Of a stretch of 64,000 bases of DNA, positions 1-64,000 are shown in pieces. How positions within the stretch are numbered: position 1 is the stretch's first letter; every line of letters starts with the position of its first letter. The notes below the pieces were generated by a model. That model was not told the origin of the DNA and made no database searches. It saw only the letters and a list, made by a program, of their open reading frames with translations. The stretch lies in the NCBI GenBank assembly GCA_016938875.1, contig JAFGTV010000001.1, forward strand, positions 62,001 through 126,000, in the 5' to 3' direction. The position numbers were made by a program, and so were the translations under genes. Origin of the DNA: Paracoccaceae bacterium. GTDB taxonomy: Bacteria; Pseudomonadota; Alphaproteobacteria; Rhodobacterales; Rhodobacteraceae.

Positions 1-2
1 GC

Positions 3-2134
<2,132 letters not shown>

Positions 2135-2177
2135 GCACGCGACCGGACCGCGCGCCCGTGGTGCGGGAAGCGCCGTG

Positions 2178-2228
2178 GATATTTGTGACCAGAAGAAGGG
2201 GGTGGATCTTCTTCTGGGTTTAAATATC
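2178..2228. repeat. Palindromic repeat copy A (21-nt imperfect arms, 9-nt loop) between convergent pgm and truA
   Basis: gatatttgtgaccagaagaag / cttcttctgggtttaaatatc; 24-nt core (2177-2200) matches 23/24 to the reverse complement of 48599-48622. Confidence 0.8.
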
Positions 2229-2243
2229 AAAAAAAACAGCGGC

Positions 2244-3017
2244 TTAAAGCGCGGCGAACGGATCTTCGGGATAGCCGACCTCGGCCAAGTACAACCCCTG
2301 CGGCGGGCAGACCGGGCCACAGGCGGCGCGGGCGCGTGCCTCTAGCGCGGTTTTGACATCCTCGGGCGTCCAGGCCCCGGCGCCGACCCGTTCCAGTGTG
2401 CCGACAAAGCTGCGCACCTGGTTGTGCAGGAAGCTGCGGGCACAGACGTGAAAGCGGAACTCGCGACCATGGGGGAAGGGTCGTTCCTCGATCTCCAGCG
2501 CGTCGAGGGTTTTGACCGGCGAGGCGGCCTGGCACATCGCCGCGCGAAAGGTCGTAAAGTCGTGGCGGCCCAAGAGGTGGCGCGCGGCCTCTTGCATCGG
2601 GGCCAGGGTCAGCGGATGGGGCACGCGCCAGACCTGGCCGCGGTCGTGGGTCAACGGCGCGCGGCGGCTGACCAGGCGAAACAGATAGCGCCGTTCCATC
2701 GCCGAGAACCGGGCGTGGAAATCGTCGCTGACGCGGGCACAGGCCACCACCGCAACCGGCGCGGGTTTCAGATGGTGATTCAGCGCGGCGGCCAGGCGGA
2801 ACGGATCCCAGTCGCGCGTCATGTCGCAATGCGCGACCTGGCCCAGGGCATGCACGCCTGCATCGGTGCGCCCCGCCGCGGCGATCGAGGGCAGGTCGGG
2901 TTCAAGACGCGCCAGGGCGGCCTCGACCGCGCCCTGCACGCTGGGATGCGCGGCCTGGCGTTGCCAGCCGGAAAACGGCGTGCCGTCATATTCGATTTTC
3001 AGTGCAAAGCGGGGCAT
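2244..3017 (-). CDS. truA: tRNA pseudouridine(38-40) synthase
   Basis: [21 protein letters not shown]...[18 protein letters not shown]; start placed at internal ATG 3017, not at the long ORF start. Confidence 0.95.
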
Positions 3018-3105
3018 GGCCCCGGTTACCGCGACAATGCAGCCTTGGCAATCGCTCTGCTGGGGCTGGCGGGACGGGCGGGGCGTGCTTAACTTATCCG
3101 TAGTC

Positions 3106-4551
3106 ATGAGAGGAACGGTTGTGCGCATTGGCGACATAGCGGACGGGGTGGTGCGCGGGGTCGAGGGCCTGTCGGCCTCGGTTTCGGAAACCTTTATGGA
3201 GCCGGTGATCCGGCTGGGGGTGACGGGTCTGTCGCGCGCGGGCAAGACGGTATTCATCACCTCGCTTGTCGCCAACCTGATGGAACGGGGGCGGATGCCG
3301 CAGTTGCGCGCCGCGGCCTCGGGCGCGATCACGGCGGCGTATTTGCAGCCCCAGCCCGACAACACCGTGCCGCGGTTCGATTTTGAAACCCACCTGGCGG
3401 CGTTGACCGGGCGCGATCCCCATTGGCCCGAGTCGACCCGCGCGGTGTCCGAGTTGCGCCTGTCGCTAAAGGTGCGGCCGGGCGGGTTCGGCGGGCTTTT
3501 GGGGGCGGTGACGGGGCCGCGCACGGTGCATCTGGACATCGTGGATTATCCTGGCGAGTGGTTGCTGGACCTGGCGCTGCTGGACAAGAGTTATGCCGTG
3601 TGGTCGGCCGACACCCTGACCCGGATGCAAGAGCGCCCGGGGGCCGAGACATTCCAGGCCCTTCTGGCGCGCACCGATCCCGCCGCCCGCCTGGACGAAC
3701 CGGTCGCCCAGGGGCTGGCCGGGGCGTTTACCGCCTATTTGCAGGCCGCGCGGCTGGCGGGGTTTTCCGATTGCACGCCGGGGCGGTTCCTGTTGCCTGG
3801 CGATCTGGCGGGCTCGCCGGTGCTGACCTTTGCGCCGCTGCCGGCCCCCGGCGCGGCCACCCCGCGTGGCAGTCTCTGGCGCGAGATGGAGCGGCGCTAT
3901 GAGGCCTACAAGGCCGAGGTGGTCAAGCCGTTCTTTCGCGAGCATTTCGCGCGGATCGACCGCCAGGTTGTGCTGGTCGATGCGCTGGGCGCGATCCATG
4001 CGGGTCCGCGCGCGGTCGAGGATCTGCGCCGTGCGATGACCGAGATCCTGGGGGCCTATCGCCCGGGGCGCAATGCCTGGCTGACCTCGCTGTTCATGGG
4101 GCGGCGGGTGGAAAAGATCCTGTTCGCCGCGACCAAGGCCGATCATCTGCACCACACCCAGCACGGCCGGCTGACCGCGATCATGCAGGCGCTGATGCGC
4201 GATGCGCGCCGGCGTGCCGATTTCGCCGGGGCCGAGACCGCGGCGATGGCCATTGCCGCGCTGCGCGCCACGGTCGAGGAAACCCGACCCCATGGGGGCG
4301 AGACGCTGGAATGTGTGCGCGGCACCCTGCTGGAAACCGGGCGTCAGGCCGCGCTTTATCCCGGCGAATTGCCCGAGGATCCCGCGCTGTTGCTGGACCC
4401 CGCCCGCGACGGCGCCGCCGAGTGGCTGGAGGCCGAGTATAACCTGATGCATTTCGCGCCCGCCCAACTGACCCTGAAACCGGGCGAGGGGCCGCCGCAT
4501 ATCCGGCTGGACAAGGCCGCCGAGTTCTTGTTGGGGGATCGCCTGAGATGA
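3106..4551 (+). CDS. YcjX-family (DUF463) P-loop protein
   Basis: [23 protein letters not shown] Walker [12 protein letters not shown]; start at ATG 3106. Confidence 0.85.
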
Positions 4552-5561
4552 CCCGCCGCCCCGTAGTTTTCGACCTGGAGGAGGAGGCCGCCACCGCCCC
4601 CCCGCCGACGCCCGCCAGCGCGCCCCCGGTGCCTGACCCCGATGCGCCGCCCCCCGCCCAGGGCCGCGCGATGCAGACCATGGCGGTGCTGGCCGCGCGG
4701 CGATCCTCGCGGGTGGGGCGGTTCTTTTGGGTGGTGCTCAGCGGGCTGTTGGGGCTGGTGATCTCGGTGGCGGCCTGGGATTTCGTCACCGGGCTATTCA
4801 CTCGCAACACGGTGTTGGGCAGTGTCGCGCTGACGTTGGTGGGGTTGGTGGCGCTGGCGGTCCTGATAATGGCCCTGCGCGAGATGGCGGCGTTTTCCCG
4901 GCTGCGCCGCCTGGACACGCTGCACAAGGCGGCGGATGCGGCGATTGCCGCGCAGGACCTGGGGGCCGCGCGCGATGTGCTGGATCAGCTTTTGCGGCTT
5001 TACGCCCATCGCGCCGACACCAAATGGGGCCGCGACCGCCTGGCAGAGCGGCGCGACGAGGTGCTGGATGCCGACGCCCTGCTGGGGCTGGCCGAACGCG
5101 AGGTGCTGGCCCCGCTGGACGCCGCCGCCACCCGCGAGATCGAGGGGGCCGCGCGCCAGGTCGCCGCGATCACCGCGTTGGTGCCCATCGCGCTGGCCGA
5201 TCTGATCGCGGCGCTGACCGGCAATCTGCGGATGATCCGCCGCATCGCCGAGATCTATGGCGGGCGCGGCGGTCTGCTGGGCAGTCTGCGACTGGCGCGC
5301 GCGGTGCTGACGCATCTGGTGGCCACGGGGGCCGTGGCGGTGGGCGATGACATGATCGGATCGCTGGCCGGGGGCGGTGTCCTGGCCAAGGTGTCGCGCC
5401 GGTTTGGCGAGGGGGTGGTCAACGGTGCGCTGACCGCCCGCGTCGGCGTCGCCGCGATGGAGGTCTGCCGCCCGTTGCCGTTTCGCGAGGTCCGCCGCCC
5501 CTCGGTCAGTGCGCTGGTCAAGCGGGCCTTGGCGGGCGTTTTCAACAAGGCGCAGCCCTGA
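4548..5561 (+). CDS. YcjF-like (TIGR01620/DUF697) inner-membrane protein
   Basis: Two TM helices after a Pro-rich N-terminus, C-terminal GNLRMIRRIAEIYGGRGGLLGSLRL; overlaps the ycjX-like stop by 4 nt. Confidence 0.8.
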   Translation: MTRRPVVFDLEEEAATAPPPTPASAPPVPDPDAPPPAQGRAMQTMAVLAARRSSRVGRFFWVVLSGLLGLVISVAAWDFVTGLFTRNTVLGSVALTLVGLVALAVLIMALREMAAFSRLRRLDTLHKAADAAIAAQDLGAARDVLDQLLRLYAHRADTKWGRDRLAERRDEVLDADALLGLAEREVLAPLDAAATREIEGAARQVAAITALVPIALADLIAALTGNLRMIRRIAEIYGGRGGLLGSLRLARAVLTHLVATGAVAVGDDMIGSLAGGGVLAKVSRRFGEGVVNGALTARVGVAAMEVCRPLPFREVRRPSVSALVKRALAGVFNKAQP

Positions 5562-5581
5562 TTGCCGCGTCGCGGCGTCCC

Positions 5582-5610
5582 TTTACGCCCCTTGTTTTGC
5601 GGCCTATAAG
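5582..5610 (+). promoter_or_regulatory. Candidate sigma70 promoter for ileS (TTTACG-N17-TATAAG)
   Basis: Hexamers 5582-5587 and 5605-5610, 17-bp spacer. Confidence 0.5.
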
Positions 5611-5655
5611 CCGGGCCATGACGGACAGGACCGCGCACGTTCTACGAATTACCGG

Positions 5656-5684
5656 CCCGGCGCTCTGAAAACAGGGCCGCCGGG
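5656..5684 (+). promoter_or_regulatory. Stable 5' UTR hairpin upstream of ileS
   Basis: cccggcg-ctctg-aaaa-caggg-c-cgccggg: 12-bp stem with one bulge and an AAAA loop. Confidence 0.45.
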
Positions 5685-5764
5685 ACAAGGCGCATGATCC
5701 TTCGCGCCGCGCCATTCCGCCATTGCCAGGACCGCCCGAGGACCACGCCCAAGGATTCCGCCCC

Positions 5765-8671
5765 ATGTGTGCCGAAATGCCCGACTACAAAGATACCCTG
5801 AACCTGCCCGAAACCGACTTTCCGATGCGCGCCGGCCTGCCCAAGCGCGAGCCCGCCTGGCTGGAGCGTTGGGAAAAGATCGGCGCTTATGACCGGCTGC
5901 GCGAGAAAAAGGGCCGTCCGCCCTTTACCCTGCATGATGGCCCGCCCTACGCCAACGGGCATCTGCATATCGGCCACGCGCTGAACAAGATCCTCAAGGA
6001 TTTCATCGTGCGCAGCCAGCAGATGATGGGCAAGGACGCGCGCTACGTGCCCGGCTGGGACTGCCACGGCCTGCCGATCGAGTGGAAGATCGAGGAGCAA
6101 TACCGCGCCAAGGGGCTGGACAAGGACAAGGTGGATATCGTCAATTTCCGCCAGGAATGCCGCCGCTTTGCCGAGGGCTGGATCGACATCCAGCGCGATG
6201 AGTTCACCCGCCTGGGGATCACCGGCAACTGGGCCGATCCGTATCTGACGATGGATTTTCACGCGGAATCCGTGATCGCGCAGGAATTCATGAAATTCCT
6301 GATGAACGGGTGCCTTTACCAGGGCTCGAAACCCGTGATGTGGTCGCCGGTGGAAAAGACCGCCCTGGCCGAGGCCGAGGTCGAATACCACGACCACCAA
6401 AGCCACACGATCTGGGTGAAGTTTCCGGTCGTGGCCGGGGCGCCTGCCGACATGCAGGGCGCTTTTGTCGTCATCTGGACCACCACCCCCTGGACCATCC
6501 CGCAGAACCGCGCGGTCTGCTTCGGCCCCGGGATCGGCTATGGCCTGTATGAAATCACCGGCCGCCCCGAGGAATGCTGGGCCCGGATCGGGGATCGGTA
6601 CCTGCTGGCCGATGCGCTGGCCGAGGATGTGATGCGCAGCGCCCGGCTGGAGCCTGAGATGTATCGCCGCCTGCGGGATGTGTCGGCTGACGAACTGGCT
6701 GCGCTGACCTGCGCCCACCCGCTGCGCGGGGTCGAGGGCGGCAACGCCGAGTGGGACTATGACGTGCCCCTCCTGCCCGGCGACCACGTCACCGACGACG
6801 CGGGCACCGGGTTTGTGCACACCGCGCCCAGCCATGGCGACGACGACTACCAGATCGGCCTGAAATTCGGCCTGCCCATGACCTATAACGTCATGGAAGA
6901 CGGCTCTTTCCGCGCTGATCTGCCGCTGTTCGGCGGGGGCGTCATCACCAAGCCCAACGGCAAGGAAGGCGACGCCAACCGCCGCGTGATCGACACGCTG
7001 GCCGAGGTGGGCGCGCTGATCGCGCGCGGCCGCCTGAAACACAGCTATCCGCATTCCTGGCGCTCCAAGGCGCCGCTGATCTATCGCAACACGCCGCAAT
7101 GGTTCGCTGCCATCGACGCGCACCTGGACGACGGCATGGGCGCCTATGGCGACACGATCCGCAGCCGCGCGCTGACCTCGATCGACCAGTTGGTGAAATG
7201 GACGCCGCAGACCGGGCGCAACCGCCTTTACGCGATGATCGAGAGCCGCCCCGACTGGGTGCTGTCGCGTCAACGCGCCTGGGGGGTGCCGCTGACCTGT
7301 TTCGTGAAAAAGGGTGCCCAGCCCACCGACCCCGATTTCCTGCTGCGCGATCCGGCCGTCAACGCCCGCATCGCCCAGGCCTTCGAGGAAGAGGGCGCCG
7401 ACGCCTGGTACAAGCCGGGCGCCAAGGAACGGTTCCTGGGCAACGACCACGACGCCGAGGCCTATACCCAGGTGTTCGACGTGCTGGATGTGTGGTTCGA
7501 TTCCGGCTCGACCCACGCCTTTGTGCTGCGCGACCGGCCGGATGGGTCGGCGGACGGCATCGCGGACCTCTACCTCGAGGGCACCGATCAGCACCGCGGC
7601 TGGTTCCATTCCTCGATGCTTCAGGCCTGCGGCACCATCGGGCGGGCGCCCTATCGCGGTGTGCTGACCCACGGGTTCACGCTGGATGAAAAGGGCAACA
7701 AGATGTCCAAATCCCTGGGCAACACCGTCGCGCCCGAGGATGTGACCAAGCAATACGGTGCCGATATCCTGCGCCTGTGGGTGGCCCAATCGGATTACAG
7801 CGCCGATCTGCGCATCGGCCCGGAGATCCTGAAAGGCGTGGCTGACAGCTATCGCCGGCTGCGTAACACCATGCGCTTCCTGCTGGGCAGCCTGTCAGGC
7901 TTTACCGAGGCAGAGCGGGTCGATCCCGCCGACATGCCGGAACTGGAACGCTGGGTGCTGCACCGGCTGGCGGAACTGGACCTGCGGGTGCGCGCGGGCT
8001 TTGACGCCTATGACTTCCAGGGGGTGTTCCAGGCGCTGTTCAACTTTGCCACGGTGGATCTGTCGTCGTTCTATTTCGACATCCGCAAGGACGCGCTTTA
8101 CTGCGATGCGGCCGACAGCCTGCGCCGCCGCTCGGCGCGCACGGTGCTGGATATCCTGTTCCACCGGTTGACCACCTGGCTGGCGCCGATCCTGGTGTTC
8201 ACCATGGAAGAGGTCTGGCTGGAACGCTTCCCGGGCGAGGACAGCTCGGTTCACCTGACCGACATTCCCGACACCCCGTCCGCCTGGCGCGACGAGGCGC
8301 TGGCGGCGAAATGGGCCAGCCTGCGCCAGGTGCGCCGCGTGGTCACCGCCGCACTGGAGGTGCAGCGCCGCGACAAGGTGATCGGCGCCAGCCTGGAGGC
8401 CGCCCCGGTGGTCCATGTGCGCGACGCCGAGGTTCTGGCCGCGCTGAAAACGGTGGATTTCGCGGATCTGTGCATCACCTCTGCGGTGCAGCTGACCGCC
8501 GATCCCTCGCCGAACGAGGCGTTCCGCCTGCCCGAGGTCGAGGGGGTTGGCGTGGTCTTTGAAAAGGCCGAAGGGGCGAAATGCCAGCGCTGCTGGAAAA
8601 TCCTGCCCGATGTCGGCCACCATGCCCATGCCGCGACCTGTGCGCGCTGCAACGAGGCATTGGGGGGCTAG
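5765..8671 (+). CDS. ileS: isoleucyl-tRNA synthetase
   Basis: HDGPPYANGHLHIGHALNKILKD (HIGH motif), GNKMSKSLGN (KMSKS), C-terminal CQRCWKILPDVG zinc site. Confidence 0.97.
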   Translation: MCAEMPDYKDTLNLPETDFPMRAGLPKREPAWLERWEKIGAYDRLREKKGRPPFTLHDGPPYANGHLHIGHALNKILKDFIVRSQQMMGKDARYVPGWDCHGLPIEWKIEEQYRAKGLDKDKVDIVNFRQECRRFAEGWIDIQRDEFTRLGITGNWADPYLTMDFHAESVIAQEFMKFLMNGCLYQGSKPVMWSPVEKTALAEAEVEYHDHQSHTIWVKFPVVAGAPADMQGAFVVIWTTTPWTIPQNRAVCFGPGIGYGLYEITGRPEECWARIGDRYLLADALAEDVMRSARLEPEMYRRLRDVSADELAALTCAHPLRGVEGGNAEWDYDVPLLPGDHVTDDAGTGFVHTAPSHGDDDYQIGLKFGLPMTYNVMEDGSFRADLPLFGGGVITKPNGKEGDANRRVIDTLAEVGALIARGRLKHSYPHSWRSKAPLIYRNTPQWFAAIDAHLDDGMGAYGDTIRSRALTSIDQLVKWTPQTGRNRLYAMIESRPDWVLSRQRAWGVPLTCFVKKGAQPTDPDFLLRDPAVNARIAQAFEEEGADAWYKPGAKERFLGNDHDAEAYTQVFDVLDVWFDSGSTHAFVLRDRPDGSADGIADLYLEGTDQHRGWFHSSMLQACGTIGRAPYRGVLTHGFTLDEKGNKMSKSLGNTVAPEDVTKQYGADILRLWVAQSDYSADLRIGPEILKGVADSYRRLRNTMRFLLGSLSGFTEAERVDPADMPELERWVLHRLAELDLRVRAGFDAYDFQGVFQALFNFATVDLSSFYFDIRKDALYCDAADSLRRRSARTVLDILFHRLTTWLAPILVFTMEEVWLERFPGEDSSVHLTDIPDTPSAWRDEALAAKWASLRQVRRVVTAALEVQRRDKVIGASLEAAPVVHVRDAEVLAALKTVDFADLCITSAVQLTADPSPNEAFRLPEVEGVGVVFEKAEGAKCQRCWKILPDVGHHAHAATCARCNEALGG

Positions 8672-8713
8672 GCCCGGTCCGCGCGGCGGCCCGATGCGGG
8701 CCGTCGCCACCGC

Positions 8714-9403
8714 CTAGCTGGCGGGCCGGATCTGTTGCGCGATGCCCGCGCCCAGCAGATAAAGGCTGCTTAGGCCCAGCACCCACAGCGTCCAGCCGCC
8801 AGTCTGGAAATCGTGCCAGGCCAGCCAGCCCGCCACCCCTGTCCAGATCAGCGCCACCGGCAGCGACAGCGCGCGCCAGCGCATGGTGCGCACGGGGTGG
8901 ATGAATTTCAGCGGCAGGAACATCGCCACCGCCAGCACCGCCACCACGCCCAGGATTACCCAGAAACCCGGCTTCAGGGCGAACAGCACCAGCACCACCA
9001 TGTTCCAGCAGCCCGGAAAGCCGGAAAAGGAATTATCGGCGGTCTTCATCCGGGTGTCGGCGAAATAGACCACGCTGGCAAAGGTGATGATGATGATCGC
9101 CAGCCACCCGGTCCAGCCCGGCAACAACCCCGAATGGAACAGCGCAAAGGCGGGGATGAACACATAGGTCAGATAGTCGATGATCAGGTCCATCAAGCAG
9201 CCGTCGATCACCGGCGCGTTGGTCCTGACATCGAACCGGCGCGCCAGCGGGCCGTCGATCCCATCGACCACAAAGGCCACCACCAGCCACAGGAACATCT
9301 CGTTCCAGGCCGATCCGACCGCGGCCAGCATGGCCAGCATCGCAAAGACCGCGCCGGTGGCGGTCAAGAGGTGTACGGACATTGCGGGAAATTTTGGATT
9401 CAT
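8714..9403 (-). CDS. pcs: phosphatidylcholine synthase (CDP-alcohol phosphatidyltransferase family)
   Basis: DGPLAR-x12-GCLMDLIID matches the Pcs-type motif DGxxARx12GxxxDxxxD; multiple TM segments. Confidence 0.85.
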   Translation of the reverse strand: MNPKFPAMSVHLLTATGAVFAMLAMLAAVGSAWNEMFLWLVVAFVVDGIDGPLARRFDVRTNAPVIDGCLMDLIIDYLTYVFIPAFALFHSGLLPGWTGWLAIIIITFASVVYFADTRMKTADNSFSGFPGCWNMVVLVLFALKPGFWVILGVVAVLAVAMFLPLKFIHPVRTMRWRALSLPVALIWTGVAGWLAWHDFQTGGWTLWVLGLSSLYLLGAGIAQQIRPAS

Positions 9404-9410
9404 CCGCCCG

Positions 9411-10373
9411 TCATCGGGGATTTGCCTGCCCCGTGCAATGGTTATTGATGCGCGCCTTGGGATGCGCGGCCTCGTAAACCTCCATCAGGCGGGCGGTATC
9501 GACGGCCGTATAGGCCTGGGTCGTCGACAGCGAGGCATGGCCCAGCAATTCCTGGATTGCCCGCAAATCGCCCCCCGCGCCCAGCAGATGGGTGGCAAAG
9601 CTGTGGCGCAGCGCATGGGGCGTGGCGCTGGCGGGCAGGCCCAGCCGCGCGCGGGCCTGTTCCATGGCGCGCGCGATCAGCCGCGGGTTCAGCGCGCCGC
9701 CGCGCAGCCCGCGAAACAGCGCGCCATCGGGTGTCAGCTCATGCGGGCAGGCGGCGCGATACAGCTCGACCGCCTCGCGGGCGGCGGGGATCACCGGCAC
9801 CATCCGCTCCTTGTCGCCCTTGCCACGGATGCGCAGCACCTGCGGCAGGGGGGCGTCGCGCCCGGTCAGGCCCAGGGCCTCGGATATCCGCAGCCCGCAC
9901 CCGTAAAGCAGCGTGACCACCGCCATGTCGCGCGCGGCGACCCATTGCTCGCGCGGGCCCTCGCCCACGGTGCCGATCATCGCGCGGGCGGCGTCCTCGG
10001 CCAGGGGGCGGGGCAGCTTGCGCTGAAACTTGGGCGCGCGGACGGACAGAACGGCGGTGGGCGCGAACCCGTTGCGCCGCCCCAGCCAGCGAAAGAACGT
10101 CTTGACCGCCGACAGCGCACGCGCCAGCGACCGCGCCCCAAGGCCCCGCCCGCGTTCATGGGCCATCCACGCGCGCATGTCGCCCAGGCTGATCGTGGCC
10201 AACCGCGCGGGGCCGGCGGGCGCGCCGTCATACGTGGTCAGAAAGGTCAGGAACCCCGTCACATCCGCGCCATAGGCGGCGATCGTGTTCTCGGCGGCGG
10301 CGTTCAGCGCGCGTTCCTCGGCCAGCCATTGGGCCAGCGCGTCGCGCGCGGCGGGGCTGAGCGCCAGGCTCAT
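9411..10373 (-). CDS. xerC: tyrosine recombinase XerC
   Basis: Catalytic R..HxxR..Y: GCGLRISEALGL, TPHALRHSFATHLL, GHASLSTTQAYT. Confidence 0.92.
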   Translation of the reverse strand: MSLALSPAARDALAQWLAEERALNAAAENTIAAYGADVTGFLTFLTTYDGAPAGPARLATISLGDMRAWMAHERGRGLGARSLARALSAVKTFFRWLGRRNGFAPTAVLSVRAPKFQRKLPRPLAEDAARAMIGTVGEGPREQWVAARDMAVVTLLYGCGLRISEALGLTGRDAPLPQVLRIRGKGDKERMVPVIPAAREAVELYRAACPHELTPDGALFRGLRGGALNPRLIARAMEQARARLGLPASATPHALRHSFATHLLGAGGDLRAIQELLGHASLSTTQAYTAVDTARLMEVYEAAHPKARINNHCTGQANPR

Positions 10374-11122
10374 CCCAGCCAGCGGCGCATGGTCCGTTCG
10401 AACACGCCGGCAAAGAAGGTCAGCAGATCGGTGCCCTGGTTCGGCGCGAACTGATGCGGATCCTCGGACCCCAGCGCCAGCATTCCGGGCAGCCGCCCCG
10501 CGCCCAGGTCCAGCCGCAGCAGGGCCTCGGAGCGCAGATCGCCCGCCTTTTCGCCGTAAAGCGCGTCATTGCCCGGGATCTGTTGGCGCAAGGTGACGGT
10601 GCGCGCGGTGCGCCCATGCACCCCACCGGCATAGGCCTGTGAAAATCCCGGAGGGGCAACATGCACCACGGATCCCAGCGCACCCAGGGCCGTGCCCTCG
10701 GCGTCCTGCGCCGATTCCAGCACCAGGCGGACGCAATCGACCCGCAGGATCGCGGCGATGTCGTCATCCAGCGAGGCGATGAAATCCTCGAAATCCAGCG
10801 GGTCCAGCAGGCGCAGGATCGCGCGGTGGATCTGGTTGGTGCCCGCCAGGTTCTCATAGGCCGCGGCGATGACCGAGCGGTGGGTTTCCTCCAGCCGGTC
10901 CAGCCGGACCTCCAGTCGATCCATGGCGATACCGCGCATGTCGACGATATTGGCACCCAGCATCTTTTCGTTGGCCGATACCAGGGCGCGCATCACGCCC
11001 GGATCGTTCAGGATAACACCGGGTTCTGCGATGATCTTCTCTCGAAGATCGTCGCGAATTGCGGGACTGCTGCTCATCTGCGCCTCGTTTTTGGTCATCG
11101 GGCCTGTCTCTTTGCGCGGCAC
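10370..11122 (-). CDS. DUF484 family protein
   Basis: GAF-like DUF484 architecture adjacent to xerC (usual neighbour); 4-nt overlap with xerC. Confidence 0.8.
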   Translation of the reverse strand: MPRKETGPMTKNEAQMSSSPAIRDDLREKIIAEPGVILNDPGVMRALVSANEKMLGANIVDMRGIAMDRLEVRLDRLEETHRSVIAAAYENLAGTNQIHRAILRLLDPLDFEDFIASLDDDIAAILRVDCVRLVLESAQDAEGTALGALGSVVHVAPPGFSQAYAGGVHGRTARTVTLRQQIPGNDALYGEKAGDLRSEALLRLDLGAGRLPGMLALGSEDPHQFAPNQGTDLLTFFAGVFERTMRRWLG

Positions 11123-11134
11123 GTTACACCATTG

Positions 11135-11788
11135 TCACAGAATTTTCTGCCCCGTTTTTTGCCAATCGGCCATGAACGTGTCCAGCCCGCGCTCGGTCAG
11201 GGGATGTTCGGCCATCTTCTTGAGGACGGCGGGCGGCGCGGTGGCCACGTCGGCGCCGATCTTCGCGACCTCGGTGATATGGTTGACCGAGCGGATCGAG
11301 GCGGCCAGTATCTCGGTCTGGAATCCATAGTTGTCATAGATCGCGCGGATGTCGGCGATCAGTTGCAGGCCGTCCAGGTTGATGTCATCCAGCCGTCCCA
11401 GGAAGGGCGAGACGAAGCTTGCCCCGGCCTTGGCCGCCAACAGTGCCTGCGCGGCGGAGAAACACAGCGTGACGTTGACCATCCGGCCCTCGCCCGACAA
11501 CACCTTGCAGGCCTTCAGCCCGTCCCAGGTCAGCGGCACCTTGACCGCGATATTGGGGGCGATCTGCGCCAGTTTGCGCCCCTCCTCGATCATCGCAGGG
11601 GCGTCCAGGGCGATCACCTCGGCCGAAACAGGGCCCTCGACGATCGAACAGATTTCCTTGGTGACCTCCAGGATGTCGCGCCCGGATTTCAGGATCAGCG
11701 AAGGGTTGGTGGTCACGCCATCGGCCATGCCCAGGTCGTTGAGTTCGCGGATCGCGTCCACATCGGCGGTATCGACAAAGAATTTCAT
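11135..11788 (-). CDS. transaldolase (small TalC/Fsa type)
   Basis: [38 protein letters not shown]...[14 protein letters not shown]...[19 protein letters not shown]; start at 11788. Confidence 0.92.
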
Positions 11789-11878
11789 GGGATACGTCCT
11801 GCGCTTTGCTGCAATTGGTCGCGCCCGTGATAGCCGATGCGCGCAGGCGCCGGAACCCCGACTTTGCGGGGCCGCGGG

Positions 11879-14071
11879 ATGACTGCTCAGCACTTTGCCC
11901 CGGATGCGCGGGTGGCTGTGCTCAGCGCCCAGCCGCTGGGCCGCCTGCTGGATTACCGCGCCCCCGAGGGGGGCTGCGCGCTGGGCGATTTCGTCGAGGT
12001 GCCGCTGGGCCCGCGCCGGGTGCTGGGGGTGATCTGGGGGCCGGGCGAGGGGGCGTTCGACCTGTCCCGGCTGCGCCCTGTCACCCGGGTGCTGGACGCC
12101 GCCCCGATGCGCGACGAGATGCGCGAGTTTCTGATCCGGGCGGCGGATTATACGCTGACCCCGCTGTCGGCGATGCTGCGGCTGGCGACCCGCGCGCCGG
12201 GGCTGGGCGATGCGCCCTCGATGCAAAAGGTCTATCGCCGGGGGACGAGCCTGCCGGATCGGATGACACCGGCCCGCACCCGCGTGATTGATCTGCTGGA
12301 GGAGTATGGCGGGCTGGCCTTTACCCTGGGCGAGTTGTCCGCCCAGGCGGGCGTTTCGAACACGGTGATCAAGGGGTTGATCCCCTCTGGAGCGGTGCTG
12401 GAGGAGGACACGCCGCGCGACCGGCCGTATCCGCGGCTGGACCCCGCCCGCCCCGGCGTGGCGCTGGCACCCGACCAGGACGCGGCGGCGGCCAGCCTGC
12501 GCGCGGGCGTGGCGGGGGGCGGCTATGGCACCACCTTGCTGCGGGGGGTCACCGGATCGGGCAAGACCGAGGTCTACCTGGAGGCCGTGGCCGAATGCCT
12601 GGCCCAGGGGCGCCAGGCGCTGGTGCTGTTGCCCGAGATCGCGCTGACGGCAGAGTTCCTGACCCGGGTCGAGCAACGCTTTGGCGCGCGCCCGGCCGAA
12701 TGGCATTCGGGCGTGACCATGACCGAGCGGCGGCGCTGTTGGCGGATGGTGGGGCGCGGCGGCGCGCAACTGGTGGTGGGCGCGCGCTCGGCGCTGTTCC
12801 TGCCGTTCCGCGACCTCGGGCTGATCGTCGTGGATGAGGAACACGACAGTTCCTACAAGCAAGAGGACGGCGTTCTTTACAACGCCCGCGACATGGCGGT
12901 GCTGCGCGCCTCGCTGGCCTCGGCGCAGGTGGTGCTGGCCTCGGCCACGCCCAGCCTGGAAAGCTGGGCCAATGCCGAGGCGGGCAAATACACCCGGCTG
13001 GACCTGGCGGCCCGGTTCGGCACGGCACAGCTGCCCGACATGCGCGCCATCGACATGCGGGCCGAGGATCTGCCGCCGGGCCGCTGGATTTCACCCACCC
13101 TGCAAGGGGCGGTGCGCGACCGGCTGGCGGCGGGGCAGCAGGCGCTGCTGTTTCTCAACCGGCGTGGCTATGCGCCGGTGACGGTGTGCCGGGCCTGTGG
13201 TCATCAGATCGGCTGTTCCCAGTGCGACGCGCGCATGGTCGAGCATCGCTTTCTCAAGCGGCTGGTGTGCCATCAATGCGGCGACAGCATCCCGATGCCG
13301 CTGGCCTGTCCCTCGTGCAAGGTCGAGGGCAAGCTGGCCGCGGTGGGGCCGGGGGTCGAGCGGCTGGCCGAAGAGGCGGCCGCGCTTTTTCCCGAGGCGC
13401 GGCTGGCGGTTCTGTCGTCGGATCTGTTCACCTCTGCCCGCGCGCTGAAAGAACAGATCGCGGCGATCGCGGCGGGGCAGGCCGACCTGATCATCGGCAC
13501 CCAACTGGTGGCCAAGGGTCATAATTTCCCGCTGTTGACGCTGGTCGGCGTGATCGACGCCGATCTGGGCCTGCAGGGGTCGGACCTGCGCGCGGCCGAG
13601 CGGACCTTTCAGCTGATGCGGCAGGTGTCGGGCCGGGCCGGGCGCGGGGCAGCGGCGGGGCTGGCGCTGCTGCAGACCTGCCAACCCGAACATCCCGTCA
13701 TCCGCGCCATCCTGAGCGGCGACGAAGAGGGGTTCCTGCGCGCCGAGGCGGGCGAGCGTCGCGCGGCGGGCGTGCCGCCCTATGGGCGCATGGCCGGCAT
13801 CATCCTGTCCGCCCCCGAGGCCAGGGCGGCCTTTGATCTGGGCACCGCGCTGGCGCGTGCCGACGCGCCGCTGCGGGCGATCGGCGCACAGGTGTTCGGC
13901 CCGGCACCGGCCCCCATCGCGCGGGTTCGCGGGCGGCACCGGGTGCGCCTGTTGGTCAAGGCCGACAAGGGCGCGCCGTTGCAGGCCGCGCTGGGCGCGT
14001 GGCTGGCGCAGGTCAAACCGCCCGCGAATGTCCGCGTGGCGGTGGATATCGATCCGCAGAGTTTCCTTTAG
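11879..14071 (+). CDS. priA: primosomal protein N' (replication restart helicase)
   Basis: [27 protein letters not shown], zinc-binding [17 protein letters not shown]...[18 protein letters not shown]. Confidence 0.95.
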
Positions 14072-14072
14072 C

Positions 14073-14095
14073 GCCACAGGCCAAGGCCCTGTGGC
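14073..14095. terminator. Hairpin between convergent priA and the YeeE/YedE gene
   Basis: gccacagg-ccaaggc-cctgtggc perfect 8-bp stem; no T-run. Confidence 0.35.
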
Positions 14096-14130
14096 CGCTG
14101 AATTTCACGACGCAGGGCGTTGCGCGCGTC

Positions 14131-15195
14131 TCAGGCCGCCCGCGTGGCGCCACGGTTCTGGTCCACCAGATAGTCAGTCGCCATGCCGCCGATCCACATC
14201 GCGAACAGCGCGGCCCACATCGTGCCGGCAAAGATCGACCCGCCGGTGACGCCGGCCCCGATCGAACAGCCGCCCGCCAGCATCCCGCCAAAGCCCATCA
14301 GCGCCGCGCCGATCATCGCCTTGCGCATGTTCACCTCGTTCTCGAACCCCTGCAACCGCAGATCACCCGTGACCAGCGCCGCCAGGAACGAGCCCAGGAA
14401 AACGCCCGGCACCAGTCCGACATCGAACTCCAGGATCGCCGGGCGCTCCAGAAAGAACATCAGCATGTTGGCCGAGGGGCCGGTGAAGGTCAGGCTTTCG
14501 ATCTGCATGGGCTCAAAGCTGACCTCGCTCAGCGCAAAGGTCAGCACCCAGCCCACCGCCACCGCAAAGCCCACGCCCGCCCCGAAAAAGAGCTTTCGGA
14601 ACGAAATGCGGTTGCGTTTGGCCATCCACAGCGCAAGCGCCGCAAAGACAAAGCCCAGCAGCAGCCCCGAAAAATCCGGCAGCCCCGCCGCGTCGATCAG
14701 GTTGACGTTGCGCCCGCCCGGCGTGATCCACATCGCCGCCAGGTCGTCGCGCACCGGCGACAGCCAGCCATGCAGGCTCATCTGTGCGAGCACCGCGAAA
14801 ATCAGCCCCGACACCACCGAGCGCAGGTTGCCCGTGGCCGCCAGCACCAGCAGCCGCCCGGGACAGCCGCGCGCCAGCACCATGCCCACGCCAAAGATCA
14901 GCCCGCCGATGATCGCCCCCGACCACGAGCCCGGCACCGCCATCATCCGCGCATCCTCGGACCGCATCAGGCCGGTCAGGTCGGCGGCCTGCACCCAGAC
15001 CAGCGCGGTGGAAAAGCACAGCAGCCACACCGCCACCTTGGGCCCCAGGTGGCCACGGGCAAACTCGATCGTGGCGGCGCGCAGGCAGAACGAGGACCGC
15101 TGCGCGGCCACGCCGAAGATCATGCCGGTGATCAGCCCGAAAACGGCTGCCGTCGGCCCTTCGCCGATCCGTTCAACGATCGAAAGGATATCCAT
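14131..15195 (-). CDS. YeeE/YedE family (sulfur transport) membrane protein
   Basis: MDILSIVERIGEGPTAAVFGLITGMIFGVAAQRSSFCLRAA; GGCSIGAGVTGGS and ARGCPGRLLV cysteine motifs of this permease family. Confidence 0.85.
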   Translation of the reverse strand: MDILSIVERIGEGPTAAVFGLITGMIFGVAAQRSSFCLRAATIEFARGHLGPKVAVWLLCFSTALVWVQAADLTGLMRSEDARMMAVPGSWSGAIIGGLIFGVGMVLARGCPGRLLVLAATGNLRSVVSGLIFAVLAQMSLHGWLSPVRDDLAAMWITPGGRNVNLIDAAGLPDFSGLLLGFVFAALALWMAKRNRISFRKLFFGAGVGFAVAVGWVLTFALSEVSFEPMQIESLTFTGPSANMLMFFLERPAILEFDVGLVPGVFLGSFLAALVTGDLRLQGFENEVNMRKAMIGAALMGFGGMLAGGCSIGAGVTGGSIFAGTMWAALFAMWIGGMATDYLVDQNRGATRAA

Positions 15196-15256
15196 GCGCA
15201 GGTCTCCCGAGGTCTGCGGAATTGATTGTGGATGCAATAATACCCGGAACGCCGCC

Positions 15257-15270
15257 TTGATCCAGATCAG
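15257..15270. promoter_or_regulatory. FNR/CRP-family box (TTGATccagATCAG)
   Basis: 9/10 match to TTGAT-N4-ATCAA in the divergent intergenic region. Confidence 0.45.
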
Positions 15271-15398
15271 CCGTAATCCTGGGCGGGCGGGTCTGAAACC
15301 GACCGTTTCGGTGTCGTGAAAGGGCGCGAATCGCGTTTTTTTCGCCAGTACCATCGTTCGATCACGCCCCGGTGGGGCGGCGCCAGGGAGGAGCGGCG

Positions 15399-15818
15399 AT
15401 GGAAATCCAGGTAGACGCCTTCGGGCGGGCAGAGGCGTTTTCGGTGGATATGGGTCTGTTGGAGCGCGAGGGCGGGCATGATCCGGCCTTTGGCAGCGTG
15501 ACGTGGCGCACCCTGATCTGCGCCGACCGCACCCCGTCGCGCGACATGGTGCTGGGCATCGCCGAGTTCGGCCCCCAGGGCACCCTCTTGCCCCATCGCC
15601 ACACCCACGCGGAATATTACCTCGGCCTGTCTGGCGAGGGCGTCGTGACGGTCGAGGGGCAGGCCCATCGTATCGCGCCGGGCATCGCGCTCTACCTGCC
15701 GTCCGAGGCCGAGCATTCGGTGCTGGCGGGCCCCGAGGGGCTGAGTTTCGTCTACGGTTTCGCCGCGCATCGTTTTGAAGAGGTGCAATATCGTTTCAGC
15801 GCGGCGGTGGCGGGATAA
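15399..15818 (+). CDS. cupin domain-containing protein
   Basis: LLPHRHTHAEYYLGLSGEGVVTVEGQAHRIAPGIALYLPSEAEHSV: both cupin motifs. Confidence 0.85.
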   Translation: MEIQVDAFGRAEAFSVDMGLLEREGGHDPAFGSVTWRTLICADRTPSRDMVLGIAEFGPQGTLLPHRHTHAEYYLGLSGEGVVTVEGQAHRIAPGIALYLPSEAEHSVLAGPEGLSFVYGFAAHRFEEVQYRFSAAVAG

Positions 15819-15870
15819 GGCGCGCGAATTTACGCTCGCCAGCCGTGTTTTTTCGGCGTAAAGGGCGGCC

Positions 15871-17103
15871 ATGATCCGACTTGTCCGCCTGGCCGAGGCA
15901 CAGGATTTGCCGCTGTGGCGACGTCCTGTCAGCCTTTTGTTCCTGATGGCTTTCGCCATGCCGGTGGCGTTTGCCACCTGGTCTGCGCTGCTCAACAACT
16001 TTGTCATCGAGGCGGCGGGGTTTACCGGCGTCGAGATCGGCTGGCTGCATAGTGTGCGTGAGATCCCCGGCTTTCTGGCGGTGGGGGTGATCGCGCTGAT
16101 CCTGTTCATCCGCGAGCAGGTTCTGGGCGTGGTGGCCTTGATGATGCTGGGCATGGCGACGGCTGTGACGGCCTGGTTTCCCAGCCTGGGCGGGCTGTTG
16201 ACGGTGACGATGCTCAGCTCGATCGGGTTTCATTATTTCGAGACCGTCAACCAGTCGCTGCAACTGCAATGGATCGACCGCGAACGTGCGCCCCAGACCC
16301 TGGGCTGGCTGGTCGCGGCGGGGTCGGCCGCGTCCCTGCTGGCCTATGGCCTGCTGGTGCTGACGTGGAAGGCGTTCGATCTGTCCTACAACTTCGTCTA
16401 TCTCGTGTCGGGCGGGTTCACGGCGGCGGTCGCGGTGTTCTGCCTGCTGGCCTATCCGCAGTTCGAGGCCCCCAACCCCCAGGTCAAGCGGCTGATCCTG
16501 CGGCGGCGGTACTGGCTGTATTACCTGCTGCAATTCATGGCCGGCGCCCGGCGGCAGATCTTTGTCGTCTTTGCCGCCTTCATGATGGTCGAACGGTTCG
16601 GCTTTGAGGTGCACGAGGTTACGGCGCTGTTCATGATCAACTTTCTGGCCAACATGGGCTTTGCGCCGCTGATGGGCCGGGCCGTGGCGAAATGGGGCGA
16701 ACGGCGCGCGCTGGCCTTTGAATATGTCGGGCTGATCGTGGTGTTCCTGGCCTATGGGGGCATCTATTATTTCGGCTGGGGCGTGGTGCTGGCGGCGACG
16801 CTTTATGTCATCGACCACATGTTCTTTGCGCTGGCCTTTGCGCTGAAAACCTATTTCCAGAAGATCGCCGATCCCGGCGACATCGCCCCGACGGCGGCGG
16901 TGGCCTTTACCATCAACCATATCGCGGCGGTGTTCCTGCCCGCCAGCCTGGGCTATCTTTGGGTGACCTCGCCGGGGGCTGTTTTCATCCTGGCCGCGGC
17001 GATGGCGGGGGGATCGCTGCTGTTGGCGCTGATGATCCCGCGCCATCCCGAGCCGGGCAACGAGACGGTGTTTTCCAGCCTGATGCCCGCCCCTGCCGAA
17101 TAG
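15871..17103 (+). CDS. MFS transporter
   Basis: About 12 hydrophobic segments; MFS-like organisation. Confidence 0.75.
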   Translation: MIRLVRLAEAQDLPLWRRPVSLLFLMAFAMPVAFATWSALLNNFVIEAAGFTGVEIGWLHSVREIPGFLAVGVIALILFIREQVLGVVALMMLGMATAVTAWFPSLGGLLTVTMLSSIGFHYFETVNQSLQLQWIDRERAPQTLGWLVAAGSAASLLAYGLLVLTWKAFDLSYNFVYLVSGGFTAAVAVFCLLAYPQFEAPNPQVKRLILRRRYWLYYLLQFMAGARRQIFVVFAAFMMVERFGFEVHEVTALFMINFLANMGFAPLMGRAVAKWGERRALAFEYVGLIVVFLAYGGIYYFGWGVVLAATLYVIDHMFFALAFALKTYFQKIADPGDIAPTAAVAFTINHIAAVFLPASLGYLWVTSPGAVFILAAAMAGGSLLLALMIPRHPEPGNETVFSSLMPAPAE

Positions 17104-17118
17104 CGCGACGCGCGCGGC

Positions 17119-17499
17119 CTATTGTTTGCAAAGTGGCGTGATGTCAAAGGCGATGATCTGCCCCTTGAGCACCTCGAACGACAGTTTCGAGGCGCATCCG
17201 CTGGCGGTGGTGGCGGTTCCGCCCAGCCGGGTGCTGGTTCCGTCCGCCGCCAGCGAGGTGAACGAGACCTGCGCATAGGGGGCGACCCCGGCAAAGGTCT
17301 CTTGGAAATAGGGCAGGGTGTACTGCTCTTGCAATTGCGGATGCAGCAGGGTGCGGGCCTGCGGGTATTGCCCGGTGCTGGTCAGGATCACGAACTGGCG
17401 GGCGATGTCGCGCTGGCCAGAGGTGAAATAGATCACCGCCGCGTATCCGATGACCCCCAGCACGGCGAGGCCGAGGACGAGTTTCAAAAAGGTCTTCAT
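17119..17499 (-). CDS. conserved hypothetical protein with N-terminal TM/signal anchor
   Basis: [37 protein letters not shown]; start at 17499. Confidence 0.6.
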
Positions 17500-17643
17500 G
17501 GCGGCCCCCGGCGGGATTGGTCGGTGCATTGCTTGCCTCAGCCTGCGCCCGTAGCCCAAAGCCGGGCAAGCGGCTCTTTTGGCGCAGGGTTGAAATCCGC
17601 CGATCGCGGGCGACATTGTTCCGAAACGCAAAGGGAGTTGCGC

Positions 17644-18294
17644 ATGTTTTCCTTTCTCAGCCGCAAGACCGACATGGTGAGCGCGGGCGAGGCCCTGCCG
17701 GGCCGCGCCGATCCGATCGCCACCGCCGCCACCCATCACGTGCTGGATCGCCCGCTCAAGGCGCCCATCCCCGAGGGCATGGCGCAGGTGATTTTCGGCA
17801 TGGGGTGTTTCTGGGGGGTTGAACGGCTGTTCTGGACACAGCCGGGCGTGTGGCTGACCGCCGTGGGCTATGCCGCGGGCTATACCCCAAATCCCACCTA
17901 CGAAGAGGTCTGTTCGGGCCGCACCGGCCATAACGAGGTGGTGCGCGTGGTCTATGACCCGGCCGTGATCTCGTTCGACGATCTGTTGCGGATCTTCTGG
18001 GAGGGGCACGATCCCACCCAGGGCATGCGCCAAGGCAACGATCGCGGCACGCAGTATCGTTCGGGCATCTACACGTTTACCCCCGAACAGCGCGATGCCG
18101 CCCTGGCCAGCAAGGCGGCCTTTGCCCCGCGTCTGCGCGCGGCGGGGCATGGCGCGATCACCACGGAAATTCTGGATGCCCCGAATTTCTACTATGCCGA
18201 GGGGTATCACCAGCAATACCTGGCCAAGAACCCCGGCGGGTATTGCGGGCTGGGGGGCACCGGGGTCAGCTGTCCCATCGGCACCGGCGCTTGA
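17644..18294 (+). CDS. msrA: peptide-methionine (S)-S-oxide reductase
   Basis: [15 protein letters not shown] catalytic Cys motif, [27 protein letters not shown]. Confidence 0.95.
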
Positions 18295-18347
18295 CGGCGG
18301 GCGGGGGCGGGTCTAGGCCCGGCCCACCCAAGGCAGGAGCCCGCGCC

Positions 18348-19223
18348 ATGACCACCTTTACCGCCCTGACCACCCTTTCGGGCAAAGCCGCCGCAGATGA
18401 GCTGGGCGCCGCGCTGGAGCGGCTGGACCCAGAACCCATCGGCGTTGGCGTGGTCGAGATCGAGGACGGCTCTGGCCTGTGGGAGGTGGGGGGCTATTTC
18501 ACCGAAACCCCCGACATGGCGGGTCTCGCGCTGTTGGCCGCGATGCACGGCGCGCGCGATTTCACCATCTCGGAACTGCCCGACACCGACTGGGTGGCCA
18601 AGGTCAAGCGCGAGCTGGCCCCGGTCGCGGCGGGCCGGTTTTTCGTCTATGGCAGCCATGACGCCGACCAGGTGCCCGCCGACAAGGTCGCGCTGCTGAT
18701 CGAGGCGGCGATGGCCTTTGGCACCGGCCACCATGGCACGACCCAGGGATGCCTGCGCGCGCTGGACCGTCTGGCCGAAGAGGGGCTGACCCCCCGCGCC
18801 GTGGCCGATATCGGCTGTGGCACGGCGGTGCTGGCGATGGCGGCGGCGCATCTGTGGTCGGTGCCGGTGCTGGCCTCGGACATCGACCCGGTGGCGGTCG
18901 AGGTGGCGCAGGCCAATGTCGCGGCCAATGGCCTGACGGGCCGGGTGCAGTGCCTGGAAGCCACCGGTTTCGATCATCCCGACCTGGACGCGGCCGCGCC
19001 GTTCGACCTGGTGCTGGCCAATATCCTAAAGGCGCCGTTGATCGCGCTGGCCCCCGATATGGCGGCGCGACTCAGCCCCGGCGGCTATGCGATTCTGTCG
19101 GGCCTGCTGACCGAACAGGCCGCCGATGTGGCCGCTGCCTATGCCGAAAACGGGCTATTGGTTCACGCATCCGAGGCAATCGGCGAGTGGACGACGCTTT
19201 GTCTCATAAAACGCGTTGGATAG
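18348..19223 (+). CDS. prmA: ribosomal protein L11 methyltransferase
   Basis: AFGTGHHGTTQGCL, VADIGCGTAVLAMAAA, DLVLANILKAPL. Confidence 0.92.
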   Translation: MTTFTALTTLSGKAAADELGAALERLDPEPIGVGVVEIEDGSGLWEVGGYFTETPDMAGLALLAAMHGARDFTISELPDTDWVAKVKRELAPVAAGRFFVYGSHDADQVPADKVALLIEAAMAFGTGHHGTTQGCLRALDRLAEEGLTPRAVADIGCGTAVLAMAAAHLWSVPVLASDIDPVAVEVAQANVAANGLTGRVQCLEATGFDHPDLDAAAPFDLVLANILKAPLIALAPDMAARLSPGGYAILSGLLTEQAADVAAAYAENGLLVHASEAIGEWTTLCLIKRVG

Positions 19224-19285
19224 GCCGCATTCCTGCCGTATTCTCCCCGCAATATGGTCATCTTACGGCGCAACGGGAGAGTGCC

Positions 19286-19636
19286 ATGTACGATCCACAG
19301 TATCAGGAGTTTCGCGGGCGTCTGGCGCGGCTGGATCGCATGCACCGGCGCGGCTATGGGTTTGAGGCGCCGGGAACGATCGGCCGCTCTTACTATACGC
19401 GCCAATCGCGTCGCCGCATTCCGCTGGTGCGTTCGCTCGGGGTGATTGCGCTTTGCGTGATCGTGGTCAAGGCGGTGATCCTGTCGCAGATCGGATCGGC
19501 CGACTACAACGAACGCCTGGCGCGCGCCGAGGGGGCGTCGATCGTCCAGCAGGTGTCGGTCTACATCATGCAGATCGACCCGATTACCGAGTGGACCGCG
19601 ACGCAACTACGCGCAATCATGTCTGGGTTGGGCTAG
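19286..19636 (+). CDS. conserved hypothetical single-TM protein
   Basis: Complete ORF with RBS gggaga; one TM (VIALCVIVVKAVILSQIG). Confidence 0.6.
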   Translation: MYDPQYQEFRGRLARLDRMHRRGYGFEAPGTIGRSYYTRQSRRRIPLVRSLGVIALCVIVVKAVILSQIGSADYNERLARAEGASIVQQVSVYIMQIDPITEWTATQLRAIMSGLG

Positions 19637-19800
19637 GGCGGACTGCCCGGCCCGTCCGCAACGCATCGGCCGCCGCCCATCGGGATGCGCACCATTTCGC
19701 GACACCCCCCAACGCACGGGGCACCCATGCCCAAGCGACGCCCGGCCGGGGCGCCGCACCTGATCAAACAGCGTGACATGGCCCGTGGCGGGCCACAGGA

Positions 19801-19995
19801 TCAGCGGGTCAGCGCGTCGATATCGGCGCGGCACAGCCCGATATCGTCCAGTTCCCGGTCGCTGAGCCGCGACAGGGCGTTGCGCGTGACCCGTGCCTCG
19901 TTCCAGGCGTTGAACCGCGAGATCAGCCCAGAGAGCAGGTGCCCGCCAGCATGGTGAACGCCCGCCTGGGGGCGCGTGGTGCTAAAAACAGTCAT
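19801..19995 (-). CDS. DUF1127 domain small protein
   Basis: RFNAWNEARVTRNALSRLSDRELDDIGLCRADIDAL matches the DUF1127 signature. Confidence 0.85.
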   Translation of the reverse strand: MTVFSTTRPQAGVHHAGGHLLSGLISRFNAWNEARVTRNALSRLSDRELDDIGLCRADIDALTR

Positions 19996-20220
19996 GATGA
20001 TCATCCTTGTGCCGGGCCGCGTCTGGCCTTGGCTCTTCACGACGTCAGGTATTGCGCGGCGGCCCACGCCACAAGGCCCAATCCCTGCATATGAAACATG
20101 CGTTTTTCGCATGGCGCGCAGGCCTTCATGTGCCAGGCAGGGCCGGGCGGGAGTATTGGCGCTGGCCGATGTTCCCTTTTCGTGCTAATGCCTTGGGCAA
20201 GGAATAAGAATGGGGCGAGC

Positions 20221-20730
20221 ATGCGCGTTTTGGGGGTTGATCCCGGCCTTCGCAATATGGGCTGGGGCATGATCGAGCTGACGGGCGGGCGATTGCATCA
20301 CATCGCCAACGGCGTCTGTTGCACGGCCTCTGGCGGGATTTTGGCAGAGCGGCTGTTGTCGCTATACGATCAGCTCAGCGAGGTCGTCACGCGCTTTGCC
20401 CCGCAGGCGGCCGCGGTCGAGCAGACCTTTGTCAACCGCGACGGGGCAGCCACGCTCAAGCTGGGGCAGGCCCGCGCGATCGCGCTGTTGGTGCCTGCGC
20501 GGGCCGGGTTGACGGTCGGCGAATACGCCCCCAACGCGGTGAAAAAGACGGTGGTCGGGGTCGGTCACGCGGACAAGCGGCAGGTCGATCACATGGTGCG
20601 CCTGCAATTTCCGGGCATCCAGATCGCCGGCCCCGATGCCGCCGACGCGCTGGCGGTGGCGCTGTGTCATGCCCATCACATGGGGTCCAACGGGCGGCTG
20701 GCGGCGGCGCTGGCCAAGGCGGGCGCATGA
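20221..20730 (+). CDS. ruvC: crossover junction endodeoxyribonuclease RuvC
   Basis: [54 protein letters not shown]. Confidence 0.96.
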
Positions 20731-21395
20731 TCGGGCGGCTCAGCGGGCACCTGGTTCATCGCGGGCCGGATCACGTCATGATCGACGTGGGCGGCGTGGG
20801 CTACGTGGTGAATGTGTCTGATCGCACGCTGGCAGCCATGCCGGCCCTGGGCGAGGCGGTGGCGCTGTTCACCGACCTGCTGGTGCGCGAGGATTTGTTA
20901 CAGCTTTACGGCTTCCCCACCCTGCTGGAGCGGGAATGGCACCGGCTGCTGATGGGGGTGCAGGGGATCGGGGCCAAGGCCTCGATGGCGATCTTGGGCA
21001 CCCTGGGGGCAGAGGGCGTGGGCCGGGCGATCACCCTGGGCGATTGGGCCGCGGTCAAGGCCGCGCCGGGGGTCGGCCCCAAGATCGCCCAGCGCGTGGT
21101 CAACGAACTCAAGGACAAGGCGCCGGGCGTGATGGCGCTGGGCGGCAGTCTGGACCAGGCCATGGGGCAGAGCCGTGCCGAGGCCCAGGTGATCGAGCCA
21201 TCGGCGCCCCGCCCCGGCCCCGCCGCCGCCCCCGCGCCCTCGGCCCAGGCGGATGCGCTGTCGGCGCTGGGCAATCTGGGCTATGCCCCGTCTGAGGCCG
21301 CCCAGGCCGTGGCCCGTGCCGCGGGCGATCTGCCCGGCGGCGACACGCCCGCGCTGATCCGCGCGGCGCTAAAGCTTTTGGCGCCAAAGGGGTAG
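20727..21395 (+). CDS. ruvA: Holliday junction branch migration protein RuvA
   Basis: [31 protein letters not shown], HhH motifs [17 protein letters not shown]. Confidence 0.96.
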
Positions 21396-21398
21396 GCG

Positions 21399-22427
21399 AT
21401 GACCGAACCTGACCCCACCCTGCGCCCGGCGCCCCAGCCCGAGGATGCCGACCGCGCCCTGCGCCCGCAGGTGCTGGACGATTTCATCGGCCAGGCCGAG
21501 GCGCGTGCCAACCTGCGCGTTTTCATCGAGAGCGCGCGCCGGCGGGCCTCGGCGATGGATCACGCGCTGTTTCATGGCCCCCCCGGCCTGGGCAAGACCA
21601 CGCTGGCGCAGATCATCGCCCGCGAACTGGGGGTGAATTTCCGCATGACCTCGGGTCCGGTGCTGGCCAAGGCCGGGGATCTGGCCGCGATCCTGACCAA
21701 CCTGGAGGCCCGCGATGTCCTCTTCATCGACGAGATCCACCGGCTGAACCCCGCGGTCGAAGAGGTGCTGTATCCCGCGCTGGAGGATTTCGAATTGGAC
21801 CTGGTGATCGGCGAGGGGCCTGCCGCGCGCACCGTTCGGATCGAGTTGCAGCCCTTTACCCTGGTCGGGGCGACCACGCGGCTGGGGCTGTTGACCACGC
21901 CGCTGCGGGACCGGTTCGGCATTCCGGTGCGGCTGCAATTCTATACCGTGCCAGAGCTGGAACATATCGTGGCGCGCGGTGCCCGGCTGATGGGGATCGC
22001 CGCCGACCCCGAGGGGGTGCGCGAGATCGCCCAGCGCGCCCGCGGCACCCCGCGCATCGCCGGGCGGCTGCTGCGCCGGGTGGTGGATTTCGCGCTGGTC
22101 GAGGGCGATGGGCGGATCACCCGCGCGGTGGCCGACAACGCCCTGACCCGGATGGAGGTGGACGCGCTGGGGCTGGATGGCGCGGACCGGCGCTATCTGC
22201 GGCTGATCGCCGAGAATTACGCCGGTGGCCCGGTCGGGATCGAAACGCTATCGGCGGCGCTGTCGGAATCGCGCGACGCGTTGGAAGAGGTGATCGAGCC
22301 CTATCTCTTGCAACAGGGGCTGATCCAGCGCACGCCGCGCGGCCGGATGCTGGCGGCGCGCGCCTGGACCCACCTGGGCCTGCCTGCGCCGGGCGCGCCG
22401 GGGCAGGGGGGGCTGTTTGACGCCTAG
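21399..22427 (+). CDS. ruvB: Holliday junction DNA helicase RuvB
   Basis: [44 protein letters not shown]. Confidence 0.97.
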
Positions 22428-22469
22428 CGCCATTGCCCGCCATGGAACGAGCGATTAAGGCTGGGATTT

Positions 22470-22497
22470 GGGTAGTTTCACCAGGAAGAAGGGGGCG
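22470..22497. repeat. Probable degenerate copy D of the dispersed GACCAGAAGAAG repeat
   Basis: gggtagtttcaccaggaagaaggggg resembles copy C ggggtattcatgccaacaagaag. Confidence 0.3.
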
Positions 22498-22500
22498 GGC

Positions 22501-23127
22501 ATGACGCCTGAGCAGATCGAGGCGCTGTTCACGCGGGGTGACGGGACGTATCTGTTTGCACGCTGGGGGCGGCCGATCGCGCCGGTGGTGTTCGGCGTGG
22601 ACGAGGACAGCCTGGCCACCGTCAAGGGCGCGGCCGAGGCCGTGGTGGCCCTGGCAGGTCACGCCATGGCCGAGACTGACCCCGAGATGGGCGCCAACCT
22701 GATGGTGTTTTTCCTGCGCGACTGGGACGAGCTGATCCAGACGCCGGACCTGGAGCATCTGGTGCCCGACCTGCGCGCGCTGGTGGCCCGGCTGACGGCG
22801 GCGGGGGCGAACCAATACAGGTTTTTCCGGTTCGACGCGTCCGGCGCGATCAAGGCGGCGTTCGTGTTCGTGCGCATGGATGACGCGCTGGCGGCGTTGC
22901 CCGCCGAGGCGGTGGCGTTGAACCAGATGGTGCAGGTGATCGTCTTGTGGTCCGACACAGCATTCAGCGAGCTTACCCCCCTGGCACGCACGCCGGGCGG
23001 CGCGCTGGTGCTGCGCCCCGAAATCGCCCAGGTGATCCGGGCGGGCTATGATCCGGTGATGCCGGCGGTGGCGCGCGATCCCAGCCACGCCTTGCGCCTG
23101 GCCGCGCGGATCGGGGCCATGCAGTGA
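22501..23127 (+). CDS. conserved hypothetical protein, ruvB-ybgC interval
   Basis: Complete 208-aa ORF with strong RBS (gaagaaggggg), co-directional in operon, 4-nt overlap with ybgC. Confidence 0.7.
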   Translation: MTPEQIEALFTRGDGTYLFARWGRPIAPVVFGVDEDSLATVKGAAEAVVALAGHAMAETDPEMGANLMVFFLRDWDELIQTPDLEHLVPDLRALVARLTAAGANQYRFFRFDASGAIKAAFVFVRMDDALAALPAEAVALNQMVQVIVLWSDTAFSELTPLARTPGGALVLRPEIAQVIRAGYDPVMPAVARDPSHALRLAARIGAMQ

Positions 23128-23519
23128 CCCACAGATTTGAAATCCGCGTCTATTACGAGGACACCGATCTGGCGGGGATCGTCTATTACGCCAACTACCT
23201 GAAATTCATCGAACGCGCCCGGGCCGAGTGTGTGCGTGGCTTGGGCGTCGACCAGCTTCGGCTGAAGGCGGACGAGGGGGTGGTGTTCGCCGTCCGCCGG
23301 GTCGAGGCCGATTACCTGGCCCCCGCAAAGTTCGACGATCTGTTGCAGGTCGAGACCGCGCTGGTGCAGGTGACCCCCGCCCGGTTGGTGCTGGATCAGG
23401 TGGTTTTGCGTGGGGCGTTGCGGTTGTTCCAGGCGCGGGTGACGGTGGTCGCGCTGGGCCCCGGGGGGCGGGCGACGCGCCTGCCGGCAGAGTTCCGCCG
23501 AAAGTTGGCCCAACCGTAA
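23124..23519 (+). CDS. ybgC: Tol-Pal-associated acyl-CoA thioesterase
   Basis: RVYYEDTDLAGIVYYANYLKFIERARAE hot-dog thioesterase motif; upstream of tolQ. Confidence 0.93.
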   Translation: MTHRFEIRVYYEDTDLAGIVYYANYLKFIERARAECVRGLGVDQLRLKADEGVVFAVRRVEADYLAPAKFDDLLQVETALVQVTPARLVLDQVVLRGALRLFQARVTVVALGPGGRATRLPAEFRRKLAQP

Positions 23520-23546
23520 GCAAGCCGCCGCATTGACGCGGTTGTG

Positions 23547-23574
23547 TTGGCAATCTGGGTAAAAAACGGATAAC
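23547..23574 (+). promoter_or_regulatory. Candidate promoter upstream of tolQ (TTGGCA-N16-GATAAC)
   Basis: Hexamers 23547-23552 and 23569-23574. Confidence 0.35.
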
Positions 23575-23627
23575 GTGCGGTGTAATCAGAGCCGAGCGTA
23601 ACGCGGCCCAACAAACGAGCAGGCAGT

Positions 23628-24323
23628 ATGGAAACCGAAACCCTTGCGATGGCGCAGGAGATTGACTTCTCACTGCTGGCCCTTTTTGCGCGCGCGACCT
23701 TTACCGTCAAGATCGTGATGCTTTTGCTGATCATCTCTTCGTTCTGGTCGTGGTCGATCATCATTCAAAAGCTGATCGCCTATCGCCAGGCCAGTTCCGA
23801 ATCCGGTGTGTTCGACGCGGCCTTTTGGTCGGGCGAGCCGTTGGATGAGCTTTTCGAAAAGATCGGGCCGGATCCCCAGGGCGCCTCGGAGAAGATCTTT
23901 GTCTCGGGCATGATGGAATGGCGGCGCAGCCATCGCCAGGACGGCGGTCTGATCGCGGGGGCGGCGGCGCGCATCGACCGCTCGATGGATGTGGCGATCG
24001 CCAAGCAGGCCGAGGCGTTGAACAGCGGGTTGTCGTTCCTGGCCACCGTCGGGTCTACCGCGCCCTTTGTCGGGCTGTTCGGCACGGTCTGGGGCATCAA
24101 GCATGCGTTCGAGCAGATCGCATTGCAGCAAAACACCAACCTGGCCGTCGTGGCACCGGGCATTGCCGAGGCGCTGTTGGCCACGGCGCTGGGCCTGTTG
24201 GCGGCGATCCCGGCGGTGGTGTTCTACAACAAGCTGTCGGCCGATAGTGACCGGATCGTTGGCGGCTACGAGTCCTTTGCCGACGAGTTTTCCACCATCC
24301 TTTCGCGCCAGTTGGACGCCTGA
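23628..24323 (+). CDS. tolQ: Tol-Pal system protein TolQ
   Basis: MotA/TolQ/ExbB family, STAPFVGLFGTVWGIKHAF. Confidence 0.95.
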   Translation: METETLAMAQEIDFSLLALFARATFTVKIVMLLLIISSFWSWSIIIQKLIAYRQASSESGVFDAAFWSGEPLDELFEKIGPDPQGASEKIFVSGMMEWRRSHRQDGGLIAGAAARIDRSMDVAIAKQAEALNSGLSFLATVGSTAPFVGLFGTVWGIKHAFEQIALQQNTNLAVVAPGIAEALLATALGLLAAIPAVVFYNKLSADSDRIVGGYESFADEFSTILSRQLDA

Positions 24324-24326
24324 GCG

Positions 24327-24803
24327 GTGGGGGCGTCACTGACCCCGCGCAAGGGATCCGGCGGGCGGCGGTCGCGCGGCCATGGCCGGCATCCCGCCGC
24401 GATGTCCGAAATCAACGTCACGCCCATGGTGGATGTGATGCTGGTGCTGTTGATCATCTTCATGGTGGCCGCGCCGCTGTTGACGGTGGGGGTGCCGGTC
24501 GAATTGCCCAAGACCGCTGCCAACGCCCTGCCCGCCACGCAAGAGGCGCCGCTGACCGTGACCCTGACCGCCGATGGCCGGCTGGTCCTGCAGGAGACAG
24601 AGGTTGCCGCCGCCGACCTGATCCCGAAACTGCGCGCGGTCGCCGCCGAGCGTCAGGATGACAAGGTGTATCTGCGCGCCGATGGCGCCATCGCCTATGA
24701 GCGGGTGGTGCAGATCATGGGTGCGCTGAACGCGGCGGGCTTTCGCGACATCGGGTTGGTGACCGATACCGGGGGCCCGTCGATGGACGGGCGCGACGGG
24801 TAA
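24327..24803 (+). CDS. tolR: Tol-Pal system protein TolR
   Basis: MSEINVTPMVDVMLVLLIIFMVAAPLLTVGVPVELPK; GTG start. Confidence 0.95.
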   Translation: MGASLTPRKGSGGRRSRGHGRHPAAMSEINVTPMVDVMLVLLIIFMVAAPLLTVGVPVELPKTAANALPATQEAPLTVTLTADGRLVLQETEVAAADLIPKLRAVAAERQDDKVYLRADGAIAYERVVQIMGALNAAGFRDIGLVTDTGGPSMDGRDG

Positions 24804-24815
24804 GGCGGTCCGGGC

Positions 24816-25931
24816 ATGAATACCGGCACCTATATCTCTGGGGCGGGCCACCTGGCGCTGATCGCATGGGTGTTGCTGGCAGAGCTGTTTTCCGCCCCCG
24901 CGCCGCGCCCGATGGAGGTCACGGATGTGACCATCCTGTCGGGCGAGGAGTTCGCGGCGCTGAGCGCGCCCGCCGCCGGTCCGACCCAGGATGTGACCCC
25001 CCCCGAGACGCCGGCATTGCCCCGCTCGCCGCGGCCCGCCCCGACGCCCGAGCGTCGGCCGGAGCCCCCCGCGCCGCCCGCCCCGCAAGAGCCCGCCACC
25101 CCGGACGCGGCGCCCGACACCAGCGGGATCGAACCCACGCCCCCCGCCGAGGTCGCCGATACCGCGCCGATCCTGACCCCTCCGCCGCTGAGCGAGGTGC
25201 CCGAGGCCCCGGTGCCCGACACCGCGCCGCCGCGCCCCTCGCCGCGCATCGCCCCGGACCCCGCCGCGCCGCCGCCCGACGAGGTGGCGATCGCCGATCT
25301 GCCTAGCCAGGCCACGCGCCCCGACCCCGCCGCCGCGACCCCCGTCCCCGAGGCGGACGACGCCGCGCCCGAGGAGGCCACCACCCAGACCGTGACCGAG
25401 GCCGATGAGCGGCCCGAAACCGGGCTTGCCCTGGCCGCATCTCCGCGCCCGCGCGCCCGGCCCGCGGCCCCTGCGCGCCCGACCGCCCCCGCCGCACCGA
25501 CCGCCCCCGCCGAGGATGCCATCGCCGACGCGGTGGCCGATGCGGTGGCCGCCGCGATCGCGGGCGGCGAGGCCGCCCAGGCCGGGGCAGGCACCGCGCC
25601 CACCGGCCCGCCGCTGACGGCGGGTGAACGGGACGCGCTGCGGGTATCGGTGTCGCGGTGCTGGAACGTCGGGTCGTTGTCGTCCGAGGCGCTGGCCACC
25701 ACGGTCATCGTCGGGCTGGAGATGCAGGAGGATGGCCGCCCCGTCGCTGGCACGATCCGCCTGATGTCGTGGTCCGGCGGGTCCGAGGCCGCCGCGCGCC
25801 AGACCTTTGAATCCGCCCGCCGCGCGATTATCCGCTGCGGCGCGCCCGGTTTTCCGCTGCCTGTTGAGAAATACGCCCAGTGGCGTGATATCGAGATGAC
25901 ATTCAATCCCGAGAAGATGAGGATCAGATGA
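24816..25931 (+). CDS. tolA: TolA-like protein (Pro/Ala-rich periplasmic spacer)
   Basis: N-terminal TM, long Pro/Ala/Glu region, C-terminal TonB/TolA-like domain; operon position. Confidence 0.85.
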
Positions 25932-27256
25932 TGCTGCGCCTATTGACCTTGTTGCTAGCCATGGCGATGGGCCTGTCCGCATCGCCGCTGCTGGCCCAGT
26001 CCGGCCCCCTGCGGATCGTGATCGACGAGGGCGTGATCGAGCCCTTGCCCTTTGCCATTCCCGATTTCGTGGCGGAAAACGCCGCCGCGTCCGACTATGC
26101 GCGCAACATCAGCCGGGTGATTGCCGCCGACCTGGCGGGCACCGGGCTGTTCCGGGAAATTCCGGCGAACGCGTATCTGTCCAACGTCACCAGCTTCGCC
26201 AGCCCGGTGCAATATGCCGACTGGAAGGCGATCAACGCCCAGGCGCTGATCACCGGGGCGGTGGCGCTGGACGGCAACGGGCGGCTGACGGTCAAGTTCC
26301 GGCTGTTCGACGTGTTTTCCCAGGCGCCGATGGGCGACGGGCTGCAATTCGGCGGCTCTGCGGGCAGTTGGCGGCGTGTGGCCCACAAGGTGGCCGACCA
26401 GGTCTATGCCCGGATCACCGGCGAGGGCGGCTATTTCGACAGCCGCGTTGTTTTCGTCTCTGAGACCGGCCCCAAGAATGCCCGGCAAAAGCGGCTGGCG
26501 ATCATGGATTACGACGCTGCCAACGTGCAGTATCTGACCGACGCGTCGTCGATCGTGATCGCGCCGCGGTTCTCGCCCACCGGCGACCGGGTGCTTTATA
26601 CCAGTTACGAAAGTGGCTTTCCCCGCATCTATCTGCTGAACGTCGCCAGCGCCGGGCGCCAGGCGCTGGACGAACAACCCGGCACGATGACCTTTGCGCC
26701 GCGCTTTGGCCCCGATGGGCGTCGGGTGGTGTTTTCGCTCTCGCAGGGGGGCAATACCGACCTTTACACGCTGGATCTGAACAGCGGCCAGCGTCAGCGG
26801 TTGACCCAGGCCCCCTCGATCGAGACGGCGCCCAGCTATTCCCCCGATGGCAGCCAGATCGTTTTCGAAAGCGACCGCTCGGGCACCCAGCAGCTTTACG
26901 TCATGCCCGCGGGCGGCGGAGAGCCGCGCCGGATCTCGTTCGGGCAGGGGCGCTATGGCACCCCGGTCTGGTCGCCGCGTGGTGACCTGATCGCCTTTAC
27001 CAAGCAGAACCAGGGCCGGTTCCACATCGGCGTGATGCGCACCGATGGTTCGGAAGAGCGGCTGCTGACATCCTCGTTCCTGGACGAGGGGCCCAGCTGG
27101 TCGCCCAATGGCCGGGTCATCATGTTCACCCGCGAAACCGCCGGGGCCTCTGGCGCGCCGGGGCTCTATTCCGTCGACATCACCGGGCGCAACCTGCGCC
27201 GTGTCCCCCTGGAGGGGTCTGGCTCGGATCCGTCCTGGTCGCCGCTGCTGCCCTGA
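25928..27256 (+). CDS. tolB: Tol-Pal system beta-propeller TolB
   Basis: Signal peptide; repeats [42 protein letters not shown]. Confidence 0.95.
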
Positions 27257-27344
27257 GGGCTGCGCGTTTTCAAACCCTTTTCCGGCTGATAGGATGCCCC
27301 CATCGGTCCGGCCCAACCAAACGCCTGAATATGAGGATGACCCC

Positions 27345-27848
27345 ATGACCCCGATTTCCAAGACCCTTCTGGTGGTGGCCGCGCTGGCCGTTTCGGCCTG
27401 TTCCAACCCCGACCGCTTTGGCATGGGCGGCGGTGGCGCGGGCGGTGCCTACGGCGCAAACGGTGCGGTGTCCGACCCGACCTCGCCGGCCTATTTCCAG
27501 CAGACCGTCGGCGACCGCGTTCTCTTTGCGGTGGATGAAAGCACGATCAGCGAAACCGCGCGCGTCACCCTAGAGGCCCAGGCGCGCTGGCTGATGGACA
27601 ACGCCGAATACGCCGCCATCATCGAGGGCCATGCCGACGAGCAGGGCACCCGCGAATACAACCTCGCCCTGGGCGCGCGCCGGGCCAATGCGGTGCAGGA
27701 ATACCTGGTCTCGCGCGGGGTGTCCCCGGCGCGGCTGCGCACCGTCAGCTATGGCAAGGAACGCCCGCTTGAGATCTGCTCGGCCGAGGCGTGCTATGCC
27801 AAGAACCGCCGCGCCGTCACCGTGGTGACCGCCGGCGCGTCCAGCTGA
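27345..27848 (+). CDS. pal: peptidoglycan-associated lipoprotein Pal
   Basis: Lipobox VSAC; OmpA-like IIEGHADEQGTREYNLALGARRANAVQEYL. Confidence 0.95.
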   Translation: MTPISKTLLVVAALAVSACSNPDRFGMGGGGAGGAYGANGAVSDPTSPAYFQQTVGDRVLFAVDESTISETARVTLEAQARWLMDNAEYAAIIEGHADEQGTREYNLALGARRANAVQEYLVSRGVSPARLRTVSYGKERPLEICSAEACYAKNRRAVTVVTAGASS

Positions 27849-27858
27849 GGGGGCGGGA

Positions 27859-28695
27859 ATGCGTGTCGCCGCGCTGGCCCTGTCGGTCTGCCTTGCGATG
27901 GGCGCGGTGCATCCCGCTGCGGCCCAGTCGCGTGAGGAGACCCTGGCCGATATCCGTCAGGAGTTGTCGGTGCTGTTCGTCGAGGTGCAGCGTCTGAAGC
28001 GCGAGCAATCGACCACCGGCGCGGTGGCGCTGCCCCAGGCGGGTGGCACCGCGCTGCAACGGATCGACGCGATCGAGCAAGAGTTGCAACGCCTGACCGC
28101 GCGCACCGAAGAGCTGGAATTCCGCATCGCCAAGGTGGTGCAGGACGGCACCCGGCGCATCGGAGACCTGGAGTTCCGCCTGGTCGAGCTGGAGGGGGGC
28201 GACGTCAGCAAGCTGGGCGAGACGACGACCCTGGGCGGCGTCGACCTGGCGCAACCCGGCCCCGCACCGGCCCCCGGCACGATCAGCGCAGGCAGTGGCG
28301 GTGCCGAGCTGGCCATTGGTGAGCAGGCCGACTTCGACGCCGCCCATGCCGCGCTCGATGCCGGTGAAAACGGCCGCGCGGCCGAGCTTTTCGCCGCCTT
28401 TACCCAAGGCTACCCGGGCAGCCCGCTGTCGGGAGAGGCGCATTTCCTGCGGGGCGAGGCGCTGACCGCGCTGGGTGAAACCTCGCAGGCGGCGCGGGCC
28501 TACCTGGACAGCTTTTCCGGCACGCCGGGCGGGGCCTTTGCGCCGCAGGCGCTGTTCCGGCTGGGCATGGCGCTGGAGGAGTTGGGCCAGACCCGCGAGG
28601 CCTGCGTGACCCTGGGTGAGGTCGGCCAACGCTTTCCCAACTCGACCGAGGCGATGGACGCCGACGCGGCGATGGACGCCATCGGGTGCAACTGA
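27859..28695 (+). CDS. cpoB: Tol-Pal system coordinator CpoB/YbgF
   Basis: Signal peptide, coiled coil and TPR repeats (AHFLRGEALTALGE); downstream of pal. Confidence 0.9.
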   Translation: MRVAALALSVCLAMGAVHPAAAQSREETLADIRQELSVLFVEVQRLKREQSTTGAVALPQAGGTALQRIDAIEQELQRLTARTEELEFRIAKVVQDGTRRIGDLEFRLVELEGGDVSKLGETTTLGGVDLAQPGPAPAPGTISAGSGGAELAIGEQADFDAAHAALDAGENGRAAELFAAFTQGYPGSPLSGEAHFLRGEALTALGETSQAARAYLDSFSGTPGGAFAPQALFRLGMALEELGQTREACVTLGEVGQRFPNSTEAMDADAAMDAIGCN

Positions 28696-29930
28696 CCGGC
28701 GTCGATGCGGCGCTGGAGGCCGCGCTTGCGCGGTATTGCGACGGGCCCGCGCCGCTGGCGGTGGCGGTCTCGGGCGGTGGGGATTCCGTGACACTGCTGC
28801 TGGCGCTGGCCGCACGCGCGGCGCAGGGCGGGGCGGTGCCCCACGCCGTCACCGTCGATCACGGGCTGCGCCCCGCCGCGGCGGACGAGGCGGCGTTTGT
28901 CGCGGCGCTGTGCGATCGGTTGGGGGTGACGCATGCCACGTTGCAGTGGCGCGGCTGGGATCGGCGCGGCAATCTGCAGGACGCCGCGCGGCGCGCGCGC
29001 CAGGGTCTGATCGCAGATTGGGCGCGGGCGCAGGGCATCGACCGCGTCGCGCTGGGCCATACCCGCGATGACCAGGCCGAAACCGTGCTGATGCGTCTGG
29101 GGCGTGGCGCGGGCGTTGACGGGTTGTCCGCGATGGCACCGATGCGATCCGCGCAGGGGGTGATGTGGCTGCGCCCGCTGCTGGACATCCCGCGGGCCGA
29201 TCTGCGCAGCTATTTGCGCGCGCGCGGCCAGGACTGGATCGAGGATCCCAGCAACGAGGACAGCCGATATGCCCGGGTGCAGGCGCGCGCCGCACTTTCG
29301 CTGCTGGACCCGTTGGGGGTGACGACCCGGGGCCTGGCGGAGACCGCCCGGCGGCTGGCCTCGGCGCGCGCGGCGCTGGCCGCCTGCACCGCCGAAACAG
29401 CCGCGCGCATCGTCACCGTGGACCGGGGCGACGTGCTGGTGTCGCGCGCGGGCCTGGCCGCCGCCCCCGACGAGATCGCCCGCAGGTTGGTGAACGCCGC
29501 GCTCTGCTGGGTGTCCAGCGCACAGTATCCGCCCCGCGCCGAGGCCCTGGCCGAGACCCTGACCGCGCTGAGCCGGGCGCGCCGCGCCACACTTCACGGA
29601 TGCTTGATCACGCGCGAGGCGGGGCGGCTGCGCATCGCGCGCGAATACGCCGCCGTGGCCGAAACCGTCGGTCCCATTGACCGGCCCTGGGACGGGCGCT
29701 GGATCGTCAGCGGACCCGCGACGGGCCATGAAGAACTGCGTGCGCTGGGCGAGGCGGGGCTGGCGGGCTGCCCCGACTGGCGTGGTACGGGACTGGTGCG
29801 CTCCTCGCTGCTGGCCTCGCCCGCGGTCTGGCGCGGCACGCGGCTGATCGCGGCGCCATTGGCTGCGCTGGACAACGGTTGGCAGGCCAAACCGTGCGTT
29901 GCGTTCACTTCGCGTATACTATCGCATTGA
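28686..29930 (+). CDS. tilS: tRNA(Ile)-lysidine synthetase
   Basis: LAVAVSGGGDSVTLLLAL PP-loop, ALGHTRDDQAETVLMRLGRGAG. Confidence 0.93.
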   Translation: MQLTGVDAALEAALARYCDGPAPLAVAVSGGGDSVTLLLALAARAAQGGAVPHAVTVDHGLRPAAADEAAFVAALCDRLGVTHATLQWRGWDRRGNLQDAARRARQGLIADWARAQGIDRVALGHTRDDQAETVLMRLGRGAGVDGLSAMAPMRSAQGVMWLRPLLDIPRADLRSYLRARGQDWIEDPSNEDSRYARVQARAALSLLDPLGVTTRGLAETARRLASARAALAACTAETAARIVTVDRGDVLVSRAGLAAAPDEIARRLVNAALCWVSSAQYPPRAEALAETLTALSRARRATLHGCLITREAGRLRIAREYAAVAETVGPIDRPWDGRWIVSGPATGHEELRALGEAGLAGCPDWRGTGLVRSSLLASPAVWRGTRLIAAPLAALDNGWQAKPCVAFTSRILSH

Positions 29931-30008
29931 ACATGACGGTCTTATCTCTATCTTAGGTCAACGGATGGGCGGCGCGCGCCCCTCCGCCTGAAATTCAAGG
30001 AGAACATA

Positions 30009-31919
<1,911 letters not shown>

Positions 31920-31936
31920 TCCGGCCACGAGACCTG

Positions 31937-31973
31937 AACCCGCCGCGCCCTGATCGCGGCGGGTTTTCCTTTG
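31937..31973 (+). terminator. Rho-independent terminator of ftsH
   Basis: cccgccgcg-ccctgat-cgcggcggg followed by ttttcctttg. Confidence 0.8.
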
Positions 31974-32132
31974 TCTGCCCCTCAGGTTGCGCGCGTGAGG
32001 CGCACCCAAATCGTCCGGACCTTGCCGCGGCCGCGGGCGTGGGGGATTGTGCGGGAAATGCTGTGCGTAGGATCCAGGTGGGCTATATCGCAGGCGCAAC
32101 CCATTGTGGTGTCACGAAAGCGAGGAAGAGCC

Positions 32133-33809
32133 ATGGCCCATTTGACGGATATCGAGATTGCCCGTGCTGCACAAAAACGCCCGATCCAGCAGATCGGCGC
32201 AGAGCTGGGCATTCCCGAGGCCGATCTGGTGCCATACGGCCATGACAAGGCAAAGCTGAGCGCGCCATTCATCGCCGGGCTGGCGGATCGGCCCGATGGC
32301 CGGCTGATCCTGGTGACGGCGATCAACCCCACCCCTGCGGGGGAGGGCAAGACCACCACGACCGTGGGGTTGGGCGATGGCCTGGCACGGTTGGGCAAGC
32401 GCGCCGCGATCTGCATTCGAGAGGCCTCGCTGGGTCCGTGTTTCGGGATGAAGGGCGGGGCGGCCGGCGGCGGTCATGCGCAGGTGGTTCCGATGGAGGA
32501 CATGAACCTGCATTTCACCGGTGATTTCCATGCGATCACCAGTGCGCACAACCTGTTGGCGGCGATGATCGACAATCACATCCATTGGGGCAACGATCTG
32601 GGCATCGACCAGCGCCGTGTCACCTGGCGCCGGGTGATGGACATGAACGACCGGGCGCTGCGCGACATGGTCTGTGCGCTGGGCGGGGTGGCCAACGGGT
32701 TCCCGCGCGAGACCGGGTTCGACATCACCGTCGCGTCCGAGGTGATGGCGATCCTGTGCCTGGCCACCGACCTGGCGGATTTGCAGCGCCGCCTGGGCGA
32801 CATCATCGTGGGCTATACCCGCGACAAGGCGCCGGTTCTGGCCCGCGATCTAAAGGCCGACGGGGCGATGACGGTGCTGCTGCGCGATGCGATGCAGCCC
32901 AACCTGGTGCAAACGCTGGAAAACACCCCGGCCTTTGTCCATGGGGGGCCGTTCGCCAATATCGCCCATGGCTGCAATTCGGTGATCGCCACCACGACCG
33001 CGCTTAAGCTGGCCGATTACGTGGTGACCGAGGCCGGGTTCGGCGCCGATCTGGGGGCCGAGAAGTTCATGAACATCAAGTGTCGCAAGGCCGGCCTGGC
33101 GCCTGCGGCGGTGGTCATCGTGGCGACCGTCAAGGCGCTGAAGATGAACGGCGGCGTGGCCCGCGATGCCTTGGGGGCCGAGGATGTGGCAGCGCTCCGG
33201 GCCGGGTGCGCCAACCTGGGGCGTCATATCGAGAACGTGAAATCCTTTGGCGTGCCGGTAGTCGTGGCGATCAACCATTTCACCGGCGACACCGAGGCCG
33301 AGATCGCCGCCGTTCAGGCCTATGTCGCCACCCAGGGCAGCGAGGCGATCCTGTGCACCCATTGGGCCGAGGGCGGCGCCGGGGCCAAGGCGCTGGCCGC
33401 GCGCGTGGTCGAGATCGCCGAGGCGGACGGGGCCGATTTCGCGCCGCTCTATCCCGACGAAATGGGCTTTTTCGCCAAGATCGAAACCATCGCCAAGCGT
33501 ATTTACCGCGCTGACGAGGTGCTGGCCGACAAATCCGTGCGCGATCAGCTGGACGCGTGGGAGCGCGCCGGTTACGGCCATCTGCCGATCTGCATGGCCA
33601 AGACGCAGTATTCCTTTACCACCGATCCGACCCGGCGCGGCGCGCCCGTGGGCCATTCGGTTCCGGTGCGCGAGGTGCGCCTGGCCGCAGGGGCCGGGTT
33701 CGTCGTGGTGATCTGCGGAGAGATCATGACCATGCCGGGTCTGCCCCGCCACCCCGCCGCCGAGACGATCGGGCTGAACGATCTGGGCCAGGTCGAGGGC
33801 TTGTTCTAG
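32133..33809 (+). CDS. fhs: formate-tetrahydrofolate ligase
   Basis: [66 protein letters not shown]. Confidence 0.97.
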
Positions 33810-33882
33810 GCTTGCACGCATTGCGGCGCACGCATCGGCGCGGTAACACTCGACCTGAGTTTCCCTGCAACAGGACGCGCAG

Positions 33883-34191
33883 ATGATCCCGCCCGAAGCC
33901 TGCCAAGACATGACCGAGTTGCGCGTTCAGATCGACGCGCTGGATCGCGAATTGGTGGCGCTGCTGGCCCGACGGGCCGGCTATATCGACCGCGCCGCCG
34001 AGCTGAAGCCCGGCGAGGGGCTGCCGGCGCGCATCGGGTCGCGCATCGACGACGTAATCGCCAAGGTGCGCGCGCGCGCCGGGGAAGAGGGGCTGGACCC
34101 CGATCTGGCCGAGGCCCTGTGGCATGAGCTGATCGAATGGGCGATCCGGCGCGAAGAGGCCGCGATGGCCAGCAGAAAGGACAACCGATGA
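33883..34191 (+). CDS. chorismate mutase (AroQ type)
   Basis: [79 protein letters not shown]. Confidence 0.88.
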
Positions 34192-35090
34192 GTGCGACCC
34201 TGATCGACGGAAAGGCCTTTGCCGCGACCATCCGCGCCAAGGTGGCAGAGCATGTGCGCCATCTGCGCGACGAACATGGGCTGACCCCGGGGCTGGCCGT
34301 GGTTCTGGTCGGCGAGGATCCCGCCAGCCAGGTCTATGTGCGCAACAAGGGCACCCAGACCGAAGAGGCCGGAATGGCCTCTTTCGAACATCGCCTGCCG
34401 GTCGAGACCGCGCAGGAAGAGTTGCTGGCGCTGATCGCGCGGTTGAATGCGGCACCTGCGGTGCACGGAATTCTGGTGCAACTTCCGTTGCCTGGCCACA
34501 TTGATGCGGCCGAAGTTCTGAATGCCATCGACCCGGCCAAGGATGTCGATGGCTTTCACATTTCGAACGTCGGGCTCTTGGCGACGGGGCAAAAGGCGAT
34601 GGTGCCCTGCACGCCCCTGGGATGCCTGATGATGCTGCGCGATCATCTGGGCGATCTGTCCGGGCTGGACGCGGTCGTCGTGGGCCGGTCCAATATCGTG
34701 GGCAAGCCGATGGCGCATCTGCTGCTGCGCGACAGCGCGACGGTGACGATCGCGCATTCGCGCACCCGCGATCTGGCCGCGGTGTGCCGCCGCGCCGATA
34801 TCCTGGTGGCTGCCGTGGGTCGCCCGCAGATGATCCCGGGCGATTGGGTGAAACCCGGCGCCACGGTGATCGACGTGGGCATCAACCGCATTCCCGCGCC
34901 GGAACGTGGCGAGGGCAAGACGCGGCTGGTGGGCGACGTGGATTTCGACAGTGCCGTGCAGGTGGCCGGTGCAATCACCCCGGTGCCCGGCGGCGTGGGG
35001 CCGATGACCATCGCCTGCCTGCTGGCCAATACGGTCACCGCGTGCTGCCGCGCCCATGGCCTGGCAGAGCCCGAGGGGCTGACCGCCTAA
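34188..35090 (+). CDS. folD: methylenetetrahydrofolate dehydrogenase/methenyltetrahydrofolate cyclohydrolase
   Basis: [64 protein letters not shown]. Confidence 0.97.
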
Positions 35091-35521
35091 ACCGGCACCG
35101 GCACCATCGTGCCCAACAGCGTCGCGACGTGACGCTGCCCTGCGCCATCTTCGGCGTGGACATCGGCGCGCACGATCACCAGGCGGCGGCCTGCCTTGAT
35201 CACCTCGCCGCGCGCGATCAGCCGGCTGCCATTGGCGGGGGCCAGCAGGTGGATCTTCATCTCGCTGGTCAGCACCTCGTGGCCCGGGGGCATCAGGCTG
35301 AGGGCCGCATACCCCGCCGCGCTATCGCCCAGCGCAAAGGCAATAGCGGCATGGGCGTAGCCCTGTTGCTGCCCGAATTCGGGACGGATCGGGGCCGCGA
35401 TCACCACCTTTCCGGGGTCCAGCGCGACGATTTCAGCGCCAAGGCTGGACATCATCGCTTGGGCGGCAAAGCTTTGCTTTACGGTTTTGGCGTAATCGGG
35501 ATTCTGAGGGGGTGAGACCAT
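35087..35521 (-). CDS. PaaI-family hot-dog thioesterase
   Basis: [60 protein letters not shown]. Confidence 0.85.
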
Positions 35522-35678
35522 CGGCGCGGCTTTTCTGCTGGGGACGGGGCCAGCCTAAGCCCCTGCGACGTGAGAGCACAAGGGCCGGGGGTGCGCAGCC
35601 TTGAACCTTCCTGTAGCGGCAGGCATTGTGCCCTGCGCGATGTCGCGGGACGGGGATTTGAGCCGAACTGATATTCTG

Positions 35679-35697
35679 ATAATTGAACAATTATAAT
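35679..35697 (+). promoter_or_regulatory. AT-rich inverted repeat overlapping a perfect -10 box upstream of the LytTR gene
   Basis: ATAATT-GAAC-AATTAT (35679-35694) overlapping TATAAT (35692-35697). Confidence 0.5.
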
Positions 35698-35713
35698 AAG
35701 TGGATCTTTTGAC

Positions 35714-36472
35714 GTGCTAGGTGACCTGAAGGCGGCGCTGCTGCACCCGGCCACGCTGGTTGTCTGGGCCGTATTGTCGGTTTGGCTGACCCTGTCGGGC
35801 CCCTTTGCAACCTACGAGGCGGCGTCGTTGGCGCAGCGGGCGTTTTATTGGCCCTTGGTGGCGGGCCTGGGCGTCGTGGCGGGCGTGTCCCTGCGGCTGG
35901 CGATTCGTCGCCGGATGCCCTATCTAAGTTATTGGCAAGCTTCAGCAATCAGTGCCAGCACGCTGTCGGTGGTGTTGGCGGTTCCGGCGGCCCGGCTGAC
36001 CGCGGCGATGGCCGGGCAGTCGCAGGATCCCGGCGCGGTGCCCAGTGGGATAGAGGCCGCAGGCGCGATTTTTGCCGTTGCCATAGGGATGAATGCGCTG
36101 CGCTATGTCCTGAGCCCGGGCCACGCCCGCTCCGCGCCCCCCGCGCCGCCGCTGCCGGTCCTTTTGGACCGGCTTGCGGTGGACAAACGCGCCCCGGTGA
36201 TCCGGCTGAGTTCGTCTGACCACTATGTGCGGGTCGTCACCGAGTTGGGCGAGGAAGAGGTATTGATCCGCTTTGCCGACGCCATCGCGGAACTGGAGGG
36301 GGCGCAGGGGCTGCGCGTGCACCGCTCGCACTGGGTCGCGATCCCGGCCGTGCGCGGGCACGTGACCGAAAAAGGCCGGGTTTTCGTGATCACCACCGAC
36401 GGTGCGCGGGTGCCGGTCAGCCGCAGCTATCGCGCCGAGGTCGAGGCGCAGGGCCTGTTGCGCGACGCATAG
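35714..36472 (+). CDS. membrane-anchored LytTR DNA-binding domain protein
   Basis: Four hydrophobic N-terminal segments; C-terminal VIRLSSSDHYVRVVTELGEEEVLIRFADAIAELEGAQGLRVHRSHWVAIPAV (LytTR); GTG start. Confidence 0.85.
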   Translation: MLGDLKAALLHPATLVVWAVLSVWLTLSGPFATYEAASLAQRAFYWPLVAGLGVVAGVSLRLAIRRRMPYLSYWQASAISASTLSVVLAVPAARLTAAMAGQSQDPGAVPSGIEAAGAIFAVAIGMNALRYVLSPGHARSAPPAPPLPVLLDRLAVDKRAPVIRLSSSDHYVRVVTELGEEEVLIRFADAIAELEGAQGLRVHRSHWVAIPAVRGHVTEKGRVFVITTDGARVPVSRSYRAEVEAQGLLRDA

Positions 36473-37121
36473 GCAGCGCGTGGGCGCGCGGCCCCAGAAC
36501 GATCGCCATCGCCTCGGGGCCCATCAACGCGTCCAACACCGGCGCGTCCAGCGCCAGCCCCCCGGTATAGGCGCCATAGGCGGGCAGGATCACGCGCGAA
36601 GGGTCGGCCAGGAAACAGGGCCGTGCCACCCGTCGCCCCGCCAGGTTCAGCCGCATCTTGGGGTGGTAATGGCCCGACACCTCGGCCCGGGCATCGGGCC
36701 GGGCGATATGGCGAAAGGTCAGCGGCCCGTGCTGCCACTCGGCCAGCGCGGTGCCGCCAAGGGCCACCGGGCCGGGGTCGTGATTGCCCGCGATCCAGAT
36801 CCATCGCCGCCCGGCGGCCAACTGCATCAGCCGTGTCGCGATGTCCGGCGCCAGCGTCGAGGCCGCGGTATCATCGTCGAAACTGTCGCCCAGGCAGATG
36901 ACCACGCGCGGCGCGGTGGCGGCGATGTCGCCCTCTAGCCGGGACAGGGTTTCGGCGGTGTCATAGGGCGGCAACAGGGCGCCGCCCCGGCGTGCCAGTC
37001 GCTCGGCCTTGCCCAGGTGCAGGTCAGAGACCACCAACACCCCCGCCGCGCCCCACCACAGCGCGCCCGAGGGGCAGGCGGTCAGCCGTGCACCGGCCAG
37101 GGTGAAATCATGCCCGTTCAT
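36417..37121 (-). CDS. pdeM: ligase-associated DNA damage response endonuclease PdeM
   Basis: VLVVSDLHLGKAERLARRG, LGDSFDD, WIAGNHDP, EVSGHYHPKMRL metallophosphoesterase motifs. Confidence 0.88.
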   Translation of the reverse strand: MNGHDFTLAGARLTACPSGALWWGAAGVLVVSDLHLGKAERLARRGGALLPPYDTAETLSRLEGDIAATAPRVVICLGDSFDDDTAASTLAPDIATRLMQLAAGRRWIWIAGNHDPGPVALGGTALAEWQHGPLTFRHIARPDARAEVSGHYHPKMRLNLAGRRVARPCFLADPSRVILPAYGAYTGGLALDAPVLDALMGPEAMAIVLGPRAHALPMRRATGPAPRPRRDSCG

Positions 37122-37161
37122 GGCCCCGTGTCGATCCCATCGCGGCGCGAATTGCAAGGGG

Positions 37162-39567
37162 TCAGCCCAGCCCGGCCTCTTGCATCAGCCGCGCCGCGGC
37201 GGCCTCGATCAGGCGCTCTTCGGCGCTGCCATGGACCGGGATGCGCCCGGCCTCCAGCAGCAGGGGGGCGGCCAGCGGGGGGATGCGGGCGCAACGCACA
37301 TGATCGACGCGCCCGCGCACGCGGGTCAGCATGTCCTCGATCCGGGCGAAATCGACCAGCCCTTTCATCGCCTCCTCGCGGGTGATGTCCAGCAACAGGT
37401 GGTCGGGGTCGTATTTCAGCAGCGTGTCATAGAGGATATCCGAGGAAAAGGTCGCCTGCCGCCCGGTCTTGCGCCGCCCTGGGCTGTTACGCTCGATCAG
37501 CCCGGCGATCACGGCGGCACTGCGAAAGGTGCGTTTCATCACCGCGTTGCCGGCCAGCCAGCCCTCGAACGCCGCGCGCAGCCCGCCGGCGTCCAGCAGG
37601 GCGGCGGGGTCGGGGATCTCATCCAGCCCCCAGATCAGCGTGGCATAGTCGGTCGCGACAAAGCCCAGCGGCGCCAGCCCCGCCGCCTCCATCCGCTGGG
37701 TCAGCAACAGGCCCAGCGTCTGCTGCGCGTTGCGCCCGGCAAAGCCGTGGACACACAGATGGGCCCGACCGTCATGGGCAAAGCTTTCCACCAGCAGCCG
37801 GTCGCGGCTGGGCAGGCGTGACACCTGCCGTTGCAGCGCCAGCCAGTGGGCGGTGTGGTCGGGCAGGTCGGGCCAGTCGGGGCCCTGCATCATCGCCAGG
37901 ATACGCTCGGCCAGTTGGGTCGAGGTGGCGAATTTGGTGCCTGCATAGACGGCGATCTTGGGGGTTTTGGTGGCGGCGCGGCTGACCTCGACCACCATGT
38001 CGCGCAATCCCTCATAGCGTACGATCCGCCCGCCGATCAGAAAGGTGTCGCCCGGCGTCAGGGTGGCGGCAAAGGCCTCTTCGATCTCGCCCAACGGCGC
38101 ACCGCCGCCGCGCGCGGGCCGCATCCGCACCTTGAGCATCTCTGCCGCGACGATGGTGCCCAGGTTCATGCGGATCTGGCGTGCCGTGCGCGGGTCGCGC
38201 AGCGCCCAGCGCCCGTCGGGGCCTTGTTTCAGACGCTGCCAGCGGTCATAGGCGCGCAGCGCATAGCCGCCGGTGGCCACGAACTCCAGGCAGGCGTCGA
38301 ACTGCGCGCGCGGCAGATCGCCGTAGGGGCCTGCGGTGATGATCTCGGCATAAAGGGCGTCGGCGGCAAAGGGTCCGGCGGCGGCGCTGGCCAGGATATG
38401 CTGGCACACCACATCGCGCGGCCCCGGCCCGCGCGGCGCCCCGTCCAGGTCGTGGGCGCGCACGGCGGCCAGGGCCGCGTGGCATTCCAGCACCTCAAAA
38501 CGGTTGGCCGGGACCATCCGCGCCTTGGACGGCGCGCTATAGCGGTGGTTGGCCCGGCCGATCCGCTGCACCAGCCGCTTGACGTTTTTCGGCGCGCCGA
38601 CCTGGATCACCAGATCCACATCGCCCCAGTCGATCCCCAGGTCCAGCGACCCGGTGCAGACCACCGCGCGCAAGGCCCCTGTCGCCATCGCCGCCTCGAC
38701 CTTTTCGCGGGCCTCGCGCGACAATGAGCCGTGGTGGATCGCGATGGGCAGCGCGTCGTCATTGGCCAGCCAAAGATCGCGAAAGAACAACTCGGCCTGG
38801 GCGCGGGTGTTGTGAAAGATCAGCGTGGTGCGGTGGCGCGCGACCTGTTCCAGGATCGCCGGGATCGCATAGCGCCCGCCGCCGCCCGACCAGGGCGGTG
38901 GGGTGCCGGTGTCCAGCATGGCGATGTCGGGCGCGGGTCCGGGATCGGCGGTCACGATCGCGCAGGGGTCGGGGTACGGCGCCAGGAACCGGCCCAGCGC
39001 GGCGGGATCCTCGACCGTGGCCGACAGCCCCACCCGGCGCAGCCCGGGGCACATCCGGCTGAGCCGCGCCAGCCCCAGCATCAGTTGATCGCCGCGCTTG
39101 GACTCGGCCAGGGCGTGCACCTCGTCCACGATCACCCGGCGCAAACCGGCGAATATCCGCGGCGCGTCCTCGTAGCTGAGCAGCAACGCCAGGCTTTCGG
39201 GGGTGCTCAGCAGGATATGCGGGGGATCGGCGCGCTGCTGCCGCCGCCGGGTCTGCGAGGTGTCGCCGGTGCGGTCCTCGACCCGGATCGGCAGGCCCAT
39301 CTCGGCGATCGGGGTGCCCAGGTTGCGGCGGATGTCCGCAGTCAGCGCCTTGAGCGGCGAAATGTAGAGCGTGTGCAAGCCCGGGGCAGGGTTTTGCGCA
39401 ATTTCGGCCAGCGAAGGCAGGAATCCTGCAAGTGTCTTGCCCCCGCCCGTCGGCGCGATCAACAGCAGCGCAGGCGCGTTCGCACGCGCCATCAGCGCGG
39501 TTTGGTGGGGATGGATGGTCCAGTCGCGGGCGGCGAACCAGTCGGTGAAACGGGCGGGCATCTGCAT
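37162..39567 (-). CDS. ligase-associated DNA damage response DEXH-box helicase (Lhr-core type)
   Basis: LLLIAPTGGGKTLAGFLP, VIVDEVHALAESKRG, VLVQRIGRANHR-type motif VI, Lhr-like C-terminus. Confidence 0.9.
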   Translation of the reverse strand: MQMPARFTDWFAARDWTIHPHQTALMARANAPALLLIAPTGGGKTLAGFLPSLAEIAQNPAPGLHTLYISPLKALTADIRRNLGTPIAEMGLPIRVEDRTGDTSQTRRRQQRADPPHILLSTPESLALLLSYEDAPRIFAGLRRVIVDEVHALAESKRGDQLMLGLARLSRMCPGLRRVGLSATVEDPAALGRFLAPYPDPCAIVTADPGPAPDIAMLDTGTPPPWSGGGGRYAIPAILEQVARHRTTLIFHNTRAQAELFFRDLWLANDDALPIAIHHGSLSREAREKVEAAMATGALRAVVCTGSLDLGIDWGDVDLVIQVGAPKNVKRLVQRIGRANHRYSAPSKARMVPANRFEVLECHAALAAVRAHDLDGAPRGPGPRDVVCQHILASAAAGPFAADALYAEIITAGPYGDLPRAQFDACLEFVATGGYALRAYDRWQRLKQGPDGRWALRDPRTARQIRMNLGTIVAAEMLKVRMRPARGGGAPLGEIEEAFAATLTPGDTFLIGGRIVRYEGLRDMVVEVSRAATKTPKIAVYAGTKFATSTQLAERILAMMQGPDWPDLPDHTAHWLALQRQVSRLPSRDRLLVESFAHDGRAHLCVHGFAGRNAQQTLGLLLTQRMEAAGLAPLGFVATDYATLIWGLDEIPDPAALLDAGGLRAAFEGWLAGNAVMKRTFRSAAVIAGLIERNSPGRRKTGRQATFSSDILYDTLLKYDPDHLLLDITREEAMKGLVDFARIEDMLTRVRGRVDHVRCARIPPLAAPLLLEAGRIPVHGSAEERLIEAAAARLMQEAGLG

Positions 39568-39659
39568 GGGGTTGATTTAGCGCCCAGCGTGGGGATTTTC
39601 AGAAAAAGTTTTGTCCGAAACGCGTTGAATGCTCGACTGCGCGTCCCTGCCGAGGCCGC

Positions 39660-40097
39660 TCAGCCCTCGATCCAGATTGTAACCGGCCCGTCATTGACCA
39701 ACGACACGGCCATGTCCGCGCCAAAGCGCCCGGTGGCGACCGTCACCCCCAGATCGCGCAGCGCCTGGGCAAACACCTGGTAGAGGTCCGCCCCGATTTC
39801 TGGTGCGGCGGCGGCGGAAAAACCGGGGCGATTGCCGCGTGTCGTATCCGCGGCCAGGGTGAACTGGCTGACCACCAGCGCTGCGCCCCCGGTGTCCAGC
39901 AGCGCGCGGTTCATCTTGTCCGCGTCATCCTTGAATATGCGCATCCGTGCGATCCGTCCGGCCAGCTTTTCGGCGCGGGCCGCGTCGTCCTCCGCCATCG
40001 CGCAGACCAGGATCAACAGCCCCGGCCCGATCTGGCCGATCACCTCGCCGTCGACCCGCACGGCGGCCTCGCTCACCCGCTGAACCAGTGCCCTCAT
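39660..40097 (-). CDS. dtd: D-aminoacyl-tRNA deacylase
   Basis: [66 protein letters not shown]. Confidence 0.95.
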
Positions 40098-40192
40098 GAC
40101 GAATTCCTTTCCTCAGGCGGGGTGGTGCCCGCGCGTGTGATGGTGACGGCGGTGGCGCGCATCCCCGGCGCCGCGCCCGCGCACAGGATCAT
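40094..40192 (-). CDS. possible 32-aa upstream ORF overlapping the dtd start (ATGA overlap)
   Basis: [32 protein letters not shown], read by hand; below ORF-track cutoff. Confidence 0.2.
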
Positions 40193-40228
40193 CGCCGCGG
40201 CCCGTCCTACCTAGTGTCCGCAGCGCGC

Positions 40229-41335
40229 CTATCCTTGCTGAAGCGCCGTGAAATAGCCGATCCCGGCCGCCAAGAGCGCGCCGATCAGCACGGCCAAGGC
40301 AATCTTCCAGGCCGACCAGGGGCGTTCGCCCTGCACCCGGCCCGATTGCCCGTTGACCACAAAGCGGTAAGTCTTGCCGCGATATTTATAGGCGGCCAGC
40401 CAAACCGGCAGCAGCACATGCTTGAACGTCACGCCAGAGACCTGGGTTTGCAGCGAATTGATCTGTTGGCGGTCGCCGCCGATGTCGAATTTCACATCGC
40501 GCCGAATTACGCGGTCCATCAGCGCGCGGGCCTCGTCATAGCCGTCGGTCAGCGCCACCGTATACCCCTCGGCGCGAAAGCCGGCCAGGTATTCGGGCCG
40601 GTAGGGTTCCAGCGCCGAGAGATCCCACGGCTCCAGCGCGTCGGTATAGCGTTTGGGCAGGCTTTGCGAGGCCAGCACCAGCACATCGTCGAAAAACCGC
40701 GCCACCCGGCCCGAAACCGGCGTCCAGCGCACCTTTTGCACGCGCTCGGTCTGGGTTTGGCCGTTGCGGGTGACATGGCGGGTTTCATAGTAAACCGTGC
40801 CCCGCGCCCCGGTATAGGCAGAGCGGGTATCGGCGTCGAAGGTCCAGAAGGGGACATAAATCCCCTGCATTTTCCGGCCCTTGCGCGCGTAGTCCTTCAG
40901 ACCGTTGGGGGCGAACCACAACCGGCCCAGCCAGTCGTTCATCGCGCTGTGGGCGGCGCGTTCCTCTAGCGCGAAGGGCAGCACGCCGCGCGGTTTGATG
41001 CGCCGTTGCGGGCCGGTATCGGTGACCACGGGGGTGGCGCAGAAGGGGCATTCGGTGGCGTGATCCACCCCGTCCACCTCGAACTCTGCCCCGCAATTGG
41101 GACATTTGAGGCGGCGGACCTCCTCCATCTCGACATGGGGCAGGGCGGCGTCCAGCGCGGCGCGGAAATCCAGCTCGGCGATGGGTGCGGCGGGGGCGGT
41201 CGCGATCGGCGCGGTATGGCCGCAATGGTCGCACACCAGCATCCCCTCGGCGGGGGAAAAGCGGAAATCGGCCCCGCATTGATCGCAGGGAAAGCGGTGT
41301 TCGGTCGGCGCGGGGGGCGGCGCGGTGTCGGGCAT
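40229..41335 (-). CDS. membrane-anchored double zinc-ribbon protein (TFIIB-type ribbon; YdjG-like)
   Basis: CDQCGADFRFSPAEGMLVCDHCG and CPNCGAEFEVDGVDHATECPFC ribbons; C-terminal TM WKIALAVLIGALLAAGIGYFTAL; start more likely at 41335 than 41362. Confidence 0.75.
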   Translation of the reverse strand: MPDTAPPPAPTEHRFPCDQCGADFRFSPAEGMLVCDHCGHTAPIATAPAAPIAELDFRAALDAALPHVEMEEVRRLKCPNCGAEFEVDGVDHATECPFCATPVVTDTGPQRRIKPRGVLPFALEERAAHSAMNDWLGRLWFAPNGLKDYARKGRKMQGIYVPFWTFDADTRSAYTGARGTVYYETRHVTRNGQTQTERVQKVRWTPVSGRVARFFDDVLVLASQSLPKRYTDALEPWDLSALEPYRPEYLAGFRAEGYTVALTDGYDEARALMDRVIRRDVKFDIGGDRQQINSLQTQVSGVTFKHVLLPVWLAAYKYRGKTYRFVVNGQSGRVQGERPWSAWKIALAVLIGALLAAGIGYFTALQQG

Positions 41336-41341
41336 GCGGAT

Positions 41342-41375
41342 GCCTCCGGCAGGGGTATTCATGCCAACAAGAAGA
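41342..41375. repeat. Half-copy C of the dispersed repeat, between the SPFH and zinc-ribbon genes
   Basis: gcctccggcaggggtattcatgccaacaagaaga. Confidence 0.45.
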
Positions 41376-41380
41376 GGCGG

Positions 41381-42490
41381 TTACACACCCGGCGGCGGCG
41401 GTGGCGGGGCCACGGTGAAAAGCTGCGCCAGTTCGGCCACGTCCTCGGCCCGTTTCCAGCCATCCTGACCGGCGGTCCAGACATGGGTTTGCCGCGTCAG
41501 GCGCCCGTCGCCGGCCATCTGGCCCATGGTGGCGCGGGAAAACGGGCCGCTGGTCTGGCCGTTCGCGGCGATGTGCCAGACATGCTCGACCGGGGGTGGG
41601 GGCGGGGCCGGCTGGGGGGCAGGGGCTGGGCCCCAGGGGCCGGGCCGGGCTATCTGGCCCGCCATTGCCATGCCCATGCCCGCACCCAGCCCCGCGGCCA
41701 TGCCGCCACCGGCGGGGTTCTGGGCGGCCGCAGTCATCGCCTCGGCGGCGGAATACTGGGTAAAGCGGCCCAGATCGCCCGCCAGCCCCATCGAGGTGCG
41801 TTTGTCCAGGGCGGCCTCTACCGCGGGGGGCAGGCTGATGTTTTCAATGTAGAATTCCGGCATGGTCAGGCCGTAAGCCTCCAGCGGTTTCGACACTTCG
41901 GCGGCGATCAGCTTGCCCAGGTCGGCGGTATTGGCGGCCATGTCCAGCACCGGGATGCCACTGGCGGCGATCATGCGGGAAAATTCCTGCACGATGATAT
42001 TGCGGATCTGATAGCTGATCTCGTCCATGGTGAATTCGCCGTCGGTGCCGACGATTTCCAGCAGGAAACGCGCGGGGTCCGTCACCCGGATCGAATAGGT
42101 GCCATAAGCGCGAATGCGGGTCGGGCCGAATTCGGGATCGCGCAGCATGATGGGGTTCTTGGTGCCCCATTTCAGATCGTTGAAGCGCGTGGTGTTGACG
42201 AAATAGATTTCCGACTTGAACGGCGATTTGAACCCGTGATCCCAATGCTGAAGCGTGGTCAGCACCGGCATGTTGTTGGTTTCCAGCATGTAGAGACCGG
42301 GGGTGAACACGTCGGCCAATTGTCCCTCGTGGACAAAGACGGCGGCCTGCCCCTCGCGCACGGTCAGCTTGGCGCCGTACTTGATCTCGTGGCCCTCGCG
42401 CTCGAACCGCCAGACCATGGTGTCGCGGGTATCGTCAACCCAGTGGATGACGTCGATGAATTCGCCGGAAAGGAAATCGAAAATGCCCAT
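41381..42490 (-). CDS. SPFH-domain protein (YdjI/'virion core protein'-like) with C-terminal GYF_2-like domain
   Basis: MGIFDFLSGEFIDVIHWVDDTRDTMVWRFEREGHEIKYGAKLTVREGQAAVFVHEGQLADVF; C-terminus VWHIAANGQTSGPFSRATMGQMAGDGRLTRQTHVWTAGQDGWKRAEDVAEL. Confidence 0.85.
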   Translation of the reverse strand: MGIFDFLSGEFIDVIHWVDDTRDTMVWRFEREGHEIKYGAKLTVREGQAAVFVHEGQLADVFTPGLYMLETNNMPVLTTLQHWDHGFKSPFKSEIYFVNTTRFNDLKWGTKNPIMLRDPEFGPTRIRAYGTYSIRVTDPARFLLEIVGTDGEFTMDEISYQIRNIIVQEFSRMIAASGIPVLDMAANTADLGKLIAAEVSKPLEAYGLTMPEFYIENISLPPAVEAALDKRTSMGLAGDLGRFTQYSAAEAMTAAAQNPAGGGMAAGLGAGMGMAMAGQIARPGPWGPAPAPQPAPPPPPVEHVWHIAANGQTSGPFSRATMGQMAGDGRLTRQTHVWTAGQDGWKRAEDVAELAQLFTVAPPPPPPGV

Positions 42491-42520
42491 GGGTCAGGTC
42501 CTTTGGATCGGGTTGGGCGC

Positions 42521-42550
42521 AGTATAGACCGGAGCGTTTGACAAGGTCAC
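42521..42550 (-). promoter_or_regulatory. Candidate internal promoter for the SPFH gene (GTGACC-N18-TATACT)
   Basis: Read on minus strand; -10 at 42526-42521, -35 at 42550-42545. Confidence 0.3.
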
Positions 42551-42571
42551 GCGGAACCGGGGGCGCGGTGC

Positions 42572-43510
42572 TCAGCTCTCGCCGCCCATCAGTTCGGCGG
42601 CGATGGTGTCGATCAGCGGGCGGGCCTCGGCCTCGGTCATGCCGGGGCGCAGACGTCGGTCGTAAAGGATTTGCAGCATCAGTTCATCCTGGGGGGTGAG
42701 CAGGGCGAATTCCTCGTCGTCGTTAAAGATCGAGGGACGCGCGGCGGGGCTGTCATTGGCCAGGCCCATGCCCTGGGCCAGTTCCTCGTGGATACACGAT
42801 TGGCGCAGCCGGGCGGGGTGTTCGGCGCGAATCACCGCGACGGCGTGGGAATAGGTGCTGGTCGGCCCGCGCGAGAAGGCCAGCACCAGGCAAAAGGTCG
42901 AACGCGGGATCGTCGCGATGGTCTGTTGCGCGGTGGTGTCGATGCCGGGCACCAGGCGGCGAAGGTCGGGGCCAAAGCCGCGGCGTTCATCCTCGCTGAG
43001 GATCAGGACGTGGAAATTGGCATCCTCGGGCGCGCCCAGCCGAATGGGAATCCCGGTCAGCCGCGACAGTCGGCGGGTGTATTGCTCGATTTCCCGGGTG
43101 TCGGTGCGGCGCTGTTCGGTGCTGACAGAGGGGCCAAAGACCAGACCCATGCGGATCGGATCTTCCCAGCGGCGCAGACGGCTGACGGTTTCACGCGCGA
43201 CCAACTGGCCCGACTGGGCGACATATTCATCGTAAAGCGCGATGCGGATGAAGTTCTCTACCAGGTTGCGGCGGGAAAACGGCACATCCACCCCGCCGCC
43301 ATCGCTGCGCAACAGCCCGCGCGACACCAGGTCGGCCTCGACCCGTTCGAAATGGCGCGCGATGGCCTGGCTGGCGGGCGAGGGGACGCGCGCGGTTTCC
43401 ACCGGCCGGGTTTCGGGGCGGGGGCCTGCGCCGTCCATCGGCATGACGCACCCTGCCACCCCGAAAAGGGCGGTTCCGGCAACGGCAAGAACGCTACGGC
43501 GCAGGCCCAC
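42572..43510 (-). CDS. DUF2927-type putative lipoprotein with HEExxQxxG motif
   Basis: Lipobox GVAGC; CIHEELAQGMGLANDSPAARPSIFNDDEEFALLTPQDELMLQILYDRRLRPGM. Confidence 0.75.
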   Translation of the reverse strand: MGLRRSVLAVAGTALFGVAGCVMPMDGAGPRPETRPVETARVPSPASQAIARHFERVEADLVSRGLLRSDGGGVDVPFSRRNLVENFIRIALYDEYVAQSGQLVARETVSRLRRWEDPIRMGLVFGPSVSTEQRRTDTREIEQYTRRLSRLTGIPIRLGAPEDANFHVLILSEDERRGFGPDLRRLVPGIDTTAQQTIATIPRSTFCLVLAFSRGPTSTYSHAVAVIRAEHPARLRQSCIHEELAQGMGLANDSPAARPSIFNDDEEFALLTPQDELMLQILYDRRLRPGMTEAEARPLIDTIAAELMGGES

Positions 43511-43517
43511 GGTGCGA

Positions 43518-44696
43518 TCAGACCCCCGGAACGGCGCCAGCGCCGGTTGCGCGCGACTTGGCGGCGGCCAGGGTATCGCGCAATTCGGCCTCCATTTTCT
43601 TGAGGTCGTCCTCGGCCTTGGCGCGGCGGGCCTTGCCCTCGTCCGCGATCTGAAGGCTTTCCTGGATGGTCGCGATCAGGCTGGCATTGGCCTGTTTGAC
43701 GGCCTCGATGTCGAACACGCCGCGCTCCATCTCTTCGCGCACGATCTTGTTGGCCGAACGCAGGTTTTCGGCATTGGCGGTCAACAGCTCGTTGGTCAGG
43801 TCGGTGGCGTCGCGCAGCGCCTCTGCGGCCTCTTTCGAGCGCTGGATCGTCACCGCCTGGGCCAGTTGCGTTTCCCAAAGCGGCACGGTGTTCACCAGCG
43901 TCGAGTTGATCTTGGTGACCAGGGATTTGTCGTTTTCCTGGACCAGCCGGATCGAGGGCAGCGATTGCATCGTCACCTGGCGCGTCAGTTTCAGATCGTG
44001 CACCCGGCGTTCCAGGTCATCGCGCGCGGCGCGCAGGTCGCGCAGTTCCTGGGCCTTGAGCACCTGATCGACCTCGGGGGTGGCGGCAACGGCGGCCTCC
44101 ATCGCGGGGATGTCGGTGGCGTCCAGGATTTTCAGCTTTTCTTCGCCGGCGGCGATGTAAAGTGCCAGCTCGTCATAAAAATCGAGGGTCTTTTCGTACA
44201 GCTTGTCCAACGACTTGATATCCTTGAGCAGCATGTGCTCATGGGTCAGCAGGTTGTCGGTGATCTTGTCGATCTGGGCCTGCACCGTCTCGAACCGGGC
44301 GACGAAATTGGCAAAGGGCGCGGCGCGGCCCAGCAGTTTTTCCCACCAGCTGCGTTCGCGGCGTACATCCAGTTCGGACACCGAAAACCCGCGGATCGTG
44401 GTCACGATCTGGCGCAGGGAATCGCCTGCGGGGCCGACATCCTTGTTGCGCACATCGGCCAGCATCGCCTGGCTGATGACCTGCAATTCGGCCTGCGCGG
44501 ACGACCCAAAGCCGATGATGGAATTGGTGTCGGACATGTCGATCTCGTCCATCCGGGTGCGGATGCCCAGCGCCGCGGCGGGTTCGGCGGACTCTAGCGG
44601 GACAATCTCGGCCGCGGGTTCGGGCAGCAGAACGGCGGTCAGCTGCTCGACCTCTGCGAGGGCCTGCTCGGCTTTTTGGCGGACGGTGTCGGACAT
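43518..44696 (-). CDS. toxic anion resistance protein, TelA family
   Basis: NSIIGFGSSAQAELQVISQAMLADVRNKDVGPAGDSLRQIVTTIRGF; LERRVHDLKLTRQVTMQSLPSIRLVQENDKSLVTKI (TelA/KlaA signature). Confidence 0.92.
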   Translation of the reverse strand: MSDTVRQKAEQALAEVEQLTAVLLPEPAAEIVPLESAEPAAALGIRTRMDEIDMSDTNSIIGFGSSAQAELQVISQAMLADVRNKDVGPAGDSLRQIVTTIRGFSVSELDVRRERSWWEKLLGRAAPFANFVARFETVQAQIDKITDNLLTHEHMLLKDIKSLDKLYEKTLDFYDELALYIAAGEEKLKILDATDIPAMEAAVAATPEVDQVLKAQELRDLRAARDDLERRVHDLKLTRQVTMQSLPSIRLVQENDKSLVTKINSTLVNTVPLWETQLAQAVTIQRSKEAAEALRDATDLTNELLTANAENLRSANKIVREEMERGVFDIEAVKQANASLIATIQESLQIADEGKARRAKAEDDLKKMEAELRDTLAAAKSRATGAGAVPGV

Positions 44697-44698
44697 AA

Positions 44699-45625
44699 TC
44701 ACTCTCCCAAATTGCGCATGTCCCCGTTGGGGTGCACGCCTTCACGCTGCAATCTTTCGCGCAGCACTTCAATCTCGACATCCAGATCGGATCGGTCATC
44801 CAGCAAGAGCGCGCGTGTTCTTGCCGAAAAATTGGACTCCAGATCGGCCAAAAGGGCCTCGTAATCGGCACGCGCGGAAATATCGCGCGTGCGGCTGTAA
44901 AGGTCGGCGAATTTCACCGTCGCGTCGCGCGCACCCAGCAGGTAGACGACCAGATACTTGCGCGCCGCGGTCAGGTCGCGGGGGTCTTCCTCGACGGTGC
45001 GAAACATCTCGCGCACGGTGCTTTGAAAGCGGTCCACGCGCGCCTCCAGCCCGCGATCCCCGGCGCGCCGGATCGCCTCTGTCATGGTGGTCAGGTGCTT
45101 TTCGGCCTCGTCGATGACGCGGGCCACGCGATCCTGCTGAAAGGTATCGACCCCCTCCATCCCCTTGTCGCGCAACGGGTCCAGCCCAAAGGCCGCGCTG
45201 TGCAAAACGGTGCCCAACACCGCAAAGATCGCAGGCGGCACAAAGCCCGCCTCGGGGCCGATGCCCGCCAGGAACAGCCCCGCACCGGTCAGCGCGGAAC
45301 CAAAGATCTTGCGCGGGATCGCCGGGCGGCGGGCGATCTTGCGCGCGGCCCAGGCATCCTCGGCGCGCAGCCCCTCTCGGGTCAGCCAGGCGGCCAACAG
45401 CAACAGACCAAACGCGCCCAGGCTCAGCGCCAGCCCGGTGGGGTCCGAGGCAAAGGCCCGCGGTACCAGCGCCAGCGGCACAAAGAACATCGCATTGGCC
45501 CGTCCCCCCGCACGCGACGGAGCCTTGCCATGAAACGGGTGGCGCGGCGGCGGGGTCTGGCCGCCGGTCTGGCCGGGTGTTTCGCCCGGGGTGGGGCTGA
45601 ATTTTCCACCGTAGCGTTGGGCCAT
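44699..45625 (-). CDS. XpaC-family ('5-bromo-4-chloroindolyl phosphate hydrolysis') protein
   Basis: Two N-terminal TM hairpins then TELMTTM-like coiled region EAEKHLTTMTEAIRRAGDRGLEARVDRFQSTVREMFRTVEEDPRDLTAARKYLVVYLLGARDATVKFADL. Confidence 0.85.
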   Translation of the reverse strand: MAQRYGGKFSPTPGETPGQTGGQTPPPRHPFHGKAPSRAGGRANAMFFVPLALVPRAFASDPTGLALSLGAFGLLLLAAWLTREGLRAEDAWAARKIARRPAIPRKIFGSALTGAGLFLAGIGPEAGFVPPAIFAVLGTVLHSAAFGLDPLRDKGMEGVDTFQQDRVARVIDEAEKHLTTMTEAIRRAGDRGLEARVDRFQSTVREMFRTVEEDPRDLTAARKYLVVYLLGARDATVKFADLYSRTRDISARADYEALLADLESNFSARTRALLLDDRSDLDVEIEVLRERLQREGVHPNGDMRNLGE

Positions 45626-45708
45626 CACGCGCCCCCCACGAACGCAACATAAAGGATCAGCGCGACCAGCAGGAAGAAGGCCAGCTTTTTAAGCCCGGTA
45701 TCCGACAT
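45625..45708 (-). CDS. 27-aa single-TM microprotein at the head of the XpaC/TelA cluster
   Basis: MSDTGLKKLAFFLLVALILYVAFVGGA*; purine-rich AAAGGGGGG upstream; stop overlaps the xpaC-like ATG (TGATG). Confidence 0.6.
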   Translation of the reverse strand: MSDTGLKKLAFFLLVALILYVAFVGGA

Positions 45709-45798
45709 GGGCCCCCCTTTCGCCACGACTGTCATCTTGCCCATGGGATGCGACAGCGCGGTGAAATGCAAGCCTTCAGGTGCGTGGCCACGCGGGGA

Positions 45799-46590
45799 CT
45801 AGCGTATACGGCGGGGCGCGCGCTTGGGGCGCGGTTTGGCGGCGGGTTCACCGGCCTTGTCCAGGCCCAGCTGATCGCGCAGTACGCGCGCGCGGATTTC
45901 CTCGACGGCGCCGGGTTTCAGATCGCCCAGCTGAAACGGGCCATAGCTGATGCGGATCAGCCGGTTCACGGTCAGCCCCACGGCCTCCATCGCGCGGCGC
46001 ACCTCGCGGTTGCGTCCCTCGCGGATGCCGACGGTCAGCCAGGCATTGGCGCCCTGCTGGCGGTCCAGGGCGACCTCCATCGGCTGGAACTTTTCGCCCT
46101 CGATCACGATGCCCCGGCGCAGCGGTGCGATCGTCTCGTCGCTGGGCGCGCCCTTGACCCGGACGCGATACTTGCGCAGCCAGCCGGTCGAGGGCAATTC
46201 GAGCCGCCGCTTGATCCCGCCGTCATTGGTCAGCAGCAACAAGCCCTCGGAATTGATGTCCAGCCGACCCACCGACATCACCCGCGGCATGTCCTCGGGC
46301 AGGGCGTCGAACACGGTCTGGCGGCCCTTTTCGTCGCGCTCGGTCGTCACCAGGCCCACGGGCTTGTGATACAGCCACAGCCGGGCGGGTTCTGCCGCGG
46401 CCAGCGGCGCGCCGTTCACGGTGATCTTGTCGGCGGGCGTGACGTTCAGCGCGGGGCTATCGATCCGCTTGCCGTTGACGCTGACGCGACCGGCCTCGAT
46501 CATGCGCTCGGCCTCGCGGCGCGAGGCGACGCCCGCGCGGGCCAGGACCTTGGCGATACGCTCGCCCTGTTGTTGGGTGTTGTTCTCCAT
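45799..46590 (-). CDS. 23S rRNA pseudouridine synthase, RluB-like
   Basis: S4 domain [55 protein letters not shown]. Confidence 0.93.
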
Positions 46591-46665
46591 GGGCTTTCTT
46601 TACGCGGGTTTCGCGGCGCGGGAAAGCGGCTTGCGCGTGCGCGGTGCGCGCGGCATGACAGGGGG

Positions 46666-47118
46666 ATGAGCCCGTTTCGCAGCCATATGGCGGCCGCCCT
46701 GGCCGAGGCCCGCGCCGCCGCCGCGCGCGGCGAGGTGCCGGTGGGGGCCGTCATCGTGTCGCCCCAGGGACAGGTGGTGGCCGCCGCGGGCAACCGCACC
46801 CGCGAGCTGAGCGATCCAACGGCCCATGCCGAAATCCTGGCGCTGCGGGCGGCCTGTGCGGCGGCGGGGTCGGAACGGCTGCCCGGCCATGACCTTTACG
46901 TGACGCTGGAACCTTGCGCGATGTGCGCCTCGGCGATCAGCCAGGCCCGCATCGCGCGGCTCTATTATGGCGCGGCGGACCCCAAGTCGGGCGGCGTGGC
47001 GCATGGCGCGCGGGTGTTTCAGCACCCGCAATGCCACCACGTCCCCCAGGTCTATGACGGCATCGCCGCCGCCCAGGCCGAGGCCCTGCTCAAGAGTTTT
47101 TTCGCCGGGCGGCGTTAG
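46666..47118 (+). CDS. tadA: tRNA(adenine34) deaminase
   Basis: HAEILALRAA, LEPCAMCASAISQARIARLYYGAADPKSGG. Confidence 0.93.
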   Translation: MSPFRSHMAAALAEARAAAARGEVPVGAVIVSPQGQVVAAAGNRTRELSDPTAHAEILALRAACAAAGSERLPGHDLYVTLEPCAMCASAISQARIARLYYGAADPKSGGVAHGARVFQHPQCHHVPQVYDGIAAAQAEALLKSFFAGRR

Positions 47119-47134
47119 GGACCGGGGCGCGCGC

Positions 47135-47830
47135 TCAGATCTCGATCGGCACCAGCACCTGCGGCTCGATCACGTCGATCCCCGGCAGCGCCTCTGCCAG
47201 CACCTGTGCCGACTGCTCAAGCAGCGGGAAGGTGCGGTAATGGCACGGGATCACCGTCTTGAAGTTGAAAAATGTCCGCGCCGCATAGGCTGCGCGTTTC
47301 ATGTCCATGGTGAAATGCCCGCCCGCGCACAGGATGCCGATATCGGGGGCGTGCAGGTCGTTGAAAATCTCCATGTCGGCCATCACGTCGGTATCGCCGG
47401 TCACATAGATCGTGTGCCCCTCGCCCGCGATCATGAAACCGGATTCGGTCCCCGCATAGACCGGCCCCGACGGCCCGCCCAGGGACGAGGAATGCACCGC
47501 GTTGACCATCGTGACGGCGACATCGCCCAGCCGCACCGTGCCGCCCTTGTTAAAGCCGATGACGGCGATGCCCTCTTTCTCTTCCCACCAGCTCATCAGG
47601 TCGTAGATCCCGACGCAGGGGATCGACCCCTCGCGCGCGATCGCCAGGGCGTCGCCGGTGTGATCGCCATGCCCGTGGGTGATCAGGATATGGGTGGCGC
47701 CCGCGATGGCCTCGGCCCGGCGGTCAGGCGGAAACATCGGGTTGCCGCTCAGCCAGGGATCGACCAGCAACACCTGGTCCGCGATCTCGATACGAAAGCC
47801 TGAATGGCCCAGCCAGGTGATTTTCATCAT
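47135..47830 (-). CDS. UPF0173-type metal-dependent hydrolase (MBL fold)
   Basis: MKITWLGHSGFRIEI, ILITHGHGDHTGDAL, PCHYRTFPLL. Confidence 0.88.
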   Translation of the reverse strand: MMKITWLGHSGFRIEIADQVLLVDPWLSGNPMFPPDRRAEAIAGATHILITHGHGDHTGDALAIAREGSIPCVGIYDLMSWWEEKEGIAVIGFNKGGTVRLGDVAVTMVNAVHSSSLGGPSGPVYAGTESGFMIAGEGHTIYVTGDTDVMADMEIFNDLHAPDIGILCAGGHFTMDMKRAAYAARTFFNFKTVIPCHYRTFPLLEQSAQVLAEALPGIDVIEPQVLVPIEI

Positions 47831-47885
47831 CCCCTCCCTATCTGTCTGTCACAACGAATCCTAGCAGAGCAGGGCCGGGTTTCCC

Positions 47886-48521
47886 ATGGACTGGATGCAG
47901 CAGATCGACGCCTATTGCGAACGGACCGGGCCCGCCTATTGGGCCGAGCCGGTCAATGCCCTGAGCAACGCGGCCTTTGTGATTGCCGCACTGATCGCGT
48001 GGCGGCGCACCCGTGGGCTGGCGCTGGGTCGCGCGCTCAGCGTGGTGTTGGGGGCGATCGGGGTGGGCAGCTTTCTGTTTCACACCCACGCCACCGCCTG
48101 GGCCGGGGTCGCGGACGTGGTCCCGATCATGGGGTTCATCCTGCTTTATCTTTATGCCGCGAACCGGGCGTTCTGGGGGCTGGGACGCGGGACCGCGCTG
48201 GGGCTGAGCGCGCTTTTCGTGCCCTTTGCCGCGCTACTTGCCCCGCTCTTTGCGCTGATCCCCGGATTGGGATCGTCGGCGGGCTATGGGCCGGTGCCGC
48301 TGGTGATCTTGATCTATGCCGCGCTGTTGGGCCGCCGCGCGCCCGAAACCGCGCGGGGATTGGCGCTGGGGGCGGGGCTGTTGATCCTGTCGCTGGGCTT
48401 TCGCACGCTGGATGGGCCGCTGTGCGCCACGCTGCCGCTGGGCACGCATTTCATGTGGCACCTTGTCAACGCCACGATGCTGCTCTGGATGATCGAGGTC
48501 TATCGCCGCGCCCGGGTCTGA
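47886..48521 (+). CDS. ceramidase-like (CREST superfamily) membrane protein
   Basis: WAEPVNALSNAAFVIAAL, GSFLFHTHATAWAGVADVVPIMGFI, GTHFMWHLVNATMLLWMIEVY. Confidence 0.82.
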   Translation: MDWMQQIDAYCERTGPAYWAEPVNALSNAAFVIAALIAWRRTRGLALGRALSVVLGAIGVGSFLFHTHATAWAGVADVVPIMGFILLYLYAANRAFWGLGRGTALGLSALFVPFAALLAPLFALIPGLGSSAGYGPVPLVILIYAALLGRRAPETARGLALGAGLLILSLGFRTLDGPLCATLPLGTHFMWHLVNATMLLWMIEVYRRARV

Positions 48522-48580
48522 GCCTGCCCGCGCCCCAGATCGCGCGCCCCCGGCACGACCGGGGCAGGGGGTGTTGCGGC

Positions 48581-48622
48581 CCAGAAGACGATCAAGTGCC
48601 CTTCTTCTGGTCAAAAATATCC
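48581..48622. repeat. Palindromic repeat copy B between convergent ceramidase-like gene and purU
   Basis: ccagaagacg...cttcttctgg arms (9/10 paired); minus strand GGATATTTTTGACCAGAAGAAGGG matches copy A 23/24. Confidence 0.8.
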
Positions 48623-48669
48623 AAAATGACGACCGGGTCGGGCCGGGGGGAACGGTCGGGCGGCGCGGC

Positions 48670-49530
48670 CTAGCCGGGCATGAACACGACGGTCTTGTGG
48701 CCATTGGCCAGCACCCGGCGTTGCAGGTGCAGCCGCACGGCACGGGCCAACACGCGGCTTTCGATATCGCGGCCCACGGCGACATAATCCTCGGGGCTGA
48801 GCGCGTGGTTCACCCGTTCGGTTTCCTGCTCGATGATCGGCCCTTCGTCCAGGTTGGCGGTGACGAAATGCGCGGTCGCGCCGATCAGCTTGACGCCGCG
48901 TTCATGGGCCTGGTGATAGGGTTTGGCGCCCTTGAACGAGGGCAGGAAAGAATGGTGGATGTTGATCACCCGCCCCGCCAGCGCCCGGCTGAGATCATCC
49001 GAGAGCACCTGCATATACCGCGCCAGCACCACCAGTTCCGCACCGGTTTCAGCGACCAGTTCTTTGACCTTCGCCTCTTGCTCGGGCTTGGTGTCGCGGG
49101 TCACGGGCCAGTGGTGATAGGGGATGCCGGCGGCCTCGGCGGTGGGGCGGCTGTGGTCGTGGTTGGACACGATCCCGACCACCTCTGCGCGCAGCCAGCC
49201 CACCCGGATCTGGTAGAGCAGGTGCAACAGCGCGTGGTCGAATTTCGACACCATCAGGATGATCTTGGGGCGGCGCTCGGCGTCCACCACCTCGGCCTGC
49301 ATGCCATAGGCCGCGGTCACCGATGACAGGCGGTCCAGCAGTCCCTCGGGCGTGGCCGGCGCTTCGGTGTCAAAGGCGATGCGCATGAAAAAGCGGTTGT
49401 TCTCGGGATCGCGGAACTGATCGCTTTCGCGGATATTGCCGCCCAGCGCCGTGATCGCGTTCGACACGGTGGCCACGATTCCGCGCTGGTCGTCGCAGGT
49501 CAGCGTGAGGATGAAATTGGTCGAGGACAT
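48670..49530 (-). CDS. purU: formyltetrahydrofolate deformylase
   Basis: FILTLTCDDQRGIVATVSNAI (ACT), SNHDHSRPTAEAAGIPYHHWPVT, INIHHSFLPSFKGAKPYHQAHERGVKLIGATAHFV. Confidence 0.96.
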   Translation of the reverse strand: MSSTNFILTLTCDDQRGIVATVSNAITALGGNIRESDQFRDPENNRFFMRIAFDTEAPATPEGLLDRLSSVTAAYGMQAEVVDAERRPKIILMVSKFDHALLHLLYQIRVGWLRAEVVGIVSNHDHSRPTAEAAGIPYHHWPVTRDTKPEQEAKVKELVAETGAELVVLARYMQVLSDDLSRALAGRVINIHHSFLPSFKGAKPYHQAHERGVKLIGATAHFVTANLDEGPIIEQETERVNHALSPEDYVAVGRDIESRVLARAVRLHLQRRVLANGHKTVVFMPG

Positions 49531-49742
49531 CGCGGCTCCTTGGCTTTCTGACGGGGCGGGCTGCCCGGACCCCGGACGGGGGTGTTATGAAGAAGGCCGC
49601 GTGTCGAATGCAAGCGCCATTCCACCGCCGGCGCTTTGCCGCGCAGCCGCGACATGGGGGCGGGATGTTCGCCGCTCTTGCGGCCCGGGCGGTGCGGGGA
49701 TAAATGCGAAGGCGAAATTTCAGCAGAACGAAAGGCGGCCCC

Positions 49743-50030
49743 ATGTCCATCGACATCGACACCGCACGCCGGGTGGCGCATCTGGCCCGGATCGCCGTGA
49801 AAGAGGATGACCTGCCCGCGTTGGCCCGCGAGTTGTCGGGCATCCTGACCTTCATGGAACAGCTGAACGAGGTCGACGTCGAGGGGGTCGAGCCGATGAC
49901 ATCGGTCACCCCCATGCGGCTGAAACGGCGCGCCGACGTGGTGACCGACGGCAACATGCAGGACAAGATCCTGTCCAATGCCCCCGACGCCCGCGAGGGG
50001 TTTTTCGCGGTGCCCAAGGTGGTGGAGTGA
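49743..50030 (+). CDS. gatC: Asp-tRNA(Asn)/Glu-tRNA(Gln) amidotransferase subunit C
   Basis: [24 protein letters not shown]...[22 protein letters not shown]; upstream of gatA. Confidence 0.95.
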
Positions 50031-50035
50031 GTGTC

Positions 50036-51523
50036 ATGAGTGATCTGAGCAAGCTGACCCTGGCCGAGGCCCGCGATGCCCTGCGCGCCGGCGAGACCAC
50101 CTCGGTTGCCCTGACCCAGGCGTGCCTGAGCGAAATCGAAGCGGCGGGGGCGCTGAACGCCTTTGTCCACATGACGCCCGAGATCGCGCTGGAACAGGCG
50201 CGCGCCGCCGACGCCAGGATCGCCACGGGCGATGCCCCCGCGATGTGCGGCATGCCCCTGGGGATCAAGGATCTGTTCTGCACCAAGGGGGTGCCCAGCC
50301 AGGCCGCCAGCCGGATCCTGGAGGGATTTCGCCCGGAATACGAATCCACCGTCACCCAGAACCTGTGGGATGCCGGTGCGGTGATGCTGGGCAAACTGAA
50401 CATGGACGAGTTCGCGATGGGCAGTTCCAACGAGACCTCGACCTATGGCAACGTGGTCAACCCCTGGCGGCGCGGCAACGACGACGCGCCGCTGACCCCG
50501 GGCGGCAGTTCGGGGGGCTCGGCCAGCGCGGTGGCGGCCGATCTGTGCCTGGCCGCGACCGGCACCGATACCGGCGGGTCGATCCGCCAGCCTGCGGCCT
50601 TTGTCGGGATCACCGGGTTGAAACCCACCTATGGGCGCTGCTCGCGCTGGGGGGTGGTGGCCTTTGCCTCGTCGCTGGACCAGGCCGGGCCAATGACCAA
50701 GACGGTGCAGGATGCCGCGATCATGCTGGGCGCGATGGCCGGGCATGACGCCAAGGATTCGACCAGCGCCGACCTGCCCGTGCCCGATTTCGAGGCGATG
50801 CTGACCGGCGACATCCGCGGCAAGACGATCGGCATCCCCGCCGAATACCGCATGGAGGGCATGCCCGAAGAGATCGAGGCCCTGTGGACCCGGGGCGCCG
50901 AGATGCTGCGCGACGCGGGCGCGAAGATCGTGGATATCAGCCTGCCGCACACCAAGTACGCGCTGCCCGCCTATTACGTGATCGCGCCCGCCGAGGCGTC
51001 CAGCAACCTGGCGCGCTATGACGGGGTGCGCTATGGCCACCGCGCCAAGCTGGCCCAGGGCGACGGCATCGTGCAGATGTATGAAAAGACCCGCGCCGAG
51101 GGGTTCGGCCCCGAGGTGCAGCGCCGGGTGATGATCGGCACCTATGTGCTGTCGGCGGGGTTCTATGACGCCTATTACAACCGCGCCCGCAAGGTGCGCG
51201 CGCTGATCAAGCGGGACTTCGAGACCGTGTTCGCCGATGGGGTCGATGCGATCCTGACGCCCGCCACGCCCTCGGCCGCGTTCGGGCTGGGCGAGATGGC
51301 CGAGGCCGACCCGGTGCAGATGTATCTCAACGACGTGTTCACGGTGACGGTCAACCTGGCCGGCCTGCCGGGCATCGCGGTGCCCGCAGGGCTGGACAAG
51401 CAGGGGCTGCCGCTGGGGCTGCAACTGATCGGGCGGCCGTGGGAAGAGGGCGATCTGCTGAATACCGCACAAGTGCTTGAGCGCGCCGCGGGCTTTGTTT
51501 CCAAGCCGGGGAAATGGTGGTAG
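50036..51523 (+). CDS. gatA: Asp-tRNA(Asn)/Glu-tRNA(Gln) amidotransferase subunit A
   Basis: Amidase signature [45 protein letters not shown]. Confidence 0.97.
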
Positions 51524-51561
51524 ACGCTGCGCCCAATTGAAACCACAGCGGGGTAGGTGAG

Positions 51562-52188
51562 ATGCGGCTTGGTCTGAGTGTTCTGGCGGTGCTGGCACTG
51601 GGCGCATGCGATCCCAAGGTGCCCGATTCCGCCGCCGGGGCGGGGTTTGACAGCTATTCGGCCTATAGCGCGCGTCGCGAAACCGCCCTGCATTCCGAGA
51701 TGACCGTGCGCCCGCCCGTCCAGGATGGGGCGCAGGGCGGGACACTGGCGCCGATGTCTGCGCTGGATCCGCAGGCCGGCGTGGTGCCCGCGACCGACAA
51801 CCCCGGCCTGTCGGATGAGCAGAATTTCGCCGCCGTCGCCTCGCGCGAAACCATCGAGAGCGATCGGGAACGGTTGCAGGCCCAGCGCCAGGAATACATC
51901 CAGGTCGCCCCGACCGCGATCCCCAGCCGCAGTGGCGACAGCGGCCCCAATATCGTGCAATTCGCCCTGAGCACCACCAACCGGGTGGGCGAGGAACGCT
52001 ATCGCCGCGGGATGTTCGGCAAATCGCAATTCGCGCGCAACTGTGGCCGCTATGCCTCGTCCGATCTGGCGCAAGAGGCGTTCCTCAAGGCCGGCGGCCC
52101 GCAGCGGGACCGGCTGAACCTGGATCCCGATGGCGACGGGTTTGCCTGCTACTGGGATCCCACCCCGTTCCGCCAGGCGGTGAACTAG
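51562..52188 (+). CDS. putative lipoprotein with excalibur-like C-terminus
   Basis: Lipobox LALGAC; C-terminal DRLNLDPDGDGFACYWDPTPF. Confidence 0.7.
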   Translation: MRLGLSVLAVLALGACDPKVPDSAAGAGFDSYSAYSARRETALHSEMTVRPPVQDGAQGGTLAPMSALDPQAGVVPATDNPGLSDEQNFAAVASRETIESDRERLQAQRQEYIQVAPTAIPSRSGDSGPNIVQFALSTTNRVGEERYRRGMFGKSQFARNCGRYASSDLAQEAFLKAGGPQRDRLNLDPDGDGFACYWDPTPFRQAVN

Positions 52189-52193
52189 GCGCG

Positions 52194-52895
52194 ATGGATC
52201 CGCTCTGGCGGCCCTCGCCCAATTGCGGGCCGCGGCGCGGGGGCGTGCTGCCCGACATGATCGTGCTGCACTATACCGCGATGGTGGATGCCGAGGCCGC
52301 CTTGGCGCGCCTGTGCGATCCCGGCGCCGAGGTGTCGGCGCATTACCTGATCGCCCGCGACGGTCGGCTGTTCCAGATGGTCGAAGAGGGCGCGCGCGCC
52401 TGGCATGCCGGGGCGGGCCAATGGGGGGCGGTATGCGATGTCAACTCGCGCTCGATCGGGATCGAGCTGGACAATGACGGGGCGCAGCCGTTTTCCCAGC
52501 CGCTGATGCAAACGCTTGAGGGGCTGTTGCCCGGTATCATGGCGCGCTGGGGCATCGGTGCGCCGCGGGTGATCGCCCATTCCGACATGGCGCCGGGGCG
52601 TAAATCCGATCCGGGCCGGCGGTTCGACTGGCGCCGCCTGGCGCGGCAGGGGCTGTCGATCTGGCCCGATCCGGACGTCGCCCCCGCCGATCCCACCCCG
52701 CCGGACGAGGCCATGTTTCGCGTCGCCACCGCGCGCATCGGTTATGGCGCCGACTGGCCCACCGCGGATGTGCTGGAGGCGCTGCGCCAACGCTTTCGCC
52801 CCTGGGCGCACGGCCCCTTGGGCGCCGAGGACATGGCGCTGGCCCGCACCCTGGCGCGCCGCTTTCCCGTTGACGCGCCCCCGGCCAGTTCCTAA
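52194..52895 (+). CDS. N-acetylmuramoyl-L-alanine amidase (AmpD-like)
   Basis: IVLHYTAMVDAEAALARLCDPGAEVSAHYLIARDGRLFQMVEEGARAWHAG; IAHSDMAPGRKSDPG. Confidence 0.9.
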   Translation: MDPLWRPSPNCGPRRGGVLPDMIVLHYTAMVDAEAALARLCDPGAEVSAHYLIARDGRLFQMVEEGARAWHAGAGQWGAVCDVNSRSIGIELDNDGAQPFSQPLMQTLEGLLPGIMARWGIGAPRVIAHSDMAPGRKSDPGRRFDWRRLARQGLSIWPDPDVAPADPTPPDEAMFRVATARIGYGADWPTADVLEALRQRFRPWAHGPLGAEDMALARTLARRFPVDAPPASS

Positions 52896-52898
52896 GTG
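52870..52898 (+). promoter_or_regulatory. Candidate rnpB promoter (TTGACG-N17-TAAGTG) inside the amidase 3' end
   Basis: Hexamers 52870-52875 and 52893-52898; RNA 5' end expected near 52905. Confidence 0.6.
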
Positions 52899-52904
52899 GA
52901 TCAG

Positions 52905-53282
52905 GCGCGGATGGCTGGATGGCCGCGGGGGGGCGCCCCCCGAGGAAAGTCCGGACTCCACGAAGCAACGGTGCCGGGTAACGCCCGGCGGGGGAAACCC
53001 CAGGGAAAGCGCCACAGAGAACAGACCGCCCCTGTCCGCAGGGGTAAGGGTGAAACGGTGGGGCAAGAGCCCACCGCGGGACTGGCAACAGGACCGGCAC
53101 GGCAAGCCCCACCGGGAGCAATGCCGAATAGGGATCCCGCGCGGCGCGTCCGCAGGGCAGCTTCGGCCCAGGGATCCGGGTTGGCAGCTAGAGCGGGTCG
53201 GTAACGGCCCGCCCAGAGGAATGGTCATCCAGGGGGCGCGCAAGCGTTCCCGGACAGAATCCGGCTTACAGGCCATCCGCGC
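52905..53282 (+). ncRNA. rnpB: RNase P RNA (bacterial class A)
   Basis: P1 pairing gcgcggatggc / gccatccgcgc; gaggaaagtccggactcc, acagaga, cagggatccgggttggcagc and agaatccggcttac regions conserved in RNase P RNA. Confidence 0.95.
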
Positions 53283-53301
53283 GACATTCCGACCATTGGG
53301 G

Positions 53302-53320
53302 AACCGCGGGCTTTGCGGTT
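53302..53320 (+). terminator. Hairpin downstream of rnpB
   Basis: aaccgc-gggcttt-gcggtt; weak T tract. Confidence 0.35.
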
Positions 53321-53381
53321 AGGCTTGCCCTTGGGGGTATGCCCCGGAAACGCGCCCAGCCAAAGGGATGGATCAAGCCAC

Positions 53382-54095
53382 ATGAGTTTTGTCAAAACAC
53401 TGGCCACCCTCGCCGTCGGTTTCGCCGCGGCCAAGGGCATGGAGAAATTCCAGAAGATGGGCGGCGGCGCGGGCCTGGCCCGGTCGATGCAATCGGCGGC
53501 CTCGGGCGGCAAGATCGGCCCGCAGGTCGGCGCGCTGCTGGAACGCATGCAGGTGCCCGGCGGGGCCGGGGCGCTGGGCGAGACGCTGAAAAAGCTGGGC
53601 GGCCAGGTGCAGGGTACGGGCGATGGCGCGGCGATGGGTCTGGGCGGGCTGATGTCCGCGCTGGGCGGCGCGGCCTGGGCCGGTTCCGGAAACGCGCGCG
53701 ACATGCTGGGTGCATTGGGCAGCGGCACGCCGCCCTCGGGCACGATGGAGCTGAACGCCCAGCTGATGATCCGGGCGATGATACAGGCCGCGCGCGCCGA
53801 TGGCGAGATCGACGCCGACGAGCAGGCGCGCCTGGACGAGGTGTTGGAGGATCTGGACCTGGACGAGCGCGCCTTTGTCGCCGCCGAGATGGCCCGCCCC
53901 GTGGATCCCGAGGCGCTGGCCGCCGAAACCGGCTCGCACCAGCGCACGGCGGTCTATGCGGTTTCGGTGGTCACCACCAACATGGATAGCCCCGCGGAAC
54001 GCGCCTATCTGGACCGCCTGGCAGCCGCACTGCACCTGGGGGCCGCGGCCCGTCAGCGGGTGCACAAGGCGATGCGCCTGCCGCAGGTTCTGTAA
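53382..54095 (+). CDS. DUF533/TerB-like protein
   Basis: Gly/Ala-rich N-terminus; TerB-like helical domain MIRAMIQAARADGEIDADEQARLDEVLEDL. Confidence 0.8.
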   Translation: MSFVKTLATLAVGFAAAKGMEKFQKMGGGAGLARSMQSAASGGKIGPQVGALLERMQVPGGAGALGETLKKLGGQVQGTGDGAAMGLGGLMSALGGAAWAGSGNARDMLGALGSGTPPSGTMELNAQLMIRAMIQAARADGEIDADEQARLDEVLEDLDLDERAFVAAEMARPVDPEALAAETGSHQRTAVYAVSVVTTNMDSPAERAYLDRLAAALHLGAAARQRVHKAMRLPQVL

Positions 54096-54119
54096 CCCGC
54101 GCGGGGGCCCAGAACCCGC

Positions 54120-54147
54120 TTGACTCGGGGGCTTGGATCGCTACAAC
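54120..54147 (+). promoter_or_regulatory. Candidate rpmG promoter (TTGACT-N16-TACAAC)
   Basis: Hexamers 54120-54125 and 54142-54147. Confidence 0.5.
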
Positions 54148-54204
54148 GCGGGCTTCATGGATTTTAAGGGCGGCCCCGTGCCGCCCGCGCGACGGAGACC
54201 TCAA

Positions 54205-54372
54205 ATGGCGAAGCCGACCACCATCAAGATCCGCCTGAACTCGACCGCGGGCACCGGGCATTTCTACGTGACCAAGAAGAACGCCCGCACGATGACCGAG
54301 AAAATGGTGATCAAGAAATACGACCCCGTCGTGCGCAAGCACGTCGAGTACAAAGAAGGCAAGATCAAGTAA
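54205..54372 (+). CDS. rpmG: 50S ribosomal protein L33
   Basis: [55 protein letters not shown]. Confidence 0.97.
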
Positions 54373-54399
54373 GCCTTCTTCGTTCGGGACAGATAGACC

Positions 54400-54433
54400 G
54401 GGCCGTGCCTTTGGGTGCGGCCCTTGTCGTTTG
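54400..54433 (+). terminator. Terminator of rpmG
   Basis: gggccgtgcc-tttg-ggtgcggccc, 10-bp stem including two G-U pairs, then ttgtcgttt. Confidence 0.6.
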
Positions 54434-54460
54434 GGGCGGGGGCGTCACGGCGACGGCGGG

Positions 54461-55426
54461 CTATAGAACGCGCAGCCGCCCGCCCAGCCAGGGCAGTTCG
54501 GCGGTGACCGTGTCGACCACGATCTCTTGCAGCAGGGGGCGCAGGCGGGCGGCCATCCGTGCGGGCATGTCACCCATGATCCCCGTGCGCGCACTTAGCA
54601 CGATGCGGCGCGTCAGCGGCGCCAGCGGCAGGTCCATCACCGTCACCGCGTCGTGGAACCGGCGCGCATGCAGCCATCCCAGCGGCGTCAGAATCGTCCA
54701 GCCCGCGCCGCCCGCCACCATCGCCATGATCGCGTGATAGCTATCCAGTTCGAACCGGCAGGTGGGGCGCAGGGCCTGATCGTTCAGATGGGCGGCGATC
54801 TGGCGCCCCATCTGGTGGCGCTGGGTGTATTGCACGAATGGCAAATCCATCAGCTGGGCCAGCACATCGCCGCGGCCCCCGATCCGCCCGCGGGGGGCTG
54901 CGACGACAAAGGGTTCCTCCAGCAGCGGGTGTATCTCCAGTGCCGCGGCGGTCTGGCCGGGATCGGCGGCGACCGCGACATCCAGCGTGCGCGCATCCAG
55001 CAACCCCAACAACCTGTGGCTGGGCCCGGTTTCCAGGTGAAACCGGCTGCGGGTCAACTCGCCCGCCATGTCCGACAGCAGGCGCGGCGTTACGTCGGCC
55101 TCGAAATCCTCGATCATGCCCAGCCGCAGCAGCGGCAGCGCGGCCAGATCCCGCGCGGCGATCTCGGCGCGGGCCTGGTGTGCCTCGGACAGGATGACGT
55201 GGGCGCGGCGCAGGAACATCGCCCCCTCGGGCGTCAGGGCCATGGGGCGCACGCTGCGCTCCAGCAATGCGGCCCCCAGCGCGCTTTCCAGGGTGGCAAG
55301 CTGTTGCGAAACCGCCGAGACGCTGGCCCCCAGCCGCCGCGCCGCCGCCGACAGCGTGCCCTCTTCGGCGCTGGCCAGGAATACCTCGATTCCCCATAGC
55401 GTGATACGGCCGGGCGGCTGGCCCAT
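54461..55426 (-). CDS. LysR-family transcriptional regulator
   Basis: N-terminal HTH EVFLASAEEGTLSAAARRLGASVSAVSQQLATLESALGAALLER. Confidence 0.93.
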   Translation of the reverse strand: MGQPPGRITLWGIEVFLASAEEGTLSAAARRLGASVSAVSQQLATLESALGAALLERSVRPMALTPEGAMFLRRAHVILSEAHQARAEIAARDLAALPLLRLGMIEDFEADVTPRLLSDMAGELTRSRFHLETGPSHRLLGLLDARTLDVAVAADPGQTAAALEIHPLLEEPFVVAAPRGRIGGRGDVLAQLMDLPFVQYTQRHQMGRQIAAHLNDQALRPTCRFELDSYHAIMAMVAGGAGWTILTPLGWLHARRFHDAVTVMDLPLAPLTRRIVLSARTGIMGDMPARMAARLRPLLQEIVVDTVTAELPWLGGRLRVL

Positions 55427-55552
55427 TGTGCACTCCGGTCGGTTCCGTCTGCCCCGACGCTACGGCCCCGGCGGCGCCCGCGCAACGGCGATTGCGCATG
55501 GCGCGGCGCGGATATAGCCTGCGCCCACACCGCCCATCAGGAGCCTGAACTC

Positions 55553-56923
55553 ATGCCCGATACCGCCCTCAACAGCTGGGAATCCCGCGCCGAGGCGCAT
55601 ACTTTCTACGGCTTCACCGACCTGCCCACGATCCACGACCGCGGCACCGTGGTGCTGACCCATGGCGAGGGGCCCTATGTCGTCGACACCCACGGGCGGC
55701 GCTATCTGGATGCCAATTCTGGGCTGTGGAACATGGTCGCCGGGTTCGACCATCCGGGCCTGGCAGAGGCGGCCAAGGCGCAATATGACCGCTTTCCCGG
55801 CTATCACGCGTTTTTCGGGCGGATGTCGGACCAGACCGTGATGCTGAGCGAGCGCCTGGTCGAGGTCTCTCCGTTCACGGACGGGCGGGTGTTCTACACC
55901 AACTCGGGGTCCGAGGCGAACGACACGCTGGTCAAGATGCTGTGGTTCCTGGCCCGTGCCGAGGGCAAGCCCGAGCGGTGCAAGATCCTGACCCGCAAGA
56001 ACGCCTATCACGGGGTCACGGCGGTGTCCGCCTCGATGACCGGCAAGCCCTATAACGAGGTTTTCGGCCTGCCGCTGCCGGGGTTCTTGCACCTGAGCTG
56101 TCCGCATTACTGGCGCGAGGGGCGACCGGGCGAAAGCGAGGCCGAGTTCACCGCCCGTATGGCGAGCGAGTTGGAGGAGGTGATCGCGCGCGAGGGGGCC
56201 GACACCATCGCGGCGTTCTTCGCCGAACCGATCATGGGCGCGGGCGGGGTGATCCCCCCCAGCGCGGGCTATTTCCAGGCCATCGCGCCGATCCTGAAAC
56301 GCCACGGCATCCCGCTGATCTCGGACGAGGTGATCTGCGGGTTCGGCCGCACCGGGCAGGTTTGGGGCTGTGAAACCTACGATTTCATGCCCGATGCGAT
56401 CATCAGTTCCAAGGCGCTGACGGCGGGGTATTTCCCGATGGGGGCGGTGATCCTGGGCCCCGATCTGTCGGACCGCCTGCACGCCGCCGCCGAGGCGGTC
56501 GAGGAGTTTCCCCACGGCTTTACCGCCTCGGGGCACCCGGTGGGTTGTGCCATCGCGCTCAAGGCGATCGACGTGATCCTGAACGAGGGGCTGTTGGAAA
56601 ACGTGCGCGCGCTGACGCCCCGGTTCGAGGCCGGGATGGCCCGGCTGGCCGAGCATCCCAATATCGGCGAATGGCGCGGCAAGGGATTGATGGGCGCGCT
56701 GGAGGCGGTGGCCGACAAGGACACCAAGACGCCCTTTGCGTCGGACCTGTCGGTGTCGGAACGGATCGCCAACACCTGTACCGATCACGGGCTGATCTGT
56801 CGCCCGCTGGGCCAGTCCATCGTGCTGTGCCCGCCCTTCATCATGACCCAGGCGCAGATGGACGAGATGTTCGACAAGCTGGGCGCGGCGCTGAACGCGG
56901 TGTTCAAGGGGTTGGCGGCCTAG
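55553..56923 (+). CDS. class-III aminotransferase (omega-amino acid/pyruvate transaminase-like)
   Basis: FYTNSGSEANDTLVKMLW, LISDEVICGFGRTGQVWGCETYDFMPDAIISSKALTAGYFPMGAVIL. Confidence 0.9.
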   Translation: MPDTALNSWESRAEAHTFYGFTDLPTIHDRGTVVLTHGEGPYVVDTHGRRYLDANSGLWNMVAGFDHPGLAEAAKAQYDRFPGYHAFFGRMSDQTVMLSERLVEVSPFTDGRVFYTNSGSEANDTLVKMLWFLARAEGKPERCKILTRKNAYHGVTAVSASMTGKPYNEVFGLPLPGFLHLSCPHYWREGRPGESEAEFTARMASELEEVIAREGADTIAAFFAEPIMGAGGVIPPSAGYFQAIAPILKRHGIPLISDEVICGFGRTGQVWGCETYDFMPDAIISSKALTAGYFPMGAVILGPDLSDRLHAAAEAVEEFPHGFTASGHPVGCAIALKAIDVILNEGLLENVRALTPRFEAGMARLAEHPNIGEWRGKGLMGALEAVADKDTKTPFASDLSVSERIANTCTDHGLICRPLGQSIVLCPPFIMTQAQMDEMFDKLGAALNAVFKGLAA

Positions 56924-57020
56924 GGCAGGGCGCCGTCACCGCACGACCCAAAGGGAGAGAGGGGCGCAACGAGCGCCCCTTTCGGACAGCGGCGCCATGC
57001 GGGCGCCACGTCCTGACCGT

Positions 57021-57494
57021 TCAGAAGCTGAAGATGTCGCCGATATTCTCGATGATCGCCACGAGAAGCATCGCACCGACGATCACCAGCAGCATCCACC
57101 AAAAGAACTGGAACACGATCGCCCCGGCGCCAAGGCTGGTGCCATAGACGGCATAGCGCCAATTCTCGCGCAGCACCCCCGAGATCACCGACAGCACCAC
57201 CGCGATGGCCCCCAGGATCGGCGCGGCCAGCGCCAGATAGGCCGAAAACGGGGTGGCCTGAACCTCGGGCTCCGGTTTGGGTAGGCCAAGGAAGGAGCGC
57301 CAGGCAGAGCGTTTGATCTCTCCGGCGATCTCGCCGATCTGGCTGGCGGCAGAGGGTTTCGGCTCGAAGGTCGGGCCAATGATCTGGATAAAGACGAGCG
57401 CCAGCGCGAGCGCCCCGATCCCCACGGCCCAAATACCCCAGCTCCGAAACGGGGCTGGCCATTTTCCATCTGATGCGTTGGTTTGACTGTCCAT
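57021..57494 (-). CDS. conserved hypothetical membrane protein
   Basis: MDSQTNASDGKWPAPFRSWGIWAVGIGALALALVFIQIIG; about 4 TM; start at 57494. Confidence 0.65.
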   Translation of the reverse strand: MDSQTNASDGKWPAPFRSWGIWAVGIGALALALVFIQIIGPTFEPKPSAASQIGEIAGEIKRSAWRSFLGLPKPEPEVQATPFSAYLALAAPILGAIAVVLSVISGVLRENWRYAVYGTSLGAGAIVFQFFWWMLLVIVGAMLLVAIIENIGDIFSF

Positions 57495-57593
57495 AGCGGC
57501 AGTATATGCGCAACTATGGCAAAAGTTTGGAAGGGAAACGACGTGCGGACCCACGCGTCGCGACTGAGGGCGATCCTTGTGGCCGGGGCGGTG

Positions 57594-58139
57594 CTAGCCG
57601 TTCATCTTGGAGAGCTTTTGCTGCAACTCGGCCAGTTGCTTCTTGATCTCGTCCAGGTCGGTGGCGTCGTCCTGGCTGCCGGGGGTCGTGCTCGCCGGGG
57701 TCGGCCAGCCGCCGGTCATCGCCTTTAGAAACGCCTCTTGCTGGGCCTGCATCGCCTCGAAGCCGGGAACGGCGGCGATGGGGTTTATCTTGCCCATATT
57801 CTCGATCATCTTGGACTGGCCGTCGCGCAGCATCTCGAAACTGGCGGCCAGGAACTGCGGCACGACGCTTTGGGTCGAGGTGGTATAGCTGCGCACCAGA
57901 TCGGTCAGCACGTTGATCGGCAGGACGCTTTCGCCCTTGCTTTCGTGCTCGGCGATGATCTGCAACAGGTATTGCCGGGTCAGGTCGTCACCGCTTTTCA
58001 GGTCGATGATCTGGACTTCGCGGCCCTCGCGGATCACCCGGGCGATATCCTCTAGCGTGACGTAATCGCTGGTCTCGGTGTTGTAGAGACGGCGGCTGGC
58101 ATAGCGTTTGATCAGCAGCGGCTGTTTCGCGTCGGTCAC
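57594..58139 (-). CDS. phaR: polyhydroxyalkanoate synthesis repressor PhaR
   Basis: LLIKRYASRRLYNTETSDYVTLEDIARVIREGREVQIIDLKSGDDLTRQYLLQII. Confidence 0.95.
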   Translation of the reverse strand: MTDAKQPLLIKRYASRRLYNTETSDYVTLEDIARVIREGREVQIIDLKSGDDLTRQYLLQIIAEHESKGESVLPINVLTDLVRSYTTSTQSVVPQFLAASFEMLRDGQSKMIENMGKINPIAAVPGFEAMQAQQEAFLKAMTGGWPTPASTTPGSQDDATDLDEIKKQLAELQQKLSKMNG

Positions 58140-58204
58140 GGGTGCCTCTCCCTAGATGGTGCTGCCATTTTCTGCAGCGCGACAAAGGTTACGCGCAGCC
58201 GCAG

Positions 58205-58272
58205 CAAAAAGAAAGGGCGGGCACAAGCGGCCCGCCCTGGTAGGGGGCCACGACCCGGTAAAGGGGTCGTGG
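58205..58272 (-). terminator. Double-hairpin terminator downstream of phaP
   Basis: Minus strand CCACGACCC-N7-GGGTCGTGG then AGGGCGGG-N9-CCCGCCCT followed by TTCTTTTT. Confidence 0.8.
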
Positions 58273-58291
58273 GCAATCGTGTCGCTGCTGC

Positions 58292-58741
58292 TTATTTCGC
58301 AGCGGCGGTCGCTTTCTTGGCGGCCTTGGTGGCCTCGGCGGTGGCTTTGGTCATCGCCGAGGTCGCATCCTCGGAGAAGTCCTTGCCAGCGGCCAGCATC
58401 AGTTCGACGGTTTCCATCTGAACCTTCTTGGCCACTTCGGCAAAGGCGGCCATGTTCTCGGCGGCCATTTCCGCGGCGGTCGATGCGAAATCGGTCATCG
58501 CCTTGGTGTAATCGGTCGGCTCGTCCTTGACGGCGGTGATCGTGCTGGCCTTGGCCAGGGTGTCCTTGGTCCATTTGGCCGAGATTTCGGTCGATTTCTC
58601 GGCCGCCTCAAGCGCAACTTTGGACATCTTTTCGGCCATGGTGGCCTGGGTCTTGAACGCGTCCTGCATCGCCGTCGGGTCCATCGAGAAGGTGGACATC
58701 ATGTCTTGCATCATCTTGGTGAAGTCTTGTGCGTCGGCCAT
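58292..58741 (-). CDS. phaP: phasin
   Basis: MADAQDFTKMMQDMMSTFSMDPTAMQDAFKTQATMAEKMSKVALEAAEKSTEISAKWTKDTL; start at 58741. Confidence 0.9.
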   Translation of the reverse strand: MADAQDFTKMMQDMMSTFSMDPTAMQDAFKTQATMAEKMSKVALEAAEKSTEISAKWTKDTLAKASTITAVKDEPTDYTKAMTDFASTAAEMAAENMAAFAEVAKKVQMETVELMLAAGKDFSEDATSAMTKATAEATKAAKKATAAAK

Positions 58742-58798
58742 TTTATCTCTCCATGTTCCGGGCGGTTTTGGCCCGTTCGGTGTTCTATTCCTGAACAG

Positions 58799-58827
58799 AA
58801 CATACATGCTGCACCGCAGCATTTCAA
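58799..58827 (-). promoter_or_regulatory. phaP promoter (TTGAAA-N17-TATGTT)
   Basis: Minus strand: -35 58827-58822, -10 58804-58799; spacer contains a CTGC-N3-GCAG site. Confidence 0.65.
58809..58819. promoter_or_regulatory. PhaR-type operator CTGC-N3-GCAG (site 1)
   Basis: ctgcaccgcag. Confidence 0.65.
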
Positions 58828-58837
58828 GATATTTGCG

Positions 58838-58848
58838 CTGCGGTGCAG
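58838..58848. promoter_or_regulatory. PhaR-type operator CTGC-N3-GCAG (site 2)
   Basis: ctgcggtgcag, exact reverse complement of site 1. Confidence 0.6.
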
Positions 58849-58872
58849 CAAGAAACTTGCAACCTGCGGGAT

Positions 58873-60672
58873 TCAGGAGGCTTTGGCACCCTTTACATAG
58901 GTGCCCGGTGCGTCGCACAGGGCCGGATGGTCCGCCGTTCCGGGGGTCCGCGCGGGCACCTGCCGCCCCGAACGCCGACTCAGCCAGTCCCCCCAGCGCG
59001 GCCACCACGAGCCCTGGTGAAAGGTCGCGCCCTCGCGCCATTGCTCGGCGGTCAGATCCTTCAGCGGGGCGTCATTGGTGTAGTGGCCGTATTTCTTCTT
59101 GGCGGGCGGGTTCACGATGCCCGCGATATGACCCGACTGCGACAGGATAAAGGTCTTGGAACTGGCGCCCATCTGCCGGATGCCCTGATAGCTGGCGTTC
59201 CAGGCCGCGATATGGTCGGTCTCGCAGGCGATGGCGCAGACCGGCACCTTTACCTCGGCGATCTTGACCCGCTCGCCGCAAATTTCGAACCCGTCGCGGG
59301 CAAAGCGGTCCTCTTGGCACAGCCCGCGCAGGTATTCCACGACCATGCGCGCCGGCAGGTTCGTGGAATCCGCGTTCCAGAACAGCAGATCGAACGCCGG
59401 CGGCGCCTCGCCCATCATGTAGCTGCGGATTGCGGGGCGATAGATCAGGTCATTCGAGCGCAGATAGGAAAACGTCCGCGACATGAAGAAACTGTCCAGA
59501 TAGCCGGTCACCGCCACCTCGCGCACGATCCCGTCCACGAAATCGTTGTCCAGAAACACCCCGACCTCGCCCTGGTCGGAAAAATCCGTCAGCGTCGTAA
59601 AGAACGTCGCCGAGCGGACCGATTTGTCCCCGCGTTTCTTCATCAGCGCCAGGGTCAGCGCCAGGGTCGTGCCCGCGATGCAATAGCCCACCACGTTGAC
59701 CTTTGGCTGGGCGGTGATCGCTTTGACCTGCTCGATCACGCGCAGATAGCCGTCCTCGACATAGGTATCCATTCCGACATCGGCATAAGAGGCATCGGGG
59801 TTCACCCAGGACACCACGAACAGCGTATAGCCCTGGTCCACGATCCACTTGATCAGCGAATTCCGCTCGGTCAGGTCGAGGATGTAGAACTTGTTGATCC
59901 AGGGCGGAAAAATGATCAGCGGCGTGGCATGCACGGTTTCGGTGCTGGGGCTGTATTGGATCAGCTCCAGCAGGTGGTTGCGAAACACCACCTTGCCCGG
60001 GCTGGTGGCCAGGTTCTCGCCCACGGCAAAGGCGGATTTATCGACCAGCGACACCTGGATGTCGCCCTGGTTGGCCTCGATGTCGCGCACCAGGTTCTCC
60101 AACCCGTCGACCAGCGACTGGCCGTCGGTTTCGACCGCGCGCGACAGCGCCTCGGGGTTGGTGCCCAGGAAGTTGGCCGGCGAGAACAGGTCGATGATCT
60201 GGCGGCTGAAATAATCCAGCCGCTTGGCGTCGCGCGGGTCCAGCCCCTCGATGCTGCGCACGGTGTTGGCGATGGCCTCGGCGCTCATCAGGTATTGCTG
60301 CTTGATGTAGTTGAAATAGGGATGGGTGCGCCAAAGCGGGTCGGCAAAGCGCGGATCGGGCGGGGTGTGGTCCTCGGGCGGTTCCAGCTTGCCCTTGGCC
60401 AGGGCCTCTTGCGCCTCGACGTAGTGCTTCAGCGCCTTGCCCCAGTAGGATACCTGTTGCTCGATCAACCGCGAGGGGTTGTGCATCACATCCGCCAGAT
60501 AGGCGGACGTGGCTTTCATCAACAGATCCTGACCCGGCCCTTGCAGGTTCGGGTCGATCTTTCGTTTGTTCGCCACCGCCGCGACCAGTCTCTCGGTCAG
60601 CCCCTCCAGCTTCACGAGATTCTCGTTCAACCGCTCCAGGTCGGTGCCGGGCGCGTCATCTTCAGTTGTCAC
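58873..60672 (-). CDS. phaC: class I poly(R)-hydroxyalkanoic acid synthase
   Basis: VNVVGYCIAGTTLALTLAL lipase-like box with catalytic Cys; PPWINKFYILDL. Confidence 0.96.
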   Translation of the reverse strand: MTTEDDAPGTDLERLNENLVKLEGLTERLVAAVANKRKIDPNLQGPGQDLLMKATSAYLADVMHNPSRLIEQQVSYWGKALKHYVEAQEALAKGKLEPPEDHTPPDPRFADPLWRTHPYFNYIKQQYLMSAEAIANTVRSIEGLDPRDAKRLDYFSRQIIDLFSPANFLGTNPEALSRAVETDGQSLVDGLENLVRDIEANQGDIQVSLVDKSAFAVGENLATSPGKVVFRNHLLELIQYSPSTETVHATPLIIFPPWINKFYILDLTERNSLIKWIVDQGYTLFVVSWVNPDASYADVGMDTYVEDGYLRVIEQVKAITAQPKVNVVGYCIAGTTLALTLALMKKRGDKSVRSATFFTTLTDFSDQGEVGVFLDNDFVDGIVREVAVTGYLDSFFMSRTFSYLRSNDLIYRPAIRSYMMGEAPPAFDLLFWNADSTNLPARMVVEYLRGLCQEDRFARDGFEICGERVKIAEVKVPVCAIACETDHIAAWNASYQGIRQMGASSKTFILSQSGHIAGIVNPPAKKKYGHYTNDAPLKDLTAEQWREGATFHQGSWWPRWGDWLSRRSGRQVPARTPGTADHPALCDAPGTYVKGAKAS

Positions 60673-60739
60673 GGCGCGGTTTCCCCCTTACCTTCGCACG
60701 CGCAGCATCGCCGCCTCCCCGGCTCTGCTGACCCGCATC

Positions 60740-60756
60740 TCCGATATACTATCGGA
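60740..60756. promoter_or_regulatory. Palindrome overlapping a -10-like box between divergent phaC and phaZ
   Basis: tccgata-tac-tatcgga (7-3-7 perfect), contains TATACT 60745-60750. Confidence 0.4.
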
Positions 60757-60769
60757 AAAGGAGTGGCGA

Positions 60770-62035
60770 ATGAAATACATGGCAACCTATGACTGGATGG
60801 AAACGATGCGCACCACCAACCAATGGTTGGGCGCCTCGGCCAAGGCGATGGGATCCTACCCGTCGGTCAGCATGGTCCCGCACCCGTTCTTCAAGATGAT
60901 CTCGGCCTGGGGAGAGGTGACCGAGCGCGCCTTTGGCCGCATGATCGCCAAGCCGGACTGGAACATCAACACCGTGGTCGGCGCCGATGGGCGCGACCAT
61001 ATCGTGTCGGTGGAAAAGATCGTCGAGCGGCCGTTCGGCGACCTGATCCAGTTCAAGGTGCACGGCCGCCCCGAGATGGCCCGCCGCGTGATGCTGGTCG
61101 CCCCCATGTCGGGCCATTACGCGACGCTCTTGCGCTCGACCGTGGCCAGCCTGTTGCCCGATTGCGAGGTGTTCATCACCGATTGGCACAACGCGCGCGA
61201 CATTCCGGTGTCGCAGGGCAAGTTCGACGTCGAGGATTACACCCTCTACCTGGCCGATTTCATGAAGCAGATGGGCCCCGATACCCATGTGATCGCGGTC
61301 TGCCAGCCCGCGCCGCTGGCGCTGGCCGCCACCGCGCATCTGGCGGCAGAGGATCCCGCCGCCCAGCCCCGGTCCCTGACGCTGATCGGTGGGCCGATCG
61401 ATCCCGATGCCGCGGCCACCGATGTGACCGATTTCGGGCGCCGGGTGACCATGGGTCAATTGGAAGAGCTGGCGATCCAGCGGGTCGGGTTCAAATATGC
61501 CGGTGTCGGGCGGATGGTCTATCCGGGCCTGTTGCAGCTGGCCTCTTTCATGTCGATGAATTCCGATCGCCATTCGCGGGCGTTCTCTGATCAGGTGCTG
61601 CGCACGGCCAAGGGAGAGGCCGCCGATCACGACAAGCACAACCGGTTCTACGACGAATACCTGGCGGTGATGGACATGCCGGCGGAATTCTACCTGTCCA
61701 CCGTCGAGCGGGTGTTCAAGAAGCGCGAGATCGCGCGCAATGTTTTCGAGGTGGCCGGACGGCGCGTCGATATCGGCGCGATTACCCAGGTCGCGGTCAA
61801 GACCGTCGAGGGGGCCAATGACGATATCTCGGCCCCGGGACAGTGCATCGCGGCGCTGGATCTGTGCACCGGCCTGCCCGATGAGAAAAAGGCCAGCCAC
61901 CTGGAACCCGGCGCGGGCCATTACGGCATCTTTGCCGGCAAGAGCTGGCGCACCAATATCCGGCCCCTGGTGCTGGACTTCATCGACGCCAATTCCGCAG
62001 CACCCAAACCCCACCCGCATCTGAAAACCGCCTGA
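60770..62035 (+). CDS. phaZ: intracellular polyhydroxyalkanoate depolymerase
   Basis: HPFFKMISAWGEVTERAFGRMIAKPDWNI, VLVAPMSGHYATLLRSTV, FITDWHNARDIPVSQGKFDVEDYT. Confidence 0.95.
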   Translation: MKYMATYDWMETMRTTNQWLGASAKAMGSYPSVSMVPHPFFKMISAWGEVTERAFGRMIAKPDWNINTVVGADGRDHIVSVEKIVERPFGDLIQFKVHGRPEMARRVMLVAPMSGHYATLLRSTVASLLPDCEVFITDWHNARDIPVSQGKFDVEDYTLYLADFMKQMGPDTHVIAVCQPAPLALAATAHLAAEDPAAQPRSLTLIGGPIDPDAAATDVTDFGRRVTMGQLEELAIQRVGFKYAGVGRMVYPGLLQLASFMSMNSDRHSRAFSDQVLRTAKGEAADHDKHNRFYDEYLAVMDMPAEFYLSTVERVFKKREIARNVFEVAGRRVDIGAITQVAVKTVEGANDDISAPGQCIAALDLCTGLPDEKKASHLEPGAGHYGIFAGKSWRTNIRPLVLDFIDANSAAPKPHPHLKTA

Positions 62036-62191
62036 GCGGGGGCGCGCTCGCCTGTGTCGCGTGGGTAGTCCTACCGAAAAGCAAAGGTCCGGATTTGTTC
62101 GATCCGTGCAAGTCCGGTGGACAGTGTTCTTTGTAACGGGCGCTTTCAGCCGGCCGATCCAGGCCAAATGTGCGAAATGTGCAAGCGGGGA

Positions 62192-62941
62192 CTAGGCGCC
62201 CAGCACCTCGCAAATCGCGGCTTCGATCAGGGTCAGGGCCGGCGCGTCTGAAAACCGGTGATCGGCGCCCTTGACCAGGGTCAGGCGCACATCCGGCCCC
62301 TCGATATGGTCGAGCAGGCGCAGCGCGACGGCGGTGTCGACATCCTCGTCCGCGGTGCCCTGCAACAGGCGCACCGGACAGGGCAGCGACAGCGGCGTGC
62401 GCAGCACCAGGTTGTCGCGGCCATCCTCGATCAGGCGGCGGGTGATCGTGTAGGGGCTGTCGGCATAGGCCGAGGGGATCTCGATCCGGCCCCGTTGCAT
62501 GATCTCGGCGCGCTCTGCCTGGCTGAACCCGGCCCACATGCTGTCCTCGGTGAAATCGGGGGCGGCGGCGATGCCGACCAGCCCGGCCAACCGCTCGGGC
62601 ATGGCGCGCGCCAACAACAGCGCGATCCAGCCGCCCATGGATGACCCCACCAATACCTGCGGCCCCTCGGTCAGCGCGTCGATCGCGGCCATGGCATCCG
62701 CGGCCCAGTCGCCAATGCACCCTTGGGCAAAGCGGCCGCCGCTTTGCCCGTGCCCCGAATAGTCGAACCGCAGAAAGGCCCGGCCCTGGGCGCGCGCCCA
62801 TTGGTCCAGGTGCACCGCCTTGGTGCCCTGCATGTCGGACATGAAACCGCCCAGGAACACCACCCCCGGACCGGTTCCGGGACTTTGGTGATAGGCCAGG
62901 CGGCGGCCCTGCGGGGTGTCGAGATGGGCGGGCGTGGTCAT
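62192..62941 (-). CDS. alpha/beta hydrolase
   Basis: FLGGFMSDMQGTKA, LRFDYSGHGQSGG, LVGSSMGGWIALLLA nucleophile elbow; start at 62941. Confidence 0.85.
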   Translation of the reverse strand: MTTPAHLDTPQGRRLAYHQSPGTGPGVVFLGGFMSDMQGTKAVHLDQWARAQGRAFLRFDYSGHGQSGGRFAQGCIGDWAADAMAAIDALTEGPQVLVGSSMGGWIALLLARAMPERLAGLVGIAAAPDFTEDSMWAGFSQAERAEIMQRGRIEIPSAYADSPYTITRRLIEDGRDNLVLRTPLSLPCPVRLLQGTADEDVDTAVALRLLDHIEGPDVRLTLVKGADHRFSDAPALTLIEAAICEVLGA

Positions 62942-63039
62942 GTGATCCTCCGGTCTGGCGCGGGATGACCCTAGGCAGCGCCCGCCCGTGCCGCAAGCCA
63001 CCCCTTGCCCAGCGCCGTGATTTGCGGTTTTGTCCGGCC

Positions 63040-64000
63040 ATGATCGGACCCCGTTACACCGCGCTCGTCCAGAGCCTGCCCGCCACCGTTCCCTTTGTCG
63101 GTCCCGAAACCCAGGAACGCAGTCGCGGCCGCCCATTTCGCGCCCGCCTTGGCGCGAACGAAAGCATTTTCGGCCCCTCGCCCCGGGCCGTGGCCGCGAT
63201 GCAGCAGGCCGCCGCCGAGACTTGGAAATACGGCGACGCACAGAATCACGACCTGCGCCAGGCGCTGGCCGCCGATCTGGGCGTGGCCCCGCATCACGTG
63301 ATGGTCGGCGAGGGGATCGACGGGCTGCTGGGCTACCTGGTTCGCATGCTGGTGGCGCCGGGCGATGCGGTCGTGACCTCCCAGGGGGCCTATCCGACCT
63401 TCAACTACCACGTGTCCGGCTTTGGCGGGGTGCTGCACAAGGTGCCCTATGCGGGGGACCACGAGGATCCCGAGGCGCTGATCGCCCGCGCGACCGAGGT
63501 CGGCGCCAAGCTGGTTTACCTGTCGAACCCCGACAACCCGATGGGCAGTTGGCACCCCGCCGACCGCATCCAGGCAATGATCGACGCGGTGCCCGAGGGC
63601 ACGCTGATGATCCTCGACGAGGCCTATATCGAGTTCGCCCCCGCGGGCACCGCCCCCCCCATCGACCCCGAGGATCCGCGGGTGATCCGCATGCGCACCT
63701 TCTCCAAGGCCCATGGCATGGCCGGCGCGCGGGTCGGCTATGCGGTGGGCGCGGCGCCGCTGATCGAGGGGTTCGACAAGGTGCGCAACCATTTCGGCAT
63801 GTGCCGGATCAGCCAGGCGGGCGCGTTGGCCGCGCTGGGCGATCCCGACTGGCTGGCCTGGGTCAAGGGGCAGGTGGCCACCGCGCGCGACCGCATCGCC
63901 GGGATCGCCGGCGAGAACGGGCTGGTGGCGCTGCCCTCTGGCACCAATTTCGTGACGGTGGATTGCGGCGGGGATGGCGATTTCGCCCGCCGGGTGCTGG
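63040..64000 (+). CDS. PLP-dependent aminotransferase (histidinol-phosphate aminotransferase-like), truncated by window end
   Basis: ARLGANESIFGPSPRAVAAM, YLSNPDNPMGSWHP, LDEAYIEF, RTFSKAHGMAGARVGYAVG; open to window edge, absent from ORF track. Confidence 0.88.
   Translation, partial: MIGPRYTALVQSLPATVPFVGPETQERSRGRPFRARLGANESIFGPSPRAVAAMQQAAAETWKYGDAQNHDLRQALAADLGVAPHHVMVGEGIDGLLGYLVRMLVAPGDAVVTSQGAYPTFNYHVSGFGGVLHKVPYAGDHEDPEALIARATEVGAKLVYLSNPDNPMGSWHPADRIQAMIDAVPEGTLMILDEAYIEFAPAGTAPPIDPEDPRVIRMRTFSKAHGMAGARVGYAVGAAPLIEGFDKVRNHFGMCRISQAGALAALGDPDWLAWVKGQVATARDRIAGIAGENGLVALPSGTNFVTVDCGGDGDFARRVL

Follow-up and report, generated by a model that had tools for sequence, protein, structure and literature searches.

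A conserved Rhodobacteraceae operon joining XpaC-TelA to a YdjI/YdjG-type SPFH-zinc ribbon pair, a plausible membrane-stress module

TelA has been labelled a tellurite-resistance protein for decades, but to our knowledge no mechanism has been put forward for it; comparative genomics of Ter-dependent systems published in 2012 reportedly discusses it. In Bacillus, the YdjI, YdjG and YdjH proteins connect PspA with the membrane (PMC8581546). In Listeria, the LiaRS regulon includes telA and the adjoining XpaC gene lmo1966, both of which confer nisin resistance (PMC8865564, PMC12791056), and the effect of telA is mainly on nisin, with a 4-fold change compared to 2-fold for tellurite (PMC12791056). 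In Rhodobacter sphaeroides, a telA on the chromosome is reported to contribute to tellurite resistance (O'Gara 1997, cited through PMC6955997); it is likely the telA of the locus described here. The PSP surveys PMC11237479 and PMC9239133 leave TelA unmentioned, and the combination of genes found in the present locus has no description in the open-licence full-text literature; an earlier account elsewhere is possible.

The locus lies in a window of 64 kb, the whole stretch of DNA that was analysed, in a host genome that its named relatives place in the Rhodobacteraceae; it comprises 2.9 Mb in 70 contigs and carries one TelA gene (Table 1). The genes are transcribed in the order microprotein, XpaC, TelA, DUF2927 lipoprotein, SPFH-GYF_2 and zinc-ribbon TM protein. 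An earlier note on this DNA had proposed six co-directional minus-strand ORFs at 40229-45708, the first three tightly packed, with no PspA in the window; all six were found, with families as named (Pfam), the TGATG overlap, a 4-nt overlap of XpaC and TelA and a 7-nt gap between TelA and the lipoprotein are present, and the absence of PspA/IM30 extends to the whole 70-contig assembly. XpaC more probably begins with the ATG at 45625. Gaps of 81 nt (lipoprotein to SPFH) and 18 nt (SPFH to zinc ribbon) follow downstream. In many relatives SPFH and zinc ribbon stand farther apart (median ~116 nt), and many genomes space the lipoprotein, SPFH and zinc-ribbon genes loosely, so expression of the six genes from one transcript is no more than likely.

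Table 1. Genes of the operon and its flanks, with positions in the window
Feature	Position	Strand	Basis and remarks
5' flank: RluB-like pseudouridine synthase, outside the module	45799..46590	(-)	Pfam
Microprotein, 27 aa, single TM, MSDTGLKKLAFFLLVALILYVAFVGGA	45625..45708	(-)	Stop overlaps XpaC start (TGATG)
XpaC-family membrane protein (PF10112)	44699..45628	(-)	Pfam XpaC/Halogen_Hydrol match, E 1.3e-26 (about 1e-26), and alignment
TelA (PF05816), long, all-helical, without TM	43518..44702	(-)	Pfam E 3e-106; AF2 pLDDT 76
DUF2927 lipoprotein, lipobox Cys21	42572..43510	(-)	Pfam E 1.5e-62; AF2 pLDDT 89; Foldseek
SPFH (Band_7_1, PF13421) with GYF_2 and C-terminal polyproline tail PPPPPPGV	41381..42490	(-)	Pfam, Band_7_1 E 2e-101 and GYF_2 E 7e-21; tail conservation
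YdjG-type double zinc-ribbon protein, C-terminal TM anchor	40229..41362	(-)	8 invariant Cys; hhalign
3' flank: dtd, D-aminoacyl-tRNA deacylase, outside the module	39660..40097	(-)	Pfam

The operon is conserved in nearly all Rhodobacteraceae, a family of marine and soil alphaproteobacteria. TelA is present in 73 of 81 genera (~90%) and missing in eight, some of them with near-complete genomes. Order and strand of XpaC, TelA, lipoprotein, SPFH and zinc ribbon are kept in 107 of the 121 loci examined, several of the incomplete ones being cut by contig ends; this arrangement, with gene order kept across genera, exceeds chance. The module also persists where rluB or dtd has been lost, moved or inverted (L047, L068, L070, L079, L086), so the synteny is not a passive one. 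Outside the family, four more families of the class (L034, L035, L036, L039) have a four-gene core in the same order without the lipoprotein, a more distant proteobacterium outside the class carries XpaC-TelA-SPFH/GYF (L167), and XpaC-TelA occurs as a lone pair in L041. Departures from the arrangement occur as well: in G023 XpaC lies ~200 kb from TelA and the rest of the operon, and a Paracoccus replicon bears TelA without an adjoining XpaC. The earlier note had named synteny confined to close relatives as one outcome that would count against it; conservation reaches well past close relatives, and the proposal has come through this check. Its six-gene unit exists here, but the core numbers only four; microprotein and lipoprotein are, as far as tested, additions of the Rhodobacteraceae. 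Its idea that two systems were fused stands insofar as XpaC-TelA is joined to a YdjI/YdjG-type SPFH-zinc ribbon pair without PspA; calling that pair part of the PspA system proved too narrow, because PspA-free SPFH-zinc ribbon pairs occur in Vibrio, Comamonas and Tsukamurella.

The relation of these genes to PspA was analysed in a class sample of 143 alphaproteobacterial genomes, approximately one per family, with statistics that ignore kinship beyond that sampling. XpaC is restricted to TelA-bearing genomes (10/10, p=4e-13), as is the strong Band_7_1 SPFH (7/7, p=8e-9), which adjoins TelA in six of them. PspA shows no association with TelA (p=1), by which mutual exclusion of the two is rejected, and in the same 143 genomes it is independent of XpaC/TelA and of SPFH. 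Among the 81 Rhodobacteraceae, PspA exceeds the cut-off in 16, of which 15 also have TelA. Given this independent distribution, the module is PspA-independent rather than PspA-excluding.

The SPFH and zinc-ribbon proteins are shown by sequence comparison to be homologous to the YdjI/YdjG type. The SPFH protein matches that of an Enterococcus SPFH-ZnR-TPM operon (22% identity, E 1e-12), and the zinc-ribbon protein, whose eight Cys are invariant and whose C-terminus holds a TM segment, can be aligned by hhalign to the Enterococcus member beside the TPM gene over 330 columns (probability 99.9%); against solved structures, generic zinc ribbons were its sole matches. The YdjH-type TPM anchor is absent from the operon, the only TPM gene of the host being located at G000:C2:44633. 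GYF domains bind proline-rich PPG-type motifs, and a polyproline stretch directly follows GYF_2 at the C-terminus in 110 of 115 SPFH proteins, four members from outside the family having a comparable proline-rich ending, for example PPPLPPG. A GYF ligand elsewhere in the module was considered and rejected: XpaC, TelA, the lipoprotein and the zinc ribbon seldom contain PPG motifs (1-4 loci each), and the polyproline stretch is regular only in the SPFH tail. With this known binding preference it is reasonable to envisage a possible self-latch, in which the GYF domain of one SPFH subunit would hold the polyproline tail of another.

The microprotein is, judged by its conservation and substitution pattern, a real gene. 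In all 77 assessable named loci a short TM ORF terminates where XpaC begins, and under a stricter hydrophobicity cut 76 of them still have it; upstream of six other genes the share is 0-7% (no gene exceeding 3 loci), and at random positions it is 8/2040 (0.4%). Substitutions at codon positions 1/2/3 number 308/159/667, with a pN/pS of 0.26. A positive net charge ahead of the hydrophobic core, against one of about zero behind it, suggests an N-in topology. In G023 the microprotein has been relocated together with XpaC, so XpaC is probably its partner. It has no match in Pfam or NCBIfam, and outside Rhodobacteraceae the same search found only a doubtful 38-aa ORF in L034. A second upstream "small TM ORF" was rejected, being the C-terminus of a TerC-family protein.

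XpaC, TelA and the DUF2927 lipoprotein have no significant solved homologue. The AF2 model of TelA, of moderate confidence (pLDDT 76, pTM 0.55), consists of long helices only. A cryptic or divergent PspA or ESCRT-III identity of TelA found no profile or fold support: hhalign against the PspA profile gave no match (probability 0.8%), and no PDB fold scored better than E 0.1, in a fold test that long coiled coils weaken. In the TelA tree, SPFH-linked and XpaC-TelA genes form one group (support 0.88) and those of VWA-type operons a separate one (support 0.88), branching within the former being mostly poorly resolved. The simplest reading would be that the XpaC-TelA and SPFH-zinc ribbon pairs were joined once in an ancestor and that losses followed.

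For the DUF2927 lipoprotein, a confident AlphaFold model (pLDDT 89) was compared with the PDB by Foldseek. Metzincins make up almost the whole of the top 50 matches, most of them catalytic domains of MMPs, with snapalysin also represented (best match E 1.4e-3, probability 1.00, target TM ~0.62). The family motif EELAQGMGLAND sits at the place of the metzincin HExxHxxGxxH and here reads EExxQxxGxxN: E, Q and N occupy the three zinc-histidine positions, and the position of the catalytic Glu is kept. Across 30 sequences E242, E243, G249 and N252 do not vary and Q246 hardly does; SIF replaces the Met-turn. An attempt to establish homology at the sequence level failed, as the comparison with a bacterial M10 profile was not significant (hhalign E 0.12, probability 0.5%), though its sole aligned stretch was the active-site helix, in which H241 appears as an alternative first ligand position. 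We describe the protein as metzincin-like in its predicted fold and do not call it a metzincin. DUF2927 is common in genomes without TelA, and the host genome carries a second copy.

The favoured reading, at about even odds, is that the products of the operon make up a stress-protection complex of the inner membrane working without PspA. In such a complex, XpaC would sit in the inner membrane accompanied by a small TM subunit, the translationally coupled microprotein, and the long helical TelA would dock onto the cytosolic domain of XpaC. The SPFH scaffold would be partly held by GYF domains gripping the polyproline tails of their neighbours, with the tail-anchored zinc-ribbon protein fixing it to the membrane, and the metzincin-like lipoprotein, which lacks the classical zinc triad, might sense or bind peptide or envelope material on the periplasmic side. 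The trigger would be envelope-damaging agents such as cationic peptides, oxyanions such as tellurite, or metal stress. TelA, we infer, may play a part comparable to that of PspA on the SPFH scaffold. The fully specified version, a PspA-independent membrane-surveillance machine core to Rhodobacteraceae in which TelA on XpaC and the microprotein replaces PspA on a self-latching SPFH scaffold, with the pseudo-metzincin lipoprotein as periplasmic sensor, is as a whole doubtful.

The leading rival, itself rather unlikely, is the possibility that microprotein-XpaC-TelA and SPFH-zinc ribbon are co-transcribed for envelope stress without forming one machine. Lone SPFH-zinc ribbon pairs in Vibrio, Comamonas and Tsukamurella, the lone XpaC-TelA of L041, the separation of microprotein-XpaC from the rest in G023 and the Paracoccus replicon all agree with two separable units; the lone pairs and the departure of XpaC in G023 imply that a single complex is not obligatory, and the loose downstream spacing and the moderate confidence of the TelA model also weigh against the favoured reading. 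Against such independence, the gene order is constant across families, every SPFH of this family in the 143 genomes is accompanied by TelA, and the SPFH-linked TelAs fall together in the tree.

An operon dedicated to tellurite or oxyanion resistance is improbable, although the TelA name, the reported contribution of R. sphaeroides telA (PMC6955997) and a TerC neighbour in some loci speak for it; that report also makes the lineage partly studied, so that the earlier statement of a function not worked out there needs qualifying. A TerC-family gene (PF03741) is found near the module in 23 loci (about 20%, none in the 64-kb window) and, in the 22 with readable strand and distance, immediately precedes XpaC in the same orientation. 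As TerC and TelA both bear tellurite or metal stress labels, their neighbourhood points independently to envelope or metal stress, and it likewise counts in favour of the inner-membrane complex. A dedicated tellurite function is opposed by the presence of TelA at a fixed locus in ~90% of genera, beyond what tellurite exposure explains, by an operon without a tellurite enzyme or transporter, and by the mainly anti-nisin effect of the Listeria gene (PMC12791056). Less probable still is a housekeeping scaffold for the assembly of membrane proteins or domains, for example of respiratory or photosynthetic complexes: near-universal occurrence, the fixed position and the role of SPFH proteins as scaffolds of membrane domains and complexes (PMC11237479) would fit it, but homologues of both pairs are stress-induced in Bacillus and Listeria, and TelA is missing in 8/81 genera, some with near-complete genomes. 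An anti-phage or other conflict system is very improbable, since PspA/SPFH-type proteins in conflict contexts and one PHROG family of phage TelA are set against a vertical, single-copy gene set at a fixed locus, without toxin or nuclease and without a PADLOC match, by which a defence system identity was rejected.

The operon is thus real and deeply conserved, and its reading as a membrane-stress module is plausible. In a lineage where PspA is mostly lacking, conserved order and co-occurrence link TelA with XpaC, with an SPFH scaffold and with a YdjG-type anchor, and the culturable Rhodobacter, Ruegeria and their relatives offer a tractable setting in which to ask whether TelA serves a second route of membrane protection. 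Three points extend the earlier note: the support for the conserved, previously unannotated 27-aa gene as real, the predicted fold of DUF2927 and the conserved polyproline tail of SPFH.

Among known systems, xpaC-yaaN of Bacillus and Listeria has the same two adjoining families. In the present locus XpaC precedes TelA and is translationally coupled to the microprotein, and lipoprotein, SPFH-GYF and zinc ribbon follow TelA. The B. subtilis pspA-ydjGHI operon shares the YdjI-type SPFH (Band_7_1) and the YdjG-type double zinc-ribbon TM protein, whereas the present operon has TelA and XpaC, lacks PspA and the TPM protein (YdjH), and its SPFH ends in GYF_2 and polyproline instead of a zinc finger. 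An SPFH and zinc ribbon beside a TPM protein, resembling the Bacillus ydj operon, occur in Enterococcus. The Vibrio, Comamonas and Tsukamurella plasmid pairs comprise the same SPFH and zinc-ribbon families, adjoining, co-directional and PspA-free, with GYF_2 also on the SPFH of Vibrio and Tsukamurella and HTH_17 instead in Comamonas; TelA, XpaC, lipoprotein and microprotein are not alongside. The VWA-type operon of other alphaproteobacteria (L033, L037), arranged as TelA, SBP/VWA, XpaC and an uncharacterised protein, shares TelA and XpaC but differs in TelA group, order and partners and is without SPFH and zinc ribbon; the present operon has no SBP/VWA protein between TelA and XpaC. Finally, the metzincins (MMP catalytic domains, snapalysin) share their fold with the model of the DUF2927 lipoprotein, in which EExxQxxGxxN stands for HExxHxxGxxH, and their active-site helix and downstream L-T-x-x-D..LYD segment are predicted to have counterparts at matching places in the lipoprotein.

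In G023 (loci L179 and L071), XpaC and the microprotein lie ~200 kb from TelA-lipoprotein-SPFH-zinc ribbon, an arrangement that is a naturally split operon. The 1.46-Mb plasmid pFER4 of Paracoccus ferrooxidans (L199) carries TelA-DUF2927-SPFH-zinc ribbon, with neither XpaC nor the microprotein adjoining these genes at the locus. A gene for a TerC-family membrane protein directly precedes microprotein-XpaC in ~20% of the Rhodobacteraceae loci (n=23, L087 and 22 others) and is absent from the 64,000 nt of the window. The host genome (G000) encodes a single TPM (YdjH-type) protein, ~27 kb from its second DUF2927 gene on the same contig.

Coordinates of module-related genes outside the window
Feature	Location
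Second DUF2927 gene, host genome	G000:C2:71401-72003
TPM gene, host genome	G000:C2:44633-45010
TerC-family gene	L087:6057-6944
SPFH-zinc ribbon pair, Vibrio coralliilyticus plasmid	L195:650-2894

On the Vibrio plasmid, the tabulated SPFH-zinc ribbon pair is encoded close to one protein with a TIR domain and one with a TRAFs-binding domain, and its surroundings are possibly a defence neighbourhood. Five alphaproteobacterial loci (L033, L037, L042, L172 and L173) hold a TelA operon of another type; in L033 and L037 its TelA gene is followed by those for an SBP_bac_11+VWA protein, for XpaC and for a protein of ~365 aa that matches nothing in Pfam.
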